DNA of 64,000 nt from the NCBI GenBank assembly GCA_947482115.1, contig CANKII010000003.1, positions 372,001 to 436,000 of the forward strand, read 5' to 3'. The DNA comes from Fibrobacterota bacterium (GTDB lineage: Bacteria; Fibrobacterota; Fibrobacteria; UBA11236). A program made the position numbers and the translations under genes. This document shows positions 1 through 64,000 of this stretch, in pieces (within the stretch, counting starts at the first letter, position 1; the number at the start of each line of letters is the position of its first letter). The notes below the pieces were generated by a model. That model had not been told where the DNA came from and did not search any database. It worked only from the letters and a program-made list of their open reading frames with translations.

Positions 1-456
1 TTCCAAACCGGATGTCGGGCAGGGAATATATGCGGTCTCATGTAATTGCAGCAGTCCTTTTCCCGAGTCTTCCACAAACGTTCTGGTGGCTGCAAGAGAT
101 GTGGCATTTTGAAGTACATCGCCGTCGCCATCGCTGAAAATGGAAACATCAACGCCCGACAAAGTGGCGGGGGTGATGTAATCGGATTTTCCACCTACGT
201 CCAATTGAAAGCCATACTTGTTGGCCAATCTCGTCATGGAATTCAGCAGGGGGGTCTTCGAATAACCTCCAAGGGCGTAGTTGTATAAAAGCACATGGCG
301 GACATGGTGACGGGGATTTGTTTGGTAAGGGTTGGATGGGTTTCGGGCCACCATTTGCTGGGCCATGGTGTAATGCATTGCGCCCATGCCCAAAATTAAA
401 GCTACGGGGACAATGAACATCCTTGTATTCCCATTTGCCTTTGTAGATGACTTCAT
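1..456 (-). CDS. Secreted ThuA-domain protein, C-terminal part outside window
   Basis: This is a partial gene that runs off the left edge. The start at 456 follows AGGA with five bases between. An alternative start at 462 is in frame. Residues 13-35 form a signal peptide or anchor ending near MAQQ. The rest matches the first half of a ThuA (trehalose-utilisation) fold: the VLLYN strand, LLNSMTRLANKYGF helix, a second strand with VSIFSDGDGDVL and the LLQLHE strand, where many ThuA proteins have G(I/L)H. It is more divergent than the three following paralogues and lacks their DLWPF segment within the visible part. Its start lies 8 bases past the stop of the next copy, so all four are probably co-transcribed. 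The substrate is unknown; ThuA proteins are often linked to sugar metabolism. Confidence 0.7.
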   Translation of the reverse strand, partial: MKSSTKANGNTRMFIVPVALILGMGAMHYTMAQQMVARNPSNPYQTNPRHHVRHVLLYNYALGGYSKTPLLNSMTRLANKYGFQLDVGGKSDYITPATLSGVDVSIFSDGDGDVLQNATSLAATRTFVEDSGKGLLQLHETAYIPCPTSGLE

Positions 457-463
457 AGACATC

Positions 464-1627
464 CTAAAATACCACCCGCTGGCTGTAAGTTTTGCCGTGC
501 GACTTCACCTGAATCACATACACCGCCGCACGTTTGAGATTCGAGAAGGAATATTCTTTCTCACCTTCTCCAATTTGCCGAATAAGTTTGTGTCCTGCCA
601 GATCGAACACTTCGACGACGTGCTTCTTCATTCCATAAACCGAAACTTGCAAAGCTCCATTCTGATTCCGTGAGTTCAACGATCCATTGTGCGATTCATT
701 CCCGACAGCCCGAATGGCAACCGAAGACTGTGTCAATCCCGCAGCCCAGCGAATGGATTGCCAAGCCCAAGTTCTTGTGAGCCCTGCCGCTCCGGTGTCG
801 ATGCCGTTCGGGGCGGCTCCCGAACCTGTTCCGGTGAAAGCGGCTGAATCGTGTCCCCGTGCATTGTAAATGAAACGTCCCCGTTGTCCTGTCGAATCAG
901 GTGGCAAAGTGTAAGCCCAAGCAATGGGATGATTTGGACCCATGACCCCTCCGGGGGGCACATCATAAGTGTTCTCGTCTATTGTCAGCAATACATCCAC
1001 TTGACTGCGGGGATTCCCGTGAAAAGACATCCATTCATCCGGCCAAGTCCAATGGGTCTTTGGAAAGCCAGCGAGGAGATCATTATATTCGGGCTTTTGC
1101 GAGCGAACCATTCCGTTGGTCGGCATGGTGTCTATTTGAACTTGGGCGTTCCGGCCTGCCACTGAACCCCATGCGGACCATGCGGTGAATTGGGTGAAGA
1201 AAACGCTATCTGTTAAAAATGGCCATAGATCCTTGTGATCCATCACTCCCATCCACGCCACAAGTCCGCCGCCATGTTTCAACCACCGCTGAAAAGCCGT
1301 CCGTTGCGCAATGCCCGGGATAACTCCGCCAATGGATGAGTTATTGTTGAAAACAATAACTTGATATTTGCTTAGGCTGTCGTCATTCATCATGGCTCCT
1401 GTTGCCATGATGCTCGCGGGCACTGTAAGAGTAAAACCCTTTTCCGAGGCAAAATCCCGTAAAATGGCCGTCAAGGCATTTACAGCATTTGTGCGGGTGA
1501 GTCCGCCAGTTCCGACTTGGTTTATGCAGAGAACTTTTAATGGAACGGCACTGGGCGACCCTAAGGCAAACGCAAAAAATGCAGCGTAGCAAAACAACCG
1601 GTTTATGTTTACGCGCCTGTCTTTCAT
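464..1627 (-). CDS. Secreted ThuA-domain protein with C-terminal sorting-like domain (paralogue 2)
   Basis: A 387-residue protein with a signal peptide (about residues 10-28), a ThuA-like domain (about 30-290) and a C-terminal beta domain (about 305-387). Visible ThuA features are KVLCINQ near the N terminus, the VIVFNNNSS strand, GGGLVAWMG, HPIAWAY and the GRFIYNARGHD strand that is typical of the family end. The last 75 residues contain VEVFDLAGHK and AAVYVIQVKS, which resembles type IX secretion sorting domains. The start codon overlaps the stop of the upstream paralogue by one base (TAATG), so translation is likely coupled. Enzymatic activity is not predicted from the sequence. Confidence 0.8.
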   Translation of the reverse strand: MKDRRVNINRLFCYAAFFAFALGSPSAVPLKVLCINQVGTGGLTRTNAVNALTAILRDFASEKGFTLTVPASIMATGAMMNDDSLSKYQVIVFNNNSSIGGVIPGIAQRTAFQRWLKHGGGLVAWMGVMDHKDLWPFLTDSVFFTQFTAWSAWGSVAGRNAQVQIDTMPTNGMVRSQKPEYNDLLAGFPKTHWTWPDEWMSFHGNPRSQVDVLLTIDENTYDVPPGGVMGPNHPIAWAYTLPPDSTGQRGRFIYNARGHDSAAFTGTGSGAAPNGIDTGAAGLTRTWAWQSIRWAAGLTQSSVAIRAVGNESHNGSLNSRNQNGALQVSVYGMKKHVVEVFDLAGHKLIRQIGEGEKEYSFSNLKRAAVYVIQVKSHGKTYSQRVVF

Positions 1628-2817
1628 TAAAACACCACCCGACTTACATACGTCTTTTCATCTGCTCTGACCCGAACCATGTAAATGGCATTGCGTTTCA
1701 ATTCCGGAAAAGAATATTCCCTGTCTCCCGTACCGGACTGGTGTCCCAGATTGTGACCGGAAAGATCGAACACTTCAACATCCGCTTTTCCCGCAACGTA
1801 AGTGATGGATATCTGCAGGATCCCATTCAGACTATGGGCGTTTAAAACTCCGTTGTCTTTCGCAATCACGGAATGGATGGAAGCGCCAGGTTGGGTGAAT
1901 CCCGCCGCCCAGCGGATGGATTCCAGGACCCAATTTTTTGTCCCACAGGCGGCGCAGGAATCATACGGAGACGAATTGGATCCTTTTCCGGCGAACGAAC
2001 CGGAATCGTGTCCGCGACCGAAGAAAATGAAACGACCCTTCTTTCCTCCGGAATCCGGCGGAAAAGTATAAGCCCATGCGACAGGATGATCCGAACCCAT
2101 TTTCCCCGCTAGAGGAACGTCATACGTGTTCTCATCAATGGTGAGCAGAATGTCCACCACGCGTGGATAGCCTCCCCATACCGTGGACGGGCTGGCGAGC
2201 CGTGGGTTTATGCGGTAGGAATACCATTCATCCGGGTAAGTGAACTGGCCTTTTGGAAAACCGGCTTTCAACGCCGCGTACTCCGGTTTTTCAGAACGCG
2301 GAGTGGATTCCCCGTTGGTCAATAACGTATCCCACTGAACTTTGGCGGCTCTTCCCCCCGTTGAATTCCAGGTCGAATGATCTGTGTATTTGGTTCCCGA
2401 GAAAACACTGTCCGTCATGAACGGCCACAAGTCGGCATGATCCATCACCGCGTTCCATCCCACCGCTGCACCGCCATGCCGGAGCCATTTTTGAAAGGCG
2501 AGTCTTTGATTGGCATCGACGATCACGTTGCCAATGGATGTGTTTTGATTGAAGACAATGACCTGATAAGTGCCCAGGCTGTCGTCCTGAAATCTGGATT
2601 GGGTGAGTGCTGCAGTGGCGGGGGCCACCGTTTCCCAGCCTTGTTCCGGCCCCACAACCGTTGTCAAATACTTCGACAACCAGTTTACGGGACCCGAACT
2701 GAGGATTGCCCCGGATTGATTGATGATCAGGACTTTAAATGGGGCCGCATGAGCGGCTCCCAATGCAGACACAAAAAGTCCGGCACACAGAAACAACCCT
2801 TTGTTATTGAAACACAT
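1627..2817 (-). CDS. Secreted ThuA-domain protein with C-terminal sorting-like domain (paralogue 3)
   Basis: A 396-residue protein when started at the ATG at 2817. The frame is open to 2883, but that would overlap the upstream gene, and the signal peptide starts naturally at MCFNNKG. It has the same layout as its neighbours: signal peptide, ThuA-like domain with VIVFNQNTS, DHADLWPFMTDSVF and GRFIFFGRGHD, and a C-terminal domain with VEVFDLSGH and AIYMVRVRADEKTY. It is very close to paralogue 4 in protein and DNA, for example in the shared block with NQRLAFQKWLRHGG, so these two arose by recent tandem duplication. A pair of cysteines (DSCAACG) near residue 305 is absent from the other copies. 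Confidence 0.8.
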   Translation of the reverse strand: MCFNNKGLFLCAGLFVSALGAAHAAPFKVLIINQSGAILSSGPVNWLSKYLTTVVGPEQGWETVAPATAALTQSRFQDDSLGTYQVIVFNQNTSIGNVIVDANQRLAFQKWLRHGGAAVGWNAVMDHADLWPFMTDSVFSGTKYTDHSTWNSTGGRAAKVQWDTLLTNGESTPRSEKPEYAALKAGFPKGQFTYPDEWYSYRINPRLASPSTVWGGYPRVVDILLTIDENTYDVPLAGKMGSDHPVAWAYTFPPDSGGKKGRFIFFGRGHDSGSFAGKGSNSSPYDSCAACGTKNWVLESIRWAAGFTQPGASIHSVIAKDNGVLNAHSLNGILQISITYVAGKADVEVFDLSGHNLGHQSGTGDREYSFPELKRNAIYMVRVRADEKTYVSRVVF

Positions 2818-2828
2818 CGCCCGATCTT

Positions 2829-4022
2829 TTACAACACAATCCGACTCGAATAGGTTTGACCGCCTGAACGGACTCGAACCCAATAGATTCCGGATCGTTT
2901 GAGGTTGGAGAAAGAATACTCCCTGTTTCCCTCCCCCGATTGTCGGGCCACTCTTTGCCCGGAGAGAGTGAATAACTCAAGAACATGACTCCCCGGGTTT
3001 ATGAATGCGATTTTCAGGATTCCATTCTCCACTCGCGTACTCAAGAACCCCTCATTGGAAAATTTTCCCTCCGCTTGAATGACCGTGGTGGATTGAGTCA
3101 ACCCTGCTGCCCAGCGGATGGATTGCAGAATCCAGTTTTTTGTCGGTCCTGTTGACGGTGTATCGATTCCACCGGGAGCCGCACCCGCACTCTTTCCATC
3201 AAAGGCGCCCACATCATGTCCGCGACCAAAGAAAATGAAACGGCCTTTCTTTCCTCCAATATCAGGAGGAAGAGTGTAAGCCCAGGCGACAGGATGATCG
3301 ACGCCCATTCTCACCGCGGTGGGAACATCATAAGTGCTCTCATCAATGGTGAGCAGCACATCCACGGCGCGGGGATAACCACCCCACACGTTGGATGCTG
3401 TGGCGAGCCGGGGATTTGTGCGGTAGGAATACCATGCATCCGGAAGAATGACAGGTCCCGCCTGAAAAGGGATTTTCAATGCTGCATATTCTGGCTTATT
3501 GGCACGCACCGTGGCCTCACCATTGGTGTGGATGGTGTCCCACTGCACTTTGGCTGTTTTTCCAGCGGTTGAATTCCAAGGGGAACGATCCGTGAATTTG
3601 GTGCTTGAGAATACGCTATCCGTCATGAACGGCCATAAATCAGCGTGATCCAGCAACCCATTCCACCCTACCGCTCCTCCGCCATGCCGGAGCCATTTTT
3701 GAAAAGCCAGTCTTTGATTGGCATCGGTGATCACATTGCCAATGGACGTGTTTTGGTTAAAGACGATAACCTGATAGGTGCTCAGGCTGTCATCCCGGAA
3801 TCTCGATTGGGTTAAAGCTGTTGTGCTGGGCGCAACCATTTCCCAACCTTGCTCGGGACCCACGACGGTCAAGAGGTAGTTGGACAACCAGTTTATAGGT
3901 GCAGTGCGGAGGAATGCCCCGCTTTGATTGATGATCAGAACTTTCAAGGGAACGGCATTTGCAGTCCCCAGTATGAATATTAGAAAGCCAAAACACAGAA
4001 GCTTCTTATTCCGTAACATCAC
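2829..4022 (-). CDS. Secreted ThuA-domain protein with C-terminal sorting-like domain (paralogue 4, first of array)
   Basis: A 397-residue protein and the promoter-proximal member of the array. The start at 4022 has a strong GGGAGG site five bases upstream. The signal peptide covers residues 1-23 (ends GTANA). The ThuA-like domain has KVLIINQSGA, GGGAVGWNG, DHADLWPFMTDSVF, HPVAWAY and GRFIFFGRGHD. The C-terminal domain has LELFTLSGQ and SGIYWVRVRSGG, the type expected of a sorting or surface-attachment domain. It is the likely ancestor or sister copy of paralogue 3. Function beyond the fold is unknown. Confidence 0.8.
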   Translation of the reverse strand: MMLRNKKLLCFGFLIFILGTANAVPLKVLIINQSGAFLRTAPINWLSNYLLTVVGPEQGWEMVAPSTTALTQSRFRDDSLSTYQVIVFNQNTSIGNVITDANQRLAFQKWLRHGGGAVGWNGLLDHADLWPFMTDSVFSSTKFTDRSPWNSTAGKTAKVQWDTIHTNGEATVRANKPEYAALKIPFQAGPVILPDAWYSYRTNPRLATASNVWGGYPRAVDVLLTIDESTYDVPTAVRMGVDHPVAWAYTLPPDIGGKKGRFIFFGRGHDVGAFDGKSAGAAPGGIDTPSTGPTKNWILQSIRWAAGLTQSTTVIQAEGKFSNEGFLSTRVENGILKIAFINPGSHVLELFTLSGQRVARQSGEGNREYSFSNLKRSGIYWVRVRSGGQTYSSRIVL

Positions 4023-4093
4023 GACCTCCCCACGAAAATGCCATCACGTTTATAAGATACCGCAGCCGACCCGCTTTGCGTGGTGAGGTGCGG

Positions 4094-4122
4094 AAAAAAC
4101 CGCTCCTGATTTTAAAGCGGTT
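4094..4122 (-). terminator. Rho-independent terminator after the histidine-kinase operon
   Basis: Read on the minus strand, AACCGCT and AGCGGTT form a seven-pair stem around an 11-base loop and are followed directly by six T. It lies 51 bases after the stop of the histidine kinase and before the first ThuA gene, so it separates the two transcription units. Confidence 0.7.
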
Positions 4123-4172
4123 ACCAACAGTTACCATCCGTCCGCGATATTTCCAGAAACCCTTTTTTACGC

Positions 4173-6605
4173 TTAAACCGGCAGTCGCAGCGTAAATTCC
4201 GCGCCTTTCCCCGTTTCGCTGCGAGCCTCCAAGGTTCCACCGTGGGCGCGGATGATGTCATAACTGATATGCAATCCGAGACCCAAACCCTGTCCCACAG
4301 GTTTGGTCGTGAAAAAGGGTTCAAAAAGATGTTTCAGATTTTCAGATGAAATGCCCGGACCCGAATCGGAAATGCTGGCGCAGATAAAACCGTTTTCCCG
4401 CCAAGTGCGGAGTTGCAATTTACCCTGTTCTCCCATCGCCTGTCCGGCATTGACGAGGATATTCAGAAACACCTGTTGGATTTGCGCAGCATCGCATGTC
4501 AGGCTCAAAGCCTCCGCATACACCTTTTCGATCCCGATGTTTTTGCTGAAGGTGGTTTGCGCCAGCATCAGGCTTTTATCCAGCAACGCGTTCAAGTCAC
4601 TCACGGACTTTTCCAGCACTGCATTTTTTGGGTTCATTCCGGCACGGGAAATTCCACGCAAATTCTGCACGATGTCCCGCACACGTTTGGAACCTTCCTG
4701 ACTTTCTTCCAAGGCCGCGCGTGCTTTGCGAAGCAAAGCTTCGCGCTCTTCCAGCGCAATCGTTTCCGAGGCGAGAGCGCCAAGATAGCCGTGGATTTGA
4801 TGGAGATTGGCGTAGATGAAGCCTATGGGATTGTTGAGTTCATGCGCAATCCCCGCAACGAGCTGCCCCAGCGCCGCCAGCTTTTCCCCCTGAACAAGTT
4901 GCTGTTGCGCGCGCTTTACTTCCTCAATCAACCGTTCGAGTTCACGGTTCTTGACTTCCAATTCCACGAGGTACTTTCGGCGCGCGATGGTTTGCGCCAT
5001 GCGACGAAGCAGCCAGCGGAGGATGAAAACAAAGACTGCGAAAATCAGAAAGGCGATTAACAGGGAGCGAACGCGCGCCGGATCGTGTTCCAGCAGGCGA
5101 AACTCATAAATCCCCCGAGTGTAAACCCCCGCCACAAATCCGCCTTCCCACACTTCGAGATCCATGTACCCCGGCTTCACTCTCCTTGTGACTACGCGTC
5201 CGTTTGGAAAGGCTACACGGACGCGCAACTCCGCGCTTCCTGCAGGCAGGGCGAACAAAACCGGACCGGAATAACTGCTGAAATAACCCTCTCCCCCGTG
5301 CACTTCCCGCTGCGAAAGCATCCGCCACGAAGATCCTTCGGCCCGCCAAAGGGACACATTAGCCCCGACGGCTTTGCGGTTGGAGAACAACCCTTTCGGA
5401 AAAACCCTGAGATAGGAAGAACGGGATCCGCCGCCTTCAAACAAAACACAGGCGCTGTCGCGCGATGCGATCAACAATTCCAAGCCCGGTGACGGCGTTA
5501 AATCAGCAACCATCCCGGCGGTACTGTAATCCGCACGGGTATCGGCAATTCCCCCCTGTGGCAATGGGCGTTCTTCAAAACCTTTTCCGGTATTTTCGAA
5601 ATAATGATTTGCTCCGCGCGCGGTGAGAAACAAATCGACATCCCCGTCGCCATCGAGATCCGCCAGCGTTGCGCCATAGGCATCCATGGAATCGGGAAGC
5701 CCCCAAAGTCTGCCGACGTCCTCGAACTTTGGAAAGGGCTTCGCAGGTTTCCACTCCTTGGGCGAAGCCGCTGTGATGATGGGATTGGACAGGTTTTCAA
5801 ACAGGTAATTGCGATCACCGCGACAAGCGAAGAACAGATCCATGTCTCCGTCATTGTCCAAATCCGCGGACACTGCCGTGTTGCATTGCGTACCGACGAG
5901 AGGCATCACCGGCAAAGCGACGGAACGAAAATGAAACGGGGAGTTCTGTTCGTACAATCGGATGGGATGTTTCCAGCCCGCCACGGCCAAATCCAAATTA
6001 CCGTCACCGTTGAGATCGGTGAAGAAGGCGGTTTGTGATCCGCTGTCCGTTTCCAATCCGGCATCCTCGAGGGACACGGGAAGAAATCGAATGCCGTGAT
6101 CGTTGCGGTACAAACGCATGGGACCGTGTTCGTTGGTGATCAACAAATCGAGATACCCGTCGCGATCCAAATCGGCGAAAGCCCCCGTATTGGCATCGGC
6201 ATTGCGCAGAATACCGGTCTGCTTGGTGACATCCACAAAGGTTCCATCGCTCCGGTTGTGCAACAACTCCAGCGCATCGCCCCATCCGGAAATCAGCAAA
6301 TCGACGGCCCCGTCGTTGTCATAATCCGCCGCCGTGGCTCCAAGTTCGAGATTACGAATGCCCTGTGGCATCAGATTCCCGCCTGTTCCTGAGGCGATGG
6401 ATCGGTCGCGGAAAGTTCCGTCGCCCTGATTGATCAACATCCGGTTCAAGGTGCGGAAACCCACGATGTAAATGTCCGGAAGCCCGTCACCGTCAAAGTC
6501 GGCGATCGCCACACCATAGGCATCGCGGACGTCCGGCAAAGATTGCGCAGAAGCCGTTGACATCAGCGCGCAGAGAAAAAGGAGGTTGAGGAACAGCTTG
6601 AACAT
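4173..6605 (-). CDS. Hybrid FG-GAP/ASPIC-UnbV sensor histidine kinase
   Basis: An 810-residue membrane sensor kinase. Residues 1-20 are a signal peptide. About 25-390 hold six FG-GAP/VCBS-type repeats with calcium-loop motifs (DFDGDGLPD, DYDNDGAVD, DLDRDGYLD, DLNGDGNLD, DLDNDGDMD, DLDGDGDVD) and a degenerate seventh, consistent with a seven-bladed propeller. About 395-490 match an ASPIC/UnbV domain (SNRKAVGANV, GEGYFSSYSGP, VAFPNGRVV). One membrane segment at about 508-530 is followed by a coiled coil, the H-box AGIAHELNNPIG (His near 587), an N-box NILVNAGQAM, and G-boxes SDSGPGIS and GQGLGLGLHIS. No receiver domain and no response regulator are adjacent. It is last in a six-gene operon, 10 bases after the lipoprotein. 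The stimulus is unknown; a calcium-dependent extracellular ligand or partner protein is an inference. Confidence 0.9.
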   Translation of the reverse strand: MFKLFLNLLFLCALMSTASAQSLPDVRDAYGVAIADFDGDGLPDIYIVGFRTLNRMLINQGDGTFRDRSIASGTGGNLMPQGIRNLELGATAADYDNDGAVDLLISGWGDALELLHNRSDGTFVDVTKQTGILRNADANTGAFADLDRDGYLDLLITNEHGPMRLYRNDHGIRFLPVSLEDAGLETDSGSQTAFFTDLNGDGNLDLAVAGWKHPIRLYEQNSPFHFRSVALPVMPLVGTQCNTAVSADLDNDGDMDLFFACRGDRNYLFENLSNPIITAASPKEWKPAKPFPKFEDVGRLWGLPDSMDAYGATLADLDGDGDVDLFLTARGANHYFENTGKGFEERPLPQGGIADTRADYSTAGMVADLTPSPGLELLIASRDSACVLFEGGGSRSSYLRVFPKGLFSNRKAVGANVSLWRAEGSSWRMLSQREVHGGEGYFSSYSGPVLFALPAGSAELRVRVAFPNGRVVTRRVKPGYMDLEVWEGGFVAGVYTRGIYEFRLLEHDPARVRSLLIAFLIFAVFVFILRWLLRRMAQTIARRKYLVELEVKNRELERLIEEVKRAQQQLVQGEKLAALGQLVAGIAHELNNPIGFIYANLHQIHGYLGALASETIALEEREALLRKARAALEESQEGSKRVRDIVQNLRGISRAGMNPKNAVLEKSVSDLNALLDKSLMLAQTTFSKNIGIEKVYAEALSLTCDAAQIQQVFLNILVNAGQAMGEQGKLQLRTWRENGFICASISDSGPGISSENLKHLFEPFFTTKPVGQGLGLGLHISYDIIRAHGGTLEARSETGKGAEFTLRLPV

Positions 6606-6615
6606 ATCGAAAAAC

Positions 6616-7029
6616 TTAACCGTTTAAATTCAGGTATATCGGAGCGATAAAAAAGTCGAGATTTTTTGAATAATAAGGCTGTCCATTCCTTTTAATCTCA
6701 ATGCGTACACGGGGATTTGTTTCGGTGGAATAAATCGCCAATAAAACCTGATCGCGGACAAGAATCCTAAATGTGGTTTTGAAGGGAATACGGATGTGTT
6801 GCTTCAGTCTGTCAAGATTAGCTATCGCCGAGTAATCCGAAATATATCCGCTGGCAAACGCATGAGAGGACCAACGGATACCATCACACTCTCCCGTGAT
6901 TTCCACTGAAAAAACAGACTCAACAACCTCAATCTTTTTGCCGTCTTTATCAATTACGGTGCGCGTATATCCACACCCGAGGAGAAAAGGCGAGAGCAAA
7001 CACCCTGTCAAGACTAGGTGTCTCACCAT
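6616..7029 (-). CDS. Hypothetical lipoprotein
   Basis: A 137-residue protein. The frame is open further upstream, but the start at 7029 is chosen because it gives a clean lipoprotein signal (hydrophobic residues 4-17, lipobox LLGC, acylated Cys 19) and overlaps the stop of the barrel gene as ATGGTGA. The mature part is beta-rich (VESVFSVEITG, FRILVRDQVLLAIYST, RVRIEIKRNG) and I recognise no family. Its position between a FadL-like barrel and a sensor kinase suggests an envelope partner of one or both. Confidence 0.75.
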   Translation of the reverse strand: MVRHLVLTGCLLSPFLLGCGYTRTVIDKDGKKIEVVESVFSVEITGECDGIRWSSHAFASGYISDYSAIANLDRLKQHIRIPFKTTFRILVRDQVLLAIYSTETNPRVRIEIKRNGQPYYSKNLDFFIAPIYLNLNG

Positions 7030-8168
7030 CGAAACCTCAGCGATCCCGTGACCTGCTGCCCCGTTTCGGTAATGGTGAGATCCGCCGGGCCATTCGCCTG
7101 TGAAGGCTGCACATAACTCTTCTTGCTGTACTGATACCCCACATCCAATCCCAGATGTTTTGAAACCGGGAATCCCAATCCGAGATTCAGGCTTCTCGGC
7201 CGCTGAATCCATGCCGGCCCCATGAGGTTCGGAGACTCCGTTTGCCACGACAGACCGGCCCGTACGACAGGTCCTCGCCGCATCAGGTATTGCTCGATGC
7301 CGAAAGCGAAAATGTGCTGGTTGGAATAACCGGGTTCATTCTGGTAAAAATCGCTTCCGGTTTCCGCATAGGAATAGCTGTTCCAAAAAAGTCCGTGCCA
7401 GTCCAGTGATAATTGTGTCCATCCCATTTGATACGCCAAACCCAACCGCATTTGAAAAGGATTCTTAATGGAGTACTCCGTTTCAATCGGAGCTTTCCCC
7501 AGTTCCTGATAGGTGTCATGCAATTCCAGCCGCTCCGTCACCACGGCGGAACCACCCAAAGTCAGGGACTTCGAAACCTGAAGAAGAAAAGAAGGTTCGA
7601 GATTGAATCCTCCGTATTCCTCAAGATATCGCACCGTGGTTCCGTCCTGGATTTGCAATTGCTCCTGTCCGTTCAAAACGGTGAACGCAATCCCCACGCT
7701 GGCGATGGAGGAGGGCGCATAGGCAAAAGCCAGCCGGTAATGATCCATTCCCCCGAAGTCCTCGTAGTTGTAGGATTTTCCCCTCGCATAATATTGCAGG
7801 GGATCGTTGAACGAAGTCGGCGAGTAATAGCCCATGCCGAATGCCCAGCCTTCGCCCTGCGTCAACACTGCGGAAACATCATTGACCTGAATGTTTTCCA
7901 ATGTTCTGCGGCCTGCGACGCCTCCCGCAGGAGAAGCGTCGTTGGTGCGCAGGCTGTAATTGACGTTGAGTCCCAGCTCTGAACTTCGCAGTTGTGTCAT
8001 TCCGGCAGGGTTGTAATACAGGGCGGAGTAATCATCCGCGATGGCGGTGAAGGCACCGCCCATGGACATGGCACGGGTTCCGACTCCCATGGTCTCGCCG
8101 CGCGAAACCAGTTCAGCATTGGCCGCCGCGGCAATCAAGAGAAGCGATGGAATAAGTTTCGTTTTCAT
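7023..8168 (-). CDS. FadL/OmpP1-family outer-membrane barrel protein
   Basis: A 381-residue protein starting at 8168, preceded by AAAGGAGAAACAA, rather than at the in-frame ATG at 8189. The signal peptide ends at ANA. The mature N terminus carries the FadL family mark: GTRAMSMGGAF followed by AIADDYSALYYNPAGM. Alternating strands continue to an aromatic-ending C terminus (SLRFRW), typical of barrels assembled in the outer membrane. FadL proteins move hydrophobic compounds across the outer membrane. Here it sits within an operon of tail-sharing secreted proteins and a sensor kinase, so a more specific role is possible but not shown. Confidence 0.85.
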   Translation of the reverse strand: MKTKLIPSLLLIAAAANAELVSRGETMGVGTRAMSMGGAFTAIADDYSALYYNPAGMTQLRSSELGLNVNYSLRTNDASPAGGVAGRRTLENIQVNDVSAVLTQGEGWAFGMGYYSPTSFNDPLQYYARGKSYNYEDFGGMDHYRLAFAYAPSSIASVGIAFTVLNGQEQLQIQDGTTVRYLEEYGGFNLEPSFLLQVSKSLTLGGSAVVTERLELHDTYQELGKAPIETEYSIKNPFQMRLGLAYQMGWTQLSLDWHGLFWNSYSYAETGSDFYQNEPGYSNQHIFAFGIEQYLMRRGPVVRAGLSWQTESPNLMGPAWIQRPRSLNLGLGFPVSKHLGLDVGYQYSKKSYVQPSQANGPADLTITETGQQVTGSLRFRW

Positions 8169-8185
8169 TTGTTTCTCCTTTATTC

Positions 8186-8599
8186 TCAACGTTGAACACC
8201 GCGTTCGCGGGATGGCCGCGAAGATTCTTCGAACGTGCTGAATGAGGAAACAGATTCGTCATCATGTCCCCCGAATATTGCTCCAATTACCTCGAACACT
8301 CTGAACACGCCTCCAACGGCACAAAGGACACCGGCGACCGCACCGGATGGCTTTTCTTCGTGCAGGGATCCGAAGCGTGCCATGTTCTTCCGGAGACTTT
8401 CCGTCTCAATGGAATCCATGTTGGTGTCGATCGAACCGCGGACAAGGCAAGCATCGTCATTCAGACGGGTCGCATTCTGAATTCGCAAACGACAAGCCAC
8501 GCTGATGTCTGGCATCATTTTGATGTTAGTGGCACTGGATTGCGCATGCACTGCCATGGCAAAAAAAAGTACGCCCGGATAAATGACCAAGGTTTTCAT
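8186..8599 (-). CDS. Secreted protein with RPSRERGxQR C-terminal tail (copy 3 in operon)
   Basis: A 137-residue protein with a signal peptide (residues 1-19, ending VHAQ), a short Cys-containing middle and a Gly/Val-rich hydrophobic segment at about 84-110 that may insert in a membrane. It then has an acidic GGHDDES stretch and a Ser-rich linker, ending RPSRERGVQR-stop. The two genes upstream in the operon end in the same tail although their bodies differ. It lies 8 bases after the preceding gene and 17 bases before the FadL-like gene. I recognise no family; the tail is the only clear shared element. Confidence 0.75.
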   Translation of the reverse strand: MKTLVIYPGVLFFAMAVHAQSSATNIKMMPDISVACRLRIQNATRLNDDACLVRGSIDTNMDSIETESLRKNMARFGSLHEEKPSGAVAGVLCAVGGVFRVFEVIGAIFGGHDDESVSSFSTFEESSRPSRERGVQR

Positions 8600-8607
8600 C
8601 TCTGTAC

Positions 8608-9099
8608 TCAGCGCTGTGTACCGCGTTCACGTGACGGACGGGAGGAAGACTCCCCGGACGAAGAACTTCCAAACAGGCTTGAGTGATGCTCGGAACGATC
8701 TGCGGATGTTTGTCCTCCATCACAACTTTCATCATCGGAAGTATGAAAAATCGAGTCGAATATGCCGTTGACAAAAGATGTGAGCAGCGAGTCCCAAAAG
8801 CCCGGCTCGTCATCCTCGGGGGTGACGTAGGAAGCAATGGGTTCCGTCTCACGGAGAAAAGATTCCGCGGGTGTTGACGGGTTTTCCGGCAACGGCAGGT
8901 TGGTGGTTATCACGCCCGTGCTGTCCACGAAAACGGTGTCGTAAACGACTTTTGAAGAACCCATCTGGAGCGTGTCGCCCGAAAAATAAACCAAACCCGT
9001 GTCCGCCCCTTGAAGAGAGTCAGACACGCTGATCTCTTCCCGAAGAGTCTGCGCCTCTGCTGCAGCAATGCAAAGAAGCGCGGTCAGAAGAAGTTTCAT
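8608..9099 (-). CDS. Secreted protein with RPSRERGxQR C-terminal tail (copy 2 in operon)
   Basis: A 163-residue protein with a signal peptide of 16 residues (ends AEA). The mature chain is acidic and Ser/Thr-rich, with strand-like segments (TGLVYFSGDTLQMG, KVVYDTVFVDS) and one Trp/Phe-rich helix (GFWDSLLTSFVNGIFDSIF). The end is a Ser-rich linker containing SLFG and then RPSRERGTQR-stop. The SDDES stretch before the linker resembles HDDES in the next gene. Its ATG overlaps the stop of the upstream gene (ATGA), implying translational coupling. The family is unknown. Confidence 0.75.
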   Translation of the reverse strand: MKLLLTALLCIAAAEAQTLREEISVSDSLQGADTGLVYFSGDTLQMGSSKVVYDTVFVDSTGVITTNLPLPENPSTPAESFLRETEPIASYVTPEDDEPGFWDSLLTSFVNGIFDSIFHTSDDESCDGGQTSADRSEHHSSLFGSSSSGESSSRPSRERGTQR

Positions 9100-9722
9100 C
9101 GTTGCGCTCCGCGTTCACGCGATGGCCGGGCGGAAGGGGTGTTGAACAGGTTGTGCGGATGCTGTTCCGACGGACGCTGCTCGTGACGCACCTCAGGCCG
9201 GGCGGAGTGGGAATCCCGGTCACCGTGAAACGCGGCTTCTTCATGTCGATGATGAGAAACCTCCGCATGGCGTCCGAAACGGTGATGTTCATGGATAATC
9301 CGGATTTCGCGTTCTTCACGGGGGCGAACAATGACCACCCGGGAGTAGGCAGGCCTTTCATAAACCACTTCGCGCACCACATGGTCACAGGGCCCGGGCT
9401 CCACAACCTTGCGAACCACGACTTCCTTTTCGCGGGAGCAGGATTCGTCCTCCCGATTCACCACGATTTGCCTTTGCCCGTCGTCCCGGTCGCAATTTTC
9501 ATCATCCTCATGCCCGGAGCGGTAAATGGTTCTCTCAACCGTCACCTGACCGTGGGGAAATCCAACCGTGACCTCGGCCTTTACCTTGGTTACCCCACCC
9601 GCCCATGTCGAATGAGCCGCTGCGAAAAGAGCTGCGATACTCAGGCCGGTTAAGAAGGTGTTTCCGATGCGTTTCCGGGGTACAGATCCGGGATCGGATT
9701 GGGGTTTGAATGGATAACTCAT
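9096..9722 (-). CDS. Secreted His/Arg/Glu-rich protein with RPSRERGxQR C-terminal tail (first gene of operon)
   Basis: A 208-residue protein started at 9722, where GGAGGA precedes the ATG by four bases; the longer open frame to 9857 has no such site. A basic N terminus and hydrophobic residues 23-38 form a signal sequence ending near TWAG. The mature part is highly charged: a first strand-rich region (VKAEVTVGFPHGQVTVERT), an acidic Cys-containing loop, VVVRKVV and VVREVVYERP segments, then a His-rich region (HEHHRFGRH, HHRHEE) that could bind metal. The last residues are ARPSRERGAQR. It is promoter-proximal in the operon that ends with the FG-GAP histidine kinase. Confidence 0.75.
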   Translation of the reverse strand: MSYPFKPQSDPGSVPRKRIGNTFLTGLSIAALFAAAHSTWAGGVTKVKAEVTVGFPHGQVTVERTIYRSGHEDDENCDRDDGQRQIVVNREDESCSREKEVVVRKVVEPGPCDHVVREVVYERPAYSRVVIVRPREEREIRIIHEHHRFGRHAEVSHHRHEEAAFHGDRDSHSARPEVRHEQRPSEQHPHNLFNTPSARPSRERGAQR

Positions 9723-9967
9723 ACTATCCTCCTGGTTTCCGGGAAATATTCCCGTAAGGAGACTAGAACAAGTTCCGGGCCAACTTTTTGAGTTGAAAAT
9801 TTGGCGAAATATTGGGTTGGAGTTGTCAAAACCTGTCCACTCTCTGGACGACTGCACACGTTCAGGACAGATTGGCGTTCTAAATCATTGTGAATTCTGA
9901 ACGTTCAACGTTTCAAATTTTCTAAATTCGGTGCTTCCCGCAAGCGTGGTTCTTAGAAAAGGGACTA
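9723..9967. promoter_or_regulatory. Divergent promoter region between the tail-protein operon and nuo
   Basis: 245 bases without a gene separate the starts of two outward-facing operons, so promoters for both should lie here. I could not identify convincing -35/-10 pairs or an operator. The only short repeats are AACGTTCAACGTT-like sequences at about 9899-9912. Confidence 0.4.
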
Positions 9968-10336
9968 TTGACCGTGTTGAGTGAATTTCTGCCGTTGATT
10001 GTGTACGTAGGCATCGCCTTGTTCATAGGCGTCGCCGCCATCGCCCTCTCGACCTTACTCGGTCCAAAACGCACCTATACCAAGGCTAAATACGACCCTT
10101 ATGAGTGTGGCGTCGACCAAATCGACAATCCCCACCGGCCCTTTGCCATCAAATTTTACGTCTTCGCCCTTCTCTTCATCCTCTTTGACATCGAAACCAT
10201 CTTTCTGCTGCCTTTTGCCGTCGGATTTCGCAAACTGCTCGGCGGCGGTGCTCTGATTACGGTGTTGATGTTTCTCGCGATTTTGGGTCTGGGACTCGTT
10301 TACATCATTCGCACGGGAGCTCTCGAATGGGAATAA
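9968..10336 (+). CDS. nuoA: NADH-quinone oxidoreductase subunit A
   Basis: A small membrane subunit of respiratory complex I with three hydrophobic helices. Family marks are the conserved loop [10 protein letters not shown], containing the Cys of the quinone-site loop, and [13 protein letters not shown] in helix 2. The start is one of TTG at 9968 or GTG at 9974; AAGGGA upstream fits either. Length (120-122 residues) is normal. It is the first gene of a complete A-to-N operon; its end overlaps nuoB by ten bases. Confidence 0.95.
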
Positions 10337-10878
10337 GCGACAGCCTGAACGACGTTGTCACGACCAAGCTTTCCTTCGCCATCAACTGGGGTCGTGCGAA
10401 TTCGGTGTGGCCCATGCCCTTCGGTGTGGCCTGCTGCGCCATTGAAATGATGGCCGCCTTCATGCCCAAATACGATGCCTCGCGTTTCGGCTCCGAGGTG
10501 CTCAAGTTTTCTCCGCGCCAATCCGACCTGCTGATCGTTTCCGGTCGCATTTCCTTGAAGATGATGCCGGTGTTGCAGCGCATCTGGGAACAAATGCCAG
10601 AACCGAAATGGTGCATCTCGATGGGCGCCTGCGCCAGCAGTGGCGGAGTGTTCGACACCTACGCCTTGATTCAAGGCATCGATCAATTCATTCCGGTGGA
10701 CGCTTATATGCCCGGGTGTCCTCCGCGGCCCGAAGCGTTTGTGGATGCACTGATGGCCATTCAGGAAAAAGCGCGTCACGGCAAAGCTTCATCTGATAAT
10801 TTTGTGAGCGAAGATGCGAGCAAAGATCCTTCCCTGTCGCCCGCCTTCCGTTCTCCGGATGCGTATTACAAATGCTGA
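10327..10878 (+). CDS. nuoB: NADH-quinone oxidoreductase subunit B
   Basis: A 183-residue peripheral-arm subunit that holds cluster N2, the last iron-sulfur centre before quinone. All four ligand cysteines are visible: the adjacent pair in [10 protein letters not shown], the Cys in [10 protein letters not shown] and the Cys in [11 protein letters not shown]. It overlaps nuoA upstream and nuoC downstream (seven bases, ATGCTGA). The C-terminal 30 residues are a family-variable tail. Confidence 0.97.
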
Positions 10879-11417
10879 TTTATCAGAAAGAAAATCGCCT
10901 TTCTGTCGCAGCCAAAGTCGAGGGATTTCTCGGCGAAAAGCTGCTGACCAAGGAAGAAAAGACGGATTATTTCCAGTTCTCGGTCAAAGCTGCGGATGCC
11001 AAAACGTTGATTCGCTTTTTGAAGGAAGATTCGGAACTGGGCTTCACGTATTTCATTGATATGTGCGGCGCGGATTATCTGAAATATCCGGTTGCGATGC
11101 CGGAGCGTTTCGCCGTCATCACCACGTTGATTTCGCCGAAGCTCGGTGTGCGCGTTCAGGTTCGGGCCTTTGTTTCCGACGCCGAACCGCGCATCGCGAC
11201 TTTGTCTGATGTGTTCGAAGGTGCGAACTGGACGGAACGCGAAGCGTGGGATTTATATGGCATCGAATTTTTGGGCCACCCGAATTTGAAGCGCGTGCTT
11301 TTGCCTGAAGATTACGAAGGCTATCCGCTGCGCAAGGATTATCCGCAACGCGGACGCGGCGAGCGCAGCAGCTTCCCGGTCTATCATGCCGTTCCCGGCA
11401 CGGGTCCGAAGGACTGA
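10872..11417 (+). CDS. nuoC: NADH-quinone oxidoreductase subunit C
   Basis: A 181-residue peripheral-arm subunit (30 kDa subunit family). The signature segment is present near the C terminus: [19 protein letters not shown], followed by [16 protein letters not shown]. The start overlaps the nuoB stop. It is separate from nuoD, unlike the fused nuoCD of enteric bacteria. Confidence 0.95.
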
Positions 11418-11418
11418 C

Positions 11419-12630
11419 ATGTATTCCTACGAGAACGAAGTCGTTGAACAAACCGAAAACACGGTACACTTGAATGTGGGGCCTTCGCATCCCGCGATGC
11501 ACGGAACTTTGCGCGTCAAGATGGAAGTGCGCGGTGAACGCGTCATCAAGGCCGAACAGGAAATCGGTTATCTGCATACGGGTTTCGAAAAACTCGGCGA
11601 ATATCGCAGCTACAACCAGTTCATCACGCTTACGGATCGACTCAATTATTTCTCGCCGTTGAACAACAACATCGGCTTCGCCGTTGCCGTGGAAGAATTG
11701 CTCGGCCTTGTGCCGCCGCGCCGTTGTCAGGTGATTCGCACTTTACTCGCGGAACTTTCGCGTCTCGCGGATCATTCCCTGTGCGTGGGCGCTTTGGCCA
11801 TGGACTTGGGAGCGTTCACTTCCATCCTGTGGACTTTTGTCGAACGCGAAAAACTCTATGACGTGTTTGAGGCTGTGACCGGAACGCGATTGACCACGAG
11901 CTATACTCGCGTCGGAGGAATCGCTTTCGATTTACCCGAAGGTTTCGAGTCGCGTGTCATCGCCATTCTCGACAGCATGGAAAGCACGGTGGAAAAGTTG
12001 CGCGGCAGCTTTTACAAGAACCGTATTTTCCTCGACCGCACCGAGGGAACGGGTATTATCACCAAGGAAGATATCGAGTCTTTTGGTATCACGGGCCCGA
12101 TGGCACGTGCCTCGGGCGTGGCCTATGACCTTCGCAAATACCGGCCTTATTTGATTTATGATGAGTTGGAATTCAAAGTGCCGACGTACACCGAAGGCGA
12201 CAGTCTGGCGCGTTACAAAGTGCGTCTGGATGAAATGGACGAGAGCATCAAGATCATTCGACAGGCTTTGAAATTACTGGAGCCGGGGCCCATCAATGCG
12301 CTGGATCAAAAACACGCACTGCCGGACAAGCTGTCCACTTATCGCGACATGGAGTCAATGATCCATCATTTCAAAATGATCATGCCGGGTTCGGAACACG
12401 GATTGCATACGCCGGTGACCGATTTGTATTCCTCCACGGAAGCGCCGAACGGCGAACTAGGCTTTCACATTGTCTCTGATGGGACTTCGAATCCATGGCG
12501 CATCCGAATTCGCGGTTGCTCCATGCTCAACTATCCCATTTTTGGAAGGTTGATGGAAGGCTCCATGCTTTCCGATCTCGTCGCCATTCTGGCATCGTTC
12601 AATATTATCGCCGGAGAATTAGACCGGTGA
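11419..12630 (+). CDS. nuoD: NADH-quinone oxidoreductase subunit D
   Basis: A 403-residue 49 kDa-type subunit forming the quinone site with NuoB. The quinone-loop motif NVGPSHPAMHG is at residues 15-25; EIGYLHTGFEK and the C-terminal LVAILASFNIIAGELDR are also typical. The ATG at 11419, one base after the nuoC stop, is chosen over the upstream in-frame start at 11386, which would overlap nuoC. The stop TGA overlaps the GTG start of nuoE and is also the edge of a palindromic repeat. Confidence 0.97.
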   Translation: MYSYENEVVEQTENTVHLNVGPSHPAMHGTLRVKMEVRGERVIKAEQEIGYLHTGFEKLGEYRSYNQFITLTDRLNYFSPLNNNIGFAVAVEELLGLVPPRRCQVIRTLLAELSRLADHSLCVGALAMDLGAFTSILWTFVEREKLYDVFEAVTGTRLTTSYTRVGGIAFDLPEGFESRVIAILDSMESTVEKLRGSFYKNRIFLDRTEGTGIITKEDIESFGITGPMARASGVAYDLRKYRPYLIYDELEFKVPTYTEGDSLARYKVRLDEMDESIKIIRQALKLLEPGPINALDQKHALPDKLSTYRDMESMIHHFKMIMPGSEHGLHTPVTDLYSSTEAPNGELGFHIVSDGTSNPWRIRIRGCSMLNYPIFGRLMEGSMLSDLVAILASFNIIAGELDR

Positions 12631-13379
12631 CCCTTCGACAAGCTCAGGGTCCGGCAAGGACCTTATCGACTGAATATCTGCAGCGCTTCCACGACATGGT
12701 GGACGACTATCCCAACAAGCGTTCCATGTTGATGATGACGCTTCGACTCATTGAAGAAGAGTTCGGTTGCATCGACGATGCAGGCATGGAAATCGCCGCC
12801 GATCTCTGTGGCGTTTCCACGGCGCATGTGCAAGGCATGGTGACTTTTTACACCCACTTCAAACGCCCCGCGCATGGCAAACACCGTTTCATGGTATGTG
12901 CCACGCTGATGTGCGCGCTGGATGGAAACACTTCGCAGGCCCTGAAGCAAATCGAGTCCAAACTGGGAATCACACCGGGACAAAGCACGGCGGACGGATT
13001 GTTCTCTTGCGAAAAAGTCGAATGTCTCGCCGATTGCGACAAGCCGCCGGTGGTGCAAAAAGACTTCGAGCATTTTTGCTCCATGAAGGGCAAAACGCTG
13101 GACGATTATATCGACTCGCTGCTCAAGCGCGAAAACAAAAGCGTTGCGGATTATCAGGGCAAGGCCGGAATCGAAATGGATTTGCGCGTGTCCGTGCTGC
13201 CGTCGCATTACAACTTCGCAGGCGAAACCGAAGTGGGTGCGCGGCACTTTGAAAACAAGGACCCGTACTTTCAGCCCGGCGAAGCGCCGCGAACGACGAC
13301 GGTTCCGCCGCCGCTGAAAACACCTCTCACCGCACCGGTTGTGGATGGAATGAATTTGAACGGAGCGGATCATGTCTGA
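12627..13379 (+). CDS. nuoE: NADH-quinone oxidoreductase subunit E with repeat-derived N terminus
   Basis: A 24 kDa-type subunit carrying a [2Fe-2S] cluster. Ligands are visible as CATLMC (about residues 92-97) and CLADC (about 133-137); FGCIDD and GVSTAHVQGMVTFY are family segments. The best start is GTG at 12627, overlapping the nuoD stop as GTGA. The first codons after it (TLRQAQGP) are encoded by a palindromic repeat at 12629-12651, so the N terminus is partly repeat-derived. At 250 residues it is longer than usual, with about 80 extra residues after the ferredoxin-like domain, Pro/Thr-rich near the end, of no family I recognise. Confidence 0.93.
   Translation: MTLRQAQGPARTLSTEYLQRFHDMVDDYPNKRSMLMMTLRLIEEEFGCIDDAGMEIAADLCGVSTAHVQGMVTFYTHFKRPAHGKHRFMVCATLMCALDGNTSQALKQIESKLGITPGQSTADGLFSCEKVECLADCDKPPVVQKDFEHFCSMKGKTLDDYIDSLLKRENKSVADYQGKAGIEMDLRVSVLPSHYNFAGETEVGARHFENKDPYFQPGEAPRTTTVPPPLKTPLTAPVVDGMNLNGADHV
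12629..12651 (+). repeat. Palindromic repeat, copy 1 (inside nuoE start)
   Basis: Stem GACCCT/AGGGTC around the conserved centre TCGACAAGCTC. It spans the nuoD stop and the first codons of nuoE. Confidence 0.85.
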
Positions 13380-14784
13380 ATCCCCCCTAAACTCCCCCAA
13401 CGGGGCAATGGTTCCGTTTACACCCGTCATTCTTAAACACATCCACGAAGCAGGATCGCATACGCTCGATCATTATGTGGCTCGTGGCGGATACGAAACT
13501 GCGCGCACCAATGTTGGAAAAACCGAACCGGGTTCACTCGTCAAACTCGTCGAAGAGTCCGGCCTGCGCGGTCGCGGCGGCGCAGGATTTCCCACCGGAA
13601 AAAAATGGAGCTTCCTCGCCAAAGGCACGGGCAAACCGGCCTATCTCACGGTGAACGGCGACGAGAGCGAACCCGGCACTTTCAAGGATCGCCACATCGT
13701 GGAAAAAGATCCGCATCAATTGTTGGAAGGCGTCATCCTCACCTGCTGGGCCATTCAAAGCCATCACGCCTTCATCTACTTGCGCGGCGAATTTATTCTG
13801 GGTTATGAACGCCTCGAAGCCGCGGTCCGCGAAGCCAAGGCCAGGGGTTTCATCGGCAAGAAAATTTTCGACACCGACTTCGATTTGAAAGTTGTGGTCA
13901 TGCGCGGTGCGGGTGCTTACATCTGCGGTGAGGAAACCGGAATGCTTTCGTCCATCGAGGGTGGTCGCGGTTATCCCAAAATCAAACCTCCGTTTCCGGC
14001 GGTGTCGGGCGTGTTCCAATGCCCCACCATCGTGAACAACGTGGAAACCATCGCCTGCGTGTCGCACATCGTGAAGAACGGCGCGGCGTGGCACAAGCAA
14101 TGGGGCACGGAGAAAAGTCCGGGCTTCAAAATTTTCTGCCTTTCCGGCGCGGTGAAAAAACCCGGTGTGTATGAAGTGCCGCTCGGCATCACCATGAAAG
14201 AGTTCATCGAAGTGTATGGCGGTGGAATGATCGAAGGCCGTACGCTCAAGGCCGTCATTCCCGGCGGATTATCCGCGCCATTATTGACTCCGGAGATGGT
14301 CGAAAAATGCACGCTGGATTATGAAAGTCTGGCGGGTCTCGGTTCCATGCTCGGTTCAGGCGGCATCACGGTGTTGCATGATCAGGTCGATTTGATGTCG
14401 GCGATTTACAACACCATGCGCTTCTATCATCATGAATCCTGCGGACAATGCACTCCCTGCCGCGAAGGCACGGGCTGGCTCGAAAAACTTGCGCACAAAT
14501 TCCACGAGGGTCATGCGCACGAAGGCGATGTGGATTTGCTCGGCGATGTCGCCAGGAACATGCGTGGCCGCACCATTTGCGTGCTGGCCGATGCCGCCGC
14601 CATGCCGATGCAAAGTTATCTGCAACTTTTCCGCGGCGAATTTGAAAAGCGCGTGCACGAACCCGCCTACACGGAACGCAAGCGCACTGCGCGCGACGAA
14701 ATCACGCCCGCTGCCAAACGGGATACCGTCACACAGGGTGGGCCCGATGTGCTCAGCGTCGGAATGGGAATGGATCGAATTTGA
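13372..14784 (+). CDS. nuoF: NADH-quinone oxidoreductase subunit F
   Basis: A 470-residue 51 kDa-type subunit that binds NADH and FMN and carries cluster N3. Visible motifs are GRGGAGFPTGKKW (FMN/NADH loop), GDESEPGTFKDR, GAYICGEETGML, and the cluster ligands in ESCGQCTPCREG with the later Cys in RTICVLAD. It starts eight bases before the nuoE stop. Both ends carry modest extensions compared with the common 420-450 residues. Confidence 0.97.
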   Translation: MSESPLNSPNGAMVPFTPVILKHIHEAGSHTLDHYVARGGYETARTNVGKTEPGSLVKLVEESGLRGRGGAGFPTGKKWSFLAKGTGKPAYLTVNGDESEPGTFKDRHIVEKDPHQLLEGVILTCWAIQSHHAFIYLRGEFILGYERLEAAVREAKARGFIGKKIFDTDFDLKVVVMRGAGAYICGEETGMLSSIEGGRGYPKIKPPFPAVSGVFQCPTIVNNVETIACVSHIVKNGAAWHKQWGTEKSPGFKIFCLSGAVKKPGVYEVPLGITMKEFIEVYGGGMIEGRTLKAVIPGGLSAPLLTPEMVEKCTLDYESLAGLGSMLGSGGITVLHDQVDLMSAIYNTMRFYHHESCGQCTPCREGTGWLEKLAHKFHEGHAHEGDVDLLGDVARNMRGRTICVLADAAAMPMQSYLQLFRGEFEKRVHEPAYTERKRTARDEITPAAKRDTVTQGGPDVLSVGMGMDRI

Positions 14785-16241
14785 TGAAACAGGTAAATCT
14801 GAAGATTGACGGCAAGGATGTCACCGTTCCCGCTGACTGGACGGTGATTAAAGCCTGTCATCAAAACGACGTCGACGTGCCGCATTATTGCTATCACCCC
14901 GATCTCAGCATCGCCGGGAATTGCCGCATTTGCATGGTGGGCGTCAAGGGCATGCCGCGTCCGGTGGTGGCCTGTGCACAGCCGGTGGCTGAAGGCATGG
15001 AAGTTTCGACGACGGGCAAGGATGTGGAGGAAGCGCGCAAGGGCGTGATGGAATTCCTGCTCATCAACCATCCGCTCGACTGCCCGGAATGCGATCAAAG
15101 CGGCGAATGCAAGTTGCAAGATTACAGCTATGATCACGGACGCGATCACGGTCGCTTTCACGAAGAGAAGGTGCGCAAGTCGAAAGCGACCATGGGCCCG
15201 CATGTCAAGTACTGGGGTTCGCGTTGCATCGTCTGCACGCGCTGTGTGCGCTTCACCGAGGAAGTTTCTGGTGGCGGAGAATTGGGCGTTATCTATCGCG
15301 GAGACCGCAGCGAAATCGCGTTGTTCCCCGGCAAAAATCTCGACAATCCGTTGTCGATGAACAATGTGGATATTTGTCCGGTTGGCGCTTTGGTCTCCTC
15401 GGATTTCCTTTTTCAATCACGTGTCTGGCATTTGCATTCCAATCCTTCGGTTTGCGCAGACTGTTCCGTGGGCTGCAATTCGCGCGTGGATTTGGATGCG
15501 AAGAATCAAATCAAGCGCATTGTGCCGCGCCAGAACGACGCAGTAAACAAATCGTGGATGTGTGATCATGGTCGCTTGTCCTTTGACTATGTGCATGAGA
15601 ACCGTTTGCAAAAACCCAAGGTGCACGGAAAAGACGCGACGTGGAAAGAAGCGCGCCGCGCGGCTTTGGATTTGCTTTCGGCCCCCGGTTCCGTCGCTTT
15701 GATTTCGGCGTGGAATACCAACGAAGCCATGCAATCCATCAAAAATTTTCTTTCCAGTGAAAATCCATCGACTCGAATTTTCGGTTATGGAAACACAGTC
15801 GAAGCGGATTTGGTTTTCCCGGGTTTCACCATCAGCGGGGACAAGAACCCGAATTGTGCGGGCATGAAACAGGTTTTGGGAATCGGCGATGCGAATGCTT
15901 CCCTCAAAGCGTTGGCGGCGGAGAAAGATTCCATTGGCTGCCTGTTGCTCGTGAACAACATTCCCAATTTCCAAATCACCGCCGAATTAAAATCGATCCT
16001 TGACCGTAGCCAGAATGTGGTGCTGCTCGATTTCGCCACCGGTGATTTGTTGCGTTATGGCAATGTGGCTGTGGCATTGCCCACGCTGACTACGTTTGAA
16101 AAATCCGGTTCGTTTGTGAATCGCACCGGATTGACACAAACCTTTGATGCGGTGATGGAACCGGTCACCTATGGAATGCCGGAAACGGAAATTGTTGCGG
16201 CGTTGCGCGGTGACAGGGTAGCGGTAGGAAATCAAAGATGA
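14784..16241 (+). CDS. nuoG: NADH-quinone oxidoreductase subunit G (short form)
   Basis: A 485-residue 75 kDa-type subunit. The N-terminal [2Fe-2S] ferredoxin domain has NCRICMVGVKG and VVACAQP; the His/Cys-ligated cluster shows as HPLDCPECDQSGECKLQ; a [4Fe-4S] cluster has CIVCTRCVRF and DICPVGAL; a further set (CADCSVGC) begins the molybdopterin-like domain. That last domain is much shorter than in E. coli NuoG (about 900 residues), a known variation. The ATG at 14784 shares one base with the nuoF stop (TGATG). Confidence 0.95.
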   Translation: MKQVNLKIDGKDVTVPADWTVIKACHQNDVDVPHYCYHPDLSIAGNCRICMVGVKGMPRPVVACAQPVAEGMEVSTTGKDVEEARKGVMEFLLINHPLDCPECDQSGECKLQDYSYDHGRDHGRFHEEKVRKSKATMGPHVKYWGSRCIVCTRCVRFTEEVSGGGELGVIYRGDRSEIALFPGKNLDNPLSMNNVDICPVGALVSSDFLFQSRVWHLHSNPSVCADCSVGCNSRVDLDAKNQIKRIVPRQNDAVNKSWMCDHGRLSFDYVHENRLQKPKVHGKDATWKEARRAALDLLSAPGSVALISAWNTNEAMQSIKNFLSSENPSTRIFGYGNTVEADLVFPGFTISGDKNPNCAGMKQVLGIGDANASLKALAAEKDSIGCLLLVNNIPNFQITAELKSILDRSQNVVLLDFATGDLLRYGNVAVALPTLTTFEKSGSFVNRTGLTQTFDAVMEPVTYGMPETEIVAALRGDRVAVGNQR

Positions 16242-17320
16242 TTTCGATGGTTCTAACGCTGTTGCGAAACCCATTGGTGTTGGCGGTGATCAAAATGTTC
16301 GTCGCCATCGGCGTCGTGATGTCCGCCGTGCCCATGTTAGTGTGGTTGGAACGCAAGCTTTCCGCGCGTTTTCAACGCCGCATCGGTCCCAATCGCGTGG
16401 GTCCGATGGGATTATTGCAATCCATCGCCGACGCCATCAAGTTGATGTGGAAGGAAGATTTCTTTCCCCGCAACACAGATCGTTTGATTTTTCTCGCCGC
16501 GCCCATCATGGCGTTTTTGCCCGGCATCATTTCCTTCAGCCTCATTCCCGTCGGTCAGGCTGAAGGTGCTGAATGGTTGGGACCCAATGGCGTAATGGCC
16601 GTGTCCTATCTCGAAATGGGATTGCTGGTGATGATGGCCGTGTCTTCACTGGCCTCTTACGGTCTCGCTTTCGGTGGCTGGGCTTCCAACAGCCAGTATC
16701 CGTTGTTGGGTGGCATTCGTTCCTCGGCGCAGTTGATCAGTTATGAAATCGTCATGGGAATGGCGGTGATTGCGCTGGCCATGAAATCGGGAACGCTCAA
16801 CCTTTCCGAGATCGCAACGCAACAGCAAGGCTGGTATCTGCCGCATTGGAATCTGTTTTTGCAGCCGCTGACCTTTTTGCTTTTCCTCATCGCGGCTTTC
16901 GCTGAAACCAACCGTGCGCCATTTGATTTGCCTGAAGCGGAACAGGAATTGGTCGGTGGTTATCACACCGAATATACCGGCATGCGCTATGCCTGGTTCA
17001 TGCTCGGTGAGTATGCCGGATTGTGGACCATGTGCTCCGTCATCGCGACCTTGTTTTTGGGTGGCTGGACTTTGCCCGCTGCGTGGATGGGTTGGGTGGG
17101 ACATTTCCCGTGGTTCGTGGCTGCACTGATCAGTTTCGGAATCTTTATCGCCAAAGTGGTGGCGCTGGTTTTTTTCTTCATGTGGGTACGGTGGACTTTG
17201 CCGCGTTTCCGCTGGGATCAGTTGATGAAGCTCGGCTGGACCATTTTGATTCCGCTGGCTCTCGCCAATATTTTGATTACCGCGTTATTGATGGAATACG
17301 GGGGACTGTATGTCCGTTGA
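16238..17320 (+). CDS. nuoH: NADH-quinone oxidoreductase subunit H
   Basis: A 360-residue membrane subunit at the quinone end of complex I, with about eight helices. Conserved segments are ERKLSARFQRRIGPNRVGP, RSSAQLISYEIVMG and the acidic loop AETNRAPFDLPEAEQELV-GG that lines the quinone channel. The start overlaps the nuoG stop (ATGA). Confidence 0.97.
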   Translation: MISMVLTLLRNPLVLAVIKMFVAIGVVMSAVPMLVWLERKLSARFQRRIGPNRVGPMGLLQSIADAIKLMWKEDFFPRNTDRLIFLAAPIMAFLPGIISFSLIPVGQAEGAEWLGPNGVMAVSYLEMGLLVMMAVSSLASYGLAFGGWASNSQYPLLGGIRSSAQLISYEIVMGMAVIALAMKSGTLNLSEIATQQQGWYLPHWNLFLQPLTFLLFLIAAFAETNRAPFDLPEAEQELVGGYHTEYTGMRYAWFMLGEYAGLWTMCSVIATLFLGGWTLPAAWMGWVGHFPWFVAALISFGIFIAKVVALVFFFMWVRWTLPRFRWDQLMKLGWTILIPLALANILITALLMEYGGLYVR

Positions 17321-17804
17321 CATGAAAAAAATGGATGTCCATCCGCCCCGACCGGAAATGCGGCCCAGTCGCCTGTCGTGGATTACGCGCATTTATATCC
17401 CGATGATCCTCAAGGGAATGTTGATTTCCCTGCGCGAGTTCATGCGCAAACCGGTAACCATTCAATATCCGGAACAGAAGCCCAAGGTGAGTGAACGCTT
17501 CCGCGGCGAACATCGCCTCACGAAGGATGCTGAAGGTCATATGAAATGCGTGGCCTGCTACATGTGCGCCACGGCTTGTCCGGCGCATTGCATCAACATC
17601 GAAGCGCAGGCCGCTCCGCCGGAATGGGACGGGCGCGACAAGATTCCCAGCGTCTTTGAAATAGACATGCTCAAATGCATCTACTGCGGCTATTGCGTGG
17701 AAGCCTGTCCCAAGGAAGCCATCGAAATGACGAATAAGGTTCCGAAAGTTTATCAAACCCGGCAGGAATTCATCTACGGTTTGAACAAATTGCTCAACAA
17801 CTAA
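17310..17804 (+). CDS. nuoI: NADH-quinone oxidoreductase subunit I
   Basis: A 164-residue peripheral subunit with two [4Fe-4S] clusters (N6a and N6b). Both eight-iron ferredoxin motifs are intact: CVACYMCATACP and CIYCGYCVEACP. An amphipathic N-terminal region (YIPMILKGMLISLREF) contacts the membrane arm. The start at 17310 has GGGGGA four bases upstream and overlaps nuoH by eleven bases; a later ATG at 17322 is possible. Confidence 0.97.
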   Translation: MSVDMKKMDVHPPRPEMRPSRLSWITRIYIPMILKGMLISLREFMRKPVTIQYPEQKPKVSERFRGEHRLTKDAEGHMKCVACYMCATACPAHCINIEAQAAPPEWDGRDKIPSVFEIDMLKCIYCGYCVEACPKEAIEMTNKVPKVYQTRQEFIYGLNKLLNN

Positions 17805-17835
17805 ATTTGACCACCGGAAATTAACTGGAAACGAC

Positions 17836-18408
17836 GTGCCACCACTTTTGATCGACATCCTCTTCGCCGCCGCCGCCATTGGCGTGCTCGTGCTGTCGCT
17901 CGCCGTGGTTTTGGTCAAGAACCCGGTGCGCGCCACCTTGCTGCTCATTGCTTCCTTTCTGCCTGTTGCGCTGCTCTACATCATGATGCAGGCTCCTTTT
18001 GTCGGCATCCTGCAAATCCTCGTGTACGGCGGTGCCATCATGATGCTGTTTACTTTCGTCATCATGATGATCAATCCGGCTCCCAAGGGCGGAGAAATTC
18101 CCGGTGAAGCCGCAAAACCTTTCGGCCCGGTGCGGATGATTCCATGGTTGCTGCTTTTGATTGCCGCAGGTTTTACCATCATTCTTCCGGTTTATCGCGC
18201 TGCCAAAACACTCGCTCCGGTTGCCGTGAGTAAACCCGGATTTGGAAGTTTGGCGTCACTCGCTGATTTGCTGTTCAAGGATCCGATGAACAACCCGTTC
18301 ACGGTTTCCTTTGAACTGATCAGCTTTTTGATTCTCGTGGGTATTATCGCCGCGTTGAATTTCAGCCGTCGCCGTGGTGCGACAGGGAAATCCGATGCCG
18401 TTGTTTAA
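17836..18408 (+). CDS. nuoJ: NADH-quinone oxidoreductase subunit J
   Basis: A 190-residue membrane subunit with five predicted helices. Family features are KNPVRATLLLI in helix 2 and VGILQILVYGGAIMMLF in helix 3, which carries the pi-bulge region. It starts with GTG after GGAAACGAC. The 31-base gap after nuoI is the widest in the cluster. Confidence 0.95.
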   Translation: MPPLLIDILFAAAAIGVLVLSLAVVLVKNPVRATLLLIASFLPVALLYIMMQAPFVGILQILVYGGAIMMLFTFVIMMINPAPKGGEIPGEAAKPFGPVRMIPWLLLLIAAGFTIILPVYRAAKTLAPVAVSKPGFGSLASLADLLFKDPMNNPFTVSFELISFLILVGIIAALNFSRRRGATGKSDAVV

Positions 18409-18721
18409 TCTCGCCAATTGCCTCGCGCTGGCCTTACTGCTCCTGCTCATCGGTGCCTTCGGTGTATTCCGCCGTCGCAGCCTCATCCTGATTTTGCTTT
18501 CCGTTGAGGTGATGTTGAACGGTGTCAATCTCGCTTTGGTGGCTTTCAACTATTTCCGCTGGGGCGACTCGGAATCCGGTCATTACCTGTACATGCTGTC
18601 CATCGGCGTTGCTGGGGTGGAAGCCGCCGTAGGCCTTTCCATGGTGCTGGTGTTGTTCCGCAATTATCGCGACATCACCCGTGAGCGTATTTCCCATCTG
18701 GGTGAAACGGAAGAAGCATGA
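18395..18721 (+). CDS. nuoK: NADH-quinone oxidoreductase subunit K
   Basis: A 108-residue, three-helix membrane subunit with two membrane glutamates used in proton transfer: LLSVEVMLNGVNLAL and GVAGVEAAVGLSMVL. The ATG at 18395, preceded by AGGGA, is chosen over the upstream in-frame start at 18374. It overlaps nuoJ by 14 bases and nuoL by four. Confidence 0.96.
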   Translation: MPLFNLANCLALALLLLLIGAFGVFRRRSLILILLSVEVMLNGVNLALVAFNYFRWGDSESGHYLYMLSIGVAGVEAAVGLSMVLVLFRNYRDITRERISHLGETEEA

Positions 18722-20625
18722 GTCCGCTTGCGCTTCTGGGCTTGCCAGCCATTCCCGCCGCTTCGGCGTTGCTCCTTGCGATCTTCGGTGCATCGTTGCC
18801 CTATGCCGTCATCGGCGGAATCGCCACCTTGGCTGCAGGCCTTTCATTTGCCATTGCTCTGGGACTTTTGTCTTTGGGTTTGCTCGGCACCGGTTCCTCA
18901 TTCGTAATGGATCTCGGGCCGTGGTTGTCCACGAATGCGTTTCAAGCCGGACTTAAACTGCGCGTGGATTCTGTCGGCTTGTGCATGGTTTTGCTGGTCA
19001 CCTTCTTCGGCTTTCTTATCACCGCATATTCGGTTGGCTACATGCGCCACGATCGCGAACAGAGCCGCTTCTTCGCCAGCCTCAATTTGTTCGTGGCCTC
19101 CATGCTCACTTTAGTGTTGTCCGATAATCTTGCCTTGATCTTTCTCGGTTGGGAAGGAGTGGGTCTTTGTTCCTATCTCCTCATCGGACATTACTGGGAT
19201 GAAGCCGGTGTGCCGCTGGCCGCCTTCCGCGCCTTCTTCGTCAACCGCATCGGCGATTTGCTTTTCATACTCGGCGTGTTCACCGTATTCACCACTTTTG
19301 GAACACTTTCGCTTTCCGATCTCAGCGCGCAGGGTTCATCCATCATCGTCGGCCATGAGAAAGCCGCTTTTGCCGCCGCCTTGTTTTTGCTCGGCGGAGC
19401 GTTCGCTAAATCCGCGCAGGCTCCGCTGCATGTGTGGCTGGCGGATGCCATGGCTGGCCCCACGCCTGTCAGTGCGCTCATCCACGCCGCCACCATGGTC
19501 ACTGCGGGAATTTATTTGATCATGCGCCTCGACTGGTTGTATGGTGTGATTCCAGAGGCGCGATTTATCATCGGAGTTTGTGCTTTAATCACGCTTGTGA
19601 TTGGCGCGTTCATGGCTTTGACGCAAACTGACATCAAAAAAATTCTCGCCTACTCCACGTTGTCCAATCTTGCATTGATGTTCCTTGGATTGGCCGCAGG
19701 TTCGTCCAGTGCAGCCATGCAACATCTTTTCGGCCACGCCTTCTTCAAGGCGCTGTTGTTCCTTGCGGCGGGCAGCGTCATTCTGGCGGCGCATCATGAA
19801 CAGGACGTCCGCAAGCTTCAGGGTGTGCTCAAAACATTGCCTATCACGCGCATTGCCTTTTGGGTCGGTTGCATTGGCGGTGCGGGACTGATTCCATTTT
19901 TCTCCGCTGGTTTCTTCACCAAGGAAGCTGTGTTGGATTCCATTCGCGAATCGCATCTGGAAGGATTCGGATTACACATCCCCGGCGGCGTTCTTTACAC
20001 CGTTGTATTAATTGTGGAATCTCTGTCGGCCTTGTATATGTTCCGATTGCTCGGATATCTTTCGAGCGACAATCCGCATGAACATCATGATCATGGACAT
20101 CATGCGCCGAAAGAAACCAGTCCCATCATTCGTTTGGTATTGGCGATTCTCGCAGTGGCCGCTCCGGCCTTTGCATTCTTTAGCAGTAAGCCGCGCCTTG
20201 TGTATTGGATTACTGGCGGACGCTGGGAACCGGAAACATTTCACTGGGCCGGCGCATTGCCCAGCCTTGTGGCCAGCATTATTCTGGCGGTAGGCTGCTT
20301 TGCGGTCTTTTCCAGCTCCACCCGCCGCGCATCCATGTCGGGATTGTTGACTCGATTGACTTTGGGTGACAAAGGACCGTTTGCCCGCAAATTTTATTTC
20401 GACGACTTGTACGCCTTTATCATTGTATCGCCTCTGAAAATCATTTCGTGGATCATGCGTCTGTTGTTTGAGAATATTTTCATAGGTATTCTTCATGCCT
20501 GCGGCTGGATTGCCGGAGGATTCTCTTTACTTCTGCGCCGTCTGCAAAGCGGTCAGGCGCATCGTTATGCCGGTTTCATTCTTTTGGCCGTGGTAATCGC
20601 GGCCCTCTTCCTGCTGCGGAGTTGA
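18718..20625 (+). CDS. nuoL: NADH-quinone oxidoreductase subunit L
   Basis: A 635-residue antiporter-like proton-pumping subunit. Typical blocks are SVGYMRHD, FLGWEGVGLCSYLLIG, the Lys-containing GGAFAKSAQAPLHVWLADAM, GPTPVSALIHAATMV, and TQTDIKKILAYSTLS. A His-rich cytoplasmic loop near residue 460 is a local feature. The C terminus extends into the long lateral helix region (FYFDDLYAFII). The start overlaps nuoK (ATGA). Confidence 0.97.
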   Translation: MSPLALLGLPAIPAASALLLAIFGASLPYAVIGGIATLAAGLSFAIALGLLSLGLLGTGSSFVMDLGPWLSTNAFQAGLKLRVDSVGLCMVLLVTFFGFLITAYSVGYMRHDREQSRFFASLNLFVASMLTLVLSDNLALIFLGWEGVGLCSYLLIGHYWDEAGVPLAAFRAFFVNRIGDLLFILGVFTVFTTFGTLSLSDLSAQGSSIIVGHEKAAFAAALFLLGGAFAKSAQAPLHVWLADAMAGPTPVSALIHAATMVTAGIYLIMRLDWLYGVIPEARFIIGVCALITLVIGAFMALTQTDIKKILAYSTLSNLALMFLGLAAGSSSAAMQHLFGHAFFKALLFLAAGSVILAAHHEQDVRKLQGVLKTLPITRIAFWVGCIGGAGLIPFFSAGFFTKEAVLDSIRESHLEGFGLHIPGGVLYTVVLIVESLSALYMFRLLGYLSSDNPHEHHDHGHHAPKETSPIIRLVLAILAVAAPAFAFFSSKPRLVYWITGGRWEPETFHWAGALPSLVASIILAVGCFAVFSSSTRRASMSGLLTRLTLGDKGPFARKFYFDDLYAFIIVSPLKIISWIMRLLFENIFIGILHACGWIAGGFSLLLRRLQSGQAHRYAGFILLAVVIAALFLLRS

Positions 20626-20629
20626 TGCG

Positions 20630-22147
20630 ATGATCCCCAGCGATTTCCTGTCCATTGCCCTGCTGCTGCCTTTGGTGGCTGTGTTGTTCTTCGCCTTTAT
20701 TCCGGTGAAAACAAAATCCCTCGCTTCATACGCCATTGGGTTTTCGTGGCTTTATGCTTTGGTTGCAACCATTCCCGCCATTCTCGCATTCCTTTGGGGT
20801 GGGCTGGATCTACAGGGTGCGACTTTGCGTTTGGGCGTTTCGGGATTCGGAATGACACCGCATTTCTTTCTGGATGGACGCAATGCGCCCTTCCTTTTGC
20901 TGCTCGGGCTTTGCCTCCCCATCGTGTTCACTTTGCTGCGTGACCGGGAAGAGCGTTACTCCAAGTCCTATTATATCGCAGCCTTTGCCATGGTGTTCAG
21001 CCTTGCCGGAGTGTTCACTTCGGATTCCCTGCTGCTCTTTTATTTCTTCTGGGAAGCCGCACTGATCGCTGTTTATTTCTGGATTGGATTGTACGGCCGC
21101 ACGGGTTTTCACATCCGTTCGGTGTATCCCGCGTTGTTGCGTTTCGTCTTGTTCACCCTGACGGGCAGCTTGCCCATGCTGGTGGCGATTGCAGCTGTGT
21201 GTGCCAAAAATTATTGCGACCCCGGCATTCGTGGATTGGGTGAAGTCGTTTCGCAATTCTCACCTTATGCGCGCCTGTGGTTGTTCGCCGGCTTCCTGAT
21301 CGGTTTCGCCGTGAAACTGCCTTTGTTCGGATTCCACGGCTGGTTGCGCGACACCTATAATGCTGCGCCGCCCGCCTGTCGTGCTTTGCTTTCGGGTGTG
21401 ATGTCAAAGATGGGTGCGTTCGGATTGATTCTCGTTCTCGTTCCCGCCTTCTCGGATGAACTGCGTTACTTCGCCACGCCGTTGGAAATTCTGGCCGTCA
21501 TCGGTGTGGTGTACGGAGCCTTACTCGCCTTGGTACAGGAACGTCTGCTCGATGTTCTAGTCTACGGTTCCCTGTCTCATTTGTCTTTGTTGGCCCTCGG
21601 AGTTTTTGCGTCGGTGAAAGCGGGAGAAGCTTCGTCCACCGGATTGTCCGGGGCCATTCTGTTGGCATTCAATCACGGGCTCATCATGGTCATGCTGCTG
21701 GCGCTGGATGCGCGCGTTTTGAAAAACGGAAACAGTCCGGACACGCGAAACCTGTCCAACATTCGGGGCCATCAACGCCGACTCGCAGCCTTTATGTTGC
21801 TGTCCGCTTTTGCCAGCGCCAGTCTTCCGGGTCTCAGCAACTTTGTCGGTGAAATTCTGATCTATTTCACGGCCTTCAAAGTTTCACCGTGGCTGACGTT
21901 CTTTGCTGGCCTCGGCGCGTTGATCGGTGCCGCTGCTTTGATTCGAACCTTTCACGCCATTTACTTCGGTCCTGCTTCTGCAGATAAACCGGCAACAGGT
22001 CTCGCCGAGGATTTAAGCATGGGCGATTCCGTATTGTCTCTCAGTGTCGGTGCATTGTGGCTGGTATTGGGCCTCTACCCTATGCTGTTACTTCATCCTG
22101 TGGAGAAGGCTTTGCTGTTTCTGAATTCAACGGGTTGGATGGGCTGA
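20630..22147 (+). CDS. nuoM: NADH-quinone oxidoreductase subunit M
   Basis: A 505-residue antiporter-like subunit with about 14 helices. The helix-5 glutamate is in FYFFWEAALIAVYFWIGLYG, and the proton-channel lysine in GFAVKLPLFGFHGWLRDTY. The latter differs from the usual PTAGS-type loop by continuing NAAPPACRALLSGVMSKMG, a mild divergence. It lies four bases after nuoL. Confidence 0.95.
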   Translation: MIPSDFLSIALLLPLVAVLFFAFIPVKTKSLASYAIGFSWLYALVATIPAILAFLWGGLDLQGATLRLGVSGFGMTPHFFLDGRNAPFLLLLGLCLPIVFTLLRDREERYSKSYYIAAFAMVFSLAGVFTSDSLLLFYFFWEAALIAVYFWIGLYGRTGFHIRSVYPALLRFVLFTLTGSLPMLVAIAAVCAKNYCDPGIRGLGEVVSQFSPYARLWLFAGFLIGFAVKLPLFGFHGWLRDTYNAAPPACRALLSGVMSKMGAFGLILVLVPAFSDELRYFATPLEILAVIGVVYGALLALVQERLLDVLVYGSLSHLSLLALGVFASVKAGEASSTGLSGAILLAFNHGLIMVMLLALDARVLKNGNSPDTRNLSNIRGHQRRLAAFMLLSAFASASLPGLSNFVGEILIYFTAFKVSPWLTFFAGLGALIGAAALIRTFHAIYFGPASADKPATGLAEDLSMGDSVLSLSVGALWLVLGLYPMLLLHPVEKALLFLNSTGWMG

Positions 22148-22152
22148 TCTAC

Positions 22153-23589
22153 ATGAACGCTTATCTCCTCACGCAATTACCCTTGATCGTCGGATTCGGT
22201 TTGTTGATGATCGTCGCTTCGATTTGGCCGCGCGGCCAGGAACGCATTTCCCATGTCATCGTTGTGGCCTCGTTGGTATTGTGCGCCATCTTCACCGCCT
22301 TATGGCTTGTACCCGGCGACCAATTCTTCGGCGGAGCCATTCATATTACCATCATCGGCAAAGCGCTGGCCTATGCCGGAATTGGATTGGCGTTGATCGC
22401 CGTCATCCTCGCTGAAGATTATCTAGCCAAGGTGCGCATTCACGGCACGGATTTCCGTATGTTGATTTTGGCAATGGCCATGGGGCTCTTTCATTTGCCG
22501 CTGGCCGGAGATCTTGCCACCTTGTTCATCGCCTTCGAACTGGTTTCCATTCCGTCCTATGTGCTCGCCGGATTCAATCACGGTGATCCGCGGGCCAATG
22601 AAGCGGGGATGAAATATCTGGTGCTGGGCGCATTTGCCAGCAGCTTGTTCCTCCTCGGTTTAGCCTTCCTCTACGGGGCAACAGGGGAAATTCACCTCGC
22701 ATCCATTCAGCATAAAGTAGCGTTGCTGGTGGTTCAGGGCTCTACCGCGGATCTGATAATGGTCAAAGCCGCGCTGGTTTTCCTGATGGGTTCCCTGCTG
22801 TTTAAAACCGGCGTTGCTCCGTTGCATTTCTGGCTGGCGGATGTTTATGAGGGCGCCAACATGGCTTCACTGGCTTTTCTTTCGGTACCGGTGAAAGTGG
22901 CATCCTTTGGTTTACTGGGTCTCATGCTCTGGGGTCCGTTTGCCTTCCTGAGTCCCACGTGGAAACCGGTTCTGCTTGCAGCGGTGGTGTGCTGCGCGGT
23001 CTTTGGAAATTTTCAGGCCATTGCGCAAACACGACTCAAACGCTTGCTCGCCTATTCGGCTGTGGCCAATGCGGGGTTTATTCTGCTGGCTCTTTTGCTC
23101 AACTCGGCATGGGCCTTTCTGTTTTATCTGGTGGTTTACGGACTCACGTCGCTGGGTTTGCTGGCGGCGTTCATGGCGCTGGGAACCGACGTTGCGGATG
23201 TGGACAAGCTGGAAGACTTGCGTGGAGTGGGAAAGAAACATCCGTGGCTGGCGTCGGGTTTGACCTTGATGCTGTTCAGTCTTGCAGGCATTCCACTTAC
23301 GGCGGGTTTCGCTGCCAAGTTTGCCGTGATCTCTGAAGCCTTCAAACCGAATTTAATGTTGCCGCACGGATTTTATGCGGTGTTGATTACATCCGTGGTG
23401 TTGGGACTGATATCCTTTTTCTTTTACTTCAAACTGGTGCGGTCGATTTGGTTGAGCCCGGAAGAGGAATCTTCGGAAGAAGTTCCCCGTCAACTCGGAT
23501 GGAACGCCATCTTTGTGTTGTCGTTGTGTGCGGTGGCGATTGTGGGTTTGGGGCTGCTGATGCGGTTGCCCGGAACGCCGTTGCGTTAG
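22153..23589 (+). CDS. nuoN: NADH-quinone oxidoreductase subunit N
   Basis: A 478-residue antiporter-like subunit that ends the nuo operon. Diagnostic blocks are [37 protein letters not shown] and [17 protein letters not shown]. The ATG at 22153, five bases after the nuoM stop, is preferred over the in-frame start at 22057 within nuoM. Its last four bases overlap the end of the convergent aroC, so there is no room for a terminator between them. Confidence 0.96.
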
Positions 23590-24677
23590 GCCGAAAAAAT
23601 CCCCGCCCTCGCCCGCTGTTCCAAAAACAAATCCACCAACACCAGCGAAGCCATTGCTTCCACCAAAACCACAGCCCGTGGAAGAACACACGGATCGTGT
23701 CGGCCTTTGGCCTTCAAGACGGCTTCGTGGCCTTCATGATCCACAGTGCGCTGCGGCTTTGAGATCGTTGCCGTGGGTTTGAACGCCACGCGGCACAGGA
23801 TGGGTTCGCCGTTGGTGATGCCGCCCTGTACGCCACCGGAGCGGTTGGTCTCCGTGCCGATATGCCCGGATTTATTGATGAAAACGTCATTGTGTTCGCT
23901 GCCTCGCAGACGTGTTCCCGCGAAGCCGCTGCCGATTTCAAAACCCTTGGTGGCGGGAAGCGACAGGAATGCCCGGGCCAGTTCTGCTTCAACGCGGTGG
24001 AAAACGGGTTCACCGATTCCGGGTGGAGGATTTTTCACCACGAGCTGCACCACGCCACCCAAACTGTCCTGATCCTTACGAGCTGCTTCGATAGCCGCGA
24101 CCATGCGCGCTGAAGCTTCAGGATCGGGACAACGCGCCAAGGATTCTTCGACTTGAGCGAGAGTCACCGATAGCGGATCGATGGAGCAATCCTCCATTCC
24201 GACTTGCGAGACATAAGCCAGCACTTCAGTTCCACAAACCTGATTCAAAATCTTGCGTGCAATGGCACCCGCTGCAACGCGGCCAATGGTTTCGCGCGCC
24301 GAGGCGCGCCCGCCACCGCGATGATCGCGGAATCCGTATTTCAAATCATAGGTGTAATCCGCATGCGATGGCCGGTACAATTCGGTCATGTCCGAATAAT
24401 CATGCGAACGCTGATCGGTGTTATCCACCATCATGGCGATCGGAGAACCGGTGGTGCGGCCTTCGAAGATGCCGGAGACAATGCGCACGGCGTCGGCTTC
24501 CTGACGTGGTGTGGTCAGCTTGCTTTGGCCGGGTCGGCGGCGATCCAAATCGATCTGAATCTCAGCCTCAGAGATGGAAAGACCGCTTGGACAACCGTCT
24601 ACAACCACACCCACGGAAGGGCCATGACTTTCGCCAAAAGTGGCCAACTTGAATAGATTACCGAATATGCTCGACAT
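23586..24677 (-). CDS. aroC: Chorismate synthase
   Basis: A 363-residue enzyme of the shikimate pathway, converting 5-enolpyruvylshikimate 3-phosphate to chorismate with reduced FMN. Signature motifs are present in order: FGESHG near the N terminus, [23 protein letters not shown]-type sequence (here [13 protein letters not shown]), [14 protein letters not shown] and the C-terminal RHDPCV. Length is typical. It is convergent with nuoN with a four-base overlap and divergent from the next gene. Confidence 0.97.
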
Positions 24678-24721
24678 GGACTCAAATATATTGTTTTCAG
24701 GCTCGAAAACCCGATAATCTC

Positions 24722-25501
24722 ATGGGTCTCATCCTCTCCAAAGTCCTTCCGGCTTTGCTTTTCCCCATTGGTCTTGTGTGTCTTCTGTGTCTGGTGACAG
24801 GTATTTTAGCCTTGCTCCGCAAGGCTAAAAGTGCAGCCATCCTTGCTTTTTCTGCGGCTGGGATTCTGTATTTATCCGCCTCCCCCGTCGTCTGCCATAT
24901 TCTTCTTCGCGGGCTCGAAGGGCAATATGCCGAACTCGAGTCTTATCCCAAGGCATCGGCCATTGTGTTGTTGGGCGGCGCCATGATCCCTCCCGAACCG
25001 CCCCGACTGCATCCCGCAACGAATTCCAGCGGTGACAGGGTTTTGCAAGCCACCCGACTCTGGCGAAGGGGGATTGCTCCCAAATTGGTGGTGACCGGAG
25101 GCGCGGTTCCCTTTATCACCGGATATGGCGGCGATGAAGCTTCCTTGTATGCGAGCCTGCTTACGGAATTGTTAGGCGTTCCCGACAGCTCGATTGTCAG
25201 GGTATCGGAAAGCCGAAACACTTATGAAGACGCTGTTGAAACCGCACAACTCTTTCAAAGCTGCGGATGGAAGAAAGACATTCTGCTTGTCACCAGCGCG
25301 GTACATATGCCTCGTGCAGTCCGGCTTTTTCGCAAACAGGGTTTTACCGTTTATCCGGTTCCGGCGGATTTCAGATCCGGCACGGCATTTCCAGGAAGAT
25401 GGTTCGCGTTATTGCCGGCTGAATGGGCGTTGGGGGAAACCGCCAACGCCTTGCATGAATATGTGGGGCTGGCAGCTTATGCCGTTATGGGTCGGTTGTA
25501 A
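24722..25501 (+). CDS. YdcF/ElyC-type DUF218 membrane protein
   Basis: A 259-residue protein with two N-terminal membrane helices (about 5-27 and 38-57) and an extracytoplasmic DUF218 domain. Family motifs are AIVLLGGA, GDRVLQATRLW, PKLVVTGG, VSESRNTYEDA and LLVTSAVHMPRAVRLF. Relatives such as ElyC are linked to envelope integrity and lipid-carrier or peptidoglycan turnover; the reaction is uncertain. The gene ends one base before the convergent release-factor-like gene. Confidence 0.85.
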   Translation: MGLILSKVLPALLFPIGLVCLLCLVTGILALLRKAKSAAILAFSAAGILYLSASPVVCHILLRGLEGQYAELESYPKASAIVLLGGAMIPPEPPRLHPATNSSGDRVLQATRLWRRGIAPKLVVTGGAVPFITGYGGDEASLYASLLTELLGVPDSSIVRVSESRNTYEDAVETAQLFQSCGWKKDILLVTSAVHMPRAVRLFRKQGFTVYPVPADFRSGTAFPGRWFALLPAEWALGETANALHEYVGLAAYAVMGRL

Positions 25502-25502
25502 G

Positions 25503-25853
25503 TCAATCCCAATTTTTGTTGGTTCGCTGTTTCTTTTTTTCCGAATGATGCGTCTTGGCAATCAGGTTTTTCCGTTTGGCGGATTTGGGTGTCTTGGTGG
25601 CTTTGCGCGGAACAACCACGATATTCAATATCGAAACCTTCTCCCGTATTTTCTCCAGACAACGTTGGCGGTTCTGCCATTGGCTCCGCGATTCCTGGCT
25701 CATCACCACAATGCCAGTGGGACGATGCAGCAAGCGCACCGCGCTGTCGGTTTTGTTGATGTGCTGACCACCCTTGCCCGAAGCCCGGAATGCTTCGAAG
25801 TCGCATTGGGCGAACAAATCATCGTCGTTTTCGGGCAGGTTGATCTTGGCCAT
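25503..25853 (-). CDS. ArfB/RF-1 domain ribosome-rescue hydrolase
   Basis: A 116-residue protein containing the catalytic GGQ of class I release factors within [20 protein letters not shown], followed by an Arg/Lys-rich C-terminal tail ([22 protein letters not shown]) of the sort that enters the mRNA channel in ArfB. There is no codon-recognition domain, so it should release peptides from stalled ribosomes independently of a stop codon. The start [10 protein letters not shown] at 25853 is chosen by analogy with relatives; in-frame starts at 25886 and 25904 exist but have no better binding site. Confidence 0.85.
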
Positions 25854-25903
25854 GACGGTGAAAAAATGCTTTATTCGTTTTAACATCCCGCACTGAGCAA
25901 ACA

Positions 25904-25922
25904 TGATTCGACAGGCTCATCA
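25904..25922 (+). repeat. Palindromic repeat, copy 2 (upstream of HAD gene)
   Basis: Stem TGAT/ATCA around the centre TCGACAGGCTC. It ends three bases before the start codon of the HAD phosphatase and occupies its ribosome-binding region. Confidence 0.75.
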
Positions 25923-25925
25923 ACC

Positions 25926-26756
25926 ATGGAATTTGACTGGTTCATCACCGACATCGACGGCACCTTGCTCGATAACGAGAACAACCTTCCCGCCATCAAC
26001 CGGGAGGCATTGTTGCATTGCCGGAATATTGGAGTACCGGTGGTGCTCGCAACGGGACGCCGTTGGACCACGCTGGAAAGACTTCTCGATCGTCTTCCCT
26101 TGAACGGCCTCGCCGATTATGCCATCCTGAACAATGGCATGGTGGTGAAGGAACTCAAGACCCGAACCGTATTGTACCGCGAAGATTTTCCGTTGGAATC
26201 TACTTTGGAAGTCGTAAAAGCACTTGCCCCCTTGAATCTCGATCCGATCGCCCTAACTTACCGTCCCAATGGCGGCCCCGATGTATTTCATCGCCGGCTT
26301 AGTTTGATGAACGGGGATTTTGTCGCCAAGAACATGGAGTACAGTCAATTGTTGGAAGATTACAACGAGCTTCATGACAAATCCCTCGTGGAACTCATTC
26401 TTCTTGGACCCGAGTCCGCACTGGCGGAGGCGCAAAAAACTTTGCAGGATTTACCTCTGGAAACGGCCCTCATTCGAAACACATTCTACGCAGGGTACAT
26501 GCTCGAAATCACGCCGCTTCACATCTCAAAGTTATCTGGAGCGAGGTACCTTGCCGGCGTGGTGGGATCTTCGCTGGAAAGAGCGGTGGGCATCGGAGAT
26601 TCCGCCAATGACCTACCCCTGCTGCGAGCCGTCGGAAAATCCTTCGCCGTAAACACCGCTCCAGCCGAAGTGCGGGAATCCGTTCACGAAGTCGTAAGCT
26701 CGGGTCAGAATGGCGGAGTGGCTGAAGCCATCTTCAGGCATTTCCCCTGCGATTAA
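25926..26756 (+). CDS. HAD-superfamily (Cof-type) phosphatase
   Basis: A 276-residue cytoplasmic hydrolase of the HAD IIB group. The nucleophile motif is DIDGTLLD (residues 8-15), motif II lies in VLATGRR, and the acidic motif IV is in GIGDSANDLPLL. A large cap domain lies between motifs II and III (about 85-190). Relatives dephosphorylate small sugar phosphates or flavin/pyridoxal nucleotides; the substrate is not predictable here. The stretch just upstream is a palindromic repeat and offers no clear ribosome-binding site. Confidence 0.88.
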   Translation: MEFDWFITDIDGTLLDNENNLPAINREALLHCRNIGVPVVLATGRRWTTLERLLDRLPLNGLADYAILNNGMVVKELKTRTVLYREDFPLESTLEVVKALAPLNLDPIALTYRPNGGPDVFHRRLSLMNGDFVAKNMEYSQLLEDYNELHDKSLVELILLGPESALAEAQKTLQDLPLETALIRNTFYAGYMLEITPLHISKLSGARYLAGVVGSSLERAVGIGDSANDLPLLRAVGKSFAVNTAPAEVRESVHEVVSSGQNGGVAEAIFRHFPCD

Positions 26757-26760
26757 AAAA

Positions 26761-26793
26761 GAAAACCCCTCCGCTAAAGGCGGAAGGGTTTTC
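26761..26793. terminator. Bidirectional rho-independent terminator
   Basis: GAAAACCC/GGGTTTTC outer stem, one mismatch, then TCCGC/GCGGA and loop TAAAG. A- and T-tracts flank both sides, so it can end transcription of the HAD gene and of the convergent barrel gene. Confidence 0.85.
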
Positions 26794-26817
26794 AAACTGC
26801 CAGATTCTTTTCAAGAA

Positions 26818-27951
26818 TTAAAAATTAAAGTCCACACCGAAGCGGTGGTAGTTCAACTTGCGCTGACCGGGATAGTTCCCCGTCTCCTCCGCTGTGTAGA
26901 GGTAATAGGCATAAAGGAAATATCCGGCGCGCGCGCCAAAGGTGGGATAGCCATCGTTCAAACCCGTGGCAAGGGAGATCACGTCGCGATTGTGGATTTG
27001 AGAATTGACGGCGAGTCCACCCTTCCATTGCTTGAACCATGGATCATCAGGGAGCAGGCATTGCCAGTCGAGATTGACAAGCACATTAAAATGCAAAGCT
27101 TCGATGCCCGGAGTGGGGCCAAAGTCCTTGGCATATGAGCCTCCCAGATTCAACTGGGGCACAAAAAATCCACCGTTGAAAACTGTGGGCAGATCCAGCA
27201 CCGATGCAGCCACGGTGAACCCGTAAGGCAGCGGGCGACTCACGCCGAGGTTGACACCGAATCCATACTGGTCGTCGGCAAATTTGGAGGCCACAGTAAT
27301 CTTGTCGATTCCCCCGATCAAGGCGTTGGAGGATTTCTTTCCCCATGTGTCCTTGATCTGGTAATACTCGTCATCATTGAGACCGTAGAGTTTTTCATCG
27401 GCGCGCTGACGATACAGGAACTTGTAAGCGATACCAACACGCCAGTTATCGGGCAGGACGTAACCCCGACCCGCGGAGATTTGCATATCTGAAAATATGC
27501 TGGCGCCGATGACGGGGGTGAGCGTGGCCTTGCTGAAGGTCATGGAGTAATGGGCATCCCGAACCACCGAAAAGGCGTACTCTTCAAAATATCCCTGTAA
27601 CATGTAGTTGCTGGAATAAGGAGCCCATTCGTTTTCAAGCACGGGATCGATGTGAGCCAAGGCGGAATCAAGGTTGTTGAGATAGGCGCTGTTCTTGTTC
27701 GCCCAATCGGCATAGTCAAGCAACACTCCGTTAAATCCCATTTCAGCGACGGCTTCGACGCCATAGCTCTTTTTGGGTCCTGCCAAACCGGCCGGATTAA
27801 AATAGAGGGCCGAAGGTCCAGTAATCGAAGCGGTGCCGGATCGGCCCATGGCGTCCACCATCATACCCCGATATTGAGGTCCGCCACCGCCCGCAAGAGC
27901 GGAGGCAAACAACAGGGTGGTAAAAGCCGCGGCCAGGCAAAGCGGTTTCAT
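26818..27951 (-). CDS. Outer-membrane beta-barrel protein, FadL/TraF-like
   Basis: A 377-residue protein started at 27951, where AGGA lies five bases upstream; in-frame ATGs at 27963 and 27978 are alternatives, and the one at 27963 would overlap the previous stop as ATGA. The signal peptide ends near SALAG. The mature N terminus (MGRSGTASITGPSALYFNPAG) is the FadL/TraF-type plug sequence. Amphipathic strands fill the rest and the protein ends in FGVDFNF, a barrel-assembly C terminus. It is co-transcribed with the large lipoprotein upstream. Confidence 0.8.
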   Translation of the reverse strand: MKPLCLAAAFTTLLFASALAGGGGPQYRGMMVDAMGRSGTASITGPSALYFNPAGLAGPKKSYGVEAVAEMGFNGVLLDYADWANKNSAYLNNLDSALAHIDPVLENEWAPYSSNYMLQGYFEEYAFSVVRDAHYSMTFSKATLTPVIGASIFSDMQISAGRGYVLPDNWRVGIAYKFLYRQRADEKLYGLNDDEYYQIKDTWGKKSSNALIGGIDKITVASKFADDQYGFGVNLGVSRPLPYGFTVAASVLDLPTVFNGGFFVPQLNLGGSYAKDFGPTPGIEALHFNVLVNLDWQCLLPDDPWFKQWKGGLAVNSQIHNRDVISLATGLNDGYPTFGARAGYFLYAYYLYTAEETGNYPGQRKLNYHRFGVDFNF

Positions 27952-27959
27952 ATTGGTCC

Positions 27960-30137
27960 TCATTGGTGATCCCCGCAATCTTCGTCAACCCAACCGTCGC
28001 CGTCGTTGTCGATCTTGTCGCCGCATGTTTCTTCGTCCACACCGAAGGTACCGCCCGTCCATTCTGAATTCAGGAGTTTTTTACCCGCTTCTTTCGGATA
28101 GCCGGCCACTGGCGAGTTCCAAATGCTTTGGAACTGGCATGCCAAATCCCGTTCTTCAGTTGTGGGCTTAAACTTGGCTCGAAATGCCGGATCCAATCTT
28201 TGCGGGTTGTCAAATGCGTTTTTGCAATCCGTATTGGCGCTGGATTCACCGCTAAATGGCTGGTAATAATAAGCCAGTGAATCCACTCGATTGGTACCCG
28301 GCCCAAAAGTCGTAACGCTCCAATGGGCCAGATACAGGCGATGCTCCAAGGTGCCGATACAGAATTCCCGCTTTAACGAATCCGTGGCATTGGTGGGATG
28401 GGCAAGGGTGTCCATGTCAATGCAACCGTTGCCGTTGGCATCCCGCCATTGCATCGGGGGAATGACGGTGTTTATCATGGACAGCTTGATGGGTGAATCG
28501 TTGTCGTCATCGTAACCGCGCTGGTTGCGCGCATCTTCGTCGGTGATTCCATCGTTGTCATTGTCGAAATTGTCGAGCAATTCTTCGTCCACTCCAGCCG
28601 TGCCGGAGACCCAATCGCTGGCAGCCGGAGGAGTCACAGTCGGCTTGAGAACCGAACTGGTGGTTGCGCAGGTTTTTCGGAGCGCGGCGATTGTATCCGC
28701 CGGCAAAGGAATGTTGATCAATCCGCCAAGAAAAACAGCGCTGTCCACAAGCACGTTGCAACGCTTTTGCATCAAGTGAATGCGGCCGCTTTGCGAGGCA
28801 TCCACAACGGTATCCAGATTGGGATGAAGTTTTATCAGCTCCCCATAGGATAAATAGAGGTTGGGGAATGCATGACGATGAAACGGGTTGCCGATGTCTC
28901 CGGGATGACCAAAGTGATAGCCCGCGGAATCCATGTATTTCGCGTAACCATCCAAAGTGGGGTCGCCATAATTAAAACGAATATGGTGATTCCGGTCATA
29001 GTCATGCCAGAGCATGGGGGACGGAGAACCGACATCTTGGCGATCGAAATCATCATCGGCCAAATCGTTGTATTGCATGTATCCGACAAAATTGGCGAGG
29101 TCGCGAACACGGGTCACCGTGCTGGCGATATTCTTGGCAAGGGAGTCTTGATTATGGCTCTTCAAGCTGCTTCTCACCGAGTCCAGATTGAACGCCGCGC
29201 TTGTGAGGGGTTCCTGCATGGAATAGACATAGGAGTTGATGTCGTTGGGATTATCCGATTTGTCTTTTGCCGTGGAACCGAAACTCTTGGTGTCCAGGCT
29301 GTCGAAGGAAAGTTTTGAAGAGATGGATATCAAATCGTTCAATCTGGAAACTTCGCTGGAATCCCCCTTCGGACAAAGGCTGGCCTTAAGCGATGCATCG
29401 GTTATGCCGGATCCACAGACGGAATCGATTCGACCGTTTCCATCCATGTCCACGGCAGCCAAAAGACCCTGCACGGCGCTGAGAATTCCCAAATCCAGAC
29501 GGGCCACGCTGGATGAAATTCTACCGTCGGATGCGGTGTCCACCTTGGTTGCCGTATCCTCATCCGGCGTCAGATATTGGGAGTGCTGAATGTCCAACCA
29601 CAGGGTGTCGCGACCGCGCAAAATGTGCCCCAGATCCTGCACGGCTATGAACACCGGGTGGTAAATGCTGTCCACACTTTTCACAGTGGACTTGATGCTG
29701 GTCGCGGTCGAGTCGTGAATGAATGGCAATCCGGTATTGTTGTCGGATTTTTTGAACTCGTCGTTGATGCGGGTGTAGTCCACATGGTAAAGCGCCACGA
29801 TTGCCTGGGAGTGAAAGAGGTAGGCCTCGGATCCTTGCGGAAATCTTTTCATGGCCCGCTCGTAATAACTGATGGCGGTATCGTAATGAGCCGTGGCGGT
29901 TGCGAAGTACGTCTTAGCCTTGGTGGAATCAGCCGTAGTCCCCATCTTCAGGGCCTGCTTCGCGCTGTTGTCCGAAACACCTCCGGCACTCAGGGCATTG
30001 TTGCCCTTGATCAAAAGTTCGCGGTAGTCCTGGTCATTGGCGTGTTTAGAACCCAAAGGCTCCAAAAGATTGCAGCCAATCAAAGCGCCAACGACAGCCA
30101 AGCCTCCGGCCGCCCAAAATAGTCCGTTTTTTTTCAC
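27960..30137 (-). CDS. Large lipoprotein with calcium-loop (MopE-like) motifs
   Basis: About 725 residues. The GTG at 30137 has GGAGG four bases upstream and is preferred over the ATG at 30152, whose first codons contain that site. Lipobox ALIGC precedes the acylated Cys. Residues about 35-130 look helical and TPR-like (AHYDTAISYYERAMKRFPQG). Asp/Asn-rich calcium-loop segments occur at DMDGNGRID, DNDNDGITDED, DANGNGCID and, at the C terminus, CGDKIDNDGDGWVDEDCG, which matches the metal-binding repeat of MopE-like surface proteins. Two GVDEE stretches precede such loops (near 540 and at the end). It stands before a barrel gene, so an outer-membrane complex is plausible. Confidence 0.75.
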   Translation of the reverse strand: MKKNGLFWAAGGLAVVGALIGCNLLEPLGSKHANDQDYRELLIKGNNALSAGGVSDNSAKQALKMGTTADSTKAKTYFATATAHYDTAISYYERAMKRFPQGSEAYLFHSQAIVALYHVDYTRINDEFKKSDNNTGLPFIHDSTATSIKSTVKSVDSIYHPVFIAVQDLGHILRGRDTLWLDIQHSQYLTPDEDTATKVDTASDGRISSSVARLDLGILSAVQGLLAAVDMDGNGRIDSVCGSGITDASLKASLCPKGDSSEVSRLNDLISISSKLSFDSLDTKSFGSTAKDKSDNPNDINSYVYSMQEPLTSAAFNLDSVRSSLKSHNQDSLAKNIASTVTRVRDLANFVGYMQYNDLADDDFDRQDVGSPSPMLWHDYDRNHHIRFNYGDPTLDGYAKYMDSAGYHFGHPGDIGNPFHRHAFPNLYLSYGELIKLHPNLDTVVDASQSGRIHLMQKRCNVLVDSAVFLGGLINIPLPADTIAALRKTCATTSSVLKPTVTPPAASDWVSGTAGVDEELLDNFDNDNDGITDEDARNQRGYDDDNDSPIKLSMINTVIPPMQWRDANGNGCIDMDTLAHPTNATDSLKREFCIGTLEHRLYLAHWSVTTFGPGTNRVDSLAYYYQPFSGESSANTDCKNAFDNPQRLDPAFRAKFKPTTEERDLACQFQSIWNSPVAGYPKEAGKKLLNSEWTGGTFGVDEETCGDKIDNDGDGWVDEDCGDHQ

Positions 30138-30227
30138 TGTGCCTCCAGCCATTTAAGCTCGTTAAAGTAACCCAGACAAGCTGATTTTGGTGAGGAAAAT
30201 TTAGATAACATGGAAAATTTCCAATAT

Positions 30228-31808
30228 TTATCCCAAATCCCGGATGTAATCTTCCTCATATTTGCGGTAAGCCAGAACAAATTTTTGATAACTGTGATGC
30301 GCCTCGAGGTCAGGATTCAAGGTAAAGGGTGTTCGCAGGTGCGGGCGAGCCAAGATCTCGAATGAAACTTCACCGTCCTTCTTAACGACGACGTGCTGCG
30401 CCCGGATAGCGGCTCCCAGAGCTGCGGAATTAGAGGTTTCCTGCCGCATGACAGGCACTCCAAAGACGTTCGCCATGATTTGAAGGATTTCACGGTTATT
30501 GGAAGCCCCGCCTGTGGCTTGAATGCGGGACGGTTTTTCCCCCATCCATGCTGAGTGGAGGAACATACTGGCCATCTGAGCCTCAATAACCGCGCGTACT
30601 TCCGCTTCAACATCTTGATCAGAAAATCCATAGCGCTGGACTCCGGGTTTGCCGATCCGGGGAATGATTTCAGTATCAAAATAAGGAAGCATTACGCGGC
30701 CTTGATTGCCGGGCGGAGTGCGGCCTAACAGGTTTGAAAAAGATTCCCAAGTCAAGCCATGTTTGGTGCGAACCGCTTCCCGAGCCAAACTGCCATTTTT
30801 ATAGACGGAAATGGCCATATAGGCACCTGTCGGGCTGCCGAAGACATGGGAAGCTCCGCCGGGGTCGGTATGAACTGAGCTCATATACGTGAACAAAGTG
30901 TCGCTAGTGCCAAGAGACACGCCTATCACCCCGCTGGACACCAATCCCAGTCCCACGAGGCTTGCGGGATTATCCCCGGTGCCGGGCAAAATTTTACAAG
31001 AGGGCGAGAAACCAAAACGGGCGGTGAAATAAGCCGAAATACCCGCTGCAATGGAGTCGGATTCCTGAACGGGTAAAAGTTTTGTGGCCAAATCTGGTGC
31101 GGTGGCATTCAATGCTTCGAGGCTCCAAGCGCGCGTGGAAATGTTCATCAGATTCATGCCGGCACCATCGCCCGGATCGATGGAGATAATTTTTCCGGCC
31201 AACAGAGAGGGGATGAAACTGGAAACCAAGCAAATGTGGGCCGTCTCCGCGTAGTTCTTGGGTTCGGTTTTGAAGAACCTTCGGATTTGGGGGCCGGTGA
31301 AACGTTCAAAGCAGCGGGAGCCCGTAAGAGCGCATACCGCATCATCGCCACCTAGGGAGGCTGCTATCTCCCGGCATTCTTCGGAAGTGGTTGCGTCCAT
31401 CCAAATCGGGGAGGTTTTTCGAGAATAGACATTCTCCAATTGCTCCGCCAAACCCTGAGTGAAATCCAATGAAGCGAGTTTTTTTTCTGCGGAAGCATTC
31501 AAATAAACCGAGCCGTGCTGCTGACCCGATACGCCAATGGCTTCGATGTTTTGAAGGGGAATACCTTCTTTTTTCAGGGCGTCCAGAATGTCCTCAAGAG
31601 CGCGAACCCAAAGCTGAGGCGGCGTATGAGCCACACCGGAGCCTGCAGGCAAGACCCCGTTACGGGTGCCAAACTCGGGATAGGTGGTGTCAAAATGGAT
31701 GCTTTTTTCGACGAGAATCCGGGTTGAAGCCGGTTCTCCGTCCTGTTCGAGGACGATGGCTGTGAAACTTTGCGTGGAACAGTCCAGACCGAGGTAATAG
31801 TGTTTCAT
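30228..31808 (-). CDS. Xylulokinase of the eukaryote-like type
   Basis: A 526-residue FGGY-family kinase expected to phosphorylate D-xylulose to xylulose 5-phosphate. The start at 31808 (MKHYYLGLDCSTQS) is chosen over the upstream ATG at 31838. ATP- and sugar-site motifs visible are DCSTQS, SGQQHGS, the acidic GDGAGMNLM, GTGDNPASL, GVSLGTSDTLF and ATGGASNN. The FDTTYPEFGTRNGV segment and the long N-terminal insert resemble animal/fungal xylulokinases rather than E. coli XylB. There is no xylA or sugar transporter next to it. It is divergent from the RRM gene. Confidence 0.85.
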   Translation of the reverse strand: MKHYYLGLDCSTQSFTAIVLEQDGEPASTRILVEKSIHFDTTYPEFGTRNGVLPAGSGVAHTPPQLWVRALEDILDALKKEGIPLQNIEAIGVSGQQHGSVYLNASAEKKLASLDFTQGLAEQLENVYSRKTSPIWMDATTSEECREIAASLGGDDAVCALTGSRCFERFTGPQIRRFFKTEPKNYAETAHICLVSSFIPSLLAGKIISIDPGDGAGMNLMNISTRAWSLEALNATAPDLATKLLPVQESDSIAAGISAYFTARFGFSPSCKILPGTGDNPASLVGLGLVSSGVIGVSLGTSDTLFTYMSSVHTDPGGASHVFGSPTGAYMAISVYKNGSLAREAVRTKHGLTWESFSNLLGRTPPGNQGRVMLPYFDTEIIPRIGKPGVQRYGFSDQDVEAEVRAVIEAQMASMFLHSAWMGEKPSRIQATGGASNNREILQIMANVFGVPVMRQETSNSAALGAAIRAQHVVVKKDGEVSFEILARPHLRTPFTLNPDLEAHHSYQKFVLAYRKYEEDYIRDLG

Positions 31809-31837
31809 AGTGCGGACAAGGGTAGCAAAATCACGCA

Positions 31838-31866
31838 TTGCGTTTTGGCACCCGAGTTTATATTTA
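31838..31866 (+). promoter_or_regulatory. Possible sigma-70 type promoter for the RRM gene
   Basis: TTGCGT, 17 bases, then TATTTA, ending about 128 bases before the RRM start. Matches are moderate and no +1 evidence exists; the long leader would fit the structured leaders of cold-regulated RNA-binding genes. Confidence 0.3.
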
Positions 31867-31993
31867 ACCCACCGGCTTTTTGTTCATTTGTTCGGAGACG
31901 GTCGTTCGTTTCGCCTCATCCCGAAAAAATCTTCGCGGAATTTCCCAAACGGGATGCCCCGGAGAAGCCGGAATTTTAAACAAGGACATGTGC

Positions 31994-32344
31994 ATGAACA
32001 TTTACGTCAGCAATATTGCCTACAACGCCACGGATGAACTGCTTCAGGAAGCCTTCGGCGCCTTCGGTGAAGTCCAGTCCGCCCGCATCATCAAAGATCG
32101 CATGACAGGACGATCGCGCGGCTTCGGTTTTGTAGAAATGCCCAACGATGAACAGGGTCGGGCGGCATTGGAGGGCGTCAATGGCGTCGACATGCTCGGC
32201 CGTCGCATCAACGCGCGTGAAGCCAAACCGCGTGAAGAAGGTTCCAACACCCCCCGTCAGCCGGGACAACAGGGACAGGGCGGCGGCTTTCGTCCCCGCG
32301 AACCCCGTCCGCAACCTCAAGTAATCAATCGCGGCGTTTACTAG
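31994..32344 (+). CDS. RRM-domain RNA-binding protein
   Basis: A 116-residue protein with one RNA-recognition motif. RNP2 is IYVSNI (residues 3-8) and RNP1 is RGFGFVEM (about 43-50). The tail (residues 80-116) is Gly/Gln/Pro/Arg-rich. The ATG at 31994 is preceded by AAGGA seven bases away; the ATG at 31988 is too close. Proteins of this type in cyanobacteria and other phyla respond to cold and bind RNA. The next gene follows six bases later. Confidence 0.9.
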   Translation: MNIYVSNIAYNATDELLQEAFGAFGEVQSARIIKDRMTGRSRGFGFVEMPNDEQGRAALEGVNGVDMLGRRINAREAKPREEGSNTPRQPGQQGQGGGFRPREPRPQPQVINRGVY

Positions 32345-32350
32345 GCCGAC

Positions 32351-33511
32351 TTGAATACTTCCGCGTTGAAACAGCATCCTTTTTTCATCAGTTGTCCCCG
32401 CAATCTTGAGCCGCTCCTTCTCGCTGAATTGCGGGAGTTGGGTATTGAAGGCGGTAATGCCGAGTACCTCGGCGTCACGGTTCCCTTAAGTCAGGAAGAC
32501 GTTTATCGCGTTGTCTACGGTTCGCGTCTGGCTTCGCGTGTATTGCGTCCTCTCGGTTCCTTTGAATGCTACAGCTCCGAGGAGCTTTATTCCAACGCCT
32601 ATGCTTTCAATTGGAGCCAGCTGATTCAATTCGGCCAGACCTTCAAGATCACGGCCACCGTTTCGGATTCCGGCATCACCCACAGCCATTACGCAGCTTT
32701 GAAGCTCAAGGACGCGATTGTGGATTCGCTGAGGGATCAATACGGCGAGCGGCCCAATGTGGATCGCGACGATCCGGACATTCGCATCGATTTGTTTTTG
32801 AGGCGCGATCAAGCCACCATCAGCCTGTATTATTCCAACGGCGTGTTACATCGCAGGGGATATCGCAAGCAGGCAGTGGAGGCTCCGATCAAGGAAAATC
32901 TTGCCGCAGCGTTGTTGAGATTTTCCGGTTGGGATAAAAAGCAAAAGCTGTATGATTTTTTCTGCGGCAGCGGTACGCTTTTGCTGGAAGCCGCCATGAT
33001 GGCGACAAATACTCCGGCGGGATTTTTCCGCGATGTACAAGGATTTGAAACCCTTCCTGATTTTGACGCCGAGGTGTGGGAAAAGGTGAAATCCGAAATG
33101 GATTCACAAATCGTTCCGCTTCCGCAGGATTTGATTTTTGGCAGTGACATCGACGCAAAGTCCATTGCGGCTTTTCGCACCAATCTGCTGGAAACACCCT
33201 TTGCGGACTCGATTCATTTGGAACGATCCGATTTCAACCAGCTGAAAGGCCCGTTTGAAGATGCGGTTGTCGTGACCAATCCGCCCTATGGCGTGCGCTT
33301 GGAGCAGGGCGAGGACGCCATTTTGCACAAACTCTACGAAAGCTTTGGCCGTTTCCTGAAAACCCAGTGCCCCGGCGGCAAAGCCTGCATGGTCATCCCT
33401 GATGAAGGTCTGGAAAAAGAAATCTGGTTTAAACCCGCCAAACGCCTGTTTTTCGACAATGGCGGCCTCGAGGTTCACGCCAGCCTTTATACCATCCGAA
33501 AAGACGGCTGA
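32351..33511 (+). CDS. RlmL/RlmK-like 23S rRNA methyltransferase (THUMP plus SAM domain)
   Basis: A 386-residue enzyme. The N-terminal part (about 10-160) is a THUMP/ferredoxin-like RNA-binding region (FFISCPRNLEPLLLAEL). The second half is a class I methyltransferase with DFFCGSGTLLLEAA, GSDIDAKSI and the N6-type NPPYGVRLEQG motif. This matches the N2-guanine methyltransferase half of RlmL; the RlmK half is absent, as in many bacteria. Start codons are TTG at 32351 or TTG at 32366; no ATG fits. Confidence 0.88.
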   Translation: MNTSALKQHPFFISCPRNLEPLLLAELRELGIEGGNAEYLGVTVPLSQEDVYRVVYGSRLASRVLRPLGSFECYSSEELYSNAYAFNWSQLIQFGQTFKITATVSDSGITHSHYAALKLKDAIVDSLRDQYGERPNVDRDDPDIRIDLFLRRDQATISLYYSNGVLHRRGYRKQAVEAPIKENLAAALLRFSGWDKKQKLYDFFCGSGTLLLEAAMMATNTPAGFFRDVQGFETLPDFDAEVWEKVKSEMDSQIVPLPQDLIFGSDIDAKSIAAFRTNLLETPFADSIHLERSDFNQLKGPFEDAVVVTNPPYGVRLEQGEDAILHKLYESFGRFLKTQCPGGKACMVIPDEGLEKEIWFKPAKRLFFDNGGLEVHASLYTIRKDG

Positions 33512-33524
33512 ACGAAATATGTTT

Positions 33525-33571
33525 CCCGCTTGTTACGATGGGAATTTTACGAGTTAAATACAACGAGCGGG
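33525..33571 (+). other. Long-range hairpin between the methyltransferase and phosphoesterase genes
   Basis: CCCGCTTGTT and AACGAGCGGG can form a ten-pair stem (one G-T pair) around a 27-base loop. It may end the upstream transcript or act in the leader of the next gene. The following bases are T/A-rich but not a clean T-run. Confidence 0.4.
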
Positions 33572-33627
33572 CTTATTATTTATCCAGTGAAATTTTTGTT
33601 TGAATCATTCCGGAGAGGATCGACATT

Positions 33628-34848
33628 ATGAAAACCATTATCCGTGCAATTTGTTTTATGGGGGCCACCTCTGTTTTCGCAGTGGACATCACTTTCTTTT
33701 CCATCTCCGATACGCATTACGGTCAAACCGGTGCTCCAAGTTCGGGCACTGGCATCACGCAAAAGGATACCAGCCGCGCTCGCATGCCCGGATTGCTGAA
33801 TGCTCTTCCGGGAACAGCCTATCCTACCGCTGCGGGTGGTGGCACGGTGGCAGAACCGCGTGCCGTGCTTGTCGTTGGTGATCTCATTGAAATGATCGAC
33901 ACAACTCTCTGGAACCGCTACACCGCAGATTATGGCGTCACGGGTGACAAGAAACTTCGTTTCCCGACGCTTGAGGCGCTTGGCAATCACGATTTTTACA
34001 CAACGGGCACCATCAAGGATACGCTGTTCCTCGTGAACCGCATGATTCAACGCAATGCCCTTCGCAAGTTGGGCCTCACCCGCTTGGACTCGACGGAATA
34101 CCATTACTCTTGGGATTGGGACGGGGTTCATTTCATCAATTTGAACCTGTATGCCGGAAGCACCGAACTCGGGTATAGCGGTTACCGGCCCATGAATGCA
34201 CTGGCCTTCCTCCAACAGGATTTGGCTGCCAACGTGGGCAACAGCGGGCGTCCGGTTTTCATCATGGAACATTACCCTGTGAACGACAATACCTACTTCC
34301 CTGCGGCTCTCCGCACTCCGTTTTACAATGCCATTGTGAACTACAATGTCATCGGTATCCTTCACGGCCATTCCCATGCCCAGGCCATTTATACGTGGAA
34401 CAACGGCACGGGAACCAAGAGCTTTGACATTTACGACGATGGTAGCGTCATGGATGGCGACATGATGGTGTTTCACATCACCGACGGAAGAATGGTCGCT
34501 ACACATCGCAGCTTCGTGGGCACCACCACTTCGAACGGCACGCAACAATGGAGCACCTTAATCAAGGACAAGACCATCAGCATGGGCACAGCCACGTCAG
34601 TAACCCGTCCCGACGGAAGTCGTGCCGGTTTATTTGTCGTGGCGGGCATGAGCCAGCGCATGCCGGCTTCCGCGCGTCAGATCGACATCGTGGATTTGCG
34701 CGGGCATATTGTACGCCGGTTGCCGGTTGCAAACCAGCGCGTCGATTGGGATCGCCGCGATGCGCAAGGTCGCTGGATTTCTGCGGGAGTTTATTTCCTC
34801 AAGGTTGCGGGTCAGACCAGGGCGTTTGGAAAACTGGCCCTGCGTTAA
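33628..34848 (+). CDS. Secreted calcineurin-like metallophosphoesterase with sorting-like C terminus
   Basis: A 406-residue protein with a signal peptide of about 18 residues (ends VFA). Metallophosphoesterase motifs appear in order: SDTHYG, VVGDLIE, ALGNHDFY, a His in IMEHYP and ILHGHSHAQ, giving a two-metal site. The last 85 residues form a separate beta domain with VDLRGHIVRRLP and SAGVYFLKVAG, resembling the other sorting-type C termini in this window. The start follows GGAGAGGATCGACATT. The likely action is phosphoester hydrolysis outside the cell or at its surface; the substrate is unknown. Confidence 0.87.
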   Translation: MKTIIRAICFMGATSVFAVDITFFSISDTHYGQTGAPSSGTGITQKDTSRARMPGLLNALPGTAYPTAAGGGTVAEPRAVLVVGDLIEMIDTTLWNRYTADYGVTGDKKLRFPTLEALGNHDFYTTGTIKDTLFLVNRMIQRNALRKLGLTRLDSTEYHYSWDWDGVHFINLNLYAGSTELGYSGYRPMNALAFLQQDLAANVGNSGRPVFIMEHYPVNDNTYFPAALRTPFYNAIVNYNVIGILHGHSHAQAIYTWNNGTGTKSFDIYDDGSVMDGDMMVFHITDGRMVATHRSFVGTTTSNGTQQWSTLIKDKTISMGTATSVTRPDGSRAGLFVVAGMSQRMPASARQIDIVDLRGHIVRRLPVANQRVDWDRRDAQGRWISAGVYFLKVAGQTRAFGKLALR

Positions 34849-34851
34849 CCT

Positions 34852-35643
34852 TTACTGACGTGCAAGGGCTGCAGCGAGGAAATTCAAATCCTCCTCGGCC
34901 TCGTCAAACAAAAGATCCATATCCTCTCCCGGCATTCCCACACCCGCGGTGGAGGACAATGTCCACGATCCTTTGAAATCAAATTGACGTGCAAGAGATA
35001 CGATATTGCCGCAGGTTTCTTCGGCATCCCGAATCGCCTGATGTTCGCCTTGCAGCAAAATCCGTATGTCGAGATTTACAAGCGAGTCCCCCGCCTCGCG
35101 GAATAAACCCTCCGCATCATCCGCATTGATTGCGAAAGGATTCAAGGCGCAACCGAATCGGGATCCAATCTGTTCACGACGGCGGGTGATTTCACCGGGC
35201 TTCGCCTGACGATCTTCAAAGAAGCTCACAAGCTGAACATTTCGCGGCAAATCACGCGCCCATCCCGCCAGTGCGGACAGTTTTTCATCAACACCCTCTC
35301 CAGCTTCGGGAACGGAAATCTTGAGGCCTTGAGGTGCGAAGTAATCTGCCGCTTCGATGAGTGTATCGCGATGGCGATGGCTTTTATCGCTGGCGTCGGC
35401 GGGAAATTGTGCGTAGAGAAAGGACACAGGAATATCGGCTTCCATCGATTTTTCCCGGATGGATTCCCATTCTGAACGCGAAGAGAACAAAAGATGAGGA
35501 AACCAAATCTCCATGCCCCGAAAACCCGCCTCCGCAATGGGTTCCACCCAATCGGAAACGAGCAAAGACGGTCCCTTGCCATTCCAACGGTTTTTCTCCA
35601 GCAGGAAGGTGGACAAATAAACAGGTGTGCTATTCATGGCCAT
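34852..35643 (-). CDS. Sugar phosphate isomerase/epimerase-like TIM-barrel protein
   Basis: A 263-residue protein matching the xylose-isomerase-like/AP endonuclease 2 TIM-barrel family in overall pattern: EAGFRGMEIWFPHLLF, VSFLYAQFPAD, LKISVPEAGEG, VNLDIRILLQGEHQAI and a final helix. Metal ligands of the family (Glu in MEIW, Glu in VPEAGEG, the Asp/His pair in the C-terminal half) are partly visible. The start is MAMN at 35643 or the ATG at 35637. Substrate unknown. Confidence 0.65.
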   Translation of the reverse strand: MAMNSTPVYLSTFLLEKNRWNGKGPSLLVSDWVEPIAEAGFRGMEIWFPHLLFSSRSEWESIREKSMEADIPVSFLYAQFPADASDKSHRHRDTLIEAADYFAPQGLKISVPEAGEGVDEKLSALAGWARDLPRNVQLVSFFEDRQAKPGEITRRREQIGSRFGCALNPFAINADDAEGLFREAGDSLVNLDIRILLQGEHQAIRDAEETCGNIVSLARQFDFKGSWTLSSTAGVGMPGEDMDLLFDEAEEDLNFLAAALARQ

Positions 35644-35871
35644 ACGCGAAAGGCCTTGCTTAACGAAGCGATGAAAGCAGCAATTCTAATTAATTCGGCA
35701 ATTTCACTCGAGATCCCTGCTTTACCCCATCACCCTTTTAACATATTTAATTAGTATGGTTTAAAAACAGAAACGGCATCATATCATTAAAAAATGGATT
35801 TTTTCGATTTTATGGGCCTACTTTATACTGACTAAGTTAATATGTATTATAGGGATATCACTGGAAGCCTT

Positions 35872-36756
35872 ATGGAACAAGACCATCTCGATCAACTGGA
35901 AAATCAAAGCGTCTACATCCTGAGGGAGGCATACGCCAACTTCAAGAATCTGGCCATGCTTTGGTCCATCGGCAAGGACAGCACCGTCCTTTTATGGCTC
36001 GCGCGCAAGGCATTCTTCGGGCATATGCCCATCACCTTGGTTCATATCGACACGAGTTTTAAAATCCCCGCCATGATCACGTACCGCGATCAACTGGCAC
36101 GTGACTGGGGTTTGAATATGGTTTACGGCCAAAATGAGGAAGTGTTGCGCAAGGGTGAAACCTTTCCGGCCGGAAAACTGACGCGTCTGCAATGCTGCAA
36201 GGCTTTAAAGACGGATGCACTGCGCAATACACTCTCCGGAGAATGGCCGCGATACCGGATGAATCATCAAACCGGCAAGTATGAAGTGGACACGAATCGC
36301 GAACCTTACACGGGTGTAATCGTGGGCGCGCGCGCTGACGAGGAAGGATCGCGTTCCAAGGAGCGCTATTTCTCGCCGCGCGACAAGAACAGCGAATGGG
36401 ATGTGGGCGATCAACCGCCGGAGTTGTGGAATCAATTCAAAACGGATTTCGCTCCGGGAACCCATGTGCGCATCCATCCTCTTCTGGATTGGACGGAGCT
36501 GAACATTTGGGAATACATCCAGCGCGAGAACATTCCCATCATCGATCTGTATTTCAACAAGGGCGACGGCAAACGCTATCGTTCGCTGGGTTGCTACCCC
36601 TGTACTTCACCCGTGGAATCGGATTCGCGTAACGTGGCCGAGATCGTGGAAGAGTTGAAGACCGGAAAGTTCACCAACATTGCGGAACGCTCCGGTCGTG
36701 CTCAAGACAAAGAAGACGGCGGTTTGGAAACCCTTCGACGTGACGGGTACATGTGA
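35872..36756 (+). CDS. cysD: Sulfate adenylyltransferase subunit 2
   Basis: A 294-residue subunit that adenylates sulfate with ATP, in complex with CysN. The PP-loop is [53 protein letters not shown] and [11 protein letters not shown] are family blocks. The ATG at 35872 has GGAAG four bases upstream and is preferred over the in-frame ATG at 35842, which has none. It is first in cysDNC, with a 228-base gap from the divergent neighbour where the promoter should lie. The stop is shared with the start of cysN (TGATG). Confidence 0.95.
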
Positions 36757-38438
36757 TGGCCACTTCGACAGATTCGACAGGCTCACTGCAGGCAGGCTCA
36801 GTGACCGATATCAAGGACAAAGCCCGTATGGACATTGTCATCGTGGGTCATGTGGATCATGGCAAAAGCACGGTGATTGGACGTTTACTGGCCGATACCG
36901 GATCGCTGCCCGATGGCAAACTGGAATCGGTGCGTGCGTTTTGCGAAAAAAACTCGCGGCCTTTTGAATATGCCTTTCTGCTCGACGCCCTCAAGGATGA
37001 GCAGGCGCAGGGCATCACCATCGACACCGCGCGTACGTTTTTCAAATCAGAGAAGCGCGATTACGTCATCATCGATGCACCGGGTCATATCGAGTTTTTG
37101 AAGAACATGGTGACCGGCGCTGCCCGCGCCGAAGCCGCCGTGCTTGTGATCGATGCCAAGGAAGGCATTCAGGAGAACAGCAAACGCCACGGCTATTTAC
37201 TTTCGATGCTCGGCATCCGCCAAATCGTGGTGGCCGTGAACAAGATGGATTTGGTCGATTATTCGCGACAGGCTTTTGAGGACATTCGCGATGAATACAT
37301 GGCGTTCCTCGCACGCATTGGCGCAACGCCGCGTTTCTTCGTTCCCCTTGCCGCCTTTCCCGGCGAAAACATGGTGAAGGCTTCGGAGAAAATGCCCTGG
37401 TACAAGGGACCCGATTTGCTTTCCGCTGTAGATGCTTTTGAAAAGTCGCCGTCGAAAAATCACCAGCCTTTCCGCATGCCGGTGGAGGACATTTACAAGT
37501 TTACGGCGCACGGCGACGATCGCCGCATCGTAGCTGGTCGCGTGGAATCCGGAACCTTGCATGTCGGTGATGAAGTGGTGTTTTTGCCTTCTGGAAAACA
37601 CAGCAAAGTTCAAAGCATTGAAGGATTCAACGCTCCGACGAAGACTGAAGTTCATGCCGGATGGTCCACAGGCGTGACGCTTTCGACGCAGGTGTATTTG
37701 GGTCGCGGTGAATTAATGGCTCGTGTCGGCGAAGTTCAGCCCGAGGTTTCCAATCGCATCCGGGTCAATATTTTCTGGATGGGGAAATCGGCCCTGCGCA
37801 TGGGCCGGGATTATTTCCTGAAGCTGGGCACGACCAAGGTTGCGGTGCGTTTGCATCACATCAATTATTTGATCGACGCCTCGGAAAACGGACGCGAACA
37901 CGATCCGGATCGCGTGGAGCGACACGATGTGGCGGATTGCATTCTGCAATTGCGCAAGCCCATCGCCTTTGACGCCATCTCCTCACTGGAAGGCACCGGT
38001 CGCTTTGTCATTGTGGATCAATATGAAATCGCCGGCGGCGGCATCATTCGCGAGGCTTTGGCCGCAGATGCGGATACAACTGCGGGTGTGGTTCAAGCGC
38101 ACAAAAATCTGTTGCACAGCACCGAATCGACAGGATCGGTTACGGTTTTGGTCGCACAAGGTACTGCTGCGGAAGAAGCGATTGAACGGATCCAAAAACA
38201 GTTGAGGCAGAAAATCGCCGTATTAAGTTTACCCGCTACATCCGATGAAGCAGGTTCGGCAGTGCAACGCCAGCAGCAGGAACGCGAAGACCTGCTCAAG
38301 AAGTTGGGCGAGGCCGCGTATTATCTGGCGGCCTACGGTGCTCCCGTGCTGATTCAGCTGGATGAGTTGGATGACATGGAAAAGCAATTGTTGGGTTCGC
38401 TGATTTCACCCATTTCCATGGATTGGAAAATCCTGTGA
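36756..38438 (+). CDS. cysN: Sulfate adenylyltransferase subunit 1 (GTPase) with C-terminal extension
   Basis: A 560-residue GTPase subunit that drives sulfate activation. G1 is GHVDHGKST, G3 DAPGH and G4 NKMD; EF-Tu-like domains II and III follow to about residue 430. Residues 3-17 (TSTDSTGSLQAGSVTD) are encoded by a palindromic repeat, so the enzyme begins properly only near KARMDIVIVG. After domain III there are about 130 additional residues (for example AAEEAIERIQKQL, GEAAYYLAAYGAPVLIQLDEL) that I cannot assign; they are not an APS kinase with a P-loop. A separate cysC follows. Confidence 0.93.
   Translation: MATSTDSTGSLQAGSVTDIKDKARMDIVIVGHVDHGKSTVIGRLLADTGSLPDGKLESVRAFCEKNSRPFEYAFLLDALKDEQAQGITIDTARTFFKSEKRDYVIIDAPGHIEFLKNMVTGAARAEAAVLVIDAKEGIQENSKRHGYLLSMLGIRQIVVAVNKMDLVDYSRQAFEDIRDEYMAFLARIGATPRFFVPLAAFPGENMVKASEKMPWYKGPDLLSAVDAFEKSPSKNHQPFRMPVEDIYKFTAHGDDRRIVAGRVESGTLHVGDEVVFLPSGKHSKVQSIEGFNAPTKTEVHAGWSTGVTLSTQVYLGRGELMARVGEVQPEVSNRIRVNIFWMGKSALRMGRDYFLKLGTTKVAVRLHHINYLIDASENGREHDPDRVERHDVADCILQLRKPIAFDAISSLEGTGRFVIVDQYEIAGGGIIREALAADADTTAGVVQAHKNLLHSTESTGSVTVLVAQGTAAEEAIERIQKQLRQKIAVLSLPATSDEAGSAVQRQQQEREDLLKKLGEAAYYLAAYGAPVLIQLDELDDMEKQLLGSLISPISMDWKIL
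36758..36806 (+). repeat. Palindromic repeat, copy 3 (inside cysN start; long subtype)
   Basis: Stem GGCCACT/AGTGACC with one mismatch, enclosing a longer centre with two TTCGACA-type units and GCTCACTGCAGGCAGGCTC. The same long centre occurs in copy 9. It encodes residues 2-17 of CysN in frame. Confidence 0.75.
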
Positions 38439-39061
38439 GCGGTTCCGAATCCGAAAACCGCAACCTCACCGTGCATGAAGTCAGTGTACGGCACGAGGAT
38501 CGCGTCCGGATTTCCGGACAGAGCGGCGCGGTTTTATGGTTCACTGGACTTTCCGGCAGCGGAAAATCCACCGTAGCAAATGCCGTGGAACAAAAGCTTA
38601 ACCAACTTGGACGTTTGACTTATTTGCTGGATGGCGACAACGTGCGCAACGGCCTGTGCGCGGATTTGAGTTTCTCGGATGCGGATCGTCATGAGAACAT
38701 CCGCCGTGTGGCGCATGTGGCCAAACTTTTTTGGGATGCAAATCTCATCACCTTGGTTTCCTTCATTTCACCCTTCCGCGCCGAGCGCCAGGTTGCACGT
38801 GATTTGATCGGAAACGATTTCATTGAAATTTTTGTGGATGCTTCACTGGAGACCTGTGAGCAAAGGGATCCCAAAGGCTTGTACAAGAAAGCCCGCCAAG
38901 GCCTTATTCCGGAATTCACGGGAATCTCATCACCTTATGAGGCACCGGAAAATCCGGAGGTTGCGTTGAAGACGGGAGAGGAAAGTCTTGAGGTTTGTGT
39001 AGAGAAGGTTTTAGCATATCTGCGGAGCAAAGGATATATCAGGTCGCCGTCCGCATCCTAA
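38435..39061 (+). CDS. cysC: Adenylylsulfate kinase
   Basis: A 208-residue APS kinase that makes 3'-phosphoadenylylsulfate. The P-loop is TGLSGSGKST, followed by LLDGDNVRNGL, DRHENIRRV, VSFISPFRAER and the lid GLYKKARQG. The GTG at 38435 overlaps the cysN stop (GTGA) and has GGAAAA upstream; a TTG at 38423 is an alternative. With cysDN it forms a sulfate-activation operon; the sulfate permease gene at 47981 may serve the same pathway. Confidence 0.95.
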   Translation: MSGSESENRNLTVHEVSVRHEDRVRISGQSGAVLWFTGLSGSGKSTVANAVEQKLNQLGRLTYLLDGDNVRNGLCADLSFSDADRHENIRRVAHVAKLFWDANLITLVSFISPFRAERQVARDLIGNDFIEIFVDASLETCEQRDPKGLYKKARQGLIPEFTGISSPYEAPENPEVALKTGEESLEVCVEKVLAYLRSKGYIRSPSAS

Positions 39062-39070
39062 TCCTGTTTC

Positions 39071-40636
39071 TTATCGTCCCGACAGTGTCATCTTCCGTGT
39101 CGCAGAAAATTCACCGACTCGGATCGAATAGAGATAAACGCCTCCGGGCAGATTTCCCCGTTTGAATTCCACCGTGTGCTCGCCCGGAGAAAATGTTTTC
39201 CCCGCCAGCTCCGCCACTTCCCGCCCTTGCAGGGAACGCACCTTCAGCGACACAAAACCCTCGCGTGGGATTGTGAATCGAATCGCCATGCTCCCGTTCA
39301 AGCCGTTCACGGTTTCTCCGAGCGCGTAATCCGCCGCCGGGAGAAGAACCTGCCTAATGGCCGTTGCGCCTTCGATGAACAGATTCGTGTCCACATAATT
39401 CCCCATCAACGTGTACCCCGCGATGTTGGGGTGCAGCCCGTCGTTGTAATAGACCGTCTGCATTCTCGTGGTGTCGCCGGGCGGAGCGTTTCTCAGAAGT
39501 TTGTCGAAATCGACGACGGCATCGTACTTGCCGGTGCTGAGGGCTGTGCCACGGATCCATGCGTTGATCCGACTGCGGCAAGCTTCGCTGTTGGCGCTGT
39601 AATAGCTGTTTCCACCAAAAGGCGTGAGGGTTGCGCCATAGACCTTGATGCCTCGGGCGTGCGCGGAATCGGCAATCGTAGTATAGGCGGCGATCACATT
39701 GTTGGAAGTGGTCATGGAACAACCGGTGTTTCCGATGTCGTTCACGGCCAATAGAATCATGATCCACTTCACACCCGAATGATCGAAGAGATCCCGCTTG
39801 TAGCGTTGGAGGCCAGGAGTACTGACACCGCCGCTCACCAAGTTGCCAGCCCCGATCCCGGAGTTGAGCACGCCGACGTGGCTCGTGCGCGCGTGGGCCA
39901 GAAGGTTCGTCGTGAGCGCATCCGTCCAACGGGTAAACGACTCGTTGGCAACGCCCAAACCGTCGGTGATGGAATTGCCGAGGATCGCGACGGCCGCCGC
40001 CGACTGCTGCGGTGCCAACACTTCCATGCTGCTGATGACCCAGCTGCCTTGGCCGCTCGCTCCCTGCTGGGTAGGTGTGGATCCGGAGAAGTTCACGTCG
40101 CGAAGATGGTTGCCAGCGAGAATGCGGGGTGTGGTCCGCGATCCGCGATGCACAGTGATGCCGGGATAGGTCCCGGGCGCGGGTGCGCCCGCACCGAAGT
40201 AGATGGTGATCTCCACCTTCAGGCCAGGCGTCAAGGGAAACGCAATGGGGTCGGACCACACGTAGGCGCTGGCCGCCATGGTGATCGAATCCTTGCCGCT
40301 AAACTTGAAGGTTCTGAGCGTGGTCGTGTCGATGATCCCGCCACCGGTCGATACGGCGATATTCGCTCCGTTGATCTTGACAGCGGTGTTGGTGTATTCG
40401 TTGGTGAAGCGCATGCGCAGCGTGTCGCCCCCGATGGAGACGCGCAACACTTGGCGCAGGGAATTATTGGCCAAGGCCATTCCCGGATTGAAGTTGCTTT
40501 GGGAGCTGACCAAGGGCTCCGGGGAAGTGGCCCACGTCGCCACCCACTTGGTCTGGGCGAAGAGATGGCCCACGCTCAGGGTCAGGCACAACGCCAGCAC
40601 CACCTGTTTTATCATGGTCTCGCGCATGGATTGCAT
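39071..40636 (-). CDS. Secreted SGNH/GDSL hydrolase with sorting-like C terminus
   Basis: A 521-residue protein. The start at 40636 has GAGGA four bases upstream; a signal peptide lies at about residues 8-28 (ends LFAQ). Residues 30-200 are a beta-sandwich-like region. The SGNH domain shows ILGNSITDG (Ser nucleophile), NSGIGAGNL (Gly), LLAVNDIG (Asn) and DGLHPN (Asp-His). The final 90 residues carry VSLKVRSLQGREV and GGVYLYSIRVGE, a sorting-like domain. The arrangement resembles secreted carbohydrate or lipid esterases; the substrate is not evident. Confidence 0.88.
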   Translation of the reverse strand: MQSMRETMIKQVVLALCLTLSVGHLFAQTKWVATWATSPEPLVSSQSNFNPGMALANNSLRQVLRVSIGGDTLRMRFTNEYTNTAVKINGANIAVSTGGGIIDTTTLRTFKFSGKDSITMAASAYVWSDPIAFPLTPGLKVEITIYFGAGAPAPGTYPGITVHRGSRTTPRILAGNHLRDVNFSGSTPTQQGASGQGSWVISSMEVLAPQQSAAAVAILGNSITDGLGVANESFTRWTDALTTNLLAHARTSHVGVLNSGIGAGNLVSGGVSTPGLQRYKRDLFDHSGVKWIMILLAVNDIGNTGCSMTTSNNVIAAYTTIADSAHARGIKVYGATLTPFGGNSYYSANSEACRSRINAWIRGTALSTGKYDAVVDFDKLLRNAPPGDTTRMQTVYYNDGLHPNIAGYTLMGNYVDTNLFIEGATAIRQVLLPAADYALGETVNGLNGSMAIRFTIPREGFVSLKVRSLQGREVAELAGKTFSPGEHTVEFKRGNLPGGVYLYSIRVGEFSATRKMTLSGR

Positions 40637-40811
40637 TTTATCCTCGTTGGGGCTGAAGCGAAATCCTTACCCGATATATAGCACACCGGAAACGGGTCGT
40701 GGCCTATTTGGGATAAAACGGGCATGTTGAGGGTGCTTTTCGCGATAAAATCCCCGGCATTTTTCCCGGTTTCGATGGATATTTATATCGACTTGACTCA
40801 GGGGTTCCAGC

Positions 40812-42836
40812 ATGTTTTTTAACACACGTTTTCACGGTCTTTTTTTAGGGCTCGGCGCGCTCGCGTTGGGCGGGCTTCTCTCAAGCGCGCACGCGCAGGC
40901 TTTTCCGTCGACGGCGAATCCGAAAATTGTCACGACCACGGTCCCGAATACCACTTACCCCACCATGGGTGTGGCGTTTCTCTCGGACGGTCGGATGCTT
41001 CTTTTAGGTACGGCAATCAACACAAGCCCGGGCAACGGAGCGTTGGGACAAGGCTACGTGGAACCCGCCGATGGGAACAATGCGTTATATATCGTCAGCG
41101 GACTTAGCCGAACCGGCAGTCTTTCAGGCGCCACCATCACAAAGATCCTGGATTCGATGACGGGTCCGCCACCGGGCGTAGTTGTAGTCAACGATACAGT
41201 GTATGTGGCGGACCGCGACGGTTTCTACCGGGTGAATAGTCTCGCTCCTGCCAAAACCGCACGATCACAAAATGCCACCCGCATCATCAGCACCCCCACC
41301 CTCGACTCCACCTTCACATGGAACCGCGGACCGACCGGACATCAGTGGATATTCACGCCTGTGTACTACAACGGACGGTTCTATTCCCAATACAGCGGGT
41401 CCATCATTCCGGGAGGCACTTCGAACGCTCCGCCGACCAGCACTTTCTCGGGTGGACTGCTTTCATGGGCGAAAGACTCGATCATCCCCTTAAACGCCAA
41501 GGCGAATAGCGGATTCAGAAAGGAATCCGGGGGCCTGCGCTCACCCAACGGCTTTGCCTCAAATGGTGAATATATGCTGGGCACCGACAACCAGGGCAGT
41601 TTCAACCCCGGCAATCCCATTCGACTCTTCAAACCCGGTCAGCCACTGGTGACTTATGGCACGCGGCAATCCACCCCCACCAACGCGGGTGGCGCAACCG
41701 GCATCACCAATCTTTTGCGGAACTGGGCCGAGGATCTACCCTACCAACCGCCTTTGATCTGGGTGCCTTACGGCCCTCCGAATAATTCCCTCAGCCAGCC
41801 ACTCTACTTGACCTTCGGTCCCTACAAGGGCGATTGGATCGTGGGCGACGTGACGGACGCAGGCATGGGGCGCGTGCACGTGGACAACGTGGATAATTCA
41901 GGCAACTATCAGGCCTCTTATCACTTTTTTACGGGTACCAGCATCAATTCGACCGGAGCCACAGAAACCAAGGCCATCAACCGTCTGGCCATATCTCCGG
42001 ATTCCGCCATCTACGTCGGCACCTTGCTCCATCCCGGGAATTGGCCCAGTGGCAACGCGGGTCCCATGTTCCGCATGACCTTCAAGGACACTGCCACTTT
42101 TGAAATTCTGGCCATGCGATCACGCAAGAGTGCTGCGGGTACCACGAACGGCGTGGAGCTTTTCTTCTCCCAGCCCGTTAATCCAACTACCGTTACGACG
42201 TCGAGTTTCACGCTCCAGCAGCTCAACTATATGCTGGGCGCAAACTATGGCTGCAACAGTACTCTGTGCACCACGAAAACACCTCAAGTAGCGAGTGTTG
42301 CTTTCTCGAATGACAACCGCAAGGTGTTCGTTGCGATTTCCACCCCGGATACAAGCATCGGTGCAGCGCATATCGGCACGCTCGGTGTTGGCAACAACCC
42401 TACCGGAGTCTGGGGCGGTGCAGGCAGACAGGATCGCACTTTGAGCGTCACGGTCAACACCAGCGTGAAGTCGGCAACGGGCGCTTCACTCCTGTATAAT
42501 ATCGCGTGGATGGGCTGGTTTTATCAATCCCAGACAACTTTCGATCCGGCCAATGTGGATCAGGTGCCCTCCCCCATTGCTTTCAGAGGCATCAAGCCGG
42601 AAGCCATGCGGCTGGCGTCAGCCGTCACTGTCAGTTCGCTGGCGGGTCTGATGAACGTACGCATCGACATTCCGGGCCGGACCAAGGTGTCCCTTTACAA
42701 ATTGAACGGCTCGCTCCTTGAGGAAAAGACGGGTTCCGGTTCGTTCGATTTCGATGTTCGCGCGTTCGGAGGCGGTTTGCATCTCCTGCGGATTCAACAG
42801 GGAGAAACCGTATACTCCCGCCCCGTCCTGTTCTGA
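40812..42836 (+). CDS. Large secreted protein with sorting-like C terminus, possible beta-propeller
   Basis: A 674-residue protein with a signal peptide ending at AHAQ (residue 29). The chain is rich in short strand-turn segments (VAFLSDGRMLLLG, VVVNDTVYVADRDGFYRV, RLAISPDSAIYVGTLL), in the manner of glucose/sorbosone dehydrogenase-like propellers, but no catalytic motif is clear. Residues 440-560 hold a second beta domain (VELFFSQPVNPTTV). The C terminus has VSLYKLNGSLLEE and GGLHLLRIQQGE. It is divergent from the SGNH hydrolase and followed by a strong terminator. Confidence 0.7.
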   Translation: MFFNTRFHGLFLGLGALALGGLLSSAHAQAFPSTANPKIVTTTVPNTTYPTMGVAFLSDGRMLLLGTAINTSPGNGALGQGYVEPADGNNALYIVSGLSRTGSLSGATITKILDSMTGPPPGVVVVNDTVYVADRDGFYRVNSLAPAKTARSQNATRIISTPTLDSTFTWNRGPTGHQWIFTPVYYNGRFYSQYSGSIIPGGTSNAPPTSTFSGGLLSWAKDSIIPLNAKANSGFRKESGGLRSPNGFASNGEYMLGTDNQGSFNPGNPIRLFKPGQPLVTYGTRQSTPTNAGGATGITNLLRNWAEDLPYQPPLIWVPYGPPNNSLSQPLYLTFGPYKGDWIVGDVTDAGMGRVHVDNVDNSGNYQASYHFFTGTSINSTGATETKAINRLAISPDSAIYVGTLLHPGNWPSGNAGPMFRMTFKDTATFEILAMRSRKSAAGTTNGVELFFSQPVNPTTVTTSSFTLQQLNYMLGANYGCNSTLCTTKTPQVASVAFSNDNRKVFVAISTPDTSIGAAHIGTLGVGNNPTGVWGGAGRQDRTLSVTVNTSVKSATGASLLYNIAWMGWFYQSQTTFDPANVDQVPSPIAFRGIKPEAMRLASAVTVSSLAGLMNVRIDIPGRTKVSLYKLNGSLLEEKTGSGSFDFDVRAFGGGLHLLRIQQGETVYSRPVLF

Positions 42837-42862
42837 CAGCAAACCCCTAGAGCAATCCAATA

Positions 42863-42894
42863 AAAAGCCCCGGGCCGTATGGCCCGGGGCTTTT
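42863..42894. terminator. Bidirectional rho-independent terminator
   Basis: A perfect 14-pair stem (AAAAGCCCCGGGCC with its complement) around the loop GTAT. It ends the secreted-protein gene and, in reverse, the convergent Hsp20 gene. Confidence 0.92.
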
Positions 42895-42903
42895 GCCGTC
42901 CGA

Positions 42904-43320
42904 TTATTTAATCTCGACGGTCTTGGGTTTCGCTTCCTCAGCCTTCGGGATGCGGAGTTGTAAAACTCCATCTTTGTGCGTGGCCTCGATGGCGTCGCTC
43001 TTCACATTGCGCGGAAGGTCGAAGGCGCGGGAGAAGTTCCCGGATCTCGATTCCGTGTAATGGTAGCGGCCTTCCTCTTTTTGCGTGGCGACTTCCTTGT
43101 GACCGCTCAGAATCAACCGGCTTTCCTTGACTTCAACAGTCAGGTTTTCCCGGGCGACTCCCGGAAGTTCGGCTCGTACCAAATAGGCGTCGGATGTTTC
43201 GACAACGTCCACCTTGGGTCTGAAGTTGACGCGTTCGCTGGATGCCGTTCGTTCGAACTCGTCGAAAAATCGGTCGACCCAGGCGGCGGGGTAATTGGGA
43301 CGTGTGCAGGTAGCGTACAT
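42904..43320 (-). CDS. Hsp20-family small heat-shock chaperone
   Basis: A 138-residue ATP-independent chaperone. The alpha-crystallin domain runs from VDVVETSDAYLVRAELPGV (about residue 38) to DGVLQLRIPK, which contains the family GVL signature; a Lys/Glu-rich tail follows. GGAGG lies five bases before the start. No CIRCE-type inverted repeat or other heat-shock operator was found upstream. Confidence 0.95.
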   Translation of the reverse strand: MYATCTRPNYPAAWVDRFFDEFERTASSERVNFRPKVDVVETSDAYLVRAELPGVARENLTVEVKESRLILSGHKEVATQKEEGRYHYTESRSGNFSRAFDLPRNVKSDAIEATHKDGVLQLRIPKAEEAKPKTVEIK

Positions 43321-43497
43321 GATGATTCCTCCTTAATGGAATTTGTGTGGTGATGGATGAGAACGCAAGGCGTGTGCCAACCACCTGCTGTTATGAAAAG
43401 GCTTTGAGAGACCAGAAATTCGGGGTATTCCAGAAGACAATTTTCACCCTGAAACAGTGGGTCGAACGCTTTGTCCGACTTTGATACATTCCCATCC

Positions 43498-44361
43498 ATG
43501 GGATTTGAAATCAATGACAATACTATGCGGCGGTTGTTTGAAATCTGGAGCCTGCCGTTGCCGCATCAGGAACTGGTGCTATTTGCTTTGCGCGGCAGCC
43601 GCATTTTGGGGAAACCCAAAGGCTGGTCTGCGTCGTTAAAATTGGAATTGGCCCCGCTGGATTATCAGCATTTGCGTTGCACGATCGGAATCTGGAATCA
43701 GAAAACAGGCAAGGTGTTTGCCGCGCCGGGTTCCACCGTTCCGCATCGCGACAATGTTCTCAAGGCTGCATCGCGCAAGGGAAAAATGAAGGGGCGTGGA
43801 ACCAATCAAATCGAACCGGGATTTTACACCGACCTGCACAAGGGTGAACATTTGCAGGGCAAACTTATGGGTCATGCGGCTTTGCGGCAAACTGCATATC
43901 GTTTCTATCGCCGCACTTATCATGCGCCGCCTTACACCAAAAAAGATCCCTTGTACTTCAGTAATCCTTACGACAACCTGCATTGCGCCTGGAATCTGAA
44001 CGGAGTCGCTGAAGGGTTTCGCAGTTCGGGCTGCATGGTAGTGGCGGGAATGCCGCATTGCCCGCGCCTCCCGGATTCGGGGCCGAATCAGGGAGCGTGG
44101 AAAACCTTTCACGACTTGGTGTATGCCGGATCGCAAAAGAATTTTCCGCTTCTGCTTCTTCCGGCGGCCCAAGTTCAAAAGACTTTGACGTCAAAAAAGC
44201 CAACACCAAATCTCTGCTATAGGTCACAGGGAAAGTTGGTGGAGGATTTGCAGAGAAGTTTAAAGCAAAAGAAATTTTATTCTGGTTCGATTAACGGGAA
44301 ACTTGACGCTGCTACTTACCGGGCCTGGAATCGCTCGGGAGAGAATCCACACATCTCTTAA
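43498..44361 (+). CDS. Possible L,D-transpeptidase-like protein with peptidoglycan-binding domain
   Basis: About 287 residues. The C terminus (about 250-283) matches a peptidoglycan-binding repeat: LVEDLQRSLKQKKFYSGSING, then KLDAATYRAWN. In the middle, a His (NLHCAW) is followed about 14 residues later by SSGCMVV, which recalls the H...SHGC active site of YkuD-type L,D-transpeptidases, here with Ser in place of the usual His before Gly-Cys. No signal peptide is visible. The start is uncertain: TTG 43471, ATG 43498 or ATG 43525, none with a good binding site. Its 3' end overlaps murD by 50 bases on the opposite strand. Confidence 0.6.
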   Translation: MGFEINDNTMRRLFEIWSLPLPHQELVLFALRGSRILGKPKGWSASLKLELAPLDYQHLRCTIGIWNQKTGKVFAAPGSTVPHRDNVLKAASRKGKMKGRGTNQIEPGFYTDLHKGEHLQGKLMGHAALRQTAYRFYRRTYHAPPYTKKDPLYFSNPYDNLHCAWNLNGVAEGFRSSGCMVVAGMPHCPRLPDSGPNQGAWKTFHDLVYAGSQKNFPLLLLPAAQVQKTLTSKKPTPNLCYRSQGKLVEDLQRSLKQKKFYSGSINGKLDAATYRAWNRSGENPHIS

Positions 44362-45667
44362 ATGCGTACCCGCGTTCCTTGTAATTCGCGAAGAGGCCGA
44401 ACGAAGCGCAGGCCGGTGAGAGAAGAATGGAACCGGAAGAGATTTCCGATCGCAAAAACTCCAACGCCTCTTCCAGTGAATTGCAAATGCGATACTTCGA
44501 TTGATTGAACGCTCCGGCGACACGGAGTTCGGTTTCCAGTCGATGTGCTGTGTGTCCGATGAGAGCAATCGCACTTAGATGGGACTCGGACGCCAGACCC
44601 TGCGCCAACTCCGTGAAGTCCGCGAATTTTTCGGATCCTCCGAGAATCAATCCGAGTGGTTTTCCACGCAACGCCCGCACAGCAGCCAAGGCCGCTTCGG
44701 GTCGCGTGGCATAGGAATCGTTGTAATAGGAAATACCGTCCACATTGCGCACAAATTCAAGGCGATGTTCCAAGGGAGCGAAATCTTTGGCGGCGTTGCA
44801 AACATTCTCCGCTGAAACGCCCAATTCCAAAGCAACTGTTGCAGCGGACGCCAGATTTTCCAAATTGAATGCGCCGAGCAACTGCGTTTCGTCGAGATGC
44901 AGTTGGAACCCGCGCTCCGGCCATTCGATTCCCTGTTCCGACAGGCGCATGTCTCCCGTTTGGCCGAAGGAAATTTTGCGGCCTTGGCCCAAGGATCCAA
45001 TCCATGCCGAACCTTCGGTGTCCGCGAAGTACACGCATAAGTCTTTTGGCCCTTGATGTCTCGCGAGATTGGCTTTGTGATCCCAATACTCAGCTTGTGA
45101 AGCATGCCAGTCCAGATGTTCGGAGGTGGTTCGGAGAATCACAGCAACTCCCGGACTTTGATTCAACGTGGAAAGCTGAAAACTGCTCAGCTCCAGCAAC
45201 AGCCACTCATCCGGTTTCAAATCTTCAACAACATCCAGCGGGGGAAGTCCGATATTCCCGGCGAGCCGGTGGGAAACTCCGCCGCGTATTAACATGGCAG
45301 AAAGCAAAGAACAGCAAGTCCCCTTCCCCAGCGTTCCCGTCACACCGATAATGCGTCGACGATCCAAAGACTCCAAGGCAATCTCCACCTGGGAAGTGAG
45401 CGCTCCCCCCTGTTTTTTGAATGCCTCGATTTCAGAAACAAGGGGGCGCAAACCGGGAGATCGGATGGCCGTATGTATTCCCTGCAAACCTTGGAGATAG
45501 TCTTCGCCAAACCGACCGTGGATATCGGCAGGCAGCGGTTCGCTCGGAACAACGCGATCCAAGACGGTAATTTCGCGATAACCCCGGTTTTGGAGGTACC
45601 GTAAGGTGCTTTTACCCTCCAATCCGTATCCCAAAACCGCAATAGGTTCCCTTAATTTGGGGCGCAT
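44312..45667 (-). CDS. MurD-type muramyl ligase with altered active-site motifs
   Basis: A 451-residue Mur ligase with the three MurD domains: an N-terminal dinucleotide-like fold (AVLGYGLEGKST), the ATP domain and the C-terminal Glu domain (LLSPACASFGLFANYKERG). SSFQL, SEHLDWH and the carbamylated-Lys segment DHKANL support this. Two motifs are unusual: the P-loop reads GVTGTLGKGT where GTNGK(S/T)T is expected, and NDSYATR replaces NDSKATN. The EHLDWH segment recalls MurD2 enzymes that add L-glutamate in Xanthomonas. It stands alone, away from any division/cell-wall cluster, so a second, specialised ligase is possible. Confidence 0.82.
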   Translation of the reverse strand: MRPKLREPIAVLGYGLEGKSTLRYLQNRGYREITVLDRVVPSEPLPADIHGRFGEDYLQGLQGIHTAIRSPGLRPLVSEIEAFKKQGGALTSQVEIALESLDRRRIIGVTGTLGKGTCCSLLSAMLIRGGVSHRLAGNIGLPPLDVVEDLKPDEWLLLELSSFQLSTLNQSPGVAVILRTTSEHLDWHASQAEYWDHKANLARHQGPKDLCVYFADTEGSAWIGSLGQGRKISFGQTGDMRLSEQGIEWPERGFQLHLDETQLLGAFNLENLASAATVALELGVSAENVCNAAKDFAPLEHRLEFVRNVDGISYYNDSYATRPEAALAAVRALRGKPLGLILGGSEKFADFTELAQGLASESHLSAIALIGHTAHRLETELRVAGAFNQSKYRICNSLEEALEFLRSEISSGSILLSPACASFGLFANYKERGYAFKRCVDSLPSDSRPGK

Positions 45668-45742
45668 GCCCTTCCCTTCTTGGAGTCTAAAACCCCTAAT
45701 CTTATATTCCGCAAGCTATTTCGGCAGGGAAGATGCACATCC

Positions 45743-46435
45743 GTGACCTCTGAATCGCTCTTACTCACCCTCCTCTACGCCATTACGGCGCTGGCTTTCA
45801 TCGGCGCGCTCAATGCCCATGGCAAATTGCGGATGGGAATTTCCACGGTACTCGCGCTCTTTTGTCTCGGTGCGGCGGTTTTCCACAGCTTTCGATACGT
45901 GGCCCACAAAGAAGCCATGATGGACATGCTCACCACGCCTGCCGGAACATCGGACGTTTCCCAGCCCGCACCCGCGACTGTGATGGAAACACCCAAACCT
46001 GTCGAAAAGGACAATGCTCCATCTGCCGCTCCCCAGACCATGCTCACCACACCGGAACTGATTGCCGCAGTGAATGCCGCACAGCATTTGAGAAGCGAAC
46101 TCGCCGAGTTGGATCCTTCGCATGTCAGCCAGATGAGCGATGCGGAATATTTGCGCATGCAGAATCATGTGCAGGGTTATAAGGCCGAAGGTCAAGGTCT
46201 TTTGGATCGGGCCAGCAGTCCGACCATCAAACAGGTTGAAGGCGGCGAGGAATTAAATGCCATCGCTGGAAACCTTGCAGCCGCCACACGCGATCTCGAG
46301 GGCTTTTTCAAATCTGAAAATGGGGCGCAGGAAAAAGCGCACTCGTCGAATTTCCATAAAAATGTGCAGGTCGCCGCTGTTGCATTGGACAAACTTAAAG
46401 CCCGTTTGGGCGGAACAATAACCGCCGCTCCGTAA
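45743..46435 (+). CDS. Hypothetical membrane protein with coiled cytoplasmic or periplasmic part
   Basis: About 230 residues with two N-terminal hydrophobic helices (SLLLTLLYAITALAFIGAL and MGISTVLALFCLGAAVFH), a Pro/Ala/Thr linker and a helical, Glu/Gln/Lys-rich remainder (about 105-230). The GTG at 45743 is favoured because the helix begins there; the frame is open to a TTG at 45680. I recognise no family. It lies 22 bases before gcvH and may share its transcript. Confidence 0.6.
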   Translation: MTSESLLLTLLYAITALAFIGALNAHGKLRMGISTVLALFCLGAAVFHSFRYVAHKEAMMDMLTTPAGTSDVSQPAPATVMETPKPVEKDNAPSAAPQTMLTTPELIAAVNAAQHLRSELAELDPSHVSQMSDAEYLRMQNHVQGYKAEGQGLLDRASSPTIKQVEGGEELNAIAGNLAAATRDLEGFFKSENGAQEKAHSSNFHKNVQVAAVALDKLKARLGGTITAAP

Positions 46436-46457
46436 GGACGGCACAAGGAGTGTTGAA

Positions 46458-46832
46458 ATGTCCCTGGTTCCCGAGAATTTACAGTACACCAAAGATCATG
46501 AATGGGCTCTTGTTGAAGGTGGTGTTGCCACCATTGGCATCACGGATCATGCCCAGCGCGAATTGGGCGATATCGTGTTTGTGGAACTTCCCAAAGTCGG
46601 CGCTCAATTAAAAGCCGGCGAAAGCTTCGGCACCATCGAAGCCGTGAAAACCGTGGCCGAACTCTACGCTCCCGTTGCGGGTGTGGTCGCTGCCGTCAAT
46701 GCCGATCTGGCCAGTGACGCAGGCGTGGTCAATCAGGATCCGTACGGTAAAGGCTGGATCATCAAGGTGACGGCGGATAAATCCCCGCAAACCGAATTGA
46801 TGAGCGCGGCGGATTACAACAAATTGATTTGA
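46458..46832 (+). CDS. gcvH: Glycine cleavage system H protein
   Basis: A 124-residue lipoyl carrier that shuttles the aminomethyl group between glycine-cleavage enzymes. The lipoylated lysine is Lys 64 in TIEAVKTVAELYAP, and YTKDHEWA and GITDHAQRELGDIVFVELP are family blocks. AAGGAG lies eight bases upstream. No gcvT or gcvP is adjacent, so the rest of the system would be elsewhere. Confidence 0.96.
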   Translation: MSLVPENLQYTKDHEWALVEGGVATIGITDHAQRELGDIVFVELPKVGAQLKAGESFGTIEAVKTVAELYAPVAGVVAAVNADLASDAGVVNQDPYGKGWIIKVTADKSPQTELMSAADYNKLI

Positions 46833-46859
46833 TCTGAATTGTAGGGGCGTGATGGATCG

Positions 46860-46888
46860 CCGGTCGTTTCGACAGGCTCAACGACCGG
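46860..46888 (+). repeat. Palindromic repeat, copy 4
   Basis: Stem CCGGTCGTT/AACGACCGG around the conserved TCGACAGGCTC centre, 27 bases after gcvH. It is paired with copy 5 in inverted orientation 29 bases away. Confidence 0.85.
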
Positions 46889-46914
46889 GCTACGTGGTCA
46901 ATGAGAATTGAACT

Positions 46915-47916
46915 TTAATCGGTCGCTGAGCTTGTCGAAGCGCCGATCCATCCACGACACTTCGTTGAACCACACCTGCACATAAATCCATTCGAAATGA
47001 TTTTCTCCGTGGCGAGATAATCGATGGTGATTTCTTCGCCGGTAGAAATGCTGTGCGCAGCAGTTAACCAACGGCCGGTGAAAAAGGCATTCGGTGCGCA
47101 CGAGTGATTTAAAAATCTCAGCGGCCCTGTCGATTCCACAATCACTCCCTCCAGTGTCAGAGAATGTTGTGTCGGATGATCGACAACTGTTCCTTCAAAG
47201 GAGCCAATGTTTTCACCTCTTGAAATCGGATGCGCGGCAAAAACACCCTGTCCTTTTTCCTGCGTTTTTTCTCCCGCCTGTATTTTAGTCGCGCTGATCT
47301 TTTCCAGCAACTCCGCAGTTCTTTGCTCCACATCTTCCGCTAAACTGATCTCGGTAACCATGGAAACGGTTTTCACGCCGCGCTGAAAGAGTTCGGCCAA
47401 ATGATGTTGCTTGATTCCACCCATGGTTGTCCACGGATGAGAATTCAAGGAGGCTAATCGCAACACTTCATTGAGACCCAGATCGTGCAAATGATCCTTG
47501 GTTCCCGTGGGGAACATGGGACCGATGTTGATGTAAGTGACCGGCAAGGTTTGTGCGGCCTGCACTTCCTTTTCATCATGCGTGGAAATTCCAAGGATGG
47601 CCTCGGGTCCCAGAAAATGCCGGGCTTCCGCAGGATTCATATCCTCCTGACCCAAATGAACGCCGTCGGCTCCGATTTTTTTTGCGATGGCCACACGATC
47701 ATTAATCAGCAAAGTGGCTCCGTGTTTTCGACAGAGTTCCAATGCGGCAATGGCTTCCGCCTCAAACTCTGTGTCGGACAAAACCTTGTCCCGGAATTGA
47801 ATCAGTTTGGCGCCACCCAGCAATGCAGCCGCAATGACCTCCAGCTTGGGTCTTCCTGCGTTCAGGTTGTGGTCGGTGACGAAGTAAAGCGGATACTTAC
47901 CGGGCAGAAATTGCAT
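46915..47916 (-). CDS. Thiamine-phosphate synthase fused to a SET-domain methyltransferase
   Basis: A 333-residue two-domain protein in one uninterrupted frame. Residues 1-205 are ThiE: LIQFRDK, LLINDRVAIA, GADGVHLGQEDM, YINIGPMFPTGTKD and TMGGIKQHHL; this joins thiazole phosphate and pyrimidine diphosphate to thiamine phosphate. Residues about 217-325 are a SET domain with GQGVFAA, RFLNHSCAPN, the catalytic GEEITIDY and a post-SET MCRCGSTKCRG cysteine cluster, expected to methylate protein lysines using SAM. The start at 47916 (MQFLPGKYP) is chosen; the upstream extension LRQAQHKPLVSK comes from a palindromic repeat. The final nine or so residues also come from a repeat. Confidence 0.88.
   Translation of the reverse strand: MQFLPGKYPLYFVTDHNLNAGRPKLEVIAAALLGGAKLIQFRDKVLSDTEFEAEAIAALELCRKHGATLLINDRVAIAKKIGADGVHLGQEDMNPAEARHFLGPEAILGISTHDEKEVQAAQTLPVTYINIGPMFPTGTKDHLHDLGLNEVLRLASLNSHPWTTMGGIKQHHLAELFQRGVKTVSMVTEISLAEDVEQRTAELLEKISATKIQAGEKTQEKGQGVFAAHPISRGENIGSFEGTVVDHPTQHSLTLEGVIVESTGPLRFLNHSCAPNAFFTGRWLTAAHSISTGEEITIDYLATEKIISNGFMCRCGSTKCRGWIGASTSSATD
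46918..46947 (-). repeat. Palindromic repeat, copy 5 (encodes the end of the ThiE-SET gene)
   Basis: Stem ATCGG(T)CGCT/AGCGCCGAT with one bulged base; the centre is TTCGACAAGCTCA on the minus strand. Together with two bases upstream it encodes the last residues of the fusion protein (IGASTSSATD) in frame. Confidence 0.8.
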
Positions 47917-47937
47917 GATGGAAAAATAGCCTCGCTT

Positions 47938-47985
47938 GCTGACTAGCGGCTTGTGCTGAGCCTGTCGAAGCAAGCCGAAGTCAGC
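47938..47985 (-). repeat. Palindromic repeat, copy 6 (supplies the sulP stop codon)
   Basis: A long stem with GCTGACT/AGTCAGC and CGGCTTG/CAAGCCG, separated by small internal loops, encloses CTTCGACAGGCTCAG on the minus strand. The TGA stop of the SulP gene lies in its stem. Confidence 0.85.
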
Positions 47986-49648
47986 GGGCTATTTCCCTGG
48001 CTCTTTCCAAAGCCCCTTCGAAATTCGGAAACAGATTTTCCTCGCCGATTTTTTCTGCCAGTCCACTTTGATACATGACAATGGTAGGCTGGGTGTGAAT
48101 TCCGGAAAGGATGAGGACGATGCCCTGCCGTTTGCAATTGCGATGGACCTGCTCCAGTGCGTACATGCCTGTCGAGTCGAGTGAGAGAAGATTGCGAAGG
48201 CGGAGGATCAGGGCTTTGGGACGGCTTGTAACCCGTCCAATGGCCTCTTCGAATTTTTGCGCCGCACCGAAGAACAGGGGGCCGTTGATCTCGTAAATCT
48301 CCACGCCTGCAGGTGCGATGCGGCGATCCAGAAAGGAGTCGTCTCCATCTTCGCCCTCTTCCCGCAAATCGCCGGTCACCGAAGTCACATTGACGGCCTC
48401 CGCCATTTGCTTCATGAACAACAGCATGGCCAGAATCATGCCCACTTCGATCGCCAAAGTGAGATCCACAATGACGGTGAGTCCAAAAGTGGTGAGCAGG
48501 ACGAGCACATCCGGACGCGGACCGCGCAGCAGATTTTTGAATGTGCGCCACTCACTCATGTTGTAGGCCACCACCAATAGAATGGCCGCGAGACAGGACA
48601 GGGGAATGAGGGCGGCATAGCGTCCGAAGGCGAGCATGATGAACAACAAGGTGAGAGCATGCACCATGCCGGCAACCGGTGTGCGCCCGCCGTTCTTGAC
48701 ATTGGTGGCGGTGCGGGCAATGGCACCCGTGGCGGGAATGCCGCCGAACACCGAAGAGGCGATGTTGGCCACACCCTGCGCCACCAACTCCATGTTGGAG
48801 CGATGTCGCGTGCCAATCATGCCGTCCGCCACCGTCGCGGAGAGCAGCGATTCAATGGCTGCGAGCAAGGCAATGGCCGAGGCAGGATGAACCAGCCCGC
48901 GCAAGGTTTCCCAATGCAGTTGCGGGAAATGAGGCATTGGCAATGTGTGAGGAATGGATCCAAAACGGGTGGCAATCGTTTCCACGGGGAAGTGAAAAAT
49001 TTGTGCGAGAACCGTACACAGCAACAAGGCGATCAAGGAACCCGGAACTCTTCGTGAAACTCTTGGCCATTGGGTGATGATGAGTACGGATAAAATGCCG
49101 AGTCCCAAGGCGTAAGGATTCACCGTTTTTACGTGCTGTCCGAAAGCGGACCATTTGGCGAAAAACTCTGCGGGAACGGATTCCATTTTCAGTCCGAAAA
49201 AATCGCGCACCTGTGAAGAGGCGATGATGACGGCGATGCCGCTGGTGAATCCCACCGTGAGTGGGTGCGGGATGAATTTGATCAGCGATCCGAAGCGGGC
49301 CAGTCCCATGATGATGAGAATGATTCCCGCCATGAGCGTTGCGAGAATGAGTCCGTCGATGCCGTATTTTTCCACGATGCCATACACAATGACCACGAAG
49401 GCGCCCGTGGGCCCGCCAATTTGGACCCGGCTTCCACCCAGGGCGGAAATGATAAATCCCGCCACCACGGCGGTGATCAATCCTTTTTCTGGGGATACAC
49501 CCGAAGCGATGGCAAAAGCGATGGCGAGAGGCAGGGCGACAATACCTACCACGAGGCCTGCGACGAGGTCACCCGTAAAATCCTGAAAGCGGTAACCCTT
49601 GAGCGTGGTCAGCAGTTTCGGTTTTAATGCATCGCGGGAAACAGACAT
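47981..49648 (-). CDS. SulP-family anion (sulfate/bicarbonate) permease with STAS domain
   Basis: A 555-residue transporter. The start at 49648 ([10 protein letters not shown]) is preferred over the in-frame ATG at 49693. About 12 membrane segments begin with [23 protein letters not shown], with [11 protein letters not shown] and [16 protein letters not shown] matching SulP core loops. The C-terminal STAS domain (about 440-550) has [17 protein letters not shown] and [13 protein letters not shown]. Sulfate uptake would fit the cysDNC genes here, but bicarbonate transport is common in the family, and a carbonic anhydrase gene is also nearby. Confidence 0.93.
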
Positions 49649-49705
49649 TGCACCTGCCAATTTAACAAGCGAGCGAAGGCTACTACATTTCATTTCTCAA
49701 GAGGC

Positions 49706-50992
49706 ATGAAAGGTATCTGGAACATGGCATCGAAAAACGGAAACGACAAAAAGTCAAAAAGCAAAAGCGGAAAACTCAAGGTTGTTCTGGCCTACTCCGG
49801 CGGACTCGACACTTCGGTGATTATTCCGTGGCTGGTGGAGAATTACGATGCCGACGTCATCGCTTTCGCGGCGGATATTGGTCAGGGTGCGGTGGAAGTC
49901 GATCCGCTGAAGAAAAAAGCTTTGGCTACCGGCGCCTCCAAGTGCTATGTGCTTGACTTGCGCAAGGAATTCCTGGAAGAATATGTGTGGCCTACGCTCA
50001 AGGCTGGAGCGAAATACGAAGGGCAATATTTGCTTGGCACGTCCATGGCGCGCCCGCTGATCGCGAAGCATCAGGTCTTGATCGCGGAACGGGAAGGTGC
50101 CACGGCGGTGTCGCATGGGGCAACCGGCAAGGGCAATGATCAGGTTCGCTTCGAACTGACCTACATGGCCATGAACCCACGACTGCAAATCATCGCTCCG
50201 TGGAAGGACCCGAAGTGGACCTTGCACTCGCGTGAGGATGCCATCGAGTATGCGAAGGTGCGCAAGATTCCGCTAACGGTGAGCAAGAAAAAGATCTACA
50301 GCGAGGACGGAAATCTCTGGCATCTCTCGCATGAAGGCGGCATTCTCGAGCATCCGGAAAAGGAGCACTCGTATGATATGCTCAAACTCACCACGGTACC
50401 CGAAAAAGCTCCGAACAAGGCTGAGTATGTGACCATTGATTTCGAAAAAGGAATTCCCGTCGGGATTAACGGGAAGAAAAAAGACGCGGTGTCTTTGCTC
50501 GAAGCTTTGAACATCATCGGCGGCAAACACGGTTGCGGTTTGGTGGACATGGTGGAGAATCGTTTGGTAGGGATGAAGTCGCGCGGCGTGTACGAAACTC
50601 CCGGTGGCTTCCTGTTGTACCGCGCTCATGAATTTCTCGAACAACTGGTGCTGGATCGCGATACGCTGGGCTACAAACAAATCGTGGCGCAGAAGTATGC
50701 ACAGATGGTGTACGACGGATTGTGGTTCACGCCGCTGCGTCAGGCGCTGGATTCCTTCGTGGACAAAACGCAGGAAGTGGTCACGGGTTCGGTGAAGTTG
50801 AAATTGTACAAGGGCAATGCGACCTTGGCTGGAATGGAAAGTGCCTTCTCGTTGTACGATCCCGGCCTCGGCGGCTTCAGCGATGTGGAGACTTACAATC
50901 AGCAGGATGCGAAGGGTTTCATCCGCTGCCTCGGGCTGCCGATGCAAACACGCGCCTTGCTTCTGGGGAAGAAAAACCCCGTGAGAATTTAA
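49706..50992 (+). CDS. argG: Argininosuccinate synthase
   Basis: A 428-residue enzyme joining citrulline and aspartate with ATP. The PP-loop is [12 protein letters not shown], and [27 protein letters not shown] and [11 protein letters not shown] are family blocks. A Lys/Ser-rich stretch of about 20 residues precedes the catalytic domain. The start is ATG at 49706 or 49724; AAAGG between them slightly favours the second. No other arginine genes are adjacent; ispD follows 9 bases later. Confidence 0.96.
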
Positions 50993-51001
50993 GGAAAGTT
51001 C

Positions 51002-51703
51002 ATGGGCATCGGCGTCATTCTTCCAGCCGGGGGACAGGGCACCCGCTTCGGGGGCCCGCTGCCCAAACAATTTCTGGAAGTGCGCGACGGTCATCCGTTG
51101 CTCCGTTATCCGCTGGACACCTTTCACAGTTTTTCGGAAGTCGAGTCCATTGTTTTGGTTTTGCCGGAAGAATGGATGATTGTAGGGGAACAACTGCTGG
51201 ATGATTTTCCCAAATTGAAACTCGTCGTCGGTGGACCGGATCGCTGGATCTCGGTGCGCAACGGTTTTGACGCACTGCCAGCTTCGGTGGATCGCGTTTT
51301 GATCCACGATGCTGCGCGCCCCTTCACACCGAAAAGTGTGATCCGCAATTGCATTCAGGCCATGCAGGATGGCAATGCTGTCATTGCCGCGCTCCCTACT
51401 TCGGACACGGTGAAAGAAGTGGGCGGCAACAAGGTGTCGCATACTTTGGATCGCAGCCGGTTGGTGATGGTCCAAACCCCGCAGGGTTTTCCCCGCACCA
51501 TGTTGAAGTCGATGTATGATCAAGGGGTTCCTTCCGATTCCAAACCCACCGATGAAGCGCAGATTGCGGAAGCGGCGGGATTTCATGTGGGATGGGTGAA
51601 GGGCAGTTTTCTCAGCCGGAAGATCACGGAACCTGAGGATTGGGAATGGGCGGAGTGGATTGTACAGCGTCTGGATTCTGGGGAGATCACACTCAATGAT
51701 TAA
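51002..51703 (+). CDS. ispD: 2-C-methyl-D-erythritol 4-phosphate cytidylyltransferase
   Basis: A 233-residue enzyme of the MEP isoprenoid pathway that transfers CMP to methylerythritol phosphate. The nucleotide loop is ILPAGGQGTRF followed by PKQF; VGGPDRWISVRNGF, HDAARPF and QTPQGF are typical. GGAAAG lies upstream. It overlaps ispF by eight bases, the usual D-F gene pairing. Confidence 0.94.
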   Translation: MGIGVILPAGGQGTRFGGPLPKQFLEVRDGHPLLRYPLDTFHSFSEVESIVLVLPEEWMIVGEQLLDDFPKLKLVVGGPDRWISVRNGFDALPASVDRVLIHDAARPFTPKSVIRNCIQAMQDGNAVIAALPTSDTVKEVGGNKVSHTLDRSRLVMVQTPQGFPRTMLKSMYDQGVPSDSKPTDEAQIAEAAGFHVGWVKGSFLSRKITEPEDWEWAEWIVQRLDSGEITLND

Positions 51704-52190
51704 AACAGGAATCGGTCAGGACAGCCATCGCATTCAGGAACCGTCACAGGGAAAGCCCTTCATGCTGGGCGGCGTGAAATTTGAAGAATCATTTTCGCTG
51801 GAAGGCAACAGCGACTCGGATGTAATTCTGCATGCCATCACCAATGCCATTTCGGGAATCACGGGCAAACCCATTCTCGGTCCGATTGCAGATGAGTTGT
51901 GTAAATCGGGCATTGTGGACAGCACGGCGTATTTGCGTTTGGCCATCCCCGATCTTTTCGCCATGGGGTATCATCTCACCCATGTTTCCATCTCATTGGA
52001 ATGTTTGAAACCGAAAATTCTTCCCAAGCTTCCCCTGCTGCGAACACATCTGGCGGTGTTGCTGGGGCTCACGGTTTCCGACATCGGAATCACCGCAACT
52101 TCGGGTGAAGGCCTGACGGATTTTGGAAAAGGCTTGGGGATTCAGGCGCTGGCCGTGGTGACGGCACAGAAGACCGCCCAGGCTATTTAA
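51696..52190 (+). CDS. ispF: Divergent 2-C-methyl-D-erythritol 2,4-cyclodiphosphate synthase
   Basis: A 164-residue MEP-pathway enzyme that closes the cyclodiphosphate ring. The zinc ligands Asp and His in GIGQDSHRI and the later His in VILHAITNAI are kept. Other positions differ from the norm: GNSDSDV stands where GHSDGDV is expected, AITNAISG replaces AITDALLG, and the GDIGxxFPDxD loop is replaced by a segment reading ADELCKSGIVDS. The C-terminal block is ITATSGEGLTDFGKG. Overlap with ispD still argues for the IspF role. Confidence 0.87.
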   Translation: MIKTGIGQDSHRIQEPSQGKPFMLGGVKFEESFSLEGNSDSDVILHAITNAISGITGKPILGPIADELCKSGIVDSTAYLRLAIPDLFAMGYHLTHVSISLECLKPKILPKLPLLRTHLAVLLGLTVSDIGITATSGEGLTDFGKGLGIQALAVVTAQKTAQAI

Positions 52191-52395
52191 TCTTCTTGCA
52201 ACGATAGCGGTTTTTCACCCGCTCACTCAAATACGATCCTTTGGAATCTGCCTGCATCAAGGATGCATGCATGAGCGGCGAGAGATTGAAATAATGGAAA
52301 ACGCTGTTGTCGTTGAATTCCACTTCCAGCGTCCGTGTTTCAGCTTCGTAGCCTACGGAACGGATGTTGCTGGATTTAACCGGGACGCGTTCCAT
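52183..52395 (-). CDS. KTSC-domain protein
   Basis: A 70-residue protein matching the small KTSC domain: VKSSNIRSVGYEAET, TLEVEFNDNSVFHYFNL, then ADSKGSYLSERVKNRY. The domain is frequent in small proteins and next to RNA- or lysyl-tRNA-synthetase-related enzymes; its action is unresolved. It overlaps the end of ispF by eight bases on the opposite strand. Confidence 0.8.
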   Translation of the reverse strand: MERVPVKSSNIRSVGYEAETRTLEVEFNDNSVFHYFNLSPLMHASLMQADSKGSYLSERVKNRYRCKKIK

Positions 52396-52426
52396 GGCTG
52401 CTAACTTGCATAAATTTCGTGAAAGA

Positions 52427-53614
52427 TCAAACGTTTTTGATTCTTAATTTCGCCACGGCTTCGATATGACTGGTTTGCGGATAAAAATCGAACAGGCGCA
52501 GGTCTTCCAATGCATACGGCCCCGCCAGCAAGTCCTTTAAATCCCGTGCCAAAGTGACAGGATTACAGGACACATAGATCAGCTTCGGCGTCTCCTGTTT
52601 TTTCAACCAGGCGCGTACCTTCACATCCAGTCCTTCGCGGGGCGGATCGACTACGATGGCGTCGGGTTGTTCCCATAACAGCGAGGCATCGCTTTGCTCC
52701 ACCAATTGCTCCACCTGTCCGACGACAAACGATGCAGCATCTGTTGCGAGATTGCGTCGGGCAAAATTCAAAGCTTCGCGGTTGGACTCGACGCAAATAA
52801 CATGGCGGAAATGGGATTTCAGAAACGATCCGAAGAGTCCAACGCCGGAATACAAATCCATCACGGTGTCGCCGTTCAAACCGTGAATGACATAAGGAAC
52901 CAGCCGTTCCACCATTTCGAGATTGCTTTGAAAGAATCCGTTCACCGGAAATACGAATTCCCGATCTTGGATTTTAACCTTGATCTCCGCATGCGGTTGT
53001 TCGTCTTCGCGCCACAATCCCTGCGTGCCATCGGGTTTTTTGCAGGCGAAGGCGTGAAAGCGTTCGGGGGCGTGCGGTGCCGTGCGTTTCTCAAACAGCG
53101 GCGCAAATCTCGGGTTTGCCACCGGGCAATTTTTCACCGGAACCAGCACGTGTCCGTGGCGTTCCAGAAATCCAACTTCACCTGCATGATTGGTATGTAG
53201 TTGCAGACGGTTGCGGTAACCAAGCGGCGAACCGGTTTCAATTTTTAATTCCGGCCAGGTGATTCCGCCGATGCGCCGCAAAGCGTCGTGTACGATTTCG
53301 ACTTTCAACCGCGCCTGCGCTTTGGAATCGATATGTAACCAATCGCAACCGCCGCATATCCCGGCCAGCGAGCACGGAGGCGCGACTCGATCGGGGGAAG
53401 GCTGGAGTATTTCGCTGAGTTCCGCTTTCGCGAAATCCTTCTTTTCTTCCACCAATTCCACAAGCACTTCTTCGCCGGGCAGCACGCCGCCGATGAACAC
53501 CACGCGGCCTTCGTGCCGGGCGATTCCCTGGCCACCCGCGACGAGCTTTTCGATTTTTAGGGTCAACGGCACACTGTGGAAACTAATATTGTTAGCCGAA
53601 CAAGGAAGCCCCAT
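52427..53614 (-). CDS. TrmA/RlmD-family tRNA/rRNA uracil-C5 methyltransferase
   Basis: About 395 residues. A TRAM-like N-terminal domain (LKIEKLVAGGQGIARHEGRVVFI) is followed by iron-sulfur cysteines (CSLAGICGGCDW plus a later CPVA), a SAM domain (MDLYSGVGLFGSFL) and the catalytic block VDPPREGLD with YVSCNPVTLARDL, where Cys is the nucleophile. RlmD (23S U1939) is the nearest role, but TrmA-like enzymes overlap in sequence. The start is ATG at 53614, one base from the divergent carbonic anhydrase start, or GTG at 53572; neither has a good binding site. Confidence 0.88.
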   Translation of the reverse strand: MGLPCSANNISFHSVPLTLKIEKLVAGGQGIARHEGRVVFIGGVLPGEEVLVELVEEKKDFAKAELSEILQPSPDRVAPPCSLAGICGGCDWLHIDSKAQARLKVEIVHDALRRIGGITWPELKIETGSPLGYRNRLQLHTNHAGEVGFLERHGHVLVPVKNCPVANPRFAPLFEKRTAPHAPERFHAFACKKPDGTQGLWREDEQPHAEIKVKIQDREFVFPVNGFFQSNLEMVERLVPYVIHGLNGDTVMDLYSGVGLFGSFLKSHFRHVICVESNREALNFARRNLATDAASFVVGQVEQLVEQSDASLLWEQPDAIVVDPPREGLDVKVRAWLKKQETPKLIYVSCNPVTLARDLKDLLAGPYALEDLRLFDFYPQTSHIEAVAKLRIKNV

Positions 53615-53615
53615 T

Positions 53616-54224
53616 ATGATACCAGCCAAAGAAGCACTCGAACGCCTGCAGGACGGCAACCGCCGCTTTATTTCCAGCATCAAAAGCGGAACGGCCACCG
53701 AACGGCGGTTTGAATTAACGCAGGTGCAAAAACCCATGGCCATCATCCTCGGCTGCTCGGACGCTCGCGTGCCCGCCGAAATCGTGTTCGATCAGGGCAT
53801 GGGCGATCTGTTCGTCATTCGCGTGGCGGGCAACATCGTGGCGCCGTCGCAGGTGGGCAGCGTCGAGTTCGCGGCGGCGCGGTTCGACACCCGGCTGGTG
53901 GTTGTGCTGGGGCATTCGCAATGCGGGGCGATTCAGGCGACGATTGAGGAACTGCAACAGCCGTCGAACCAGTCGCTCAATCTGAAGTCGATTGTGGATC
54001 GCGTACGGCCGTCGGTTGAGCCTTTGTTCAAGACGGAACTGCGGCATGATCTGAAGGCGCTGACGCGGCAGGCGGAACGGGCGAACGTGAGCGCGTCGGT
54101 GAATCATCTGCGGCACGGGTCGGAGGTTTTGGAACGGTTGATTCAGAAGAATGGTTTGCGGGTGGTTGGGGCGGAGTATTCGTTGGAGACGGGGATGGTG
54201 GAGTTTTTTGACGGGGTGGAGTAG
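53616..54224 (+). CDS. Beta-class carbonic anhydrase
   Basis: A 202-residue enzyme that interconverts CO2 and bicarbonate. Zinc ligands are in GCSDARVPAE and in VLGHSQCGAI (His and Cys); Asp and Arg of the active site pair are in SDARV. The start at 53616 follows AAGGAAG by seven bases; the longer open frame upstream runs antisense to the methyltransferase gene. The GC content is noticeably high towards the 3' end, then drops sharply at the next gene. Confidence 0.92.
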   Translation: MIPAKEALERLQDGNRRFISSIKSGTATERRFELTQVQKPMAIILGCSDARVPAEIVFDQGMGDLFVIRVAGNIVAPSQVGSVEFAAARFDTRLVVVLGHSQCGAIQATIEELQQPSNQSLNLKSIVDRVRPSVEPLFKTELRHDLKALTRQAERANVSASVNHLRHGSEVLERLIQKNGLRVVGAEYSLETGMVEFFDGVE

Positions 54225-54260
54225 GCCTGATTTTATATGCTGAAATTGAAGGGACTATAA

Positions 54261-55127
54261 GTGAAATACTCGAAAATTGAAACTATAAACATGAAAACTC
54301 ATTCAGAGTTTAATGAAAAATGGGTGCAAGAAAGAATTGCGGAAGACCCTTCAATTTTAGGATTGGGAGACTTAATACTAAAAGACAAAGAACGCATGCA
54401 ACCAAAAGCTGGCCGCTTAGACTTACTACTTCAGGAGTTAGACGGAAATCATAGGTACGAAGTTGAAATCCAATTAGGCGCAACCGATGAATCACATATC
54501 ATACGAACGTTAGAGTATTGGGACATTGAAAAAAAGCGATACCCTCAATACGAACATACGGCGGTGATTATTGCGGAAGACATAACTTCAAGATTTCTTA
54601 ATGTGGTTCAATTATTCAATGGATCGGTTCCAATTGTCGCAATACAAATGTCTTGTCTAAAAATTGAGGGTAACGTGGGGTTAAGTTTCATAAAGGTTAT
54701 AGATGAAATAAATCGCGGATTGGTTGAAGAAGATGAGGAAGTTCGTGAATCAGCAGACAGAGCGTATTGGGAAGAAAAGGGAGCATCAAAAACTGTTGCT
54801 CTAGCAGATCAGATGCTCGAATTAATAAAGAAATACGATTCTGGATTGGAGCTGAAATACAACAAATTTTATATCGGATTAGCCAAGAATGGCAGTCCAA
54901 ATAATTTCGTCACTTTCAGGCCGGCAAAAACATTTATAAAAATGGAACCAAGACTTCCGCAGTCAAATGAATTTCAGGAAAAAATTGAAGCTGCAGGGCT
55001 GGACGTAATGGAATATGATAAACGCTGGGGTAGGTACAGAATTAGACTCACCCAGGACGGGTTAAATAAAAGCAAAACGATCGTGAATGAAATAATGGAG
55101 ACGGCATTTAAATACAACGAGAAATAA
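54261..55127 (+). CDS. AT-rich PD-(D/E)XK nuclease-like protein
   Basis: A 288-residue protein. Residues 45-110 have the fold signature of restriction-like nucleases: GRLDLLLQEL followed by YEVEIQLG, then an Arg-Tyr-Trp helix (SHIIRTLEYWDIEKKRYP) and HTAVIIAEDITSRFL. The usual catalytic Lys of the ExK motif is replaced by Gln (EIQ). The C-terminal 60 residues (GRYRIRLTQDG) resemble DUF5655-type ends. The start is GTG at 54261, with AAGGGAC upstream. Codon use and base content are far more AT-rich than any neighbour, suggesting recent acquisition; the repeat pair follows it directly. Confidence 0.6.
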   Translation: MKYSKIETINMKTHSEFNEKWVQERIAEDPSILGLGDLILKDKERMQPKAGRLDLLLQELDGNHRYEVEIQLGATDESHIIRTLEYWDIEKKRYPQYEHTAVIIAEDITSRFLNVVQLFNGSVPIVAIQMSCLKIEGNVGLSFIKVIDEINRGLVEEDEEVRESADRAYWEEKGASKTVALADQMLELIKKYDSGLELKYNKFYIGLAKNGSPNNFVTFRPAKTFIKMEPRLPQSNEFQEKIEAAGLDVMEYDKRWGRYRIRLTQDGLNKSKTIVNEIMETAFKYNEK

Positions 55128-55145
55128 TTGCATCGGCAATCGTCA

Positions 55146-55175
55146 TCGGTCGTTTCGGCTCCGCTCAACGACCGA
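55146..55175 (+). repeat. Palindromic repeat, copy 7 (variant centre)
   Basis: Stem TCGGTCGTT/AACGACCGA, the same stem as copies 4 and 9, but the centre is TCGGCTCCGCTC instead of TCGACAGGCTC. It lies after the AT-rich gene and is paired with copy 8. Confidence 0.8.
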
Positions 55176-55187
55176 CAGCGAGTGTTC

Positions 55188-55215
55188 CGCTGACTGAGCG
55201 GAGCCGAAGCCAGCG
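55188..55215 (-). repeat. Palindromic repeat, copy 8 (variant centre, inverted)
   Basis: Stem CGCTGACT/AGCCAGCG with one mismatch and the centre TTCGGCTCCGCTCA on the minus strand. It is inverted with respect to copy 7, as copies 4 and 5 are to each other. Confidence 0.75.
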
Positions 55216-55282
55216 AAAGCGAGTTGAAACCGACAATATTTCACCGCTTGCCCCACCTGCACCGCAGAAGTAAATTCTCTCC

Positions 55283-55516
55283 ATGAGCAAAACTGAAATC
55301 CTCACCGAACTGCCCAAGCTTACCCCCGGCGAATTGATTGAGATTCAAGCCAAGCTGGATGAATTGGTCGGCGAGGTTTGGAGCGATAGCGGAGAACTCA
55401 CCGATGCCGACAAAGCAAAATTGAACGATGCATTGATTGAGTATCAAAAAAATCCTGAAGCCGGCAGTTCCTGGGAGGAAGTCGAAGCTCGCATTCGCGC
55501 CAAATTGAATTCATGA
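55283..55516 (+). CDS. Antitoxin of a ParE-type module (addiction-module component)
   Basis: A 77-residue, acidic protein matching the short addiction-module antitoxin family: ILTELPKLTPGELIEIQAKLDEL in the first half and SSWEEVEARIRAKL at the end, the part that wraps the toxin. It overlaps the toxin gene (ATGA), typical of co-translated pairs. No DNA-binding motif is obvious. Confidence 0.82.
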   Translation: MSKTEILTELPKLTPGELIEIQAKLDELVGEVWSDSGELTDADKAKLNDALIEYQKNPEAGSSWEEVEARIRAKLNS

Positions 55517-55815
55517 CCCGCCGCCTCATCATCCGCGACAGCGCTGAAGAGGAAATCACCGAAGCAGTGCTTTGGTATCAAAATCAATCGACCGGTTTGG
55601 GCGCAGAATTTCTTGCCGAAGTCAACTCAACCATCCAGAGCGTGGTGGAGAATCCCCAAGCTTTTCGAAGATTGCGTCGTCGTCCTGAAGTGCGGCGAGC
55701 TTTAACAGTGAGATTTCCTTACCGAATTTTCTTTATTCTCCGACCCGATGCCATCGTGATATTTTGCGTCTTGCATGGTGCGCGCCATGAACGTGAATGG
55801 AAAAGAAATGTTTAA
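55513..55815 (+). CDS. RelE/ParE-family toxin
   Basis: A 100-residue basic protein of the RelE/ParE fold. Features are the N-terminal helix pair (AEEEITEAVLWYQNQ, EFLAEVNSTIQSVVENP), the FRRLRRRPEVRRALTVRFPYRIFF strand region and a C-terminal VLHGARHEREW, a common end in this family. ParE members poison gyrase while RelE members cut mRNA; the helical N terminus favours ParE. It follows its antitoxin directly. Confidence 0.87.
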   Translation: MTRRLIIRDSAEEEITEAVLWYQNQSTGLGAEFLAEVNSTIQSVVENPQAFRRLRRRPEVRRALTVRFPYRIFFILRPDAIVIFCVLHGARHEREWKRNV

Positions 55816-55837
55816 GCTGGAGTCTGCAATTTTTATC

Positions 55838-55860
55838 ACGCCGGATTAAACGGAGAGAGG
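55838..55860 (-). pseudogene. Relic of a PNPOx-like gene 3' end
   Basis: On the minus strand this stretch reads LSPFNPA-stop, matching the end of the flavin-binding gene at 56762 (NYSPFNPG-stop). Only about 20 bases are similar, so the call is tentative. Confidence 0.35.
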
Positions 55861-55886
55861 GTAAATTAGCGCCAGTCCGCTATTCC

Positions 55887-56684
55887 TTACTTCCCGCTTT
55901 GCGCATTATCATCCTGAAAATAATCCATAAGGCTTGAGATGTTGTCGTGCGCAGCCGTCGTGGTAATGATGCCGCGCCGGGGACGATCCAGATCGAGAAT
56001 CACATAAATGGTCATGATGGTCATCAGGGAATAAGTGCACAGAATGATGTAATCGATTTTTCCTGACTTGCTGGAATATCCGACGATGAAACTACCGGCA
56101 AGGCAAAGAGCAAACAAAAGCCACAGGATGGATTCCGGAACGTGTTTCCTTCTTGCTTCTTCGCGTGTGCTCACGGCGTCGATCATGCCATTGACCGCCG
56201 GGATCATCTGCATCGATCGGGTTGGCTCACCGGGTTGTTGGGACAGGACGGCGGCGCGCTGCCATATCCGTGTCGAAGCGCCATTTGCTTCCTTCAAAGC
56301 GGAAAGAATTTTTCCTTCATCGGCACCCGCATCATAGTATACAATTCGCGATGCGATGTAGTTTTTAAAATCGTTCTTAAACGCAAGTTGGATGGAATCA
56401 GGGTACAATGCGGAGCGAAGCAGGGCGGTTCCAATGTCGTTGCTTTCCTGAACGACTAGATCTCTCCGCGTATCGTAATGCGATGCCGACTGGTTGAACG
56501 TGAACGCAAGCAGCAGAGAAAGTAAGCCAAGCAAGGCTCCTTCAAGTGGACCCATTCCGTCGGAAGTGTAAGAAGGATCCTTCTTTTTCCTGCCGCTCAT
56601 CGTCCGAAGTCCGAACAGATAGGACAGGATGATTCCAACGAAGAGAATGATGACGATCAATGGAGCGGAGGTGTTATACAGCAT
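55887..56684 (-). CDS. DUF4239-family membrane protein
   Basis: A 265-residue protein with two N-terminal membrane helices (LIVIILFVGIILSYLFG and GALLGLLSLLLAFTF) and two C-terminal ones (ILWLLFALCLAGSFIVGY and IILCTYSLMTIMTIYVILDL), enclosing a helical soluble part. The FTFNQSASHYDTRRDLVVQESNDIGTA segment is the family's best mark. These bestrophin-like proteins have no settled function. The gene stands alone. Confidence 0.8.
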   Translation of the reverse strand: MLYNTSAPLIVIILFVGIILSYLFGLRTMSGRKKKDPSYTSDGMGPLEGALLGLLSLLLAFTFNQSASHYDTRRDLVVQESNDIGTALLRSALYPDSIQLAFKNDFKNYIASRIVYYDAGADEGKILSALKEANGASTRIWQRAAVLSQQPGEPTRSMQMIPAVNGMIDAVSTREEARRKHVPESILWLLFALCLAGSFIVGYSSKSGKIDYIILCTYSLMTIMTIYVILDLDRPRRGIITTTAAHDNISSLMDYFQDDNAQSGK

Positions 56685-56761
56685 GCTGACGGGGGAATGT
56701 AAAACTAAAAGAAGCCATTCACGGTCACTGATGTCGCGAATATCTTCGCTTCAATCCTTTA

Positions 56762-57664
56762 TCACCCCGGATTAAACGGCGAATAATTCAAAAACAACCA
56801 ATCCAGCTTCACCGCATTCCCAACCTCAACCACCCGATCCACCTTAAACTCCACAACCCGTTCCGCCCCGGAGAATGATTCCTTCTCCTCATCCTCCCAC
56901 AAAACTTCCGCCTTTCCTGTAAGCTGCAACGTCGCCCCGGTTTCAAAATCCAGAAACAACAACCCTGCATTCGGATTCACCGACAGATTCCCCAAAGTCT
57001 GGAACATGTTGTTCCCCTTGTAATCCGGCCAGCGCAGCACATTCCCATTCACAACCTGTACAAACCCCGGATTGCCGCCGCGATGCGACGCGTCCACACC
57101 GCGTTCAGAATGATTCGATGCGATGAAGAAAGTATCAGCCCCGGCGATCCAGCGTTGTTGACGCGCGTTTAACGAAGAATCGTTTTCCGCATTCTGAGAA
57201 GAAGCGGCTGCGGAGGACTTGGGCTTCCACGCCCGCGCCTGAATGTATTTCGGACAATTGAAAAACACCTCTTCGGCATGCAACACAATCATCCCGTCTT
57301 TCACTTCCGCTTTGCCATTCAACCGCATGCGCCGCCGCGTCATGGGTTCCAGCACCAACACACCGATGTGAGAATCCGCCGCAAGATTGGCATGGAGCGG
57401 ATCTTCAGGCAGAGGATGGGCGTTGATGACGAGTGTCTTTTCATCCAAGGCTTGGATGAACCCCGGCTGACCGGCAAGCACGGAGGCCCACACCTGTTCG
57501 TGAGCATCGAGCGATCCAATGATGGCCATGGGCTGGCTGCGGAGAAATCCTTCCGCTTGGAGCGGAATCACGGAATCAATGGAACGGCCGACGCGATTCG
57601 CCAAATCCTGCACACCGGCGCGTTTTTGCACTGCGATTTCACCAGCGTGAAAGACAGGTTTCAT
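56762..57664 (-). CDS. Pyridoxamine 5'-phosphate oxidase-like flavin-binding protein
   Basis: A 300-residue protein of the split-barrel FMN-binding fold (PNPOx-like), of the larger type with an N-terminal FHAGE segment. IIGSLDAHEQVWASVLAGQPGF and GFVQVVNGNVLRWPDYKGNNMF are recognisable, the latter followed by NLSVNPNAGLLFLDFETG, typical of FMN contact. The protein ends SPFNPG. Fragments of this end recur on both sides of the gene (55838 and 58216). Confidence 0.82.
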   Translation of the reverse strand: MKPVFHAGEIAVQKRAGVQDLANRVGRSIDSVIPLQAEGFLRSQPMAIIGSLDAHEQVWASVLAGQPGFIQALDEKTLVINAHPLPEDPLHANLAADSHIGVLVLEPMTRRRMRLNGKAEVKDGMIVLHAEEVFFNCPKYIQARAWKPKSSAAASSQNAENDSSLNARQQRWIAGADTFFIASNHSERGVDASHRGGNPGFVQVVNGNVLRWPDYKGNNMFQTLGNLSVNPNAGLLFLDFETGATLQLTGKAEVLWEDEEKESFSGAERVVEFKVDRVVEVGNAVKLDWLFLNYSPFNPG

Positions 57665-57749
57665 GGATCAATAGCTATTAAAAACCCGGTCGCTTCGCGT
57701 TGCTGCATCGTATCTTATCCCTACAGCAAACGGAGAATAAGGAGCCACC

Positions 57750-58208
57750 ATGTTGATCAAAAAAATCCAAAAGAAAAGCGCCGACCCGTTTGTCTACCTC
57801 CACGGCACCAAAATCACCGACTACGAAAAAATCCCAACGGTCGGTCAAAAGATCATGGACGGCATCAACCGTCTTGTCCGAACACAAAAGATCGAACCTA
57901 CCGGTCCCGCGATATGGTCCTACACCCCAGCAGGAAAGGGGAAACTGAAATTGCGCGCCGGAGTTCCTGTGAAAAAGGGAACGCGGGGCAAGACTCCGTT
58001 CTCCGCGAAGTCGGAACCGGAATGGACCTGCCTCTCGGCGGAGTACAAAGGGCCGATGACGCAAATCATCAACGCATGGTTTGAACTCTTTGAGGCTGCG
58101 GAGAAAAAAGGGATTGAACTGCGAGATGACCGCAGGGAAATCTACCGCAAATGGGTGGGAGTGGATTCCAAGGAGAATGTCACCGAGTTGCAGATTCGTT
58201 TGAAATAA
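57750..58208 (+). CDS. Hypothetical protein, GyrI/effector-binding-like
   Basis: A 152-residue cytoplasmic protein. The pattern of strands and helices (AIWSYTPAGKGKLKLRAGVPV, then EWTCLSAEYKGPMTQIINAWFELFEAAEKKGIEL and REIYRKWVGVDSKENVTELQIRL) fits a GyrI-like effector-binding fold, in which the final acidic strand pattern (TELQIRLK) is common. No DNA-binding domain is attached. GGAG precedes the start by several bases. The assignment is by general pattern only. Confidence 0.6.
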   Translation: MLIKKIQKKSADPFVYLHGTKITDYEKIPTVGQKIMDGINRLVRTQKIEPTGPAIWSYTPAGKGKLKLRAGVPVKKGTRGKTPFSAKSEPEWTCLSAEYKGPMTQIINAWFELFEAAEKKGIELRDDRREIYRKWVGVDSKENVTELQIRLK

Positions 58209-58215
58209 CAGATCG

Positions 58216-58255
58216 CTATGCCGGATTAAACGGAGAGTAATTCAAAAACAACTAT
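58216..58255 (-). pseudogene. Relic of a PNPOx-like gene 3' end
   Basis: On the minus strand this reads LFLNYSPFNPA, nearly identical in protein and DNA to the last codons of the gene at 56762, but no gene body follows. It is probably what remains of a duplicated neighbour, now replaced by the flanking genes. Confidence 0.6.
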
Positions 58256-58274
58256 TGTTTGATGGGAGGGGAAA

Positions 58275-59021
58275 ATGAAAAACACCAACCCAACATATTT
58301 TTCAAAAACAGTTCCAACTACCGCACTGCTTCAAATCTTTCTCCTCCTGATTTCCCTCCTCATCGAAAGCTGTGCCTCCGCCAAGATCCTCACCCAAGCA
58401 GCCCTCGCTGATTGCAATACCAGCACCGTCTATCTCGGCGCGTGGTGGAATCACGTCCCCGATACGGTATCCATCCAATTGGATCCGATGGGAGGCTATC
58501 AATTCGCGTACTGGGTTGACGATGCCGGAAATGTCTGCCACGGAGATCCGGGTAAAAACGGCCAGCTTGGACCCGCCGTCCTGAAAGCCTACAGGCCGCA
58601 GGCGTTTGCACTGGCGGACAAGGGTACGATTCTCAGTGCGGATCGACTCAAAGAGCTGCAGGAAATTCCCGTTCCCTTGGATCCTTATGCTGGATCGGGT
58701 TTTCATTTCGTGCAGCTTTACAACAACCTTTGGCGGATGAGGAGCGATGGCCAAACATTTCGATCCACCGTGACAGGACCCCTTTCCATTCCGAACGTGA
58801 TTGAGGTTGGCAGCCGGGCCTGTGTGGCCCCTGTTTCCCTTTTGGCATCCGGATTCGGAGCTGTCATTTTGCCTTCATCGAACAAGGATGCGGTGAGGCA
58901 GGATCCCAATCATTGCAAGGTTCGGACGATGCCGGTGGACATCAACATGAGTGAGGCCGCCCGGAAAAAATACAACGCAATGGCTCTGCCGCATGGCGGC
59001 GAAATTTACAACGTCCCGTAG
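58275..59021 (+). CDS. Hypothetical lipoprotein
   Basis: A 248-residue protein. GGGAGGGGAAA precedes the ATG. The signal is long: basic/polar residues 1-17, a hydrophobic core (LLQIFLLLISLLIE) and a lipobox ending in Cys 33 (IESC). The mature part has several cysteines (DCNTS, NVCHG, RACVA, NHCKV) and strand-like segments (FAYWVDDAGNV, FHFVQLYNNLWRM). No family recognised. Confidence 0.7.
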   Translation: MKNTNPTYFSKTVPTTALLQIFLLLISLLIESCASAKILTQAALADCNTSTVYLGAWWNHVPDTVSIQLDPMGGYQFAYWVDDAGNVCHGDPGKNGQLGPAVLKAYRPQAFALADKGTILSADRLKELQEIPVPLDPYAGSGFHFVQLYNNLWRMRSDGQTFRSTVTGPLSIPNVIEVGSRACVAPVSLLASGFGAVILPSSNKDAVRQDPNHCKVRTMPVDINMSEAARKKYNAMALPHGGEIYNVP

Positions 59022-59059
59022 CGTGGTATCTTATACCCGCCACAAAAAAGGAAACCCTG

Positions 59060-59182
59060 ATGAAAAAATGGAAATGCCCGGACTGCGGAGCCATCAAATC
59101 GGATTTTGAAATGACGGAGATTTATACGGTCGTTTCGACGGTTCGACAAGCTCACCGCAGGCAGGCTCAACGACCGGTGTGA
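59060..59182 (+). pseudogene. Truncated rubredoxin relic ending in a palindromic repeat
   Basis: The frame starts MKKWKC and jumps directly to [15 protein letters not shown], whereas the intact rubredoxin at 61214 has 37 residues between these parts. The first Cys pair is merged with the second, so only one knuckle remains and iron cannot be held by four cysteines. The normal stop is lost: a repeat inserted at that point adds 19 foreign codons before TGA. The original GGAAACCC leader is kept. It is a decayed duplicate of the gene 2 kb downstream. Confidence 0.8.
59127..59176 (+). repeat. Palindromic repeat, copy 9 (long subtype, in rubredoxin relic)
   Basis: Stem CGGTCGTT/AACGACCG with the long centre (two TTCGAC units and GCTCACCGCAGGCAGGCTC) also seen in copy 3. 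It replaces the stop codon of the rubredoxin relic. Confidence 0.8.
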
Positions 59183-59208
59183 ATGTTCCGCTTAGTTAAA
59201 TTCCCATC

Positions 59209-60666
59209 ATGAATACAACCGCTCCCTTGCGCGTACTCGTCACCGGTGCCACGGGATACATCGGCGGCCGTCTCGTTCCGCGCCTGCTGGCGAAAGGTCA
59301 TCATGTGCGATGCGTTGCGCGCAACCCCAGCCGACTTGAAGGATATCCGTGGCCGGGAGTGGAAATCGTGCAGGGGGACCTGGAAAATTTCGAAGATGTC
59401 GCACGAGCCTTGCGGGACATCGACGTCGCCTATTACCTAGTGCATTCCATGGCAGCCGGTGAGGCCTTCCACGAACGCGATCGGCAGATGGCGCTGGACT
59501 TCGGAAAGGCGGCGGCGAACGTGGGCGTCCGGCGTATCATTTATCTTGGCGGATTGGGCGACACGGAAAAAGTGCGCAGCAGGCATCTGGTTTCACGGCA
59601 GGAGGTGGGCCGCTGCCTTTCCGCCGGCGGCGTTCCCGTGATCGAATTTCGCGCCGCCGTGATCGTGGGATCGGGCAGCGCCAGCTTTGAAATGATCCGC
59701 CATATCGTCGAACGGCTTCCGATCATGATTGCGCCGCTGTGGGTGAACACGCGCTGTCAGCCCATCGGTATCCGGTGGGTGATGGAATATCTGGTCGAAG
59801 CCCTCGATCATCCCGCGGCCGAGGGCATCTATGAAATCGGCGGCGAAGACATTTTAAGTTACCGTCAAATGATGCTGCGCTACGCCCGCATCCGGGGACT
59901 CCGACGGTTCATCCTTCCTGTTCCCGTTCCGAGGCCTCACCTCAGCAGCCGCGTGGTGGATTTGCTGACGCCCATTCCCTACAGCATCGCCCAGCCCCTG
60001 GTTGAAAGCCTCCAAACTGAGGTGGTGGTGCGCAGTGACAGGGCGAAAAACACCTTCAAGGTCAGGCCTCCGGGTTACGATGAAGCCGTGCGGCTCGCAT
60101 TGATGCGCATGGCCGAGGACAGCGTCGAAACCATCTGGGCGTCGAGCCTTTCCAGTCTGAAACAGGATCAGCCGGAAGCGGATACGCTCGGCTCGCACGA
60201 GGGCATGTTGATGGATCGACGGAGACGGCGTATGGGTGCATCGCCTTCGCGCGTGTTCGAAGCGATCTGCGCCTTGGGCGGCGAGGAGGGCTGGCCTGCG
60301 GGCAACGCCCTCTGGCAATTGCGCGGCGTCATGGACCGCATGGTCGGAGGAGTGGGCATGCGCCGGGGACGTCGCCATCCCCGCGAATTGCGGGTTGGAG
60401 ATCCCGTGGACTTCTGGCGCGTGGAAGCGATGGAATCCCCGCGTCTGCTGCGGCTTCGCGCTGAAATGAAACTGCCGGGCAGGGCATGGCTGCAGTTTGA
60501 GGTGCTTCCCGATCCTGTGGGATCCCGGGTCGAGCAGACCGCCTTCTTCGAGCCTCACGGCAATTTCGGATATCTGTACTGGTACACCGTGCTTCCCCTT
60601 CACCGTTTTGTATTTCCGGGGCTCATCAATGCCTTGAAGAAGCAGGCCGAAACCCCGGGAGATTGA
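59209..60666 (+). CDS. SDR-family NAD(P)-binding protein with DUF2867 domain
   Basis: A 485-residue protein. The N-terminal Rossmann domain (residues 8-250) has VTGATGYIGGRLVPRL, VQGDLENFEDV and AYYLVHSM, the atypical NmrA/YbjT-like SDR type. The C-terminal half (about 330-480) matches DUF2867: FEAICALGGEEGWPAGNALW, PVDFWRVEAMESPRLLRLRAEMKLPGRAWLQFEV and a Phe/Tyr-rich end. Such proteins are proposed oxidoreductases or NAD(P) sensors. No SAM or Tyr-x3-Lys catalytic set is evident. Confidence 0.85.
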   Translation: MNTTAPLRVLVTGATGYIGGRLVPRLLAKGHHVRCVARNPSRLEGYPWPGVEIVQGDLENFEDVARALRDIDVAYYLVHSMAAGEAFHERDRQMALDFGKAAANVGVRRIIYLGGLGDTEKVRSRHLVSRQEVGRCLSAGGVPVIEFRAAVIVGSGSASFEMIRHIVERLPIMIAPLWVNTRCQPIGIRWVMEYLVEALDHPAAEGIYEIGGEDILSYRQMMLRYARIRGLRRFILPVPVPRPHLSSRVVDLLTPIPYSIAQPLVESLQTEVVVRSDRAKNTFKVRPPGYDEAVRLALMRMAEDSVETIWASSLSSLKQDQPEADTLGSHEGMLMDRRRRRMGASPSRVFEAICALGGEEGWPAGNALWQLRGVMDRMVGGVGMRRGRRHPRELRVGDPVDFWRVEAMESPRLLRLRAEMKLPGRAWLQFEVLPDPVGSRVEQTAFFEPHGNFGYLYWYTVLPLHRFVFPGLINALKKQAETPGD

Positions 60667-60723
60667 AGCCCTGGTCATTCCGCATCCTGTCGCATATCTT
60701 GTATGTTCGATACAGGAGGAAGC

Positions 60724-61203
60724 ATGAACGTTGTCGATCCGTCATCCGTCACCATGAAAAATCTGGAATCCGCTTTCGCGGGCGAATCCATGGCCCACAT
60801 GAAATATCTCCGCTTCGCCAAAATAGCCCGGGCCAACGGCCATGAAGAGGTCGCCAGGGTGTTCGAAGAAACGGCCGCGCAGGAAATCAAACACGCACTG
60901 GCCCATGCCGAATTACTTTACCCCGCCGAACTGGTGAACACCGCAAGGGCTTTGGAACTCGCCATCGAGGGCGAAACTTATGAGTACACGGAAATGTATC
61001 CTGGCTTCCATCGCGATGCCGAGAAGGAAGGCAATCTTGCTGCGAAGCGGGAGCTTGAAGCGCAGATGCAGGAATCGAAGGAGCATGCGGAACTGTTTCG
61101 CAATACATTGGCAACGGCAGCAAAACGTTTCGCCGCGTTGACGCGCATTGAAGAGAAACACGCCAACCACTATCGTCAAACTTTAAATACGGTCAGGACT
61201 TGA
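60724..61203 (+). CDS. Rubrerythrin-type diiron protein without rubredoxin domain
   Basis: A 159-residue ferritin-like protein. The start at 60724 has GGAGG four bases upstream and is preferred to the in-frame ATG at 60703. Diiron ligands are visible as [24 protein letters not shown] and, in the second half, a long helix with [10 protein letters not shown] and [11 protein letters not shown]. Classical rubrerythrin ends in a rubredoxin domain; here that electron donor is a separate gene 10 bases downstream. Peroxide reduction is the likely role. Confidence 0.9.
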
Positions 61204-61213
61204 GGAGAAAATC

Positions 61214-61378
61214 ATGAAGAAATGGAAATGCGTTGTGTGCGGGTTCACCTATGACGAAGCCGCCGGTTTGCCGGATGAAGGCATCGCTCCCGGCACCCGC
61301 TGGCAGGATATTCCCGAAGACTGGAATTGTCCGGACTGCGGAGCCGTTAAATCGGATTTTGAGATGACGGAGATTTAA
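61214..61378 (+). CDS. Rubredoxin
   Basis: A 54-residue electron carrier with both iron-binding knuckles: KCVVCGFTY and [12 protein letters not shown]. The [16 protein letters not shown] loop and the WxxxPEDWxCP pattern are typical. GAGGAGAAAATC precedes the start. It follows the rubrerythrin gene by 10 bases and is presumably its redox partner. A decayed duplicate lies at 59060. Confidence 0.96.
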
Positions 61379-61423
61379 AAGCGGAACCGGACGCCAACCG
61401 GACACTTTGTATAATTCTCCCTG

Positions 61424-62143
61424 ATGACTCCTCCGGATAAATCGCAAAACGTTCCCGGCAGCCGCCGGAGTTTTATCGCGGTCCTCCCTGCCCTGTTTCT
61501 CGCCGGTTGTGATTGGACAACAGGCAAAAGAACCAAGTCGGCGCTCAAGGGTTTCCAACAATTCAACGACTGGGTGCAGCAAAAGGTTTTCGACCCCGGA
61601 AAACTCGCGACGGAATATGCCGACGAGCAGCTCACACCCGAAGAGGATTTCCGCGTAAACGGATACGACACCGACGAACCCGACATGGACATTCCCAATT
61701 GGGTGTTAATGGTGGACGGTTTGGTGCGTTCTCCCGGGGATTATTCGATGGAACAAATCTCCACCTTGCCGAAGTATGTGAAGAACCTCCGTCATTGCTG
61801 TGTCGAAGGTTGGAGCATGGTTCCCAAATGGGGCGGCGTGTTGATGAAGGATTTTCTCGCCATGGTGGGAGCCGATCCGAATGCGAAGTACGTCTCCGTC
61901 GAATGCGGCGACGATTATTACACGGCCTGGGACATGGCGAGCACCCTACATTCCCAAACCTTGCTGGCCTACGAAGCCTATGGCAAACCGCTCGGACTGG
62001 AGCATGGCGCTCCGCTGCGCGTGGTCATGCCCGTGAAACTGGGATACAAGAGCGCGAAGTGGATTACCCGGCTCACGGTCACCAATGAAAAGCCGGGGGG
62101 TTATTGGGAAGACCGGGGCTATGACTGGTTCGCGGGGTTGTGA
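61424..62143 (+). CDS. Sulfite oxidase/MsrP-family molybdopterin oxidoreductase, Tat lipoprotein
   Basis: A 239-residue protein. The N terminus has RRSFIAVL followed by a hydrophobic run and lipobox LAGC, consistent with Tat export and acylation. The molybdopterin domain includes WVLMVDGLV and the molybdenum-ligating Cys in NLRHCCVEGWSMVPKWGG, then VSVECGDDYYTAWDM and LRVVMPVKLGYKSAKWI. This is the short, single-domain type related to the MsrP catalytic subunit, which repairs methionine sulfoxide in envelope proteins. The next gene encodes a cytochrome b that could supply electrons. Confidence 0.9.
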   Translation: MTPPDKSQNVPGSRRSFIAVLPALFLAGCDWTTGKRTKSALKGFQQFNDWVQQKVFDPGKLATEYADEQLTPEEDFRVNGYDTDEPDMDIPNWVLMVDGLVRSPGDYSMEQISTLPKYVKNLRHCCVEGWSMVPKWGGVLMKDFLAMVGADPNAKYVSVECGDDYYTAWDMASTLHSQTLLAYEAYGKPLGLEHGAPLRVVMPVKLGYKSAKWITRLTVTNEKPGGYWEDRGYDWFAGL

Positions 62144-62146
62144 CGG

Positions 62147-62776
62147 ATGCGCACACCCAAGGTTCGCCAGCATCCCCTGATTATTCGCATCACCCACTGG
62201 GTCAATTTCATCGCCCTCGGAATCATGGTGATGAGCGGACTGCAGATTTACAACGCCTCCCCTGTTATACCGATCGATTTTGATTTTCCAAAATCCGTCA
62301 CCCTGGGCGGATGGCTTCAAGGTGGACGGCAATGGCATTTTCTCGGCATGTGGCTCTTTGCCATCAACGGCGTGGTGTGGGTCGTGTATAACATTCTCAG
62401 CAAGCACGGCCGGATGACCACGATCTTTTCGAAGAAAGATTTCGGCGGTCTGCTACCGATGATCCAGTATTATCTGCGCATTCGCAAAAAGCATCCGCCC
62501 GTGCGGAAATACAATGCCTTGCAAAAGGCGGCTTACACCTCGGTTCCATTTATTGCCCTCGGCGCAGTGCTAACCGGTGTTTCCATTTATTGGCCCGTGC
62601 AATTCGGCTGGGTTACCCGGCTCTTTGGAAATTACGACACCGCGCGCTTGTGGCACTTCCTCTTCATGTCTGCGCTGGTGTTGTTTGTCGCCGGGCATCT
62701 TTTCATGGTGGCGATTTCGGGATGGAACAATTTCACATCCATCATCACCGGATATAAAAGGGTCGAAGAGGTTTAG
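62147..62776 (+). CDS. Cytochrome b561-type membrane electron donor
   Basis: A 209-residue membrane protein with four main helices. Heme-ligand histidines are visible in RITHWVNFIALGIMVMSG, GRQWHFLGMWLFAING, and LWHFLFMSALVLFVAGHLF. The pattern matches the Ni/Fe-hydrogenase-type/thiosulfate-reductase cytochrome b family. It follows the molybdopterin protein by three bases and likely passes quinol electrons to it, in place of MsrQ. Confidence 0.9.
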   Translation: MRTPKVRQHPLIIRITHWVNFIALGIMVMSGLQIYNASPVIPIDFDFPKSVTLGGWLQGGRQWHFLGMWLFAINGVVWVVYNILSKHGRMTTIFSKKDFGGLLPMIQYYLRIRKKHPPVRKYNALQKAAYTSVPFIALGAVLTGVSIYWPVQFGWVTRLFGNYDTARLWHFLFMSALVLFVAGHLFMVAISGWNNFTSIITGYKRVEEV

Positions 62777-62791
62777 TCGCCGCTTTACGTA

Positions 62792-63661
62792 TTACTTCCG
62801 CGCCACTTCCAACAAACTGAAAATCTTTTTTCGAAACTCACCGTTCTCCCCTTCCAACCGGGGATCATTGTCCAACAAATCCACCGCTGCAATCAAAACG
62901 GTTTCTGCTTCCTTCCGTTGTTCCAGGGAAAGCAGGGCTTCGGCGTATTTGATTTTCCAGTCCACACTCGCGGGCCACAACGTTTTTTCCGCTTGCGCGG
63001 CCAGCGCCAAACGCTCCCGCAGGCATGCGGGAGTTCCCACCTGACCGTAGGCGTCGAAAAGCGTCTGCAGTATTCCCGGTGAACCCGGATACACCCGACG
63101 ACCTTGATCCAGTAATTCCTGCGGCGGCTTCCAGCTTCCCCGATAGGCATGCAATAACTCGACATAAATGTTTTCATCCGGATGTTGATCCCAACCCAAA
63201 CGATAGGCGGCGATGGCGGCGGCAGTATCGTGAGTGGACAGGGCAATCTTCGCCAGAAATCCGGCTTGTTCCACAATATTGGTTCCTTCAAGAATGTTTT
63301 GCCGCATCAAGGCTTTCGCCTCATCGAGATGGCCTTGAAGATACCGGTACATGGCCTTGAGCCGCATCCCCTGACCGCGCCACAAGGGATGCGTGAGCAG
63401 GTATTCAATGTCCCCCGCCATGGTGGGCGCGGTATCGCCATGTTGCAAAAGAATCAAAGTCCGCTGCCAGCGCCGCTTGAATTTCTGCGGATTCTCCCGG
63501 ACTTCCTCGTTGTACTTCTCCAACAATGCAGGATTAATGGGTGCGGACAAAATGACATTCAGGGAATCCGGTGAATTCTCGTTCGAAATCGAGTCGTTCT
63601 GGGCAAAACAGGTTTTCCCCAAAAGCGAAAAGAACATCATGGCGATTAAAAACTTTTTCAT
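62792..63661 (-). CDS. Hypothetical periplasmic TPR-like protein
   Basis: A 289-residue protein started at 63661 (MKKFLIAMMFF), giving a signal peptide ending at CFAQ; an ATG at 63715 is open but has no signal. The rest is helical with repeat-like units (MYRYLQGHLDEAKALMRQNIL, FLAKIALSTHDTAAAIAAYRLGW, IKYAEALLSLEQRKEAETVL), typical of tetratricopeptide scaffolds. No partner gene is apparent. It ends 15 bases from the convergent cytochrome gene. Confidence 0.72.
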   Translation of the reverse strand: MKKFLIAMMFFSLLGKTCFAQNDSISNENSPDSLNVILSAPINPALLEKYNEEVRENPQKFKRRWQRTLILLQHGDTAPTMAGDIEYLLTHPLWRGQGMRLKAMYRYLQGHLDEAKALMRQNILEGTNIVEQAGFLAKIALSTHDTAAAIAAYRLGWDQHPDENIYVELLHAYRGSWKPPQELLDQGRRVYPGSPGILQTLFDAYGQVGTPACLRERLALAAQAEKTLWPASVDWKIKYAEALLSLEQRKEAETVLIAAVDLLDNDPRLEGENGEFRKKIFSLLEVARK

Positions 63662-63757
63662 GTTTTTTCCCGGTGATTCCCGAAACACAGTAGCAATTGC
63701 CTGTTGCCGGGGCATTGCAACCTCTCCGAATCGCTTTCTTTTGTTTTATTTGCAGGG

Positions 63758-64000
63758 ATGAAGAACTCCGCTCCCTGGCGTTTTATTTTCCTGATCGGGA
63801 TCGTCAGCCTTTTCGCAGACATCACCTATGAAGGCGGTCGCGGTTTGGCCGGGCCGTTCCTGTTCTCACTGGGCGCATCGGCCACGGCGGTGGGCTTCAT
63901 TTCCGGTTTGGGTGAAATGATTGGATATGGACTGCGCCTGCTGTTTGGAATGTGGAGTCAGCGCACGGGCCGCTATTGGGGATTCACCTTGACGGGATTC
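63758..64000 (+). CDS. MFS transporter, N-terminal part
   Basis: A partial gene cut by the right edge; 81 residues are visible. It begins MKNSAPWRFIFLIGIVSLFADITYEGGRG, followed by SLGASATAVGFISGLGEM and a loop LFGMWSQRTGR, which carries the major-facilitator loop pattern between helices 2 and 3. The family resembles YCF-like drug or metabolite exporters (SLFADxxYEG type). The start has AGGG immediately upstream; spacing is tight. Confidence 0.75.
   Translation, partial: MKNSAPWRFIFLIGIVSLFADITYEGGRGLAGPFLFSLGASATAVGFISGLGEMIGYGLRLLFGMWSQRTGRYWGFTLTGF

Follow-up and report, generated by a model that had tools for sequence, protein, structure and literature searches.

What does it mean when three neighbouring genes, each coding for an exported protein with a body of its own, end in the same ten-residue peptide? 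The genes, here named P1, P2 and P3, lie side by side in a Fibrobacterota genome, within the 64-kb stretch of DNA that we analysed and refer to as the window (Table 1). A sequence-only reading had taken their shared end for a sorting, docking or processing tag. The observation itself proved exact, as a scan of the window for R-P-x-R-E-R-G-x-Q-R followed by a stop returned three minus-strand sites, 8186-8218, 8608-8640 and 9096-9128, each a match without mismatches. All three tails, RPSRERG[V/T/A]QR, are in frame at the ends of their ORFs and run directly into the stop codon TGA, and each ORF starts with a signal-peptide-like hydrophobic segment. No further copy of the tail was found in the window even at three mismatches (0.14 expected; 0 of 100 shuffles reach 3).

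Table 1 Features of the tail locus and its neighbourhood (positions within the window, except for P3b, which is given for four relatives).
Feature	Position	Strand	Description
ThuA-like exported proteins	464-4022 (464-1627, 1627-2883, 2829-4022)	-	three consecutive paralogues
FG-GAP/histidine kinase	4173..6605	-	Pfam FG-GAP_3 3e-44, HATPase_c 8e-23; alternative candidate partner
Small putative lipoprotein	6616..7029	-	LLGC lipobox-like; overlaps FadL gene end
FadL-type outer-membrane barrel	7023..8168	-	Pfam Toluene_X 1e-12; orthologues 47-54% identical; candidate partner
P1	8186-8599	-	orphan exported protein, 137 aa; hydrophobic stretch at residues 91-109
P1 tail RPSRERGVQR	8189..8218	-	pattern match
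P2	8608-9099	-	orphan exported protein, 163 aa; acidic and Ser-rich C-terminal region precedes tail
P2 tail RPSRERGTQR	8611..8640	-	pattern match
P3	9096-9722	-	exported protein, 208 aa; orthologues in 6/6 sister-genus genomes
P3 tail RPSRERGAQR	9099..9128	-	pattern match; core kept in six orthologues
P3b, relative L076	~12170-12836		P3 paralogue
P3b, relative L077	~12300-12966		P3 paralogue
P3b, relative L078	13979-14506		P3 paralogue
P3b, relative L079	~11660-12319		P3 paralogue

The genes are tightly packed: the P3 stop overlaps the P2 ATG, the gap between P2 and P1 is 8 bases, and that between P1 and the FadL-type gene is 17. Codon bias favours the assigned frames of P1, P2 and P3 over their other two forward frames, with one antisense frame of P1 and of P3 scoring about equal or higher. 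The most likely start of P3 is the ATG at 9722 behind an AGGAGG, rather than the upstream GTG at 9857. As had been described, the tail is basic (charge +3) and has no hydrophobic anchor of its own; the best 19-residue hydropathy within the last 40 residues is 0.43 in P1, -0.92 in P2 and -1.46 in P3, and the hydrophobic stretch of P1 (mean KD 2.06) stands further upstream. The Ser-rich linker said to be usual before the tail is evident in P2, where serine makes up 35% of the 40 preceding residues, and is not clear in P1 (15%) or P3 (10%). The claim that the bodies are unrelated holds within the power of the comparison, which gave shuffle p values of ~0.07 (P1/P2), ~0.11 (P2/P3) and ~0.27 (P1/P3) once tail and signal were left out. 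The statement that the tail matches no nameable C-terminal tag also stands, as none of P1-P3 has a C-terminal domain match in Pfam or NCBIfam; searches of the three proteins against Pfam, NCBIfam and PHROGs, and of P2 and P3 against PDB sequences, returned nothing credible.

The tail codons indicate what has been conserved. Among the nine invariant codons, P1 and P3 differ in four, and P1/P2 and P2/P3 in six each, all synonymously; the claim that most codons had changed is correct for the latter two pairs (6/9) but not for P1/P3 (4/9). By parsimony, the fixed codons have undergone nine changes, 9/9 of them synonymous where 30% would be expected by chance (P = 1.8e-5; the test comprises nine codons and excludes the variable eighth), which argues that selection acts on the tail peptide and not on the DNA, as the sequence-only reading had proposed. 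The converse, that the shared stretch is a nucleic-acid element (a translation coupling signal, an RNA structure or a DNA repeat) and the peptide incidental, would suit the location of 3/3 copies at tight gene junctions, and the P3 tail codons GGA GCG do give P2 a Shine-Dalgarno-like GGAG. Against this, besides the silence of every change in the fixed codons, folding of the 3' ends is no stronger than that of shuffled sequence, the likely ribosome-binding sites of the FadL gene and of P1 are located after the tail and outside it, and orthologues of P3 use other codons for the peptide and have it about 60-190 bp ahead of FadL. We therefore regard a nucleic-acid element as extremely improbable. 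Promoter and terminator scans gave scores at shuffle level.

A general sorting or processing tag finds no support in the distribution of the tail. The sequence-only reading had proposed a census of tail carriers, together with an HMM of the last residues, and had named the absence of other carriers in the genome as the outcome that would speak against it. In the genome (2.72 Mb, 99% complete), searched by pattern and by HMM, the exact tail with its stop occurs three times, always at the P1-P3 locus, and there is no fourth carrier; allowing two mismatches adds one unrelated match, which ends in TGG rather than a stop. A search of 168 phylum genomes returned no exact tail with a stop outside this locus; one Fibrobacter sequence, present in three genomes, matches but ends in TGG. 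The tail HMM (21 residues) was built with P1, P2 and the P3 orthologues, so that their recovery is by construction; its strong matches were a single copy per genome in the six sampled from the sister genus and three copies in the genome itself, with the next matches at E >= 0.013. Sub-threshold matches looked spurious in an inspection by eye that covered part of them, where the locus was readable. As far as these sequence searches reach, the tail is a motif private to one predicted outer-membrane operon in one family of Fibrobacterota, and not a genome-wide tag.

Orthologues of P3 are present in all six sampled species of the sister genus and in no other of the 168 genomes except for one marginal match (E 0.005), and a search for P3 in plasmids gave no match. 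One orthologue weakly matches CglF (17 bits versus 90), a match that we discounted. P3 lies directly upstream of the orthologous FadL gene in 7/7 genomes, and both are absent together from the four other genomes of the order. Three genomes of the same genus lack P3 and its FadL gene; in two (G008, G009) the region upstream of nuoA holds other genes, and in the third (G007) the contig ends there. The orthologue bodies are 27-36% identical to the window P3, and the C-terminus is kept across the seven P3 genes as L-F-x5-R-P-x-R-x-R-G (core LFP.D.GRP.R.RGV), with 7 of the last 17 residues invariant versus 19 of the 191 others (Fisher p 0.002). The orthologues end in RPMRARGVGQHMVQIGAHR, RPMRTRGVQQHLVQVGSHR, RPVRTRGVQQHLVSR, RPVRMRGVSHSMVQVGARPH, RPARARGVQHFAQR and RPSRQRGVQR. 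Two to ten residues trail their RGV core, and an exact C-terminal position is therefore not required. These alignments suggest that the tail is a conserved C-terminal motif of P3, and that P3 is its likely source.

P1 and P2 have been seen in just one genome and have no credible homologues in 11 genomes of the order; at the sister-genus loci read, no gene separates P3 from FadL. The DNA alignment between P2 and P3 is confined to the last 41 bases, and the tails of P1 and P2 most likely came from a duplication of the P3 3' end. Tail positions 3 and 5 vary in the orthologues (M/V/A/S and A/T/M/Q), whereas all three window copies have Ser and Glu there, which favours descent over convergence. In the history that we propose, at least about 40 bp from the 3' end of P3 would have been duplicated onto P2 and P1, two young exported genes now located between P3 and FadL, and purifying selection would then have held the tail peptide while synonymous sites diverged. 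Alternatively, the whole of P3 may have been duplicated and the body similarity later lost; duplication of the 3' end is the simplest history.

The neighbouring barrel belongs to the FadL/OmpP1 family (PF03349, 47.8 bits versus a gathering threshold of 29.7), and its structural model, with a mean pLDDT of 68.7, finds matches in E. coli FadL (E 1e-14, TM about 0.66), in TodX and in BamG, a subunit of the BAM complexes of Bacteroidota. BamG and PorV were both rejected as identities for this barrel, with scores of 45 bits against the NF053685 cut-off of 250 for the former and under the cut-off for the latter. The best BamG-like gene of the genome, L149 (G000:C8:24703-25758), reaches 98 bits, also under the 250-bit cut-off; genomes of the same genus hold BamG-like genes of similar score, so L149 probably supplies the barrel for a BAM complex like that of Bacteroidota. 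The kinase gene encodes an unusual fusion of a signal peptide, FG-GAP repeats with a UnbV/ASPIC domain, one transmembrane segment and a histidine kinase, and genes 54-55% identical to it stand in the same neighbourhood of four relatives from the sister genus. In the relatives read, an OmpA-like gene comes first, then P3 and FadL, followed by additional small exported genes and the FG-GAP/histidine kinase. Between FadL and the kinase, four relatives carry P3b, which profile comparison identifies as a P3 paralogue (97%, E 3e-11, 57 columns); the window holds no P3b at the corresponding position. P3b ends in an invariant C-terminus of its own, DNRDGxQRNVYVRK, whose R..[RH]QR.V pattern is reminiscent of the P3 tail, most of all the orthologue end RPSRQRGVQR, and which may be another such tail.

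Like short linear motifs in general, the P1-P3 tail is short, conserved, probably disordered and carried by proteins whose bodies differ. Its conservation by selection on the protein is found both in the synonymous test and in the core kept by orthologues; it differs from such motifs in being confined to one locus. We propose, with a probability of roughly 0.5, that the tail serves as a short linear docking motif particular to this lineage, and that the three proteins share a partner in the envelope whose gene probably lies in the operon. The tail would form a flexible, basic and probably disordered C-terminal arm on P1, P2 and P3, by which three different exported proteins would bind one envelope partner. 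A flexible arm fits the AlphaFold model of P3, which is of low confidence (mean pLDDT 45, with just one low-confidence hairpin) and has no predicted secondary structure in the C-terminal part. The FadL barrel is the first candidate partner and the FG-GAP part (ectodomain) of the kinase the second; in this reading, P3, the FadL barrel, the lipoprotein and the FG-GAP sensor kinase form a family-specific gene cluster of the envelope. The docking role is inferred, and what links the two candidate partners to the tail is the co-localisation of the genes. The neighbour is a FadL-type barrel by Pfam and by its model, and Flavobacterium BamG, itself of the FadL family, gives a precedent for docking at such a barrel: it anchors an exported protein to the BAM complex (PMC12611786); the available text of that account reports no tail of the P1-P3 kind. 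A stronger version, which we consider rather unlikely, makes the tail an address peptide recognised by a single receptor from that operon (the FadL barrel or the FG-GAP kinase), a private targeting code by which new exported proteins would join an outer-membrane assembly on gaining the ten-residue tail of a neighbouring gene.

The conservation of the tail could also have a humbler origin. As an inherited remnant of a full or partial P3 duplication, it would need no common partner, and selection would be local to each tail, for example on solubility, stability or the avoidance of proteolysis at a flexible end. Such a remnant would agree with the strict confinement of the tail to three tandem genes in one operon and with the lack of homologues of P1 and P2. 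However, 9/9 positions are identical in the three copies although each pair differs by four to six synonymous changes, and distant P3 orthologues have kept this core as well, which argues for sequence-specific recognition over a general property such as charge; we consider a remnant possible but unlikely. A third possibility, that the cluster's FG-GAP histidine kinase reads the tail as a signal, with exported P1-P3 or peptides cut from them reporting the envelope state and altering its output, draws on the exported kinase downstream in the window, on its counterparts in the four relatives, and on the gene starting like a response regulator that follows the kinase in the two relatives read in detail. 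This argument is one of gene position, and no response regulator was seen directly adjoining the kinase in the window; a signalling role is highly improbable.

A dedicated sorting or processing tag of CTERM or sortase-like type, at which a protease or transpeptidase would cleave or anchor the protein at RPSRERGxQR, suits the position at the stop in 3/3 window proteins, their signal-peptide-like starts and the lack of homology between their bodies. CTERM-type signals have many dispersed carriers per genome, whereas the carriers here are three adjacent genes, with no copy elsewhere in the phylum (168 genomes), and the core of the motif is not always at the stop. According to the available text on GlyGly-CTERM/rhombosortase (PMC3237569) and MYXO-CTERM/myxosortase (PMC11980579), these signals likewise combine short C-terminal homology, differing exported bodies and a basic end, and are defined by three elements in order: a signature motif, a transmembrane helix and a basic cluster. 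In PEP-CTERM/exosortase (PMC1569441), too, exported proteins of differing body share a short stretch of homology at the very C-terminus and have a basic end. Unlike CTERM proteins, P1-P3 have no hydrophobic helix between signature and basic end, and none adjoins the motif in the last 40 residues (best hydropathy 0.43). The tail thus departs from a CTERM-type signal in two features, the adjoining helix and the dispersed carriers. The T9SS type A domain (TIGR04183, Por_Secre_tail) is a C-terminal export signal present in this genome, and all three ThuA-like proteins of the window match it above cut-off; it is a folded domain of ~70 residues, whereas the P1-P3 tail comprises ten residues and is basic, and P1-P3 match neither TIGR04183 nor PF18962. 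The sorting and processing parts of the original claim are thus not sustained, given three adjacent carriers and a core that may lie before the end, and a dedicated tag of this type is improbable; the docking part survives.

Overall, the observation of a shared tail is confirmed, its reading as a sorting tag is unsupported, and a docking motif of a lineage-specific operon is the best surviving reading, at about even odds. A general sorting tag would matter more, and the genome and phylum searches speak against it. If the docking reading is true, orphan exported proteins would have been recruited to an existing envelope assembly by copying a ten-residue tail alone, and the tail would point to a conserved, uncharacterised cluster of P3, FadL and FG-GAP kinase in a little-studied phylum.
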